NCBI GenBank assembly: GCA_013791995.1
Contig: VMSS01000024.1
Coordinates: 1 to 39,704, forward strand
Source of the DNA: Desulfurivibrio sp.
GTDB lineage: Bacteria > Desulfobacterota > Desulfobulbia > Desulfobulbales > Desulfurivibrionaceae
Length of the DNA: 39,704 nucleotides
Direction: 5' to 3'
Made by a program: the position numbers and the translations under genes. Positions 1-39,704 of the stretch are shown here, piece after piece; position 1 is the first letter of the stretch; each line of letters begins with the position of its first letter. The notes beneath the pieces are model-generated. The model saw only the letters and a list, made by a program, of their open reading frames with translations, did not search any database and had not been told where the DNA came from.

Positions 1-1239
1 CTCAATGAGCACCGTACTCTCACTCCTGGCGATATCCGGAAGGGTGGCGAATATGTTCCGAATCTTATGGTTCTTGCTGATAATGTCCTGAAAGCTGTAT
101 TTTTCAGAAATCTCCTTGCGCAGAGCCTCCATGGCAGAGACATCCCGAAATATTTCCACGCCGCCGATGATCTCACCACGCTCGTTGAGCAGGGCCGAGG
201 TGCTGATACTGATAGGCACAAGATCGTTCTCGACATCCATGATGCAGGCCTTTTGACTGGCCACGTCCCTGCCGGTTGCAATGGTTTTTTTCAGCGCACA
301 GGTGGACTTACAGATATCAGCGCGGAACACCTCGTAACATCTCTTGCCAATGGCCTCGCTGCGGTGCACCCCGGTGATGTCCTCGGCAGCCCTATTGAAG
401 GAGGTGATTCGCAGATCCGCATCCACGGTGAAAGCGCCGTCGGCAATGGAATCAAGGATGAAATCCCCGAGGGATACCTCCTTACGCAGGGTCTCGAGAG
501 TGGAAATATCCCGAAAAGTTTCCACGCCGCCGATAATTTCCCCGGCCGCGTTGCGCAGGGCCGAGGTGCTGACACTGACAGGAACGACTCCATTCTCAAT
601 GTCCTGAATGTACACCTTGTGGCTGATCACGTCCCTGCCGGTCTCGATGGATTGCTTGAGCGCGCAGGTCGCTTGACAGATGTTGGCGCGCAGCACTTCA
701 TGGCATTTTCTGCCGATGGCCTCGCAGCGATGCACTCCGGTAATATCCTCAGCCGCCCGGTTAAAGGATGTGATCCGGAAATCCTTATCCACGGTAAAAG
801 CCCCGTCGGCAATGGAATCGAGGATGAAAACATCAAGGGAGATTTCATCTCGCAGGGCTTCCAGGGCAGAGACGTCCCGAAAGGTTTCCACCCCGCCGAT
901 GATTTCACCTTTCTCGTTGCGGAGCACCGAGGTGTTGACGCTTATCGGAATAACGCTCCCATCGTTCTTGCGGATATTGACATCGTGGCTGATGATCTCC
1001 CTGCCGGTTTCGATGGATTTTTTCAGCGCGCAGGTGGACTTGCAGATATCGGCACAAAAAACCTCATGGCATTTCCGGCCAAGGGCCTCGCTGACCTTGA
1101 CTCCTGTAATATCTTCGGCGGAACGATTGAACGAGGTGATCCGCCAATTCCGGTCAACGGTGAAGACCCCTTCGGTGATTGCGTTCAGGACTGTATCGCT
1201 GAAAACGGAAAAAGGATTTTTTTGCTCTGGAGGGCGCAT
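1..1239 (-). CDS. sigma-54 activator with three tandem Cys-rich PAS domains, 3' part beyond the window
   Basis: The minus frame is open from an ATG at 1239 to the left edge (413 codons, no stop). It holds three near-identical PAS modules of about 122 residues (roughly 12-131, 132-253 and 254-375). Each carries a GRKCHEV-type motif followed by an Ile-Cys-x3-Cys pair and an (E/A)TGR turn, then the PAS ending GEIIGGVETFRDVS. After PAS3 the reading ISKNHKIRNIFATLPDIA leading to SESTVLIE is the usual entry to a sigma-54 AAA+ domain; the Walker A and HTH would lie outside the window. An AAGGAG sits about 16 nt before the ATG, which is rather far. There is no receiver domain, so sensing is probably direct through the PAS units. 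The conserved cysteines could bind a metal, Fe-S cluster or thiol, but which is not shown. The plus-strand frame over this region is a shadow. Confidence 0.85.
   Translation of the reverse strand, partial: MRPPEQKNPFSVFSDTVLNAITEGVFTVDRNWRITSFNRSAEDITGVKVSEALGRKCHEVFCADICKSTCALKKSIETGREIISHDVNIRKNDGSVIPISVNTSVLRNEKGEIIGGVETFRDVSALEALRDEISLDVFILDSIADGAFTVDKDFRITSFNRAAEDITGVHRCEAIGRKCHEVLRANICQATCALKQSIETGRDVISHKVYIQDIENGVVPVSVSTSALRNAAGEIIGGVETFRDISTLETLRKEVSLGDFILDSIADGAFTVDADLRITSFNRAAEDITGVHRSEAIGKRCYEVFRADICKSTCALKKTIATGRDVASQKACIMDVENDLVPISISTSALLNERGEIIGGVEIFRDVSAMEALRKEISEKYSFQDIISKNHKIRNIFATLPDIARSESTVLIE
120..1215 (-). repeat. three intragenic tandem repeats encoding PAS modules
   Basis: The DNA encoding the three PAS domains repeats with a period of about 366 bp. 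The stretch around gatgtcccgaaa / tttccac / ccgccgatgat recurs near 145, 505 and 875. It is a coding domain duplication within the sigma-54 activator, not a mobile repeat. Confidence 0.8.
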
Positions 1240-1405
1240 GGTTGCCGAAGCAGGACTCCTTAAGAATAATTGCTGAAAAAACTTTAAGTTACGCCATGTG
1301 AAAACCGACAGATTTTGAAATTAGTTATAGACAGCGGGCCATACAACAACAAAAAGTTTTGGCAGCTCGTCATCGGCACGAGGAAGCGACAATACCCGAG
1401 CCTGC

Positions 1406-2122
1406 TCAGGGACGTGCCAGCAATCCTGCAACCGCATCCTGCAACCGCTCGGCCAGTTCCTGCTTTTGCTTAACGGTGTAATCGCTGGTGGCAATGGGCG
1501 CGCCAACCCGGATCTCCACCCGTCCCGGCTTAACAAGAAGCCTGCCCTTGGGCAGAACCTGATGGGTACCGGTTATAGCCACCGGCACCACCGGAACTCC
1601 GGCCTTGATTGCCAGAACCATGGTGCCGGGTTTGAACTGCCCCAACTTCCCGTCCGGGCTTCGGGTCCCCTCGGGAAAAACAATGACCGAAGCGCCGTCG
1701 GCAATGCGCCGGGCCGCCTCGTCCAGGCTCTTGAGGGCCTTACGGCCATGCGCTCGGTCCACCGGAATGTATCCGGCCAGATGCATGGCCTTGCCGAACA
1801 CGGGAATCTTGAAAAGCTCCAGCTTGGCCAGCCAGCGGAAATCAAAGCCCAGATAGCCCTGGAGCACAAAAATGTCAAACTGGCTCTGGTGATTGGCGGC
1901 AAAAATATACGGCTTCCCCGGCTCCAGAAGATCGATCCCCGTCATGCTGACCGAAACCCCGCTGACCCGGGCAATAATCCTGCCGAGGGCGCGTGGAAGA
2001 AACTGAACATCAGCCGCCGACCGACGAAAGACGAGAATCATGATGATGGCCACGATGCTGACCACCCCGGTCAGCATGGGCGCGAGCACCAGAACAAGAA
2101 CACCTCTCACAAAAGTCAGCAC
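1406..2122 (-). CDS. plsC: 1-acyl-sn-glycerol-3-phosphate acyltransferase
   Basis: PlsC-family enzyme that adds an acyl chain to lysophosphatidic acid at the inner membrane to make phosphatidic acid. It has 238 residues with an N-terminal membrane segment (about 4-30), the catalytic HX4D motif NHQSQFD, GYIPVDR, the substrate-binding VFPEGTRSPDG and VPVVPVAITGTH. I chose the GTG at 2122 because GGGGAG lies six bases before it and the length then matches the family. The frame continues upstream to 2542, but that extension has no PlsC similarity and would overlap the divergent gene at 2364. It is a single gene, transcribed toward the sigma-54 activator. Confidence 0.9.
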   Translation of the reverse strand: MLTFVRGVLVLVLAPMLTGVVSIVAIIMILVFRRSAADVQFLPRALGRIIARVSGVSVSMTGIDLLEPGKPYIFAANHQSQFDIFVLQGYLGFDFRWLAKLELFKIPVFGKAMHLAGYIPVDRAHGRKALKSLDEAARRIADGASVIVFPEGTRSPDGKLGQFKPGTMVLAIKAGVPVVPVAITGTHQVLPKGRLLVKPGRVEIRVGAPIATSDYTVKQKQELAERLQDAVAGLLARP

Positions 2123-2363
2123 GTTGGACTCCCCGGTATCTTTATGGTATCGTGTCGAAAAAATTGCCTGCAGCTTTGCATCCATCCAGCTCGATTTTGG
2201 TGCTGCTGGAATTGAACACAAACCCACAGAATGCAACTGGGCATCAGCGAAACGACGCTGTTGAACAGTTACTTTTTCCCTCAGTGCTGGCATCTTAGCA
2301 TTCCTGTGTGCTCCTGCCAAGCACTGACCACAAACACCGGACAAGCGCCCTTTGGGCTGAACG

Positions 2364-3317
2364 ATGATACGCATTACCGACACGCTAAAACCAAAAGATA
2401 AATTCGGCTCCATCCCCATCCGCGATGGCAAACCCACGGGCAGTTTTGCCTTGCGGCCACAATCGCCCAAACGGCCGCAGACATTTTTCCCCTGGGCCTG
2501 GCTGAAAAAAACCGTAGGGCTTTTGCTTGGGTTGGCCCTCATTCTGGGGCTCAGCAGCCCTCTGCTGGTTCCCTATCTGGCCACCACTCTTCTGGCTGAA
2601 CACCTGGCCGCAGCCCTGGACCGTCCGGTGACCATTCCCCGGGCTCAATTCAACCCGCTCACCTCCACCCTGACCCTGCACAATCTTATTATCGGCCCGA
2701 AACTGTCCAAACCCCATGACCCTGTTGACCCGCTGCTTTCCGCATCCCGTCTATCCCTGGGATTTGAACTCAATCGCCTGATGGACGGAGAGGTTGCCTG
2801 TACTGTGGAAGCGGACCATTTTTTTCTGCATCTGGTTCGCAGGAAAGACGGCACCTATAATCTCGGCCAATTCATCGATGCTCTTCTGCCAAGCGCTGCT
2901 CTTCTCCCTCTCCGTTTTTCTGGAGACACCTTTGCAGTGAGCGACAGCCGCCTTGTTTTTACCGATGAGCTGAACGGTACAGTCCATCATGCCGAGGAGA
3001 TCACCCTGAACATCTCACCCCGCGCCACTGCCCCGGCCATGCCCTTTCGTCTACAAGCCACGATCAACGGGGTTGTGATCACCCTTGACGACTCGACAGG
3101 CCTGACCGCCAAATCAGTCCCGGCTCCGACTGTCGCCCAGCCTGACCCGGCGACACAAGGAGAAACCCCCGAGCCGGACACGGCCGCCGACCCCGCCTTG
3201 AAAACCGCAGAGACCATCACACTTGTTCAAGATCTTGCCAATGGTGTCAGACAATATCTGCCGAACATCGCCATCCCGCCGGTCGAAAGCCGGACGGAAA
3301 AACCCCTTACCCCCTGA
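2364..3317 (+). CDS. short DUF748/AsmA-like membrane-anchored protein
   Basis: 317 residues. After a basic N-terminus there is one membrane segment (about 50-75), followed by a periplasmic region that looks like the start of DUF748/AsmA-type proteins: RPVTIPRAQFNPLTSTLTL, a LDRL-like strand region, RKDGTYNLGQFIDALLP and SDSRLVFTDE. The C-terminal 70 residues are Pro/Ala/Thr-rich and low in complexity. Family members are often far longer (AsmA-like lipid-transport or envelope proteins), so this is a short form or a truncated relative. It ends 14 bp before prmA and is probably co-transcribed with it. No strong ribosome-binding site is visible, so the start is uncertain. The exact function is unknown. 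Confidence 0.7.
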   Translation: MIRITDTLKPKDKFGSIPIRDGKPTGSFALRPQSPKRPQTFFPWAWLKKTVGLLLGLALILGLSSPLLVPYLATTLLAEHLAAALDRPVTIPRAQFNPLTSTLTLHNLIIGPKLSKPHDPVDPLLSASRLSLGFELNRLMDGEVACTVEADHFFLHLVRRKDGTYNLGQFIDALLPSAALLPLRFSGDTFAVSDSRLVFTDELNGTVHHAEEITLNISPRATAPAMPFRLQATINGVVITLDDSTGLTAKSVPAPTVAQPDPATQGETPEPDTAADPALKTAETITLVQDLANGVRQYLPNIAIPPVESRTEKPLTP

Positions 3318-3331
3318 ACCGGATACAACCC

Positions 3332-4144
3332 ATGCTCCGCCCGCCCTATACCAGGTACAACCGCCTCTACACCTACCATCTCGACCTCAAGGATCTTCCG
3401 GCCATCAACGATCCGGATCTCATCGGCACCTGGATCGAGGACGAAACCGCCATCCTCTTTTTTCATCGACCCAAGGAACGACTGGTCGAAACTCTCTGCG
3501 AAGCTTCAGGGGCCAAGGTTCTCTATGAAGCCGACCTGGATTATACCGACTGGGAAGCAGGCCGAGAAATAGAACCCTTCACGGTGGGCAGTTTAACCGT
3601 CGCACCGATCTGGGAAAAAACCGCAGCGGACATCTCTCTGGACCCAAGCGTTATCTTCGGGAGCGGCTTCCACCCCTCAACCCGCCTCTGCCTGGAAGGG
3701 CTGCTCAAATACACCTCCAGTCCGGAAATCACCATCAACACCGCCCTTGATCTGGGTTGCGGCACAGGACTCCTGTCCATTGCCGCAGCCAAACAGGGGG
3801 TGAGTCGGATTACCGCCTGCGACAACAACCGACTGGCCTGCCAGGTGGCCAGCGCCAACTGCCAAGCCAATGGGGTAGAGGACATGGTCACCATCCTTGA
3901 AACCGACCTCCGCCGACAATGTCCCGACACCAGAGTGGACCTGGTCATGGCCAATCTCTACAAGGGCTTGATGCTTGAACTTTTCCAAAATCCTGATTTC
4001 TGGCAAGCAAAGCTGTACCTGCTCTCCGGATTTATTCCCGGCATGGAAGAGGATCTCCTGGCCGCTCTCCCGCACAGCGGAATCACTTTTCTGGAAAGAA
4101 CACGAAACGACCGTTGGTGCTCCTGGGTCCTTTTACGGCAGTAA
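3332..4144 (+). CDS. prmA: ribosomal protein L11 methyltransferase family
   Basis: 270 residues. It has the PrmA layout: an N-terminal substrate-recognition domain, then a class I SAM-dependent methyltransferase. FGSGFHPSTRLCLEGL (about 109-124) is the family signature, corresponding to FGTGTHPTT in typical PrmA; DLGCGTGLLSI (about 140-150) binds SAM. The usual NILA-type motif IV reads MANLYKG, a modest deviation. PrmA methylates L11 of the large ribosomal subunit in the cytoplasm. It follows the DUF748-like gene by 14 bp and converges on the MerR-like gene. Because of the variant motif, a different protein substrate cannot be excluded. Confidence 0.8.
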   Translation: MLRPPYTRYNRLYTYHLDLKDLPAINDPDLIGTWIEDETAILFFHRPKERLVETLCEASGAKVLYEADLDYTDWEAGREIEPFTVGSLTVAPIWEKTAADISLDPSVIFGSGFHPSTRLCLEGLLKYTSSPEITINTALDLGCGTGLLSIAAAKQGVSRITACDNNRLACQVASANCQANGVEDMVTILETDLRRQCPDTRVDLVMANLYKGLMLELFQNPDFWQAKLYLLSGFIPGMEEDLLAALPHSGITFLERTRNDRWCSWVLLRQ

Positions 4145-4176
4145 ACAACAGGTCTGCCCCTTGATGGCATCGCTGT

Positions 4177-4494
4177 TCAGCGGGCATTTCTGCCGCGCCC
4201 AAGATATCTTGGGCACTGCCTGCGTTTTTCCGTACTGCATTCGGCAACCTCCCAGCACGGGGCATAGTGGAGCAGCTTGCCCATGGAGGCAATGGTGATA
4301 CCACCTCCGTGGATCATGCCGAAAATACACCGGATCCAGGCGATATCGTCGGTACTGTAATACCGCCATTTGCCCTTGCGGCTCGGGGTGACAAGCCCCG
4401 CTTTTTCATAATTTCGCAAGGTGCGCGGATGCAAGTCCAGCATATCTGCCGCTGCGGAAATCCGGTAGATCGAAGGATGGGTTTGGTATCGCAT
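4177..4494 (-). CDS. MerR/HspR-like regulator with C-terminal Cys motif
   Basis: 105 residues from an ATG with AAGGA six bases upstream; the longer frame to 4548 is unlikely because it overlaps the kinase stop. The N-terminus is a MerR winged helix: IYRISAAADMLDLHPRTLRNYE, then the wing KGKWRYYSTDDI (about 11-50). The short tail carries PCWEVAEC followed by QCP, a Cys-Trp pattern of the two-CW type that could bind a metal or react with thiols. There is no long coiled-coil effector region, so it resembles HspR-type short MerR proteins. It is last in the cytochrome operon, 43 bp after the kinase, and may feed back on it; that role is inferred. Confidence 0.75.
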   Translation of the reverse strand: MRYQTHPSIYRISAAADMLDLHPRTLRNYEKAGLVTPSRKGKWRYYSTDDIAWIRCIFGMIHGGGITIASMGKLLHYAPCWEVAECSTEKRRQCPRYLGRGRNAR

Positions 4495-4537
4495 GGGCAA
4501 TCCTTTTTGTTTTCTCTTAATTTTAGGGAAAGCGCGC

Positions 4538-6877
4538 TCAATCACCATGCAGCGGGAAACGGATCGCTATCCTGGCATATTTCCCTTCTTCCCCGGTGAT
4601 CGACAATAAGCCACCATGGTCTTCGACAATCCTGCGGCAGAGAGCCAGCATCCTCCCCCAACTCCCTGCCGAAAATTCCTTACCATGACTGAAGTCCAGC
4701 TGGGTTTCAGGAGGGACCACTGCTCCGAAATCCATGATGCTGATTTCAAAAATCCGCCCCTGGAAATTGTCCACGACAGTCTGTGTGGCAACGTTGATTT
4801 TTTTACGCGGGTCCCTGCCGGCATACCTCTCGCCAAGAGTGGCCCGAACGCTGTTGAGAATGCCTAAAAAAACCTGCTGCATTTCCTGGGCGTGCACCGG
4901 AATAACCGGCGGCTCAACCTCCAGGTCGGTCTCAACCTGGACGCCCTCGCTTTTCAGATGATAGCCAATGAGCAACAGGGCATCCTCCAGCACAGTGGAC
5001 ACAGGCAGAAACTCTCCTGCAGCCGAGCCTTCTTCCTGGCCATACAGGATGAACTTCCGGATTATTTCCGCAATGCGCTCACCGGTCTCAATGATTTTAG
5101 TAAGCAGCACGTTCTGCGGCTGCCCAGGCTTTTTAAGCTGTTCCTCATCGGCCAACACCTGCGCATAGTTGATCAGGCCGTTGCCAAGATCCCCCACCTC
5201 ATGCGAAACTCCACCGGCAAGGGCCGCAATCATCTCCAACCTCAGACTTGCCTCGCTCCCCCCGACACTGTCCTGCCGGGCAAGAGGATACCCCACCAGA
5301 ATCAACCGTTCAGACTCCTCGCCCATCTCCCGATCCAAGACAATTTTGCAGAGAAATTTTCGGGAAGGCGTGACTCCGGAAAACGCCAACCGAACCCCAT
5401 CCTCCGAGCGAAGTTTTTCCAACAGTTCGGGAGTGTCACTGGCCAGGCCGGATTGGATCGGCGTCAAAAAATCACGCCAGGAACGGCCGGAAAGCTGCGC
5501 GGCGTCAGAGCCTGCAATGCTTGCAAAAACAGGATTTGCGCCAAGGATATTTCCTGACGGAGTCAGGGTCAGCTGAATCACCCGCAAGGCCTCAAAAAGT
5601 CGGGCATGCAGATTTTCCCTGCTGGCCAGGTGCTGCTGCCCCTCAATAGTATGCAGGGCCAAGCCGAGATCGCCTGCAAATCCCTCAAGTAATTCCATCT
5701 CCTTGTTGTCAAACCCCGAGGGAGAAAGGGCATAGATGGAAAGCACGCCATAAGCGGTATTCTGCCAGATAATCGGCAAGGCGGCGCAGGCCGCATGCCC
5801 GTCGGCCAATGGTGTTCCCTTGAGCAACCCTTTGGGAATCCCCGCCAGGATATCCATCCGCACAACCGGAGCCCTGGAACGCAGCGCCAGCGCCGCAGGA
5901 TTTTGCTCCACCCCCTTTTCCTCAGCTTCAGTAAGCAGGATGGCCATGCAGGTTTCGCATTCCTTGTTGCTCATGGATGTCGCGCCATCGGCAGTCACCG
6001 GCATGACATCGCCACCCTCTTCGGCCTGCCCTATCCAGATCAGGCAATACTCGTGATTTGCAAGCAGGGCCCGGCACACTTCCTTGAACAGGGAATCCCT
6101 GGTCTTGCACTTGGCAATAGCCAGCTGCGCTCCCTTAACCGCCGAGGCAACCCGTTGAAACTTTGCCAGCCCCTGGGCCGTGATATCGCGGGCCATCAAA
6201 AGGTCGTGAAAGGAATAGGCCAGTTCCGAAACCTCCCCGCTTCTCCCGGGGATGGAAAGACCCGGCCTTACACCGGAGGCCACTTCTTTCACCTGCTGAA
6301 CAAGATCCAGCAAAGGGACAATCAGTCGCCTTTGGAAAAAAAGAAGCATGACAATGATCAGGCTGACCACCAGGGCCAAGGCACCGATCACCACATTCTG
6401 AAAACTGACCAGTTCGCGTTTACCGTGTTCGACCAGAACCCGGTCAAAGAGCATGAGCCGCTCTCCCAGTGTGCGTATTTCCGTATTGAGTTGTTTGAGT
6501 TGCTCAGGCCTGACCGGCCCGGCGCTGATCTTTCTCACGAGCAGGATAAGTCCGGGCAGGTCCGTGGCGTTGGCCAGGGTGAGCTTATAATGGTCGTCTA
6601 TGGACCGGTTCCCGATAATGGAAGCCAGATTCAGATTGAGCTCCTCCAGTTCCGCACTGACCGGAGTCAACCCAGCGTACTGCCCTTCAAGCAGATTTTC
6701 GGTTACATGTTCCCGGATGATGGCGAACTGGAAGATCAATTTTTCAGTCTGTCGGCTTACTTCCACATGACTGCGATACAATTGATATTGCCTGATTCCC
6801 AGGCCCAGCAGAGCCACAAGAATCAGCGCAACCGATACTGCTGTGGCATTGATTGTTTTTTTCAGCGGAAAGGCCAT
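4538..6877 (-). CDS. membrane sensor kinase-like protein with degenerate ATP-binding domain
   Basis: 779 residues from the ATG at 6877, 67 bp after nrfD. Membrane segments at about 8-27 and 162-182 flank a helical periplasmic sensor domain. Then follow HAMP (about 183-232), GAF (about 245-420, with CETC and several other Cys), a PAS-like part (about 425-545), a phospho-acceptor region and a HATPase fold. The H-box reads GVSHEVGDLGNGLINYAQ: His559 is kept but the usual HEINNP is changed. In the ATPase domain the N-box Asn survives (LNSVRATL), but the G1 box is MDFGAVV and the GTGLGL lid is replaced by SWGRML. It resembles the kinase at 16476-18518 in this part (shared NYAQVL, QQVFL, RYxGRD). 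I read it as a possibly inactive paralogue acting as sensor or modulator in the cytochrome operon. Confidence 0.8.
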   Translation of the reverse strand: MAFPLKKTINATAVSVALILVALLGLGIRQYQLYRSHVEVSRQTEKLIFQFAIIREHVTENLLEGQYAGLTPVSAELEELNLNLASIIGNRSIDDHYKLTLANATDLPGLILLVRKISAGPVRPEQLKQLNTEIRTLGERLMLFDRVLVEHGKRELVSFQNVVIGALALVVSLIIVMLLFFQRRLIVPLLDLVQQVKEVASGVRPGLSIPGRSGEVSELAYSFHDLLMARDITAQGLAKFQRVASAVKGAQLAIAKCKTRDSLFKEVCRALLANHEYCLIWIGQAEEGGDVMPVTADGATSMSNKECETCMAILLTEAEEKGVEQNPAALALRSRAPVVRMDILAGIPKGLLKGTPLADGHAACAALPIIWQNTAYGVLSIYALSPSGFDNKEMELLEGFAGDLGLALHTIEGQQHLASRENLHARLFEALRVIQLTLTPSGNILGANPVFASIAGSDAAQLSGRSWRDFLTPIQSGLASDTPELLEKLRSEDGVRLAFSGVTPSRKFLCKIVLDREMGEESERLILVGYPLARQDSVGGSEASLRLEMIAALAGGVSHEVGDLGNGLINYAQVLADEEQLKKPGQPQNVLLTKIIETGERIAEIIRKFILYGQEEGSAAGEFLPVSTVLEDALLLIGYHLKSEGVQVETDLEVEPPVIPVHAQEMQQVFLGILNSVRATLGERYAGRDPRKKINVATQTVVDNFQGRIFEISIMDFGAVVPPETQLDFSHGKEFSAGSWGRMLALCRRIVEDHGGLLSITGEEGKYARIAIRFPLHGD

Positions 6878-6944
6878 TTCAGTGTATCCGTCGGCAGGGC
6901 CGGAGACCCGGCCCTGCCATTCTCCATCAAAAATGATGGCGTCC

Positions 6945-8195
6945 TTATTTGGTTTCCTTCCAGGTGTAGAGGATCGGCATCCTGGCCAGAACCGCCCGAT
7001 AAACCACGATATAGGTGGCATAGACGGTGATGACGATCACCACTTCACGCCAGTGGGGAATTTCCTGGTACAATTGCCAGTTGAAGGTTATGAGCGCTGT
7101 ATTCAACCGGTTCAGAGCAAGGCCGAACACTGCCAGAAAGGCTCCGAAACGGGCCAGGGAAGCATTGCTGTTCCGCACGGCCATGGTGAAGACAATCAAC
7201 GGCAGAATAACTCCCACTACCATTTCAAACATGAACCACCCCCCCCAGCCGGTGGCCAGATACTGCCAATCGTTATCATGGGCAATGCCGATAATTTTGA
7301 TTACCAGATAGGTGATCAGTGCAAGGGAAGCGCCCTTTGCCAACCCCAGGGTCAATTTGCTCAGATTGTTTAAATAATTTTCATCACACCGCCAGCGCAT
7401 GAACCACTTGGTGAGGGTGCTGACCACAATGAGCATGGAAAGACCGGCAAAAACCGCGGAAACGAAAAAATGAAACCATTGAAAAGGGGAAGAGAACCAA
7501 AGCGGATGGACCTTACCCGGAGCATAGGTGAACAAAGCCCCCAGCGCCCCTTGGTGCAAGGTGGAGAGGATGATCCCTGCTATGGTCAGGCCGAGCACGA
7601 TACTCTTAATAAACTTCTTGGCCTTGGGAAAACCCATCCACTCCGAGAATGCCGGCACCAGTTCCGCCACTTGACAGGAAAGATAGGTCGCCACATGCCA
7701 AGCCACGAGAAAAAGAACCGCTGCCGGTCCCAGGGATACGAACATCGGATAAATCAAACGCCAGGGCTGACCAAGATCCACCTGAAGAAACACGACCGCG
7801 AACAGATAACCCAGCAATCCGTTCAGCAGGCCAAGTCGCTCAATGGACTTGAAATCCTTACGGCCAAAAAGCTCCACCGTGGTTCCCATCATAAAGCCGG
7901 ATGCGGAGAGCGGCACCATGACGAACAACCCCCAGCCCAGGAACAAACCCCACGGGTAGTCATAGGAGGAATGCGTGACCCAGCCAAGGCCAAAAATAAA
8001 ACGGCCAACCAGAATCGGCAGCCCAATTGCGTAAATGGCCCAGAGCACCCAGTTGAACGGGTTGCGCAACTGAACCGCCATATACTCTTTGGGGCTGAGC
8101 CCCAGCATTATCTTCTCTTTTACGGTCCATTCGCTCCCATCCTTCTTGCGATCGGAGACAACCGGGGCGAACCCTTGTGATTTTAAGCTATTCAT
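6945..8195 (-). CDS. NrfD/HybB-type integral membrane quinone-interacting subunit
   Basis: 416 residues with about ten hydrophobic segments. It belongs to the NrfD/PsrC superfamily, with HybB/HmcC-like features such as STLHQGALGALF and KVHPLWFSSPFQW. These proteins exchange electrons between the menaquinone pool and a periplasmic iron-sulfur partner. The N-terminus (about 1-45) is a cytoplasmic extension. The gene starts 16 bp after the ferredoxin gene, with GGAGAGGTGG upstream, so the two products very likely form a complex, joined to the pentahaem cytochrome. The overall plan resembles Hmc/Tmc/Hyb-type complexes of sulfate reducers, but there is no hydrogenase or other catalytic subunit nearby. 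Direction of electron flow cannot be told from sequence. Confidence 0.88.
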   Translation of the reverse strand: MNSLKSQGFAPVVSDRKKDGSEWTVKEKIMLGLSPKEYMAVQLRNPFNWVLWAIYAIGLPILVGRFIFGLGWVTHSSYDYPWGLFLGWGLFVMVPLSASGFMMGTTVELFGRKDFKSIERLGLLNGLLGYLFAVVFLQVDLGQPWRLIYPMFVSLGPAAVLFLVAWHVATYLSCQVAELVPAFSEWMGFPKAKKFIKSIVLGLTIAGIILSTLHQGALGALFTYAPGKVHPLWFSSPFQWFHFFVSAVFAGLSMLIVVSTLTKWFMRWRCDENYLNNLSKLTLGLAKGASLALITYLVIKIIGIAHDNDWQYLATGWGGWFMFEMVVGVILPLIVFTMAVRNSNASLARFGAFLAVFGLALNRLNTALITFNWQLYQEIPHWREVVIVITVYATYIVVYRAVLARMPILYTWKETK

Positions 8196-8211
8196 CGTTG
8201 TCCACCTCTCC

Positions 8212-9138
8212 TCAGCTTTTATTATCTTCGTTTTTCAGGGCATCTTTCCGGTTGCTCAGTAAATAAAAACCGGTAAACAATGCGGGCCAAATGGTGAGCA
8301 CCATCGGCACTATCGCCAGGAACTCCTTGACATAGCTGATAATCGGCTGGTCGCCTAAATGGGTGTCATAGCCGATTTTGTCAAAGGGCACGTCGGAGAG
8401 ATACATCCAGGCAGTGCCGCCGACCTCTGTTTCGCCGTACACATGGTCCACGTAGGCTTCAGGATTCTGACCGATTCGCTGATGGGCAAGCTTGAGGAGA
8501 TCCTTCCGTTTACCGAAGGTCATGACCTCCTGGGGACAGGCCTCGACACAGGCAGGAGGTCTGCCGAACTTAAGACGGGTGTCGTAGCACATGATGCACT
8601 TTTTAACCACCGGGTTGATGGCACTGGAATAACTGTAAGCCGGAATATAAAAAGGACAGGCAATCATGCAGGTCCGACAGCCGACGCACACGGTCGGGTC
8701 GTACATAACCGCCCCTTCCGGCGTTTTTTTGTAGGCATTGACGAAACAGGAAGTCAGGCAGGCGGGTTCGTTGCAGTGATTACACTGCACCTTCCGAAAC
8801 AACGGGTGCTCCCGCCCTTCCACTTCGTACTTCTGCACCACGGTATAAGCTTTTTCCGTTGTTCTTCGCGGCAGCCCCCCTTCACGTTTTTCTTCAAACA
8901 CCGAAAGATCGTCGAATGGTTTATCCGGCGACTCCAACCCCTGCTCCTTGTTGCAGGCAGCTTCGCAGGTCCGGCAACCTACACATTTGGTAAGATCAAC
9001 AAGCACCCCCATGCTGTCCGGGTAACCGCCAAAGCTCTGCCCTGCAGCCCCGGCCTGTTTGCTTGTCCCGACGGCGGCGATGGCTGCGCCACCGGCCAAG
9101 CCGCCTTTCAAGAAACTTCTGCGGTTTAACATTTTCAT
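8212..9138 (-). CDS. Tat-exported four-cluster [4Fe-4S] ferredoxin subunit with C-terminal anchor (HybA/HmcB-like)
   Basis: 308 residues. The N-terminus NRRSFLKGG plus a hydrophobic stretch is a twin-arginine signal. Four cysteine clusters follow: CVGCRTCEAAC (about 53), CNHCNEPACLTSC (about 119), CVGCRTCMIAC (about 151), and CIMC with a later CVEACP. This is the DMSOR/Hyb-type ferredoxin arrangement holding four [4Fe-4S] clusters. A hydrophobic helix near 280-300 (VPMVLTIWPALFTGFYLL) would anchor it in the membrane facing the periplasm. It should carry electrons between the cytochrome and the NrfD subunit. A GAGGG lies eight bases before the chosen ATG; the next Met two codons on is an alternative. 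Confidence 0.9.
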   Translation of the reverse strand: MKMLNRRSFLKGGLAGGAAIAAVGTSKQAGAAGQSFGGYPDSMGVLVDLTKCVGCRTCEAACNKEQGLESPDKPFDDLSVFEEKREGGLPRRTTEKAYTVVQKYEVEGREHPLFRKVQCNHCNEPACLTSCFVNAYKKTPEGAVMYDPTVCVGCRTCMIACPFYIPAYSYSSAINPVVKKCIMCYDTRLKFGRPPACVEACPQEVMTFGKRKDLLKLAHQRIGQNPEAYVDHVYGETEVGGTAWMYLSDVPFDKIGYDTHLGDQPIISYVKEFLAIVPMVLTIWPALFTGFYLLSNRKDALKNEDNKS

Positions 9139-9160
9139 AGTCTAACCCTCTGATATCGTT

Positions 9161-9271
9161 TCAGCGTAAGCCGTTGTTTCTAAAATAACCTTGCTGTCTT
9201 TCTTGCAAGAACGGCATGAAGAGCAGTAACGGAATAGCCAAGAAAACAGTAGTGGTATCACCGATGGCCAT
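9161..9271 (-). CDS. candidate 36-residue single-span membrane peptide in the cytochrome operon
   Basis: Between the cytochrome stop and the ferredoxin start there are about 170 bp, unusually wide for this operon. They contain an ORF of 36 codons: MAIGDTTTVFLAIPLLLF and then a basic, polar tail ending NNGLR. The hydrophobic stretch (about 9-22) followed by QERQQ is like the small single-helix subunits found in respiratory complexes. GGGAG lies about ten bases before the ATG. It has no homologue that I recognise, so its reality rests on position, hydrophobicity and the weak ribosome-binding site. Confidence 0.45.
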   Translation of the reverse strand: MAIGDTTTVFLAIPLLLFMPFLQERQQGYFRNNGLR

Positions 9272-9312
9272 TTCGTAACGGCTCCCAAACTCCAAGCCTG
9301 TGCAGCTTGCAA

Positions 9313-9834
9313 TCAATGCCCGGCCTTAGCGGTTGGAGCCGGAGCATATTTGCCGGAATTAAAAAAGGCGTCTCCTTTGTCGTTTCTGGTGTGACAATCC
9401 TGACAACCGGTCGGCCCGCCCATAGTGGTGTGGCAGCCAAGGCATTTTTGATGATACGCCCCTTTCAGGCCCAACTTGCCCTTGTGGTACATTTTCGGCG
9501 TTTCCTCGATTTTTGCCAGGTCTTCTGCGGAAAACCTTTTGTCCGAATGACAGTCTCTGCATGCAACGCTTCGTGATTTCCCTCCTGCTTCATGGCAACG
9601 GGCGCAGGTTGGATCGGTGGGTGACGCCCCGGTTGTGTGGTGATGGCACTCAGCACAGCTTGTTGCCACTCCGGTATGCATGGCATGATCAAATGTCACT
9701 GCGGAATAGTGGTTTGCCAGACTGCCGAGTTCCACCGAACCAGGGCCATCCCCGGCCCAACTCTGTGCGACAAGTGGCGCGGTAAGAAGCATCAGCGCCG
9801 CCATCCCCACGAGTGTCTTTTTTCTTCCTCCCAT
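9313..9834 (-). CDS. periplasmic pentahaem cytochrome c (class III / c7-like)
   Basis: 173 residues from the ATG at 9834, with AGGAG six bases before it; the longer frame to 9933 has no further support. A Sec signal peptide (about 1-27, ending SWAGD) is followed by five CXXCH haem-binding motifs: CAECH (60), CARCH (77), CRDCH (92), CLGCH (131) and CQDCH (144). FDHAMHTG (about 48-55) and other His residues can supply distal ligands. It has one more haem site than tetrahaem cytochrome c3. It is first in the operon with the ferredoxin and NrfD genes and is preceded by a sigma-54 promoter, so it should be the periplasmic electron donor or acceptor of that complex. Confidence 0.92.
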   Translation of the reverse strand: MGGRKKTLVGMAALMLLTAPLVAQSWAGDGPGSVELGSLANHYSAVTFDHAMHTGVATSCAECHHHTTGASPTDPTCARCHEAGGKSRSVACRDCHSDKRFSAEDLAKIEETPKMYHKGKLGLKGAYHQKCLGCHTTMGGPTGCQDCHTRNDKGDAFFNSGKYAPAPTAKAGH

Positions 9835-9973
9835 GTTGGTCTCCTCTTGAAAATAGTTATCTCGTAAAAAACAAACTCTCTGTGCGTTCTTCGTTGAGCA
9901 GGAAATTCCTTGCGCCAGAACTGTTCCTGCCAAGCCCGTTCAGACGACGTTTTAGGGTTCCGTCAGCAGAATA

Positions 9974-9990
9974 AGCACATCCTGTGCCAA
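9974..9990 (-). promoter_or_regulatory. sigma-54 promoter of the cytochrome/NrfD operon
   Basis: Read on the minus strand: TTGGCACAGGATGTGCT. It has TTGGCAC at -24 and TGC at -12, with exactly ten bases between the GG and GC dinucleotides. It lies about 140 bp before the cytochrome ATG, and a cluster of inverted repeats lies about 250 bp further upstream. Confidence 0.8.
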
Positions 9991-10210
9991 CCGTTGGAAC
10001 TTGCTGCAGGAACTGCTTCCGCCACACTCCCCGATAAAAATTTATTGCAGACGCCACCAGGAAAAACAGGGCAACTGCAGCAAAAAAATTCGGGTGTCGG
10101 TAAAAACGAAGTTGTTGGCTGAGTGAAGGCAGGGAAAGATTATCCCGAATGAGAAAAATAAATTACAGCGAGGAGATTTTTTCCTGTGTGATGAAAATAT
10201 GCGACGTAGT

Positions 10211-10263
10211 AAAAAAGTGTAGCATGCAACACATGTGGTGCCACATAAGTGTTGCATGCGACA
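10211..10263. promoter_or_regulatory. inverted-repeat cluster, candidate enhancer for the cytochrome operon
   Basis: Arms TGTAGCATGCAACAC (10218-10232) and GTGTTGCATGCGACA (10249-10263) pair with one mismatch; an inner dyad ATGTGG/CCACAT sits between them. Viewed as half-sites it is GTGTAGC-AT-GCAACAC followed by GTGTTGC-AT-GCGACA. The centre is about 252 bp upstream of the -24 GG at 9988. The same AAAAAGTGTNGC entry and GTGTNGC half-sites recur at 13166 and 14461. On the minus strand the dyad is followed by six T, 25 bp after the ftsH stop, so it may also or instead terminate ftsH transcription. Confidence 0.65.
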
Positions 10264-10287
10264 GATGCAGCGCGGTGACGAACAAAC

Positions 10288-12096
10288 CTATCCAAGCAGC
10301 CCGGTTTGCACTGTATTTTCTTCACCCAGTGTATAGCAGGACAGGATGATATCGACCTCCTCCGCGTCAATGGTTTCATTGATCAGAAGAACTTCGGCCA
10401 GCTTGTGCAGGAAGGTTATTCTCCCTTCAAGGACAATCATTGCATCCTGATAGCATTCCGCTATGATCCTGGTGACTTCCTCATCAATCGCCCTGGCTAT
10501 TTCTTCGCTGTAGGGCCGCTGTTGCGAACCGTTGCCGAGAAAGCCCTGGTCACGAGTGACAAAAGCCCTTGGCCCAAGCCGTTCACTCATCCCGAATTGA
10601 CAGACCATCCGGGTGGCAATATCCGTGGCCGCCTGCAAATCGTTGCTGGCTCCGGTGGATAATTCATTGAAAATGATTTCCTCCGCCGTTCTGCCGCCAA
10701 GCAGAATGGTAATCCTGTTCGTCAGATATTCCTTGGAATAGGCATGGCGGTCATCAATGGGCACCTGTTGCATAACGCCCATGGCCTGACCTCTGGGAAT
10801 GATGGTAATCTTGTGTACAGGATCGGTGTTGGGTAAAATCTTGGCAATGATCGCGTGTCCGGCTTCATGGTATGCGGTAACTTTGCGCTGCTGTTCGTTG
10901 ACAACCAACCCCGTCCTTTCAACCCCCATGAGAATCTTGTCCTTGGCATCCTCGATATCGCTGAGCTGGATTCCTTCCTTACCCTTGCGCGCCGCCATCA
11001 GGGCGGACTCGTTGATAAGGTTGGCAAGATCGGCTCCGGTGAACCCCGGCGTGGACTGAGCCACAACCTGCAGGTCTACGTCCGCATCCATGAGTACCTT
11101 ACGGGAATGCACCTCAAGAATCTTGCGCCGCCCTTTCACATCAGGCGGCATAATGGTTACCTGACGATCGAATCGTCCCGGCCGCATCAAGGCCGGGTCC
11201 AGAACATCCGGTCTGTTTGTCGCGGCAACGATGATGACAGTCTGATCGCTCTGGAACCCATCCATCTCCACAAGCAGGGCATTGAGGGTTTGTTCCCGCT
11301 CATCCTGCCCGCCCATGGCCCCGGCGGCTCCGCGACTGCGACCCACAGCGTCTATTTCATCGATAAAAATAATACATGGCGCGCTTTTCTTGGCCTGCGC
11401 AAAGAGATCACGCACCCGTGAAGCACCGACCCCAACAAACATCTCGACAAAATCAGAACCGCTGATGCTGTAAAAAGGAACGCCTGCTTCCCCGGCAATG
11501 GCCTTGGCCAGAAGCGTTTTTCCTGTACCCGGTGGGCCTTGCAGCAAGACCCCTTTAGGAATTTTGCCGCCAAGCCGCGTGATTTTCTTTGAGTCCTTCA
11601 AAAAATCCACGATCTCTACTAGCTCTTCCTTTGCTTCCGGAATGCCTGCCACATCGTCAAAAGTCACCTTGCCGGCTTTTTCCGGATCCATGGCGATCTT
11701 TTTCTTGCCAAAACCGCTGGATCCGCCTTTCTGTCCGCGAAACATGAAAAACATCCAACCGCCCATGAGCAGCAGAACAGGAAAGGTGGATGACCAGAAA
11801 GGCGAAACCGCCCGGGGCGGTCCGGCAGAAATACGAATATTCTTGCTCTCAAGCCTGGGAATCAGATGCTGGACATCCGGCGCATAGGTCGAGAAGGACT
11901 GGCCAAAACTGTCAGTACCGAGGATCTCCTGACCCTGTATCCGCAGGTCCTGTATCTCATTATTTTCCAGCTTGGCAAGGAAAGCGGAATATTCCAGCAT
12001 GGGCAGACGGCTTTCAACAATCCAGACGTTGTACGCCACAACGGCCAGAGTTGCCGCCAACATGATCAACAGATAATTTCGCACGTATTTGGCCAC
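10288..12096 (-). CDS. ftsH: ATP-dependent zinc metalloprotease FtsH
   Basis: 602 residues. The GTG at 12096 is chosen because AGGAGG lies six bases before it; the ATG at 12126 would add ten residues and has no such site. Two membrane segments (about 7-28 and 102-120) flank a periplasmic domain. Next come the AAA+ module with Walker A GPPGTGKT (about 187-194), Walker B IIFIDEID, the second region of homology ([18 protein letters not shown]) and the protease site HEAGH. FtsH removes damaged or unassembled membrane proteins. The C-terminus is short compared with E. coli FtsH. It lies between two inferred sigma-54 units, and a sigma-54-like element precedes it. Confidence 0.95.
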
Positions 12097-12160
12097 GTTT
12101 TTCCTCCTGGGCAGGAATGAATGCAAGGCACGCTGAATGCGTCGGACAGCTTCCCACTAT

Positions 12161-12176
12161 TGCAACAACCGGACCA
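12161..12176 (-). promoter_or_regulatory. possible sigma-54 element before ftsH
   Basis: The minus strand reads TGGTCCGGTTGTTGCA. The GG-N10-GC spacing and the -12 TTGCA are ideal, but the -24 box has two changes from TGGCAC. It lies about 65 bp before the ftsH GTG and just after the terminator of the first cassette. No half-site cluster lies within 300 bp upstream, so this is weaker than the three other promoters. Confidence 0.35.
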
Positions 12177-12216
12177 TGCCTCTGTTCCAGCCTATCACTC
12201 CTCCGGGAAAAACAGC

Positions 12217-12243
12217 AAAAAAAAAGCCCGGGCGAACCCGGGC
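12217..12243 (-). terminator. Rho-independent terminator of cassette copy 1
   Basis: On the minus strand, a GCCCGGG/CCCGGGC stem with a four-base TTCG loop (12226-12243) is followed by nine T. It begins 24 bp after the stop of the 102-codon gene. Confidence 0.92.
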
Positions 12244-12267
12244 AAGGAAGGAGGTACTGCAAGGTTA

Positions 12268-12576
12268 TCAGCGTTGGCCGGGAACCGTAACCTTCGGGGT
12301 ATTGACATACTTGAAGAACACCGGGAATGCCGCGAAGAAGGCGACACAGACCAAGTACTCAACGCCTTTGATGTGAGTGTAAAAATCAACCAAGGTGGCC
12401 TGCTCACCGATCAAGCCGATGGCCACCATATACTGCCGCACCACTTCGCTCAACCCTGCCTTGGAAAGACTGAAGCTTAAAGCGGCAAGTGCCCACAACC
12501 CTACAACAGCTCCCAAGCCACCCATTATTGCCATGAAAATTCCTGCGCCCTTCCTATCCGTCATTGCCTTTTCCAT
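12268..12576 (-). CDS. unrecognised 102-residue two-helix membrane protein, copy 1
   Basis: 102 residues, with AAGGAG upstream of the ATG. A polar start (MEKAMTDRKG) leads to hydrophobic segments at about 11-37 (GIFMAIMGGLGAVVGLWALA) and 74-92 (EYLVCVAFFAAFPVFFKYV). Between them is an amphipathic loop containing SKAGLSEVVRQYM and DFYTHIKGV. The protein is identical to that at 13558-13866 although the DNA differs at several synonymous sites, which shows purifying selection and a real coding gene. I do not recognise the family. Sigma-54 control shared with the cytochrome operon suggests a role near that membrane complex, by inference only. Confidence 0.85.
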   Translation of the reverse strand: MEKAMTDRKGAGIFMAIMGGLGAVVGLWALAALSFSLSKAGLSEVVRQYMVAIGLIGEQATLVDFYTHIKGVEYLVCVAFFAAFPVFFKYVNTPKVTVPGQR

Positions 12577-12648
12577 GATATTTCTCCTTGTTGAATTCGA
12601 TTGCTTTCTTATGATCCGATGACCGCAACCTTATTATCTTTAGCCTTA

Positions 12649-12863
12649 TCACATACCCGTTACTGCGGTGAGCCAGCTCCGACCCAGTTCCAAGATTCCA
12701 CCCATGGTGCTGATTCCGCCGATCAGGCAGGCAATTCCCCATGCGCCGATCAAAGTTGCCAGGGCAAGAATGACACCGACACCTGCCTGGGAGATTCCCT
12801 CACCGATTGCTGCTTGATCAAGTTCGCCAAGACCGAGTCCCTGCTTTGTATTGCGTTCTTCAT
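12649..12863 (-). pseudogene. frameshifted copy of the 71-residue membrane protein gene
   Basis: The ATG at 12863 has a good AGGAGG, as in the intact copy at 13936-14151. The block is 215 bp instead of 216: near codon 6 it reads CAAAGCAGGGACTC where the intact copy reads CAAAAACAAGGACTC. From the ATG the frame shifts and stops after about 37 codons. The original frame downstream is still open and still encodes GLGLGELDQAAIGEG, the GAWGIACLIGG helix and the same C-terminus, but it has no in-frame start after the upstream TAG. Several substitutions next to the deletion argue for decay over a simple read error. Confidence 0.8.
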
Positions 12864-12931
12864 GGTGAGCCTCCTATGGGTTTGTTTTTTCGCTTTTATC
12901 ACGATGTTTGTTTCATTTGACTAGGAGACAT

Positions 12932-12948
12932 TGCACACGGTGTGCCAA
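12932..12948 (-). promoter_or_regulatory. sigma-54 promoter of cassette copy 1
   Basis: Minus strand TTGGCACACCGTGTGCA: TTGGCAC at -24, TGCA at -12 and ten bases between GG and GC. It lies about 70 bp before the ATG of the frameshifted small gene. The same 17 bases occur at 14220-14236. Confidence 0.85.
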
Positions 12949-13165
12949 CACAATCCATGTCACTTCGTAAAATTTCCAAAACAAACCGACAACTACCTGA
13001 TTACACATGAAATAAAAATAAAGGCTTTTAAGTGGAAGAAATTAACGCAAAACATCGTTCTTTAAAAAAGCTTCACAATATCGGCAAGTTATGTTGTTTA
13101 CACGAATACACTTGGGGGACAGAAACAACAGGGATTTTCAGGAAGATGACGGGTGGGAAAACGCA

Positions 13166-13247
13166 AAAAGTGTGGCGCAAAGGATTAAGGTGCCACACTT
13201 TTGTTGTCAGATGTGTAGCAAAGTGTCGCGCTTGCAACACTTTGCTA
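13166..13247. promoter_or_regulatory. paired inverted repeats, candidate enhancer for cassette copy 1
   Basis: Dyad A has 11-bp perfect arms AAAAGTGTGGC (13166-13176) and GCCACACTTTT (13192-13202) with a 15-bp spacer. Dyad B has 11-bp perfect arms TAGCAAAGTGT (13216-13226) and ACACTTTGCTA (13237-13247) with a 10-bp spacer. Half-sites of the form GTGTNGC/GCNACAC occur at 13170, 13192, 13213, 13223 and 13234. The dyad centres lie about 238 and 285 bp upstream of the -24 GG at 12946. No gene ends here: the cassette copy 2 terminator is 260 bp away, so termination is not an obvious role. Confidence 0.7.
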
Positions 13248-13383
13248 TTCCAAGGCAAATGTCTTTATCTCCCTGGAAAGATGCTGCGGCCAAGGTCCAG
13301 TAGACATTCAGAACCAAACAGTGGCACTGACATTACTGCTTGAGCTTGAAAAACAGGTTTTCAACTTTTCTTCCATCACCTCC

Positions 13384-13412
13384 AACCAACCCCTTAAAAC
13401 CAGGGGTTGGTT
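13384..13412. repeat. isolated hairpin in the gap between cassettes
   Basis: Arms AACCAACCCC (13384-13393) and GGGGTTGGTT (13403-13412) form a perfect 10-bp stem with a nine-base loop. On the plus strand a T-rich but interrupted tract follows, so it could be a weak terminator for rightward transcription. No plus-strand gene is seen here. The rest of the gap 13248-13503 shows nothing I can support. Confidence 0.5.
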
Positions 13413-13506
13413 TCCTTTTGTATTGCTTCTTCCAAGAGACGCAATAAAGAAACTGCGAACAACAGAAGAGTCTCCCCATCACTTTCTCCGAAATTCCCGG
13501 ATGAGC

Positions 13507-13533
13507 AAAAAAAAAGCCCGGGCGAGCCCGGGC
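13507..13533 (-). terminator. Rho-independent terminator of cassette copy 2
   Basis: On the minus strand, a GCCCGGG/CCCGGGC stem with the loop CTCG (13516-13533) is followed by nine T. It begins 24 bp after the stop of the 102-codon gene, exactly as in copy 1. Confidence 0.92.
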
Positions 13534-13557
13534 AAGGAAGGAGGTCCTGCAAGGTTA

Positions 13558-13866
13558 TCAGCGTTGGCCGGGAACCGTAACCTTCGGGGTATTGACATAC
13601 TTGAAAAACACCGGGAATGCCGCGAAGAAGGCGACACAAACCAAGTATTCAACGCCTTTAATGTGGGTGTAAAAGTCAACCAGAGTTGCCTGCTCACCGA
13701 TCAGGCCGATGGCCACCATATACTGCCGCACCACTTCGCTCAACCCTGCCTTGGAAAGACTGAAGCTTAAGGCGGCAAGTGCCCACAACCCGACAACAGC
13801 TCCCAAGCCACCCATTATTGCCATGAAAATTCCTGCGCCCTTCCGATCCGTCATTGCCTTTTCCAT
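13558..13866 (-). CDS. unrecognised 102-residue two-helix membrane protein, copy 2
   Basis: Its 102 residues are identical to those of copy 1 (12268-12576): same start with AAGGAG upstream, same two hydrophobic segments and same basic C-terminus. The gene follows the intact 71-codon gene by 69 bp and precedes a strong terminator, so the pair is a self-contained bicistronic unit. Retention of two identical proteins suggests dosage matters, or that the copies answer to enhancers of different strength. I do not recognise the family. Confidence 0.87.
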   Translation of the reverse strand: MEKAMTDRKGAGIFMAIMGGLGAVVGLWALAALSFSLSKAGLSEVVRQYMVAIGLIGEQATLVDFYTHIKGVEYLVCVAFFAAFPVFFKYVNTPKVTVPGQR

Positions 13867-13935
13867 GATATTTCTCCTTGGTGATTCAGTTTTTTTCTAT
13901 GATCTGAAGTGATCGAAACCTTGTTTTCCGTTTGT

Positions 13936-14151
13936 TTACATCCCGGTTACTGCGGTGAGCCAACTCCGGCCCAACTCCAGGACCCCACCCATGGTGCTCA
14001 TTCCACCGATCAAGCAGGCAATGCCCCATGCGCCGATCAATGTTGCCAAGGTAAGGATGACACTTACACCTGCCTGGGAGATTCCCTCACCGATTGCTGC
14101 TTGATCAAGTTCGCCAAGACCGAGTCCTTGTTTTTGCATTGCGTTCTTCAT
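13936..14151 (-). CDS. unrecognised 71-residue small membrane protein, intact copy
   Basis: 71 residues from an ATG with AGGAGG eight bases upstream; the Met at 14190 would add a stretch absent from the other copy. The N-terminal part is soluble and Gly-rich (GLGLGELDQAAIGEG). A hydrophobic segment at about 24-50 (VSVILTLATLIGAWGIACLIGG) follows, then GGVLELGRSWLTAVTGM. It contains one Cys in the helix. The decayed copy at 12649-12863 differs by only a few conservative residues (M/I, V/I, S/G, T/A). It is transcribed with the 102-residue protein from a sigma-54 promoter. The family is unknown to me. Confidence 0.82.
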   Translation of the reverse strand: MKNAMQKQGLGLGELDQAAIGEGISQAGVSVILTLATLIGAWGIACLIGGMSTMGGVLELGRSWLTAVTGM

Positions 14152-14219
14152 GGTGAGCCTCCTATAGATTTGTTTTTTCGCTCTTATCACGATGTTTGTT
14201 TCATTTGATTAGGAGACAT

Positions 14220-14236
14220 TGCACACGGTGTGCCAA
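14220..14236 (-). promoter_or_regulatory. sigma-54 promoter of cassette copy 2
   Basis: Minus strand TTGGCACACCGTGTGCA, identical to the copy 1 promoter, with ideal GG-N10-GC spacing. It lies about 70 bp before the 71-codon gene. Upstream sequence to 14460 is AT-rich and unlike copy 1; I see no gene there. Confidence 0.85.
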
Positions 14237-14460
14237 CAGGGGTTCGGATTCAGTTGGTAATTTTCCAATCCACACATGTAAGTGTTTAATTATAAAAGAA
14301 ATAAAAAAACAAAGACCTTTGGGGAGCACAATAGGTAGACTCTGGAATACAAACAGAAAAAGAACTGTAATATCGGAAACTTACAGGCAGTCTACAGGGA
14401 AAATCGAGGACACAGAAAAAAGGAAGAGTGGCAGGGTATGCGACAAAGGGAAGAGGACCA

Positions 14461-14542
14461 AAAAGTGTGGCACGGAAGAGTGTCGCGCCACACTTTTGCT
14501 GTGAGATGTGTAGCAGGGTGTTGCATGCGCAACACTCTGCTA
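14461..14542. promoter_or_regulatory. paired inverted repeats, candidate enhancer for cassette copy 2
   Basis: Dyad A has arms AAAAGTGTGGC (14461-14471) and GCCACACTTTT (14487-14497), spacer 15. Dyad B has arms TAGCAGGGTGT (14511-14521) and ACACTCTGCTA (14532-14542), one mismatch, spacer 10; its core GTGTTGCATGCGCAACAC is itself a dyad. Arm lengths, spacers and the distance between dyads equal those at 13166-13247. Centres lie about 245 and 292 bp upstream of the -24 GG at 14234. The last bases overlap the stop codon of the activator gene, so on the minus strand the cluster could also act as its terminator (T5 follows dyad A). Confidence 0.7.
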
Positions 14543-16327
14543 TTCGAGACCGTAACCCTTCATCTTGCGATACAGGGTGCTTCGATCGATACCGAGCAGT
14601 CTGGCAGCTTTGGCCTTGTTGCCGTCGGTCTGGGCGATGATGCTGAGGATATGCGCTTTCTCACTCTCCTGCGAGACAGGGGGAGAGCTCCCCCTATTAG
14701 CGGCAGCCTCAAGTTCAACTCCGGAATATCCTGGTGTTGCACCAACGGTGCGACCGCCGGTGCGAACCTCTTCGGGAAGATTGCCTGTGGTGATCGTGTC
14801 GTCCGCGCACAGCACACAGGCCCGCTCCACCACATGTTCCAATTCGCGCACATTTCCCGGCCATCGATAGGCACCAAGCAGTTGCAAGGCCTGATCGGAA
14901 ATCCCGGTGATATTCTTGTTCAACCGCTTACTGAACCGAGCCAGAAACAATTCCACCAGGATGGGCAGGTCACCATCCCGGTCCCTGAGCGGCGGCAGGG
15001 TGATATCAATAACTCGCAGGCGATAGTAGAGGTCCTCCCGGAACTCTCCCCGCTGGACTTTTTGTTTCAGGTCGGCATTGGTGGCGGCCACCACCCGTAC
15101 ATCTACGGTGACGGGCCTGTCCTCTCCAACCGGGTAGAAGGTGCGTTCCTGAAGAAAGCGCAACAGCCGTAGCTGCATGAGCGGTGAAATATCACCAATC
15201 TCATCGAGAAACAGGGTCCCGCCGTCCGCCTGAAGAATCCGCCCTTCCCGATTGCGATCCGCTCCGGTGAACGCGCCCTTCTTGTGACCGAAAAGCTCGC
15301 TTTCCATGAGGTTTTCCGGAATGGAAGTACAATCGAACTTCACCAGGGGCATGTCTCGGCGGGGACTTTCCGCATGGAGAGCCTCGGCCACCAGTTCCTT
15401 ACCGGTGCCCGATTCCCCGGTGATCAGAACCGAGGTGTCCACCTGGCCAACGTTTTCGATGAGGGTGTACACCGTCTGCATGGCACGGCTTACCCCGGCC
15501 AACCGGTGAAAATAGGTGCGCTTACCCCGTTTTTCAAGATCCTCCAGTCGACTCACATCGCGGAACACCAACACCACACCCAGAAAATCCTCGTTCTGCT
15601 GTCTTTCCAAGGGAGCAGCACAAAGGCGGAAAACAACATGACCGCCGGTTTCCAGGTTGACCTCGATACGATGTTCGCTCACCGCTTCCCGGCATTCCAA
15701 TACCTTCTGCGCATCGGTGGCGAACACGGTGAAGGGGTCGGCAACCTCTTCCAGGCTTGTGCCGATGGCAAGATCGGGTATATGCATTGCCGCCCACGTC
15801 TTGGCCTGATCATTCATCTGCACCACCCGCAGATCATGATCAACAGTAATAATCATATCCCGGACGCTGCGGAAAATCGTTTCCAGGTATTGCTGGGAGC
15901 GCTCTTTTTCCCCAGCCAGCCGTTCCTTTTCCTTCCACAAGGAATACTGCTGCAGGGCCATGCGTGCGGTACGCAACAGATCGGCTTTTTTCACCGGTTT
16001 GGCCAGATAGTCAAAAGCCCCAAGCCGCACCGCTTCGGAAGCAGTGTTGATATTGGGATAGCCAGTGACCATGACCATCGGACACTCCAAGCCCAACTCC
16101 CGGACCCGTCGCAGCAGATCGATGCCGGAAGCCCCATCCATGACGATATCACTGATAATCAAATCAAAGGTCTGCTGTTCAATGAATTCCATTGCCTCTT
16201 CAAAGGTCGAGGCGGTCACCACCGGACCATACCCTTCGCGACCGAGAAACATCTGGAAGGTCAACCGCAGGCTTTCCTCGTCGTCAACCACCAGTATCCT
16301 GGTCTCTGATTTGTCCAGATCAATCAT
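14540..16327 (-). CDS. NtrC-family sigma-54 response regulator (REC-PAS-AAA+-HTH)
   Basis: 595 residues from the ATG at 16327, with GGGGAG five bases upstream; the Met six codons earlier is less likely. The receiver domain (about 10-125) has ILVVDDEE and the phospho-acceptor Asp60 in LIISD. A PAS domain follows (about 145-260). The AAA+ domain (about 275-500) has Walker A GESGTGKE (304-311), the sigma-54 contact loop GAFTGA (351-356) and GGTLFLDEIGD. The C-terminal HTH_8 (about 560-592) has NKAKAARLLGIDRSTLYRK. It should activate sigma-54 polymerase by binding enhancers. The inverted-repeat cluster at its own 3' end and the matching clusters at 13166 and 10211 are its best candidate targets. 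The partner is probably the kinase encoded 148 bp upstream. Confidence 0.93.
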   Translation of the reverse strand: MIDLDKSETRILVVDDEESLRLTFQMFLGREGYGPVVTASTFEEAMEFIEQQTFDLIISDIVMDGASGIDLLRRVRELGLECPMVMVTGYPNINTASEAVRLGAFDYLAKPVKKADLLRTARMALQQYSLWKEKERLAGEKERSQQYLETIFRSVRDMIITVDHDLRVVQMNDQAKTWAAMHIPDLAIGTSLEEVADPFTVFATDAQKVLECREAVSEHRIEVNLETGGHVVFRLCAAPLERQQNEDFLGVVLVFRDVSRLEDLEKRGKRTYFHRLAGVSRAMQTVYTLIENVGQVDTSVLITGESGTGKELVAEALHAESPRRDMPLVKFDCTSIPENLMESELFGHKKGAFTGADRNREGRILQADGGTLFLDEIGDISPLMQLRLLRFLQERTFYPVGEDRPVTVDVRVVAATNADLKQKVQRGEFREDLYYRLRVIDITLPPLRDRDGDLPILVELFLARFSKRLNKNITGISDQALQLLGAYRWPGNVRELEHVVERACVLCADDTITTGNLPEEVRTGGRTVGATPGYSGVELEAAANRGSSPPVSQESEKAHILSIIAQTDGNKAKAARLLGIDRSTLYRKMKGYGLE

Positions 16328-16475
16328 TGCAGCTCCCCTGGTCATTCAAGACCCGCCGATGTGCACGGTTCAGTCTTGATGGATTGGTAAAAAATGAACT
16401 GCAGAAACATACCATTTTACTGCAACACGTTGTCTCTGCGTCATGGCATTACGTTTTTTAGTTCTTTCGCCGCCA

Positions 16476-18518
16476 TCATCCTTCATATGCCGGCAAGTCA
16501 ACAGTCAGGGTGGTGTGTTCGCCCAGTTCGCTCTCCACCCTGAGCTGCCCTTGAAAATCCTTAACCAACCCGGCGCTGATGGACAACCCCAGGCCGGTTC
16601 CTTCCCCTGGTTTCTTGGATGAGAAAAAAGGTTCGAAGATCTGGGAAAGAAGCTCTGGAGGGATTCCATCTCCATAATCAGTGATTTCCGTTCTCACTAC
16701 AGTGCGTCCTTGGCTCTGGACAGTCAAACAACGAATTTCCAGTTTTTTGCCGGAATCCCGTCCGGGATACCGCTGATTAAGGGCATACCGGGCATTGCTG
16801 AACAAATTAAGAAAAACTTGCTGCAACTGCTGTGGATGCACCCTGATATTCGGCAGATCCTCTGGAATATCGATGTGGATATTTACCCCGTCTTTCTGAA
16901 GCTGATGCTTTATCAGAGACAGAGAATCGCTGATGATCGCCCCAACCTCGACCACCTCGGCTTCCTCCTCCCGCTGGCGGGCAAAAAAGAGGAGATTGCG
17001 CACGATATAGGCGATCCGCTCCCCTTCCTTGATGATGCGGTCAAGCATCTCCCGTTGGGCTTTATTGCCAGCCTCGCCTTTTATCGGCCCCTGACTTGAA
17101 TCATCGAGCAGCACCTGGGCGTAATTGATAATGCCGTTGATGGGATTGTTGATTTCGTGGGCCACCCCGGCAGCCAGTTCGCCGATGGAAGCAAGCTGTC
17201 CGGCCCGCATTGTTTCGGCCCGATACATTTTTTCCTCGGTGACATCCCGCAGGAGAATCAGGGCCTTGGTCTTGCCATCGACATCGACAAATGGCACGTA
17301 ACTCTGCTCATAATGGCGGTGATCGGACATGATCTCTTCGGTTCTCTGAATCTCGTTGCTCTCGATGGCGGCATGCATACGGCATACCTCGCAGGGCTCA
17401 TCTCGCTGCTTATAGACCTCGTAGCATTTTTCACCGATCTTGTCGCCAAAGGTACGGCGAAGAATGTCGTTTTGGTATTCGATCTCGTAATCCCGATTGA
17501 GGATATGCATGCCATGATCAAGAGCTGAGAGAATTCCTCGGAATTTGTCCCGCTCCGTACGCAACTGTCTGTCGATACTCTGCTGCTCGGTAATATCGCC
17601 AAAGCTTTCCACTCCACCGATGACATTGCCGTGCGTATCCCGCAACACATCGGCATTTTTGCTGATAGTCCTCACCCGGCCGTCCTTGGTCCTGATCTCA
17701 CAGATCCGGTTGAGAATAGGCTTCTTGACCTTTTCCGAATACACGCCACAGCCTTTCACCGTGCAGGGATCCAAGGCGAAAATACTGCACGGCTTGCCGA
17801 GGACCTCAGCTTCCTTATATCCGGTTATATTTTCAGCTTTTTTGTTCCAACTGGTGATCTTTCTCTCGAGATCAACGGTGAAAATAGCGCTGGGAATGAC
17901 ACTGTAAACAAGTTCCGCCTGTTCGCAGGCCTGGAGAAGCTGGTCCTCAGCCCAGCGACGCTCATCGATCTCAAGGAGCAGGGCATCATTGACCTTTTTC
18001 AGTTCAAGAGTCCGTTCCTCAACCCGGTGCTCAAGATCATCATGGCTTTTTTTCAAGACCTCGGCTGCGAGATTCAACTCCGTGACATCACGCAAAATCT
18101 CGATAACCCCGAGAAGAGTATCTTTGTCTCCCAGGAGGGGAGAAGCAAACACCTCGTAATGACGGAGCTCGCCGGTCTTCAGGGTAATACTTTGAGACAC
18201 CGAGACGGCTTTGCCGGTTTCTAGAACCTCCATGAGCGGGCATTCGCGCCCGGCCTGAACACAGGCTTGCTCAGTGCCGAACAACACCCGATAACAATGC
18301 GAATTTTCGGAAAAGTTGCCATTGTCCGTCCGTGCAGCCGGGAAATCACGGGCTGCCTGGTTGATGAGTTTTACCCGCATATCCGTCCCGATCACCAGGA
18401 CAGGATCAGTCACCCCATTGATCACTGATTGCAGAAATCGGAGGTGATCCAGTAACATGCGGCCAATAGCCCGCCTGTCGTCTTTTGCGACCCTGCGTTC
18501 TTGCGTTTTCCATTTCAT
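16476..18518 (-). CDS. soluble multi-PAS histidine kinase, likely partner of the NtrC-type regulator
   Basis: 680 residues with no membrane segment, so a cytoplasmic sensor. It has PAS domains at about 25-145, 200-312 and 325-430, with a coiled coil at about 150-195. Cys-rich insertions occur in each: CYRVLFGTEQAC plus ECP in the first; PCSIF, PCTVKGC in the second; KCYEVYKQRDEPCEVC in the third. The H-box is GVAHEINNPINGI with His454. The ATPase has N-box LNLFSNARYAL, G1 DYGDGIP, the F-box FEPFFSSKK and G2 GTGLGLS, all intact. The gene starts 8 bp after the rhodanese-rubrerythrin gene and 148 bp before the response-regulator gene. The many paired cysteines fit redox, metal or sulfur sensing; the ligand is not known. 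Confidence 0.92.
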   Translation of the reverse strand: MKWKTQERRVAKDDRRAIGRMLLDHLRFLQSVINGVTDPVLVIGTDMRVKLINQAARDFPAARTDNGNFSENSHCYRVLFGTEQACVQAGRECPLMEVLETGKAVSVSQSITLKTGELRHYEVFASPLLGDKDTLLGVIEILRDVTELNLAAEVLKKSHDDLEHRVEERTLELKKVNDALLLEIDERRWAEDQLLQACEQAELVYSVIPSAIFTVDLERKITSWNKKAENITGYKEAEVLGKPCSIFALDPCTVKGCGVYSEKVKKPILNRICEIRTKDGRVRTISKNADVLRDTHGNVIGGVESFGDITEQQSIDRQLRTERDKFRGILSALDHGMHILNRDYEIEYQNDILRRTFGDKIGEKCYEVYKQRDEPCEVCRMHAAIESNEIQRTEEIMSDHRHYEQSYVPFVDVDGKTKALILLRDVTEEKMYRAETMRAGQLASIGELAAGVAHEINNPINGIINYAQVLLDDSSQGPIKGEAGNKAQREMLDRIIKEGERIAYIVRNLLFFARQREEEAEVVEVGAIISDSLSLIKHQLQKDGVNIHIDIPEDLPNIRVHPQQLQQVFLNLFSNARYALNQRYPGRDSGKKLEIRCLTVQSQGRTVVRTEITDYGDGIPPELLSQIFEPFFSSKKPGEGTGLGLSISAGLVKDFQGQLRVESELGEHTTLTVDLPAYEG

Positions 18519-18526
18519 TATCGTTC

Positions 18527-19378
18527 CTACTTACCCTCCAAAGGGCTTACGCCTTGGCTCAACACCTTGTCCATTTCGTCGGCCAGATAGGACAGGTGCA
18601 TCTTTTCTTCGTCCGCCAGTCGTAAAAACAATGCTCTGGCTTCGCTTTTTTCACTCTTTTGCCCCATGCGGCTGTACAGGTCAAAAGCCTGGGTCTCAAG
18701 GGCCATGGCCAGTTCCAGAATATCCCGCTTGGTGTGCAAGTGGGCATCAACCCGGGCAAGAAAATCTTCCACCCTGCCGCCGCCCTCCATGAGCCCGGCC
18801 ACCCCCTTCTCCGGCATGGCCTCGGGCCCGTGCGCCTGCCGGTACTCGGCAAGCAGCCGGGCCTTGTGCTTATCCTCAAAACCCATCAGCCGGGTATAAA
18901 GTTGCCGTTGTTCCGCATCCTGCACCCGCCCGGCCATGCTCCGGTAAAATTCCTGCAACCCGTCTTCCATGGCGTAGGCCAGACTTACCCCATCCTCGTA
19001 CTCTTCCTGCCCGGTAAAAAATTCCAAGCCAGCCTCTTCCGGCCCGCTGGCCTGATGACCTTGCCAGGCCTTGATGCCTCCAGCCATATTGTAAACGCTT
19101 GCAAAATCCTTGCCAGCGAGCAGCTGAGCCGCAGCTTTACTTCTGCCACCGACAGCGCAATAAACAATAACCGGCTTCTCCTTTTCAAGCTCACCAAGCC
19201 GCCCAGGCAATTCCTTGAGCGGAATGAGAATTGCCCCGGCCAGATGCCCCTGCTCATACTCCTTGGGCTGCCGGACATCCAGCAACTGATACGCGTCCGC
19301 ACTCCGCCCTTCCATGTACTCCTTTGCCTGGGCCACACTGAAATCCTCGCCCGGCACAAACAAATTTTTCCAGTTCAT
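18527..19378 (-). CDS. rhodanese-rubrerythrin fusion protein
   Basis: 283 residues. The N-terminal rhodanese domain (about 10-108) has LLDVRQPKEYEQGHLAGA and an active-site loop YCAVGGRSK with Cys74, which would carry a persulfide. The C-terminal ferritin-like domain (about 120-275) is rubrerythrin-like, with metal-ligand-type Glu/His motifs such as YAMEDGLQEFY, FEDKHKARL, ALETQAFDLY and ADEEKMHLSYL. There is no C-terminal rubredoxin domain. Such fusions join sulfur transfer and diiron peroxide chemistry. Its gene lies in a run with DsrE-like, sterol-desaturase-like and kinase genes. Confidence 0.88.
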   Translation of the reverse strand: MNWKNLFVPGEDFSVAQAKEYMEGRSADAYQLLDVRQPKEYEQGHLAGAILIPLKELPGRLGELEKEKPVIVYCAVGGRSKAAAQLLAGKDFASVYNMAGGIKAWQGHQASGPEEAGLEFFTGQEEYEDGVSLAYAMEDGLQEFYRSMAGRVQDAEQRQLYTRLMGFEDKHKARLLAEYRQAHGPEAMPEKGVAGLMEGGGRVEDFLARVDAHLHTKRDILELAMALETQAFDLYSRMGQKSEKSEARALFLRLADEEKMHLSYLADEMDKVLSQGVSPLEGK

Positions 19379-19421
19379 TGTTCACCCAATTGTTTGTTGT
19401 TACTCGCTGCGCCCACACCTT

Positions 19422-20207
19422 TCACGGGGTGTTGCGCGTAAAGGGCAGGGCCAGCAGACGCCAGAATCCCAGTTGTTCGAAGTCCCTGTGCGAACCGATG
19501 CCGATAACGATCTTTTCCTGCTCTACCTCGGTGGTCAAGGTGCCCAGCATCCGGTCCCAAAAAGAAAAAATCACGCCGTAATTGGAATCACGCTCCTTGA
19601 TCCGGACTGAGTGATGAATGCGATGCAAAAACGGCGGGACGAATAAAAGCACCCACACCCGTTCAAACCAGGAGGGCACCCTGATGCTGCTGTGGTGAAA
19701 CTGCACGGAAAGATTTACCAGGATTTCAAAAAGGACATAGGCGGTCAGACTGATGCCGAAGGTATAGATAACCGCCAACCTGATCAGGCCGGTAAAAAGA
19801 AACTCCCCCAGATGGAAACGGTTGGCCGTGGTCACATCCATATTCATATCGCTGTGATGGACCCGGTGAAACCGCCAGAGAAATGGTAGCACATGGGTGA
19901 GCAGATGCCAGAGATAGATAAAGAAATCCAGGATCAGGATGCCGGCAACGATTTTAAGCCAGTCGGGCAGTGCCCAAACATTGAGCAGGCCGACATTTTT
20001 CTCCTGGCCGGCAAGGATCAGGGCGACAATGGCGCTGGTGTAGAGCAGATGATAGATCGCCCCGTTCATGATGGACAGCGGCAGATTGGCTAGCCATCGC
20101 CTGGTGCGGGCCATGGTCGGATCACGGTAGGAAAATCCCTGTTCGCACAACAGATAGAAAAAAACCCCGCCCCAGTACAGGTAGGGCTTGATCGCATACA
20201 GTTCCAT
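19422..20207 (-). CDS. sterol desaturase / fatty acid hydroxylase family membrane protein
   Basis: 261 residues, with GGAG upstream of the ATG. It has four or so membrane helices and the histidine boxes of the family: HLLTH (about 102), HRVHHSD (about 114) and, near the C-terminus, HRIHHS (about 196), plus FHHSS between. These bind a diiron centre that hydroxylates or desaturates lipids using oxygen. An oxygen-dependent enzyme is notable next to anaerobic-type genes, but members of this family also have other, unknown roles. It lies 27 bp after the DsrE-like gene and 43 bp before the rhodanese-rubrerythrin gene. The substrate is not predictable. Confidence 0.85.
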   Translation of the reverse strand: MELYAIKPYLYWGGVFFYLLCEQGFSYRDPTMARTRRWLANLPLSIMNGAIYHLLYTSAIVALILAGQEKNVGLLNVWALPDWLKIVAGILILDFFIYLWHLLTHVLPFLWRFHRVHHSDMNMDVTTANRFHLGEFLFTGLIRLAVIYTFGISLTAYVLFEILVNLSVQFHHSSIRVPSWFERVWVLLFVPPFLHRIHHSVRIKERDSNYGVIFSFWDRMLGTLTTEVEQEKIVIGIGSHRDFEQLGFWRLLALPFTRNTP

Positions 20208-20234
20208 GTTACTTCTCCTTTTTTCGTGCGCTTA

Positions 20235-20585
20235 CTATATGGTTATCACCGTATAGCCTGCCTCCAGATATCGGGCCATGGCCGGATGCCCCTGCATCTC
20301 GTCGGCCAGGGACAAGCCCTGCGCCTCAGCCGCGGCCAAACTTCCCATCTTGGTGGCGCAGGCCCGACAGACGCAATCAATAAGCCCGCTTTTTTTTGCC
20401 TTGTCGTAAAGGGGCCCAAATGGCACGTCCGGTTCGGCAAGTTCTTTAACAAGAGCCGTAGCCCTTCCCTCGATAACGAGTTTTACATCCCAGCCCCTGG
20501 CCTGCATGTCCAGACCGTTCAGCAAGGCGTGGGCAAAACAGGCCGGTTCGCCGGCAAAGGCAACAATAACAATCTTATGATCCAT
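20235..20585 (-). CDS. DsrE/DsrF-like family protein
   Basis: 116 residues from the ATG at 20585, with GGAGG six bases upstream; the Met six codons earlier lacks support. The N-terminus MDHKIVIVAFAGEPACFAHA and the alternating strands fit the DsrE/YchN fold. Cysteines at 16, 71, 73 and 76 (IDCVCRACATK) are placed like the sulfur-carrying Cys of DsrE-type proteins, though CVCRAC is richer than usual. Members move sulfur as persulfide in the cytoplasm. It is the first gene of the run that continues to the rhodanese-rubrerythrin and kinase genes. Some DsrE-fold proteins have no sulfur role, so the function is tentative. Confidence 0.75.
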   Translation of the reverse strand: MDHKIVIVAFAGEPACFAHALLNGLDMQARGWDVKLVIEGRATALVKELAEPDVPFGPLYDKAKKSGLIDCVCRACATKMGSLAAAEAQGLSLADEMQGHPAMARYLEAGYTVITI

Positions 20586-20891
20586 GACGTCCTCCGTTAA
20601 CACACACTATAGAAATACAACATTTTCTTCTCCTAAAAAAGCTACCACGCTTTTTTCCAAAAACGGAACAAAATCATGTTTCATCTCCAGCGTTTTCAAC
20701 GTTGATTGATATTTCAAGAAAGAAGGAAGTCCAACAGAGCATTCACTTGGGAGGGGGGAGAGAAGGCCACACCAGAAATATTGGCCCAGAGAAAACTAGC
20801 TGGACAAACATTCAGGTGTCGCGCGCAGCACGGCATCGGTCCACAAAGCCGAAATCTTCCCGACAAACAAAACAACCGGGACTAAACGGCT
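20586..20891. other. 306-bp gap upstream of the DsrE-like gene
   Basis: No gene is seen. A small hairpin AAAAAAGC/GCTTTTTT (20635-20642 and 20649-20656) with a six-base loop lies 50 bp before the DsrE start and could be an operator or weak terminator. One GTGTCGC half-site occurs at 20816-20822, but I find no sigma-54 motif with GG-N10-GC spacing in the gap, so it is probably chance. Confidence 0.4.
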
Positions 20892-22772
20892 CTAAGCCAG
20901 CATCTTGCGAATCTTGAGGGCAAGCTCGCCCGGAGAAAGCGGCTTGCTGATAAAATTGGCGTGAGTTCGGGAAACGCCCTGTTCCTCAAGCATGGAATCG
21001 GTATAACCCGACATGAACAACACCCGTATCCGGGGATCAGCCGCCTGCACTCTTGTGGCCAACCCGTGCCCGGTCATACCCGGCATTATCACATCGGTCA
21101 GCATGAGGTCGATCTTTTCCCTTCCTTCTTCAACAAGGAGCAAGGCCTCCCCGGCGGACGGCGCCGTCAGCACGGTATACCCCATGTCTCCGAGGGAATG
21201 ACGAACAACGGCAAGGATTTCCGGTTCATCATCAACCACGAGAATGGTCTCGCTTCCCTGGAACACCTCCAGGGCCGCGCTGGTCACCGCAGTCTGCACC
21301 GGAGCTTCCACTCTGGGAAAATACAGACGGAAGGTGGTTCCCTTGCCAGACTCGCTTTCAATCACAATATAGCCGCTATGCTGTTTGATTATGCCGTAAG
21401 CCGTAGCCAGACCGAGACCTGTTCCCTTGCCCTGGGGTTTGGTGGTGAAAAAAGGCTCGAAGATATGCTCCTGCACCTCCTTGGTCATGCCTTCCCCTGT
21501 GTCACTCACCACAAGGACCACGTACCGCCCCGGCTCTATATTTTCAAAATCGGAAAATTCGATCTTCTCCAGAACCTCCTCGACGCAGGAAATGGTCAAA
21601 ATACCCCCATCCGCCATGGCGTCCCGCGCATTGATGGCCAGATTCAGCAACACCTGCTCGATCTGGTGCTGATCGGCAAGGATCCTCCCTTCTCCGCAGG
21701 ATGCAACCTCCACCGCAAAATCAATGCCAGGATGGATAAAACGCCGGATCATGGTGCTTAAACCGGAGACAACGCTGTTTAAATCGATAACCCGCACATC
21801 AACAACCTGATGTCGACTAAAGGTCAGCAACTGGCGGGTCAGGGCCGCCCCCCTGATTCCGGCGTCACGGATGGAACGCAGGGCATCCGCCAAGGGGTCG
21901 CTGTCCGGCAACCGCCTCAGATACAGTTCGCTGTAACTTAAAATCGTGGTAAGCAGATTATTGAAATCGTGGGCCACGCCGCTGGTCAACCGCCCGACCG
22001 CCTCCAGTTTCTGGGATTGCAGCAATTGGGCCTGCAATCTTTTTTCCTCGGTGACGTTGCGGAAAATGCAGCGGGTTACCTGGGGTTTTCCGTCTTCGTA
22101 CCTGCAGTTTGCCGCGCCCTGGATCATGATTTTGTCGCCGTTTTTCGCGACAAAGGTCGTATCGATTTTGTCGACCCGTCCCTGCTCCAGAACCTGCTGA
22201 AAGATCTCCATACAGTGATCCGTGCAGTCCGGATCTATGAGATCAAAAATGGTGAGCTGCTCGACCTCTTCCGTCGAATAGCCAAAAGTGGCCAGCCAGG
22301 CAGGATTAACCATAAGAAAACGCCCATCCGGCATGACAAACTGGATCAGATCGCTGGCGCTTTCAAACAGATCGCGGTATTGCTCACCGCTTTCCCTCAG
22401 CGCAGCTTCCACCCGCTTTCGCTCGGTGATATCCCGAACAAAGGCGGCAATATAGTTATTCGCACCCAGGGAGATGCTTACCGCATCGACTTCCTTTGCG
22501 ACAATCTGGCCGCTCTTTGTCCGATGGGTGGTTTCACGGTGCAGATTGCCTTTTTCTTTCAACTCAGCCCAACACTGCTTGATCTGAGGACCAACCTCCG
22601 GATCAATATCGGCGAGGCTCAAGGCCAGAAGTTCTGCCTCGGAGTAGCCAAGATTTTTAACCACGGCCTGATTCACATATGCAAATCCGCCCTTGTCGGA
22701 GATCAAATAAAATTCAACGCTTGCCGTATCCACAACCCGCTTAAATACACTGTTTAATTCCTGATTATCCAC
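20892..22772 (-). CDS. hybrid histidine kinase (PAS-PAS-HisKA-HATPase-REC)
   Basis: 626 residues, no membrane segments. It has PAS at about 8-115 and 125-240, an H-box [16 protein letters not shown] with His268, and a HATPase with [38 protein letters not shown]-terminal receiver (about 505-625) has [11 protein letters not shown] and the phospho-acceptor Asp in [13 protein letters not shown]. The HDFNNLL type usually goes with internal receivers and separate output proteins. It stands alone, 155 bp after the DUF116 gene, with no output-domain gene beside it. The signal is unknown. Confidence 0.92.
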
Positions 22773-22927
22773 GCTGCATCCGATGTTGTTGCTTCATTGA
22801 TAATACGCTGCCAAAAAGAATTTTCCGAATATACCCCGCGCCAAAACTTTTGGCGAGAATTTGGGAGCATGGATTTTTTTGTGGTTTTGCTTTTTCCAAG
22901 TTTCCCGGAGACACGAGGCAAACGTTT

Positions 22928-23536
22928 TCAAGCCTTCACCCGGATGAGGGCTTCAAGTTCACGCCAGTCCACGGAGCTTTGCCGACAGTTGCAGTCTTTG
23001 AGCAAACAAATCTGGGGGATCACCTTGAGTCCATGCCCCCCCAGCGAACCCTCCGGCGAGATATTGGCCGAGCGCAGGTATTTCTCCCGCAGGTCTCGGG
23101 TACACAGACAGCCCAGCACCGCTTGCGGATGATGCTGCCCGATTCGGCGCACCAGAAAATCCCGACTGCGCAACACCCCATCCTTTTTATGCAGCCTGCC
23201 GCTCACCACCACGGAAACATCCCGGTAACCCAGCCCCAAAGCCAACTCTCGCATCTCCCGCAGACGGCACGGGATGCGACAATCTGTCTGGCACAACAGT
23301 CCTTTCTCCTGATCGATAATTGTGGCGCATCCTTCTGCCCTCAAACAGTAGGGCAAAAAAAGCATCCTGTCGGCATAGGGTGTCCGGGCAAACCGGTGCC
23401 TAAAGAATCGGTTCCCCGCCACAACGACCCTGCGGACATAGCCATCCTTGTCCATATTCGGAAAAATGCGAACCAAAGGCCTGTAGAAAAAAACCAGCAC
23501 GGGGAGGGTCAGCCAGGAGGGGAAGGATAGTGTCAT
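22928..23536 (-). CDS. DUF116 family protein
   Basis: 202 residues. The family pattern is clear: LFLPYCLRAEGC, LLCQTDCRIPC, then ALGLGYRDVSVVVSG and a later LGCLCTRDL with a terminal CLLKDCNC. More than ten Cys residues suggest an Fe-S or metal site. A hydrophobic N-terminus (about 8-25, LTLPVLVFFYRPLV) may be a membrane anchor. DUF116 proteins occur in anaerobic bacteria and archaea, and the function is not established. The gene is transcribed with, or just before, the hybrid kinase (155-bp gap). Confidence 0.82.
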   Translation of the reverse strand: MTLSFPSWLTLPVLVFFYRPLVRIFPNMDKDGYVRRVVVAGNRFFRHRFARTPYADRMLFLPYCLRAEGCATIIDQEKGLLCQTDCRIPCRLREMRELALGLGYRDVSVVVSGRLHKKDGVLRSRDFLVRRIGQHHPQAVLGCLCTRDLREKYLRSANISPEGSLGGHGLKVIPQICLLKDCNCRQSSVDWRELEALIRVKA

Positions 23537-23725
23537 GATCTCGATGGTTGCAATATTTTTAACGGATCGTACAGACGCGGGTGTCTATTTGGCGGACGAA
23601 GGAGGTTTTCAACAGCCCTGCGGTGTTCAACTTACCATATTATTCCATCTCCGCAGACAGTTTTGTGAAAAACGCAAACTTCGCTACGCCGCGCCAAGTG
23701 CAAAGGTTCCGTTTGTTCCTGGCTA

Positions 23726-24091
23726 TCAGTTGTCAGGCGCGATCCCCTGCCACGCCTCCAGCAACCCGACCAGCCATTTCTCTGCCAGATCCAGCGCTTC
23801 CAGAGAATTTTCGCTGTTGACCAGACTCAACTGGGCCAAAATCATCTGGTAACTGTTGTGCAACGACTCGCCGGTTTCCGGCGTGGTGGGATCAAGGACA
23901 TTGTCCAGATAAAACAGGATATCCATTGCCTTGCGCAGGCTTTCCGCCTTGCGAGAAACATCCTTTGCCGTCAAACTTTCCCGCGCATTCGCCAGATGAA
24001 ACAGACACTTCTCATACAAAGCGATGATGTTGCTGACCGAGCCTGAGGTTGCAACCATGGTTTTCAGATATTCCGAACCGGGCTTCTTCAT
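23726..24091 (-). CDS. FliS-like small helical protein
   Basis: 121 residues from an ATG at 24091; the start is uncertain because upstream sequence is only G-rich, and the frame runs on to 24250. All-helical, with a pattern like the flagellin chaperone FliS: IIALYEKCLFHLANA, a LRKAMDILFYLDNVLDP segment, ESLHNSYQMILAQLSLVNSE, and an ending LLEAW. FliS binds flagellin in the cytoplasm and prevents early assembly. No flagellar gene is in the window, so this may be an orphan or a related adapter. It lies about 190 bp upstream of the DUF116 gene on the same strand. Confidence 0.6.
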   Translation of the reverse strand: MKKPGSEYLKTMVATSGSVSNIIALYEKCLFHLANARESLTAKDVSRKAESLRKAMDILFYLDNVLDPTTPETGESLHNSYQMILAQLSLVNSENSLEALDLAEKWLVGLLEAWQGIAPDN

Positions 24092-24368
24092 CCCCACGTC
24101 ATCCCCACTTCTTCCCTTGTCTCTGACTATGGGGTATCCCTGCGTCTCGCCCCATCGCTCACTTGTATCCTCGCATATCAGGTCGGGATTCCATAGCGTC
24201 TTTTCACAAAAAAGTCTTCTCTGTTTTGTATCTCCACAAAGATATCCCATTCACAGGACAATCGGGTTCACGATACTCCAGGGAATATGGTATCCTGTCT
24301 GATGAAAAGAAATCATCCTATTCACACCGCCAGCCCCTGAAATCCACCTTCCATGCACGGGAGCAGTT

Positions 24369-25451
24369 ATGCTGAAACTTGTTAAAACCACCTCGCGGAA
24401 AGCAGGACTCCCTCCGGGCAGCCCTGTATTCATCGGCGAAAAAGTCACTGAAACATTCGGCTTGGACATGGTCGATTACGATGCCGAATCCCTTTCCCTC
24501 AGCACCCCGGTCCGGCTTGACGAGTTCCACCAACTGAAAGAAACCCCCAGCAATACCTGGATCAGGGTCCATGGCCTGCACGACGCCGAGGCGGTGGACA
24601 CGTTCTGCCTCCGATTCGGCCTGCATCCCCTGACCATCGAGGATATTCTCCATACCGGGCAGCGTCCGAAGATTGATCATTACGACGACTACCTTTTCCT
24701 GGTTATCAACCTGATCAAGTACGACGACACATCCAGAGAGATGAACATGGAGCAGATCAGTTTCGTACTTGGCCCCAGGTACCTGATCACTTTTCACGAA
24801 AAGGACGATGATATTTTTGACGTTGTCCTGGACCGCCTCCAAAGCAATAAGGGGCGCAGCCGCAAAATGGGAGTTGACTACCTGTTGTATTCCCTGCTGG
24901 ACAGAGTGGTGGACAACTTTTTTTCCGTACTCGAAAAAATCGGCGAGGAGATCGAGGAGTTGGAAGAGGAACTGATTGCCGAGCCTTCCCCGGAAACCCT
25001 GCAATCCATTCACGCCCTGAAACGGGAGATGATCCTGCTTCGCAAATCGGTCTGGCCGCTGCGGGAGGTCATCAACGGGCTGCAGCGGGACGAGACCGCG
25101 TTTCTGGGGGACTCAATCCGGGTCTACCTCAAGGATCTTTACGATCATACCATCCAGGTGCTTGACACGGTGGAGACCTTTCGAGATATCATCTCCGGCA
25201 TGATAGACATCTACCTTTCCTCGGTGAGCAACCGCATGAATGAAGTAATGAAGGTGCTGACCATCTTCGCGGTGATCTTCATCCCCCTCACCTTCATTGC
25301 CGGTTTGTACGGCATGAATTTCAACACCAGCCAAAGCCCCTTCAACATGCCTGAGCTGAACTGGTACTTCGGCTACCCCTTTGCCCTTTTTCTGATGGCC
25401 GCGACAGCCAGTGCCATGCTTTTTTATTTCAAAAAGAAGAAATGGTTCTGA
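24369..25451 (+). CDS. corA: CorA-type Mg2+/Co2+ transporter
   Basis: 360 residues. It has a large cytoplasmic N-terminal domain with long acidic helices (IGEEIEELEEELIAEPS), then two membrane helices near the C-terminus. The signature YGMNFN (about 318-323) is in the loop after the first helix, and a basic KKKKWF tail ends the protein. The pentameric channel admits Mg2+ at the inner membrane. It is a single gene; upstream sequence (24092-24368) shows no clear riboswitch to my eye. Confidence 0.94.
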   Translation: MLKLVKTTSRKAGLPPGSPVFIGEKVTETFGLDMVDYDAESLSLSTPVRLDEFHQLKETPSNTWIRVHGLHDAEAVDTFCLRFGLHPLTIEDILHTGQRPKIDHYDDYLFLVINLIKYDDTSREMNMEQISFVLGPRYLITFHEKDDDIFDVVLDRLQSNKGRSRKMGVDYLLYSLLDRVVDNFFSVLEKIGEEIEELEEELIAEPSPETLQSIHALKREMILLRKSVWPLREVINGLQRDETAFLGDSIRVYLKDLYDHTIQVLDTVETFRDIISGMIDIYLSSVSNRMNEVMKVLTIFAVIFIPLTFIAGLYGMNFNTSQSPFNMPELNWYFGYPFALFLMAATASAMLFYFKKKKWF

Positions 25452-25548
25452 TAAAACCGCAAGCCGGGCAACCCCTTTTCAAGATACCCCGAGAGGGGTT
25501 GGTAAGGACAACACCATTTCCCCTCCGGTTTTTCTGGGAGAAATACCC

Positions 25549-25602
25549 TTGCTCCCGAGCCATTCCTCTGTGATATAATTATGCAAGTACCACGGTACTT
25601 GC
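25549..25602 (+). promoter_or_regulatory. promoter with palindromic operator for the efflux operon
   Basis: TTGCTC (25549-25554) and TATAAT (25574-25579) are 19 bp apart. Right after the -10 box lies a perfect dyad GCAAGTACC-AC-GGTACTTGC (25583-25602), which would cover the start of transcription. This is where a repressor would sit. The efflux genes begin about 140 bp on. No regulator gene is adjacent. Confidence 0.55.
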
Positions 25603-25740
25603 TCAGAGTCCTTCCCCTGTGACCAAGAGAACAAAAAAAATGTGGCGGATAATTCGGTTTGTAATTATATAATTAAATACTGAATATCAAGCAACTGGAT
25701 CTCTTTTCTTGAACCGTTACAAGAAACAGGCCGCGCAACC

Positions 25741-27171
25741 ATGCCCCACCAAACATCACATATCGAAAACACCGGGCGACTCTTTGCTATCCTGCGAAAA
25801 GTTGCCCTCATCACTGTATGCTGTCTGCTTCCTGCCGGTTTTTCCCATGGTGCCGAAGCCAAGGATGCCACGGCAACGCCTGAGGCATGGACGATTCGCA
25901 ATGCTGTACGTTTTGCGGCGCGCAACAACCCGGACAGCCGAATGGCCCGAAGCCGGATCGAGGCTGCCCAGGCTGCTATCACCATGGAAAAATCCTCGTT
26001 TTACCCAAGACTTGACCTGAACTCCCGCTACGAGCAGACCACCAATCCAATGTATTCATCCGGCAACATCTTGAATCAGGGGGTCTTCAACAACACCATC
26101 GACTTTAACAATCCGGGCCGGACAGACACCCTGAACACGGGGATTCAGCTTGGCTACCGTTTTTTTAACGGAGGCCGCGATCTGGCGGGGTTAAAAGCCG
26201 CCGAAGCCCAGGCTGTATCTTCAAAAATGGAACTTGCCGCAGTCCAGGCCCAGCTTACCTTTGAAGTGGTCCGCTCCTTTCATCTCATCATTCAGGCGGA
26301 AGAATTTACCAAGGCCCATCAAGCCGCGCTGGAAGCAATCAGCGCTTCGCTGAAGGTGGCACAAGCCCGTTACCAGGAAGGCGTTCTCTTAAAAGCCGAC
26401 CTCCTCGACCTGGAAGTGCAACAGTCTAAGGCTCAGGAGAACCTGAGCCGAACCAGGCACAATCTGGAAATAAGCCGTAATATATTCCTCAGCCTGCTTG
26501 GGCTTACCGATGGCCCAGTGATCCTCGACCAGGCGCAGGGCTGCGTTCAGGAGATTCCGCAATCCGTTGACCATGATCAACGGCATGAAATCAAAAGCAT
26601 GGAGGCCCTGATCCAGGCAGCCAAAGCCAGGGTTCGTCAGGCCGAATCCGGCTATTATCCCTCCCTTGATGGGTATGCCGGATACGACGTTGACAAGGGA
26701 TATGTTACGGACGGTTCCGGCGACTCGTGGCAGGCCGGAGTCAAATTGCAGTTCAACCTTTCCGAGGGAGGGAGAACCTCGGCTGAAATTGCCAAGGCCT
26801 CCGCCATGCTTGCCGAGACACAGGAACGAAAACGCAAAACCGAGCTGGCCATCTCCCTGGAGGTAAAGCAGGCTGAGTTTGCCTTGCAAGACGCAAGTCA
26901 ACGTTTACAGGTTACAGAAAAAAGCGTGGCCCAAGCACAGGAAAGCGCCCGCATCAACCGGCTGCGCTTCACGGAAGGAACGCTGCTTTCCTCCGACCTC
27001 ATCGAGGTGGAAAACCGTCTGACCGATGCCCGGGTGCGACGCATTGTGGCTGAAATCTCCCAGCGCATTGCCATTGCAGACCTGCGGCGCGCTCTGGGCC
27101 TGGACCAGTTCCCGGAAACATCAGACGAATCCCAGCCCCTCCAACCCGAAGACACCCTGGCTTCCAACTGA
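25741..27171 (+). CDS. TolC-family outer membrane efflux protein
   Basis: 476 residues. A long N-terminal region with a signal sequence (about 18-40, VALITVCCLLPAGFSHG) precedes the mature start near EAKDATATPEAW. The typical TolC repeats follow: AVRFAARNNPDSRMARSRIEAAQAAI, YQEGVLLKADLLDLEVQQSKAQ and, in the second half, RFTEGTLLSSDLIEVENRLTDAR. It forms the trimeric outer membrane channel of a tripartite pump. The gene is followed at 19 bp by the adapter gene and then by the RND gene. Confidence 0.92.
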   Translation: MPHQTSHIENTGRLFAILRKVALITVCCLLPAGFSHGAEAKDATATPEAWTIRNAVRFAARNNPDSRMARSRIEAAQAAITMEKSSFYPRLDLNSRYEQTTNPMYSSGNILNQGVFNNTIDFNNPGRTDTLNTGIQLGYRFFNGGRDLAGLKAAEAQAVSSKMELAAVQAQLTFEVVRSFHLIIQAEEFTKAHQAALEAISASLKVAQARYQEGVLLKADLLDLEVQQSKAQENLSRTRHNLEISRNIFLSLLGLTDGPVILDQAQGCVQEIPQSVDHDQRHEIKSMEALIQAAKARVRQAESGYYPSLDGYAGYDVDKGYVTDGSGDSWQAGVKLQFNLSEGGRTSAEIAKASAMLAETQERKRKTELAISLEVKQAEFALQDASQRLQVTEKSVAQAQESARINRLRFTEGTLLSSDLIEVENRLTDARVRRIVAEISQRIAIADLRRALGLDQFPETSDESQPLQPEDTLASN

Positions 27172-27190
27172 GCCCAGAACAGGAGAATCC

Positions 27191-28225
27191 ATGACGCACA
27201 AACCCCTCCTTTCCATACTTCTCGTCTGCTTGTTCTTCCTCGTTGCCGGCTGCAAAGACCCTGCCCACACCGACGCGACAAAACAAACCCTCCCTGCTGC
27301 TGAAGTGCGTGTGCTCACCGTGACCAGCCATGCGGCGCCGCGCCAAAACGAAGTGTCCGGCGCCGTAGAGGCGATCCAGAGAGCGACCATCGGCGCCAAG
27401 ATAAGCGGGGCGGTCGAGGAACTTCCCGTGACTGTGGGTTCAACAGTAAAAAAAGGTGCGCTTCTGGTCAAAATCAACGCCGGAGAGTTCCCGGCCCGGC
27501 TGTCCCAAGCTGAAACACGACTCGCCCAGGCACAAAGAAATTATGAACGTGAAAAGCGATTACTGGAAAAAGACGCCTCAACCAGGGAAACAGTCAAGAC
27601 CCTTGAAGATGCCTACCGGGTTGCAGAGGCCGGTGTACGCGAAGCAAGATCCATACTCGGCTACACCATGATCACCGCGCCATTTGCCGGAATCATCTCC
27701 CAGAAAATGATCAACGCCGGGGACCTGACCACCCCGGGAATGTCTCTTCTGGTTCTGGAAAATATCGATCGCTTGCAGGTTGTTGCCGCTGCTCCGGAAG
27801 GATTGGCTCTTAAAACCAAGAAGGGAGACACCCTTGTGGTGAATGTCCCGGCCGCTGAATTTTCCAGAACAGGAACCGTGACCGAGATCAGTCCGGCTGC
27901 GGACACCGCCTCGCGAACCTCCCTGGTGAAAATTCGGATCGATACCGATGCCGGTTTACGGCCAGGACAGTTTGCGCGGGTGGCCTTCCCAGGCGCTGCT
28001 GATGTCAAAACCTTCTTGGTGCCGGAAACTGCGCTTTCCCACTTCGGACAGATGGAGCGGGTTTTTGTAGCGCACAACGGCACGGTCCAATTACGCTTGG
28101 TACGTAGCGGAGTAAACCTGGAAGGCATGGTGGAGATTCTTACCGGTCTCAATCCCGGAGAGCAGGTCGTGGTCGAAGGCGGCGAACGACTTGTTGACGG
28201 ACAACCAGTTCGCATCGTGCCGTGA
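27191..28225 (+). CDS. RND efflux periplasmic adapter (membrane fusion) lipoprotein
   Basis: 344 residues from an ATG with AGGAG five bases upstream. The signal peptide ends in the lipobox LVAGC, so Cys is lipid-modified. It has the HlyD/AcrA layout: barrel-sandwich halves around [19 protein letters not shown] and [18 protein letters not shown], an alpha-hairpin between them ([19 protein letters not shown]), then a beta-barrel and a membrane-proximal domain. It links the RND pump to the TolC-like channel. The stop overlaps the pump start by one base (TGATG), showing translational coupling. Confidence 0.93.
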
Positions 28226-31200
28226 TGAACCAGTCCCCAAGCAAACAACCCGGCTTTGCCGGCAGACTCGCCTCGATTTTTATTGAGTCCAGACTGACCA
28301 TCATCATGATCATCGCCTCGCTCCTTCTCGGCATCATGGCCGTTGCCATGCTGCCAAGGGAGGAAGAGCCGCAGATCAAGGTCCCGATGATCGACGTTAT
28401 GGTCTCAATGCCCGGCGCCACCCCAAAGGAAGTGGAAAAACAGGTTTCCATCCCCATGGAAAAGCTCCTCTACGAGCTGCCCGGGGTGGAATATATCTAT
28501 ACCACCTCCATGCCGGGCCAATGCCTGCTCATCACCCGTTTCTATGTCGGCGAGAAGATGGAAGACGCCATCGTCCGTCTCAACCAGAAGCTGGCCACCA
28601 ATTTCGACCGCATTCCCCATGGCGTACTGCCGCCGCTGGTCAAGCCGCACACCATTGACGATGTGCCTGTACTCGCCCTGACCTTGCACAGCCCGCACTA
28701 TGACCACTACACCCTGCGGCGCCTTGTCGTCCAAATCGACGACGCGGTCAAAAATATCCACGAGGTGGCCGAGACCAAGCTCATCGGCGGCGCCCGGCGC
28801 CAGGTACGGGTGCTCTTCGATCCTGCCAGACTTGCCTCCCGTCGGCTGACCGCGCCCGAAATCATTCCCAAACTGCAGCAAGCCAACCGGCAATCATACT
28901 CCGGCACCCTGCAGTCCCTGAACACGGAAGTTCTATTGCAAACCGGGCAGTTTCTCGCCTCAGCCAAAGAGATCGGCCGTATTGTCGTTGGCGTTCACAC
29001 CGGCAAACCGGTGTATCTTGCCGAGGTCGCCGAGGTGATCGACGGCCCGGAAGAGGTGACCAACTATGTGCTCTTCGGCCAGGGAAAAGGCCACGCGGAA
29101 GAAACGGCGGTGACTCTTTCGGTTGCAAAGCGGCCGGGTGCCAACGCCGTGCAGGTAGTGGAAACGGTTCTGGCCAAAATCGACTCCCTCAAGGGCACCC
29201 TGATCCCCAACGACGTCACCGTCAGCGTGACCAGGAACTACGGCGAAACTGCTGCGGAAAAATCCAATGAACTGTTGCTGCACATGGGAATTGCCGTTTT
29301 CGGCGTAACCCTGCTCATCCTCTTCTTCCTGGGCTGGCGGGAGTCGATCATTGTCATCCTCGCCATCCCCTCGACCCTGGCGCTGACCCTGCTGCTTTTC
29401 TACCTCTACGGCTACACCCTGAACCGTATCACCCTGTTCGCCCTGATCTTCTCCATCGGCATTCTGGTGGATGACGCCATCGTGGTGGTGGAAAACATCG
29501 TCCGCCACCTCCGGCTCCCTTCAAACACACGAAAACCGCTGCTCACCATCGCCATCGAGGCGGTAAACGAGGTGGGAAACCCGACCATTCTCGCCACCTG
29601 GGCGGTAATCGCCGCCATTCTGCCCATGGCCTTTGTCGGCGGACTGATGGGCCCCTACATGCGGCCGATCCCCATCGGTTCCTCCGCAGCGATGATCTTT
29701 TCGCTGATCATCGCCTTCACTGTTACGCCCTGGGCCGCGGTCCGGGTACTGAAAAAAAATTGCTCCCCAGCGGAGTGTTCCCTCGAGGCAAACGAAACAG
29801 AGCAGCAAGACCACCAGGACCACGCCCCGGATGATTTTTTCACCCGCCTGTATCACCGGGCCATGGACCCGCTCCTTACCCAGGCCCGTTGGCGGCTCGT
29901 CTTTTTCCTGAGCATTATCGCCCTGCTTCTGGGCTCGTGTTCCATGTTCTATTTCGGGATGGTCAAGGTCAAGATGCTGCCCTTTGACAACAAGAGCGAG
30001 TTCCAGATTATTCTGGATATGCCCGAAGGCTCCCCCCTGGAAGCAACCACCCGGGCAGCCAGGGAAATGGCCGCAGTCGTCGGCCAAGAACCGGAGGTGG
30101 TCAACTACCAAGTATACGCCGGGGCTGCCTCGCCATACAACTTCAACGGCTTGGTCCGCCATTACTACCTGCGCAATAGCGCTCACCTGGCGGATATCCA
30201 GATCAATCTGTTGCCCAAGAGCGAGCGTAAAGCCCAGAGCCACGAGATTGCAAAACGCATCCGGCCTCAGGTGACGGCCATTGCTGAAAAATACGGAGCT
30301 GCCGTGGTTGTAGCCGAAGTCCCGCCGGGACCTCCGGTGCTGCAAACCCTGGTTGCCGAGATTTACGGGCAAACCGATGATCAGCGAGTGAAGTTGGCCG
30401 CCAGGGTCAAGGATCTTCTGACTGCCACGGAAGGAGTTGTCGATGTGGACTGGTTCCGGGAGACGGAACGGCTCAAGACCGTCATTACGGTCAACACGGA
30501 AAAAGCAGCCCTCAACGGTATTTCCGAAGGCGAGATCAATCAAACCGTCGATCTGGCGGTCAAGGGGTTGGACATCTCCCTTTTCCATCAGCCCCAGGAC
30601 AAGGAAGGGATCAGCATTGTGCTCGAACTGCCCCGGGCGCAGCGGGCACGGATCGAAAACATTTTAAACATCCAGCTCCGCTCCGGCCTGAACCCGTCCG
30701 GACCGCTGGTACCCCTGCGGGAACTGGTCACGGTCAGCCAAACGCCCGTTGATCAGCCCATCTACCGGAAAAATCTCAAGCCGGTTATCTATGTGACAGG
30801 CGATGTGGCAGGGGCCACGGAAAGCCCGGTATACGCCATTTTCGCCCTGAACAAAAAACTTGCCGAAATTGATGGCCGGGAATACGGGGGAGAGCAAAAA
30901 GCCATCACGATTTACAATCTCAAACAGCCCTTTTCCGAACTGGAACCGGCCATCAAATGGGACGGAGAGTGGCACATCACCCTGGAGGTCTTCCGGGATC
31001 TGGGACTTGCCTTCTGCGTGGTGATGATCCTCATTTACATGCTCATGGTGGGCTGGTTCAAGGATTACACCGTACCGTTGGTGGTGATGGCGGCCATCCC
31101 CTTTTCGCTGATCGGCATTCTTCCTGCTCACTGGGGCTTCGGTGCCTTCTTCACCGCCACCTCCATGATCGGTTTCATGGCCGGAGCCGGGATCGTGGTG

Positions 31201-31512
31201 CGCAACTCCATTATCCTCGTGGATTTCATCGAGTTGCGCATCAGCCACGGCCTGCCGCTTAAGGAAGCAGTGGTGGAAGCCGGAGCGATCCGTTTCCGGC
31301 CCATGCTCCTTACCGCCCTGGCCGTGGTGGTGGGGGCCTCGGTGATCCTTGCCGACCCGATCTTCCAGGGGCTCGCCATCTCGCTGATGTTCGGGGAAAT
31401 CGCCTCGCTTCTGATCAGCCGCATGGCGGTGCCGGTCCTCTACTTCATGCTGCGCAAGCACCGGCATGCATCAACGAATGCGGCACACGAGATTGTCGCA
31501 GAAAAACCATAA
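28225..31512 (+). CDS. RND-family inner membrane efflux transporter
   Basis: 1095 residues. It has twelve predicted membrane helices and two large periplasmic loops as in AcrB/MdtB/CusA-type pumps. The proton-relay acidic pair is in [14 protein letters not shown] (helix 4). The first helix is followed by [23 protein letters not shown] cytoplasmic insertion near 513-540 is rich in Glu, Gln, Asp and His ([16 protein letters not shown]). It uses the proton gradient to drive export of drugs or other compounds; no CusA-type Met cluster is obvious, so I do not name a substrate. The 3' end of the operon carries only a weak hairpin. Confidence 0.93.
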
Positions 31513-31905
31513 CTCATTATCCGCCTTGAAAAAAACGGCTACGGCGGATTCCTTTACTCTGAAATGCGTTTCTACCTGTTCAGATCTTTGGCTTTGGCCT
31601 TGTGGGTTTTCTGGCCGGATGGCTGCTTGCCTGTACCTTGGTCATCATCGTAACCCTGTGCTCTGTGAATCAAACCGGGTAGTTTTTTTTGCCCGACTAT
31701 CGGAAAAATCTTTTTTTTTGCAGGCATACACGACAATCTTCGGTATAATTTTTACTGGCAAATACCTCTGATTTCTGGTATCGGGGCAGTGCAGGATTTG
31801 ATTCGTCCGGCTCCCGCAAATTCAAAGGGTTACAGACACCGGCGCCGCACGCACAACGGTGTGGGCTGCTTCTACCAATACGTCCACTCTATAACGGAGG
31901 AGATC
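31513..31905. other. 393-bp gap between the efflux and phosphate operons
   Basis: No gene is seen. A hairpin ATCCGCC/GGCGGAT (31519-31525 and 31543-31549) just after the RND stop lacks a T tract and is at most a weak terminator. A TATAAT at 31744-31749 with TTGCAG 20 bp upstream is a possible promoter for pstS. I could not find a convincing pair of Pho-box repeats at the -35 position. Confidence 0.4.
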
Positions 31906-32766
31906 ATGAAAAAAATTGCCCTGGCTCTTGGCCTGCTGCTCGTGACGGCAATAACCGGTTGCGACTCCGGTCCCTCGCAGCAATCCACACCCGTCCAGTC
32001 CGTGTCCATTAAGGGCTCCGACACCATGGTCCATCTGGTCAGTTCCTGGACGGAAGAATTCATGAAAGCCCATGCCGATGTTGACATTTCCGTTACCGGT
32101 GGTGGCTCCGGCACAGGCATTGCCGCCCTAATCAACGGCACCACCGATATTTGCGCGGCCTCAAGAGGCATGAAGGAAAAAGAACTAAAACTTGCCAAGG
32201 AAAACAACATTTTCCCCCTGGAAATCTCGGTGGCCCGTGATGGCATAGTCTTGATCGTACACCCGGAAAACCCGGTGAACAGCCTGACCATCGACCAGCT
32301 GCGGTTGATCTATACTGGCAAAGTAACCAACTGGAAGGAAGTCGGCGGCGCTGATACCCCCATCCTTCTCTTATCCCGCGAGTCCAGCTCCGGCACCTTT
32401 GTTTTCTTCCAGGAACATGTTTTAAACAAAGAGGATTTCAGTTCCTCCGCCCGGTTGCTGCCCGGCACCTCGGCGCTGGTGCAGTCCGTGGCTGCCGACC
32501 ACGGGGCCATCGCCTATGTGGGCTTGGGTTTTGCCGCTGAAGCACAAGGCTCGGTGAAAACGCTTGGAGTGCAGGCCAATGATCAGGCCGGACCAGTGGT
32601 CCCCAGCGAAGAAACTGTCCGTTCCGGGGCCTACGCTGTTTCCCGCCCCCTTTTCTTCTACACCAACGGTGAGCCAAAGGATGCAACGAAACAGTTCATC
32701 GACTTCTGCCTGAGTCCGGCAGGGCAAAAGACTGTGAGAGAAACGGGATATGTCCCGGTCTCGTAA
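31906..32766 (+). CDS. pstS: phosphate ABC transporter substrate-binding lipoprotein
   Basis: 286 residues from an ATG with GGAGG five bases upstream; the frame further upstream to 31789 is not needed. The signal peptide ends in AITGC, a lipobox. The mature protein has the PstS-type phosphate-binding pattern: IKGSDTMVHL, TGGGSGTGIAAL and SRESSSGTFVFFQEHVL. It captures phosphate in the periplasm and delivers it to PstCA. Its stop overlaps pstC by 17 bp. Confidence 0.93.
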   Translation: MKKIALALGLLLVTAITGCDSGPSQQSTPVQSVSIKGSDTMVHLVSSWTEEFMKAHADVDISVTGGGSGTGIAALINGTTDICAASRGMKEKELKLAKENNIFPLEISVARDGIVLIVHPENPVNSLTIDQLRLIYTGKVTNWKEVGGADTPILLLSRESSSGTFVFFQEHVLNKEDFSSSARLLPGTSALVQSVAADHGAIAYVGLGFAAEAQGSVKTLGVQANDQAGPVVPSEETVRSGAYAVSRPLFFYTNGEPKDATKQFIDFCLSPAGQKTVRETGYVPVS

Positions 32767-33637
32767 ACTCTTCATAACCGACAAGCTGATGCGGCTGCTG
32801 CTGGTCAGCGCCGCCTCGGCCAGCGTCCTTATCGTTTGCCTGATTTTCCTCTTCCTGTTCAAAGAGGCCGGACCTTTTGCGCTTAAGCCAGGCTTGGAGA
32901 AGCTCTGGGACAGCCAGTGGATTCCGGTTTCCTTTCAGCAAGAGCATTTCGGCGTTGGGCCCCTGCTTTCCGGCTCCGCCCTGGTAACCGCTCTGGCCAT
33001 GCTGGTCACAGTGCCCATATCCGTGCTGGTGGCCATTTACATTGCGGAGATTGCCCGACCCGCCGAACGAGAATTCCTCAAGCCGTTTATTGAAATCCTG
33101 GCCAGCATCCCTTCCGTGGTTCTTGGCTTTTTTGGTTTGCTGGTGGTGGCGCCCTTCATCAAAACAGTTTTCGACCTCAGCACAGGCCTTACTGCCCTGA
33201 CCGGCGCCCTGCTCCTCTCGCTCATGGCCATTCCCACCATCATCTCTCTTTCCGAGGATGCTCTGGTCAGCGTGCCCTACTCCCTGAAAAACGCCTCCCT
33301 GGCCCTGGGCGCCAGCCACCTACAGACGATCTTCCGGGTTACCCTGCCCGCCGCGCTGCCGGGAATCGTGGCTGCGGTCATGCTGGGAATCGGCAGAGTT
33401 ATAGGGGAAACCATGGCCGTGCTGATGGTCACCGGCAATTCAGCCATTCTCACCATCTCCCCTCTGGCATCGGTGCGGACCATGACCGCCACCATCGCCG
33501 CGGAGATGGGCGAGGTTCCTTTTGGCAGCGTCCATTATCAGGCACTTTTCTGGATAGGAATTATCCTGCTGGTCATCACCTTTGGACTCAACATCGTTGC
33601 ACAGCGCGTGCTGAAAAAATACGGCATGATGAAATGA
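32750..33637 (+). CDS. pstC: phosphate ABC transporter permease PstC
   Basis: 295 residues, six membrane helices. The permease loop is EDALVSVPYSLKNASLALGASHLQTIFRV, the EAA-type contact with PstB; IGRVIGETMAVLMVTGN follows. It pairs with PstA to form the channel. The start at 32750 overlaps pstS; a Met fourteen codons on is an alternative start. A 118-bp gap to pstA contains a short hairpin CGCAGT/ACTGCG (33727-33741). Confidence 0.93.
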   Translation: MSRSRKLFITDKLMRLLLVSAASASVLIVCLIFLFLFKEAGPFALKPGLEKLWDSQWIPVSFQQEHFGVGPLLSGSALVTALAMLVTVPISVLVAIYIAEIARPAEREFLKPFIEILASIPSVVLGFFGLLVVAPFIKTVFDLSTGLTALTGALLLSLMAIPTIISLSEDALVSVPYSLKNASLALGASHLQTIFRVTLPAALPGIVAAVMLGIGRVIGETMAVLMVTGNSAILTISPLASVRTMTATIAAEMGEVPFGSVHYQALFWIGIILLVITFGLNIVAQRVLKKYGMMK

Positions 33638-33755
33638 AGACACTCGTGCAAGAAAAAATAAAAGCTACAGGGGTACTGAACGCCGGCAAAAAAAGCCGAG
33701 CCAGCACCGTCGGCGGAGCGGGTTTTCGCAGTCTCACTGCGTGCGAGGCCGACAA

Positions 33756-34604
33756 ATGAATAATACCGCTGACAAATTCATCCTTCTCTTCCTAAGGCTC
33801 ATCACCTACGCCATTGTTGTGGTAATCGGCTATATCCTGTTCGACATCATCAAAAACGGCATCTCGGCCCTCAACTGGCAGTTCGTCAGCAGCTTCCCAC
33901 GAAGAAGCGGGGCAGAGGGCGGCATTTTTCCGGCCATTATCGGCACCTTTTATCTGGTGGTGGGGACCATTGCCGTATCTCTCCCTCTGGGAATCGGCGG
34001 AGCGATCTATCTTGCTGAATATGCGGACCAGGGCAAGTTTAACAGCCTGGTCCGGTTGGCCATTATCACTCTGGCCGGGGTTCCCTCCATTGTCTTTGGC
34101 CTTTTCGGGCTTGGTGTTTTTGTGTTATTTTGTGGCTTCGGTCCCTCAATCCTGGCCGGCAGCCTGACTTTGGCCTGTATGGTCCTGCCCACTATTATCG
34201 TGGCCAGTGAAGAGTCGTTGCGTGCCGTACCCAAGGGATTTCGCGATGCAAGCCTGGCCTTGGGGGCCACCAAGTGGGAGATGATCCGCACCAACATCCT
34301 ACCCTATTCCATGTCCGGCATGATAACCGGCTCGATCCTTGGCATTGGCCGAGCAGCAGGAGAAACCGCCCCTATCCTCCTGACGGTTGCAGCTTTTTAT
34401 CTCCCCAGATTACCCAAATCTGTTTTTGATCAGGTCATGGCCCTACCGTACCATTTGTACATCCTTGCCACCCAACATCCGGAGGCGGACCGGATCAGAC
34501 ATATGCAATACGGAACAGCCCTGATTCTCCTCCTACTGGTTTTGGGCTTGAGCCTTGGCGCGATACTCATTCGAACACATTTCAGGAAAAAATTCCGATG
34601 GTAG
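33756..34604 (+). CDS. pstA: phosphate ABC transporter permease PstA
   Basis: 282 residues from the ATG at 33756, with GAGG nine bases upstream; an ATG five codons earlier is less likely. It has six membrane helices and the contact loop [46 protein letters not shown] is the PstA counterpart of the PstC motif. The stop overlaps the pstB start by 7 bp. Confidence 0.93.
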
Positions 34605-35382
34605 AACATTCGATTTATCCCAAAGACATGGAAATGGTCATCACCACCAACCAGGTCAACTTTTACTATGGTCCCACCCAGGCGCTTTTTGACATCTCGC
34701 TCCTGATTCCGGCCAAACAGGTCACGGCTCTGATCGGGCCATCCGGTTGCGGCAAGTCCACTTTTCTCAGATGCTTGAACCGGATGAACGACACCATCCC
34801 TCTCAGCCGGGTTATAGGAAACATTTTCATTAATCAGAAAAACATCTATGCCCCGGGCACGGATGTCGTGGAACTCCGCAAGGAGGTGGGAATGGTTTTC
34901 CAGAAATCAAACCCCTTTCCCAAGTCCATTTTCGACAACGTTGCATACGGCCCACGAATTCATGGCGAAAAAAATCACACCCGCCTCACGGAAATAGTGG
35001 AGCAAAGCCTGCGACAGGCCGCCATTTGGGACGAGGTCAAGGATCGCTTGCACGCCAATGCCATGGGGCTGTCCGGCGGACAGCAGCAGCGACTCTGCAT
35101 CGCCAGAGCCTTGGCCGTGGGGCCGAAATCCTGCTCATGGACGAGCCGGCTTCGGCCCTGGACCCAAAATCAACCACGCGGATCGAAGATCTGATCGGCG
35201 AACTGCGCACCAATTACACCATCGTCATCGTCACCCACAACATGCAGCAGGCAGCCCGAGTTTCCGATTACACCGCCTTTTTCTATGAAGGGGGCCTTAT
35301 TGAGTGTGATGCTACCCCGAAAATATTTACCAACCCGCAGCAAAAACAAACGGAAGATTATATAACCGGTCGCTTCGGTTGA
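34598..35382 (+). pseudogene. pstB: pstB, phosphate ABC transporter ATPase, interrupted by a one-base frameshift
   Basis: The first frame (34598 to about 35120) has Walker [10 protein letters not shown], the Q-loop [24 protein letters not shown] and the signature [18 protein letters not shown]. It then leaves frame and would stop at 35194. The rest continues in another frame: [19 protein letters not shown] (Walker B), [14 protein letters not shown] (H-loop) and an ending [10 protein letters not shown]. The switch falls in gggg at 35119-35122, where five G would restore a full PstB of about 261 residues. All essential motifs are intact on either side. Because pst genes around it are whole, a missing base in the sequence is as likely as a true mutation. 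Confidence 0.88.
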
Positions 35383-35466
35383 ACGTGGAATAAAGACTCT
35401 GCAACCAGGAAACAGCAAACATCACTATTTGGCAGTGCAACTGAACAGACAGGTGGAGTAAACGTC

Positions 35467-36135
35467 ATGCCAAAACACATGCAGCACGATATCGACAAAC
35501 TGAAGGCCAAGATCATCGCCATGGGCGAAGCGGTGGAAGACAGGGTTTATCAGGCCACGCTTTCCGTGATCAACCGTGACCCTGGCAAAGCAAACGCGGT
35601 GATCAAGGGAGACCGGGAAATCGATGACATGGAGGTCGATATCGAGGAGGATTGCCTGAAGATTCTCGCCCTGTATCAGCCTGTGGCCATCGACCTGCGG
35701 TTTATCGTGGCGGCGCTGAAAATCAACAGCGATCTGGAGCGGATCGGAGATCTTGCGGTCAATATCGCTGAAAGGGGATTATTCCTCGCCGCGCAGGATA
35801 AGTTTGAAATCCCCTTTGACCTGTCCGCCATGGTCAATCTTGCCGAAAAAATGGTCACCGAAAGCATTGACTCCCTGATCAATCACGATGTGCGGTTGGC
35901 TCACCAGATTCGGGCGGCGGACGACACCATGGACGCCATGAACCGGGAGATGTACACCCAACTCAAAGGGATGCTCACCACCGACACCGAGCACGTGAAC
36001 AACCTTCTGCATGTTCTTTCGGTAGGTCGGCATCTGGAAAGGATCGCCGACCACGCGACCAACATCGCCGAAGATGTGATCTATCTGGTTGATGCCCAGA
36101 TCATCCGGCACACGCCCGAGTTATACGACGAATAG
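35467..36135 (+). CDS. phoU: phosphate transport system accessory protein PhoU
   Basis: 222 residues, two three-helix PhoU bundles. Each has a metal-binding-type E/DxxxD motif: KINSDLERIGDLAVNIAE in the first and VGRHLERIADHATNIAEDVIYL in the second. PhoU links the Pst transporter to the phosphate-sensing two-component system and restrains uptake. It lies 84 bp after pstB and ends the pst operon; AGGTGGAG lies upstream of the ATG. The PhoR/PhoB genes are not next to it, although the partial kinase at the right edge is of a similar type. Confidence 0.94.
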   Translation: MPKHMQHDIDKLKAKIIAMGEAVEDRVYQATLSVINRDPGKANAVIKGDREIDDMEVDIEEDCLKILALYQPVAIDLRFIVAALKINSDLERIGDLAVNIAERGLFLAAQDKFEIPFDLSAMVNLAEKMVTESIDSLINHDVRLAHQIRAADDTMDAMNREMYTQLKGMLTTDTEHVNNLLHVLSVGRHLERIADHATNIAEDVIYLVDAQIIRHTPELYDE

Positions 36136-36212
36136 ACGATATCGAGAGACAATCCAGAGAACAGCGAAAGAACCGGTCTCGGCCATAGCCGGACTGAACG
36201 TTCTCACCTCGC

Positions 36213-36938
36213 TTACTTGCGCACGATATACCCGCAGAAATTGTACCACTTGAAAAAGATCTCGCATTGACTGAAACCGTTCTGTAACACCAGTTCCTCG
36301 TTTTCCTGCACACGGTAGGGAATGAGTACATTCTCCAAGGCCTCACGTTTCTGGCTGATCTCAAGCTTGCTGTAGCCGTTTGCTTCTTTGAAATCATAGT
36401 AATATTTGATGAAAAACCGGTTGAGCAGAGAATCCCGGCTCAGCACCTTCTCAATGAGAATCAAACAGCCGTTTTCGTTGACTCCCCTGGCGATACTCTG
36501 AATCAAGCGATCCCGGTTCAGGGGCCGCACAAATTGCAGGGTGAGGTTCATGATCACCACCGAGGCGTTTTCGACACGCACCTCTTTGTTCAGGTCCATG
36601 CATTCAAGTGCGTACTCATGCTGCATGCCGTATTCCTTGAGTTTCTCCCCGGATTTCTTCAGCATTGCGTCGGAATAGTCGCACCCCACCAACCGAACGC
36701 CTTTAGGCAGGACCGGATCAAGATGAATCAGGGTCGTTCCGGTGGAACAGCCCAAGTCGTAGACATTGGTTCCCGGCACCGCAAAATCCCGGGCCAACTC
36801 GGCCATCATCCGCTGCATTTCAGGATATAAAGGAACCGAACGGACCAGCATATCATCAAAGACTGCCGCAGTTTTCGCATCAAAACTGAAATCAGCCACC
36901 GTGCCCTGCGGGGTTCCAAAAATTTTATCCTTACCCAT
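36213..36938 (-). CDS. cmoA: CmoA-like carboxy-SAM synthase family
   Basis: 241 residues from the ATG at 36938. The family pattern is strong: DKIFGTPQGTVADFSFDAKTA, RSVPLYPEMQ, the SAM-binding VYDLGCSTGTTLIHL, VVIMNLTLQFV and the helix DFKEANGYSKLEISQKREALENV. CmoA converts SAM and prephenate to carboxy-SAM, used by CmoB to modify U34 in tRNA. No cmoB is in the window. It converges with phoU (77-bp gap). A divergent role in a related SAM reaction is possible but less likely. Confidence 0.85.
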   Translation of the reverse strand: MGKDKIFGTPQGTVADFSFDAKTAAVFDDMLVRSVPLYPEMQRMMAELARDFAVPGTNVYDLGCSTGTTLIHLDPVLPKGVRLVGCDYSDAMLKKSGEKLKEYGMQHEYALECMDLNKEVRVENASVVIMNLTLQFVRPLNRDRLIQSIARGVNENGCLILIEKVLSRDSLLNRFFIKYYYDFKEANGYSKLEISQKREALENVLIPYRVQENEELVLQNGFSQCEIFFKWYNFCGYIVRK

Positions 36939-37058
36939 GAGAACTCTCTTTTCTGCCTCGAATACTATTTTTCCCGGCCAACAAGCCCGCGCATACTGCA
37001 GGATCCTCCTCGAGCAAACAGTCACCTCATTATAACAAAGCAGGGAGTAAGTCCATGC

Positions 37059-39110
37059 TTAAATCCTTTTTTTCTCTTTGCCGGAGGAAATACCCTTCCT
37101 TGCGACCTGCCCTATCACGACTAGGTGATTCCCATCTCCGGACCAACGATCCAAACCCCTTTTGTACAGAAGACTTGCCCCCTGATAGGAACAAATCGCC
37201 TTCTCACTCAGCTCTTTTTTCTCGGAAATCGGAACCAGCACCGCATCCTGCATGGTTTCACTGGCCACCTGATACTGGGCAATCCCCTGTCGTTCATTGA
37301 GTATGGCCAGATAACCATTTTCAAGATAGCCAAGTCGCTGGTAATTCCCGATAAAGGCGCGTGGGGTAAAATCATATGCCAGGATGTCCTTGCCGAAAAA
37401 CTTGCTGTGGTATTGCCACTGAAGAAGGCCAAACAGGGTGGGGCCCAGATCCACTTGGCTTGCCAGAGTACTGTTTACACCAGATTTTATGATCCCCGGT
37501 CCGTAAAAAATCATAGGGATATGATATCTTTGCACCGGAATTTCCTGACGGCCGGCACTGCCGCCACAATGATCGGCAACAATAACGAAAATGGTGTTGT
37601 CAAACCAGGAATGATGCCGCGCCTCTTCGATAAATTTGCCGATTGCGTAATCGCTGTACTTGACTCCCCCTGATCGGCCGGTTTTTGAGGGGATATCTAT
37701 TCTTCCCTCGGGATAGGTGAAAGGTCTGTGATTGGAGGTGGTCATCACGTACCCGAAAAAAGGTTTTTTCCGTCTTGCGGAGTCGTCGAATTCCCGCACA
37801 GCTCGCCCCAGGATATCTTCGTCGCACACCCCCCAGATATTGGCAAAGGAGATCTCTTCTGCGCTGAGATTACTGCGGTCGGTAACATCAAAACCATTCC
37901 CGCCGAAAAAGGCATTCATATTGTCAAAATACCCGAATCCGCCATAAAAAAACCGGGTGTCATACCCTTTTTCCCGAAAAACGTATCCCAGGGAAAACAT
38001 CTTGGCGTTATCCGGCCGCTTGACTATGGATTGTCCGGGCGTCGGCGGCACGGATAGCGTGACAGCTTCCATCCCACGGACAGTGCGGGTGCCGGTGGCG
38101 TATAATCGATTGAACAGCAGGCCATCCCTTGCTAAGGCGTCAAGGTTCGGGGTAAGCCCCTCGGCATTACCAAAAGATCCGAGATACTCCGCGCTCAGAC
38201 TTTCCACCATGATCAACACGACATTATGACGTTTTTCAGGTCCTGCGGAGGTAAGCACCCGCTCTATGTTTGTGGGGTCGTCATTGAGATAGCGGCTGTT
38301 TTTGGTCTGAAGTGTGCGCCGTAAGCTCTTGAACGCCACGTTTTCGTCCATATTTTTATAAAAAGTCCCGTAATCCAGACTGTTGTTACGAAAAGCGGCA
38401 AACAACTGGTAGATGCCATTCTCTGCAAGTTCTTTTTCGTAGCGATTATCAAAGGCTCTGCCAACGAAAGACCCATCCACCGTCACGAACAAGAGTACGG
38501 GCAAGAGCAAGAAAACTCCCCCCACCGACAACCGGCCGAAAATTGAGGCTACCGGTTGTCCTTGCTGTCGCACCGAGGCGATAATGGCTTCAAGCCAAGG
38601 CCTAATGACGACAAAAACAAGTCCTGCCAAAACGCCAACAAGAGTGAGCAGTATGGGCACCGGATACGATTCACGGATATTGCCGATCACCTCATGGGTA
38701 TAGACGAGATAGTCCACGGCGATAAAGTTAAAACGCACCCCGAACTCCTCCCAGAACAGCCATTCAGCCAAAGCGGAAAAAACCAGCCCATAACACAAAG
38801 CAAAAACAAGGGGATACAAGACAACCCTGTGCCATCGGCTGATTAAAACACGGTGGGGCATGACCATCAGGTACAGGACAATTGGAACAGCGAAATACGC
38901 GGCATTGAGCAGGTCATAGAACAGGCCGACCAGAAAAACACCTCCCACGGTCATTGGCGAATGCCCGATCTGTGACCAACTGATGCACAATAACGCCAGC
39001 CGCACTCCAAAGGCATAGATGCTGTACCATATGAAAAAAAGCCGAAGCATCTGGTAACGGCCTAAAAACAGGAAACCGAACTCTCGGAAAAACACGGGTT
39101 GTTTTGACAT
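37059..39110 (-). CDS. LTA synthase-like sulfatase-fold membrane enzyme
   Basis: 683 residues; the ATG at 39110 is chosen because the extension to 39215 is low in hydrophobicity and basic, though no strong ribosome-binding site is visible. About five membrane helices (about 22-210) are followed by a periplasmic alkaline-phosphatase-type domain. Metal-site motifs are MVESLSAEYLG, the nucleophile region ATGTRTVRGME (Thr) and VADHCGGSAG. The family moves phosphoglycerol or phosphoethanolamine groups to glycans, as in LtaS and OpgB. In a Gram-negative the likely substrate is an envelope glycan or lipid, not lipoteichoic acid. It neighbours a sensor-kinase gene on the same strand (about 190 bp). 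Confidence 0.88.
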   Translation of the reverse strand: MSKQPVFFREFGFLFLGRYQMLRLFFIWYSIYAFGVRLALLCISWSQIGHSPMTVGGVFLVGLFYDLLNAAYFAVPIVLYLMVMPHRVLISRWHRVVLYPLVFALCYGLVFSALAEWLFWEEFGVRFNFIAVDYLVYTHEVIGNIRESYPVPILLTLVGVLAGLVFVVIRPWLEAIIASVRQQGQPVASIFGRLSVGGVFLLLPVLLFVTVDGSFVGRAFDNRYEKELAENGIYQLFAAFRNNSLDYGTFYKNMDENVAFKSLRRTLQTKNSRYLNDDPTNIERVLTSAGPEKRHNVVLIMVESLSAEYLGSFGNAEGLTPNLDALARDGLLFNRLYATGTRTVRGMEAVTLSVPPTPGQSIVKRPDNAKMFSLGYVFREKGYDTRFFYGGFGYFDNMNAFFGGNGFDVTDRSNLSAEEISFANIWGVCDEDILGRAVREFDDSARRKKPFFGYVMTTSNHRPFTYPEGRIDIPSKTGRSGGVKYSDYAIGKFIEEARHHSWFDNTIFVIVADHCGGSAGRQEIPVQRYHIPMIFYGPGIIKSGVNSTLASQVDLGPTLFGLLQWQYHSKFFGKDILAYDFTPRAFIGNYQRLGYLENGYLAILNERQGIAQYQVASETMQDAVLVPISEKKELSEKAICSYQGASLLYKRGLDRWSGDGNHLVVIGQVARKGISSGKEKKRI

Positions 39111-39296
39111 GACAGGGACCGGCCAGCTCCTTAGCGTAAGCCTTCCCCTTGGTTGCGACCGGAATGATCGCGATTTTTTACTGGAGAAGTGCGCTGTTTC
39201 TCCAGAATCTAGCATTGTATGGATTACCAGAAGATTTCACGCACATTACAACTGTGAAAGGTTGTTTATTTTTTCCCGGGGGGAAGGAAAAGGAGA

Positions 39297-39704
39297 TCAG
39301 GAAAGCGGTAAACAATCAACCGGCAACTGCAGAATGAAAGTCGCTCCATGCCCGGGAACACTTTCCACTTGAATGGTTCCTGCGTGGGCCTGGATGACCG
39401 CCTGAACAAGACTCAGCCCTAAACCGAGACCACGCTGACTGCGACTGTGATCTCCCCGATACAGTCGGTCAAAAATCCGGGGCAAATCCTGGGGTAGGAT
39501 ACCTGTGCCGGTATCCTGAATACTGATTACGACACTTCCAACCTGACCTTCACAGGCAAGCTCTATCCGGCCGCCCTTGGGCGTATGCTTCAGACTGTTA
39601 TCCAGCAGATTACCGACAACCTGCCGCATCCGGGCCATATCCGCCATCACCGTGAGATCACGCGGGCCGGAAACAGCAACCGTCACCCCTTTTTCTTCCG
39701 CCAC
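39297..39704 (-). CDS. sensor histidine kinase, C-terminal ATP-binding part (5' end beyond the window)
   Basis: The minus frame enters at the right edge and stops at 39297. The 135 visible residues are a complete HATPase domain: N-box VVGNLLDNSLKHTP, G1 DTGTGI, F-box IFDRLYRG, G2 RGLGLGLSLVQAVI and the closing GHGATFILQLPV. The LKHTP/DRLYRGDHSR pattern is that of EnvZ/PhoR-like OmpR-partner kinases. The H-box and sensor lie outside the window. Confidence 0.9.
   Translation of the reverse strand: MAEEKGVTVAVSGPRDLTVMADMARMRQVVGNLLDNSLKHTPKGGRIELACEGQVGSVVISIQDTGTGILPQDLPRIFDRLYRGDHSRSQRGLGLGLSLVQAVIQAHAGTIQVESVPGHGATFILQLPVDCLPLS

Follow-up and report, generated by a model that had tools for sequence, protein, structure and literature searches.

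The window analyzed here is a stretch of 39,704 nt from the genome of a sulfur-metabolising Desulfurivibrio sp. (contig VMSS01000024.1). It contains two tandem copies of a small operon, both minus-strand, which span 12214-12950 and 13504-14238. The copies align in three ungapped blocks of 95, 89 and 95% identity, which bears out the tandem duplication claimed in an earlier note on this DNA. Read on the minus strand, each unit comprises a sigma-54 promoter, two frames of 71 aa (A) and 102 aa (B), and a terminator. The earlier note had credited each copy with a promoter, two genes and a terminator; the promoters and terminators stand, but the second intact gene does not, as the downstream A is frameshifted. 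A summary of the features is presented in Table 1.

Table 1. Features of the two A-B units and of the neighbouring genes in the window.
Feature	Position	Strand	Remarks
HmcC-like (NrfD family) membrane subunit	6945..8195	-	
HmcB-like Tat-exported 4Fe-4S subunit	8212..9138	-	
Pentaheme cytochrome c, periplasmic	9313..9834	-	five CxxCH
Sigma-54 promoter, cytochrome-HmcB-HmcC operon	9974..9989	-	
Candidate activator half-sites before cytochrome operon	10217..10255	-	palindrome GTGTAGCATGCAACAC at 10217-10232
FtsH-family membrane protease	10288..12126	-	conserved in cluster
Intrinsic terminator, downstream copy	12226..12243	-	7-GC-pair hairpin + T9
B, downstream copy	12268..12576	-	102-aa two-helix membrane protein, HmcD-like C-terminal half
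A, downstream copy	12651..12863	-	71-aa-type gene, frameshifted as read by 1-nt deletion near start
Sigma-54 -24/-12 promoter, downstream copy	12932..12947	-	GG-N10-GC, TGGCACACCGTGTGCA
Candidate activator-site cluster	13170..13240	-	five GTGTNGC half-sites incl. palindrome GTGTCGCGCTTGCAACAC
Intrinsic terminator, upstream copy	13516..13533	-	7-GC-pair hairpin + T9
B, upstream copy	13558..13866	-	identical 102-aa protein
A, upstream copy	13936..14151	-	intact 71-aa single-TM protein, paralogue of B N-terminal half
Sigma-54 promoter, upstream copy	14220..14235	-	GG-N10-GC, TGGCACACCGTGTGCA
Candidate activator-site cluster	14465..14535	-	six GTGTNGC half-sites incl. palindrome GTGTTGCATGCGCAACAC
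Sigma-54 response regulator (receiver-PAS-AAA-Fis HTH)	14540..16345	-	probable regulon activator
Multi-PAS histidine kinase	16476..18518	-	probable partner of response regulator

The tandem units and the identity of their B proteins

The source genome has no B genes other than these two. The same A-B-A-B arrangement is carried by two other species-level genomes of the genus, G002 (L094/L095, read in part across a contig break) and G005 (L096), which makes an assembly artefact an unlikely source of the duplication. The downstream A gene lacks one base near its start, at about 12845 (ATACAAAGC vs. ATGCAAAAAC), and reads MKNAIQSRDS...PWQL*. Since A is intact at both positions in G002, the defect is either a frameshift of recent origin or an error in the sequence of the source MAG. 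A frameshift bypass or an alternative start was considered and rejected: there is no ATG, GTG or TTG after the in-frame TAG and before the conserved region, and the gene is therefore taken as broken or as a sequence error. As read, the two units have just one intact A gene between them.

The two B genes differ at 13 nucleotides, all 13 of the differences being synonymous (neutral probability ~6e-9), and encode identical proteins, as the earlier note had reported. Between the B genes of the source genome and G002, 26 of 26 changes are synonymous (neutral probability ~3e-17). The synonymous difference per site (pS) between B copies is 0.18 in the source genome and 0.14 in G002, vs. 0.36-0.49 between these two genomes, whose spacers are alignable. 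Among the multi-copy genomes tabulated across the order, the nearest relative of 27 of 32 B genes lies within its own genome. The lower pS within than between the two genomes is what would be expected under homogenisation following an ancestral duplication; independent later duplications are a less likely alternative. Because all changes are synonymous while the copies cluster by genome, the identity of the B proteins reflects both purifying selection and within-genome homogenisation. The strong constraint previously proposed is supported for B, but its extension to both copies is only half true, since homogenisation plays a part and the downstream A gene is broken.

A and B as a protein family

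Matches to B were found in 87 of 146 related genomes at E <= 0.1, often as tandem or dispersed copies, and in 74 of 142 genomes at E <= 1e-8, the set used for the co-occurrence analysis below. A-B pairs and A-A-B operons occur throughout the order Desulfobulbales, with up to seven A-B copies per genome. The A-A-B operons, as at L043, L045 and L048, have two A genes followed by one B. An alignment of 37 B proteins has 14 invariant columns and the core LVDFYTHIKGxEYLICVAFFxAFPxF.

Searches of Pfam and of PDB sequences with A and B gave nothing significant, and no repeat, pilin or antenna family was matched in the profile and Pfam searches; a pilin-like match (NF045849, E 0.19) was dropped, as it was seen in 2 of the 37 members only. 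The statement that these proteins belong to no recognised family thus holds for Pfam but not for profile comparison. The HmcD model NF045712 matches the C-terminal half of 36 of the 37 B proteins (best E value 2.5e-6) and has matches in 55 of 142 related genomes vs. none of 14 control genomes at E <= 0.01. The HMM-HMM comparison that the earlier note had proposed as a check, run with hhalign, gave different answers for the two proteins. B matches HmcD with probability 96.9 and E 1.9e-10, the HmcD profile being built from 20 proteins that match the HmcD model and adjoin HmcC or HmcB, whereas the control comparison of the A family with HmcD gave 6.5. The alignment to HmcD covers residues ~55-95 of B and takes in the DF..HTKG..Y stretch found where the helix starts. 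A instead matches the N-terminal half of B (96.7%), of which it is a paralogue. In the reverse search, a B profile recovers canonical HmcD genes beside HmcC/HmcB, at coordinates equal to those of the HmcD-model matches.

These profile comparisons show the C-terminal half of B to be homologous to HmcD. The B protein of the window scores 14.8 bits against NF045712, below the curated cut-off of 34, and the best A-B relative about 31 bits; since its score falls below the cut-off, B is named HmcD-like, not HmcD. Other classes of the phylum contribute nine loci (L083-L090 and L093) at which a 53-77-aa HmcD-like homologue of B, matched to it at 99.75%, directly precedes the cytochrome-HmcB-HmcC genes. 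Adjacency to hmcB/hmcC within the redox operon is confined to these short homologues; the A-B genes of Desulfobulbales lie near hmcB/hmcC but separate from them, and are sometimes unlinked.

Single-chain AlphaFold models of A (helices 12-53 and 57-69) and B (helices 5-40, 42-52 and 69-91) are all-helical and of modest confidence (pLDDT 72 and 67), and a Foldseek search with the B model gave no PDB match. The models are compatible with the one or two membrane helices assigned earlier; as a check on the two proteins alone, structure prediction yielded helices only.

Neighbouring redox genes and shared promoter sequences

The A-B units are flanked on one side by the regulator and kinase genes (14540-18518), and on the other by FtsH, the cytochrome and the HmcB-like and HmcC-like genes (12126-6945), a neighbourhood that recurs across the order. 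A rhodanese-rubrerythrin fusion-like protein (18527-19378) adjoins the sensor kinase here and is present in two other loci of the genus. The FtsH-family gene (10288-12126) is embedded in the redox cluster, beside the pentaheme cytochrome operon, order-wide. Directly after the HmcC-like gene, with conserved synteny, is a second histidine kinase (4538-7021), which may sense the redox or quinone state of the complex.

The cluster holds the components of a broadly defined Hmc/Nhc-type complex: a periplasmic multiheme cytochrome, a Tat-exported 4Fe-4S protein and an NrfD-like membrane protein. Exactly five CxxCH motifs are present in all 33 of the 33 cytochrome homologues inspected, other classes included, and the cytochrome is therefore distinct from those of Hmc (16), Nhc (9) and Ohc (8). 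The HmcB-like and HmcC-like proteins of the window are homologous to their namesakes but score below the equivalog cut-offs (412.6 bits vs. 420 and 353.8 bits vs. 550, respectively). No HmcE or HmcF gene was identified among the neighbours examined, and the cytochrome is not 16-heme.

In 15 of 21 long loci, the distance from A-B to the complex genes is at most about 8 kb. Among 142 relatives, B and the HmcC orthologue occur together in 72 genomes, B only in 2, HmcC only in 11 and neither in 57 (Fisher 1e-25, uncorrected for phylogeny); joint absence recurs inside several genera that otherwise have both. Some A-B copies are far from the complex genes, and in G063 six A-B loci were read, with seven search matches and one HmcC.

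Of 54 A genes, 47 have a sigma-54 site 64-96 bp upstream, where 0.02 would be expected, and five of the seven that have none are second A genes within A-A-B operons. (A search for sigma-70 promoters returned 1 site vs. 2.4 expected and was disregarded.) GTGTNGC half-sites, a pattern first spotted in the window and then tested at other loci, occur at a mean density of 3.0 per 360 bp before A genes vs. a background of 0.25. In the window, each of the three promoters has such sites 223-311 bp upstream of its -24 element. The half-sites and a sigma-54 site also precede the redox operon in three genomes that have A-B elsewhere (G063, G028 and G041; L097-L099). The perfect palindrome occurs four times in the 2.96-Mb genome: once at each of the two A-B units, once at the cytochrome operon, and once elsewhere. 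This fourth occurrence (C100, flanked by genes for a Kup-like transporter and an ankyrin-repeat protein) is likely due to chance, since a reversed control pattern also gives about one. The DNA-binding helix (HTH) of the response regulator is nearly invariant across the order, and we infer that this protein (14540-16345) binds the GTGTNGC sites. Taken together, synteny, co-occurrence and shared regulation back the link to the NrfD subunit that the earlier note had hinted at.

Possible role of A and B in a pentaheme redox complex

Homology to HmcD, synteny, co-occurrence and shared promoter and activator-site sequences lead us to propose, with a probability of roughly 0.7, that A and B are small integral-membrane subunits of a pentaheme Hmc-type complex for periplasm-quinone redox exchange. 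The complex would consist of the pentaheme cytochrome c, the HmcB-like Fe-S protein and the HmcC/NrfD-like protein. In Hmc, Nhc and Qrc, an Fe-S/NrfD module connects menaquinone with the cytochromes of the periplasm (PMC8076601, PMC6303296, PMC4215793). By analogy, the pentaheme complex may transfer electrons between the menaquinone pool and c-type cytochromes of the periplasm, in one direction or the other. The short HmcD-like gene that heads the redox operon in other classes suggests an ancestral four-gene operon as the source of B. In the lineage of the Desulfobulbales this gene would have left the operon and gained an A-like N-terminal segment, and A-B would have become a separate sigma-54-driven unit, amplified for dosage. 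B would take the place of HmcD, with its HmcD-like helix docked on HmcC/HmcB and, judging from the charge pattern, its invariant-rich VDFYTHIKGxEY stretch at the periplasmic face of the membrane; A would pair with the A-like helix of B via a common G-W-A/C-L helix. The adjacent kinase/response-regulator pair would activate A-B and the redox operon jointly through the GTGTNGC sites. However, HmcD homology gives B a place, not a mechanism, and the subunit reading is weakened by the A-B copies outnumbering the complex, an excess that a strict 1:1 subunit does not need.

The surplus copies suggest a high dosage or an oligomeric arrangement. A and B might assemble into an oligomer, abundant in the membrane, that surrounds the pentaheme complexes or lies between them, as a scaffold that orders them in arrays; this is an unlikely proposal, but it would account for the two related helical modules and for tandem amplification and homogenised copies vs. 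single-copy catalytic genes. It is doubtful that A and B oligomerise independently and in excess, as a ring, filament or antenna-like array merely co-regulated with the complex. Several features would suit such an arrangement: the many copies, both in tandem and dispersed, that have sigma-54 promoters, their homogenisation within genomes, the related single-helix modules of A and B and the A-A-B operons. A subunit, however, accords better with the homology to HmcD and with the place of the gene in the operon of other classes, and the searches described above matched neither protein to a repeat, pilin or antenna family.

It is also improbable that A and B are adaptors, inhibitors or substrates of FtsH, forming a module of membrane quality control by which the redox complex is tuned or protected. 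Small membrane modulators of FtsH, of similar size, exist in other bacteria, and A-B directly adjoins an FtsH paralogue in this genus and several families; against this, the HmcD-like genes that occur in other classes are part of the redox operon, FtsH was not found at any of those nine loci, and HmcD homology indicates the complex itself. A tandem duplication of recent date that gene conversion has homogenised, with nothing further to explain, would agree with the clustering of copies by genome, their lower pS within than between genomes and the broken A gene. We regard this account as very improbable in view of the wholly synonymous differences in both comparisons and the order-wide conservation of the A-B family and its promoters; gene conversion as the sole cause of the identity is ruled out, although homogenisation contributes.

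For A and B as subunits of the pentaheme complex, several known systems provide comparisons, and the kind of system, an Hmc/Nhc family complex under sigma-54 control, is already known. Like B, HmcD of the Hmc complex (HmcABCDEF) is linked to HmcC/HmcB-type subunits, but it has 43-62 aa and one helix and is encoded beside hmcC, whereas B has ~100 aa and an extra A-like helix and is encoded with A in an operon of its own that has been multiplied. Hmc also differs in having the 16-heme HmcA, HmcE and HmcF, compared to the five-heme cytochrome of the window. Nhc (NhcABCD), a Tp1c3:quinone oxidoreductase, is similar in its subunit list of a cytochrome, a 4Fe-4S protein, an NrfD-like protein and a D subunit, but its cytochrome has nine hemes rather than five (PMC8076601). 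Ohc (OhcBAC) resembles the present system in the control of a cytochrome/Fe-S/membrane redox operon by a sigma-54 EBP (DVU3142) and EBP sites; it differs in its octaheme OhcA and heme-b OhcC, and A-B genes are absent from its description (PMC4641369). The closest published parallel is the TMH1-DsrOhPh-tetrahaem locus of cable bacteria, where a small TM protein lies beside cytochrome, Fe-S and NrfD-family genes, in the same order; as described, that locus has a tetraheme cytochrome and an NrfD protein near DsrP, and TMH1 is reported as unique to cable bacteria (PMC13047784). No description of the fused, detached and amplified A-B pair, or of the pentaheme complex, was found in the open-access literature searched.

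No role is known for HmcD-type subunits; the pentaheme complex is conserved through the Desulfobulbales and beyond, in other classes of the phylum. Assigning these duplicated small membrane proteins, an order-wide family, to one sigma-54 regulon with the complex makes the inducing signal, the role of the subunits and the excess of copies testable, and the cable bacteria, of the same order, have a similar unexplained locus with small-TM, NrfD and multiheme genes.
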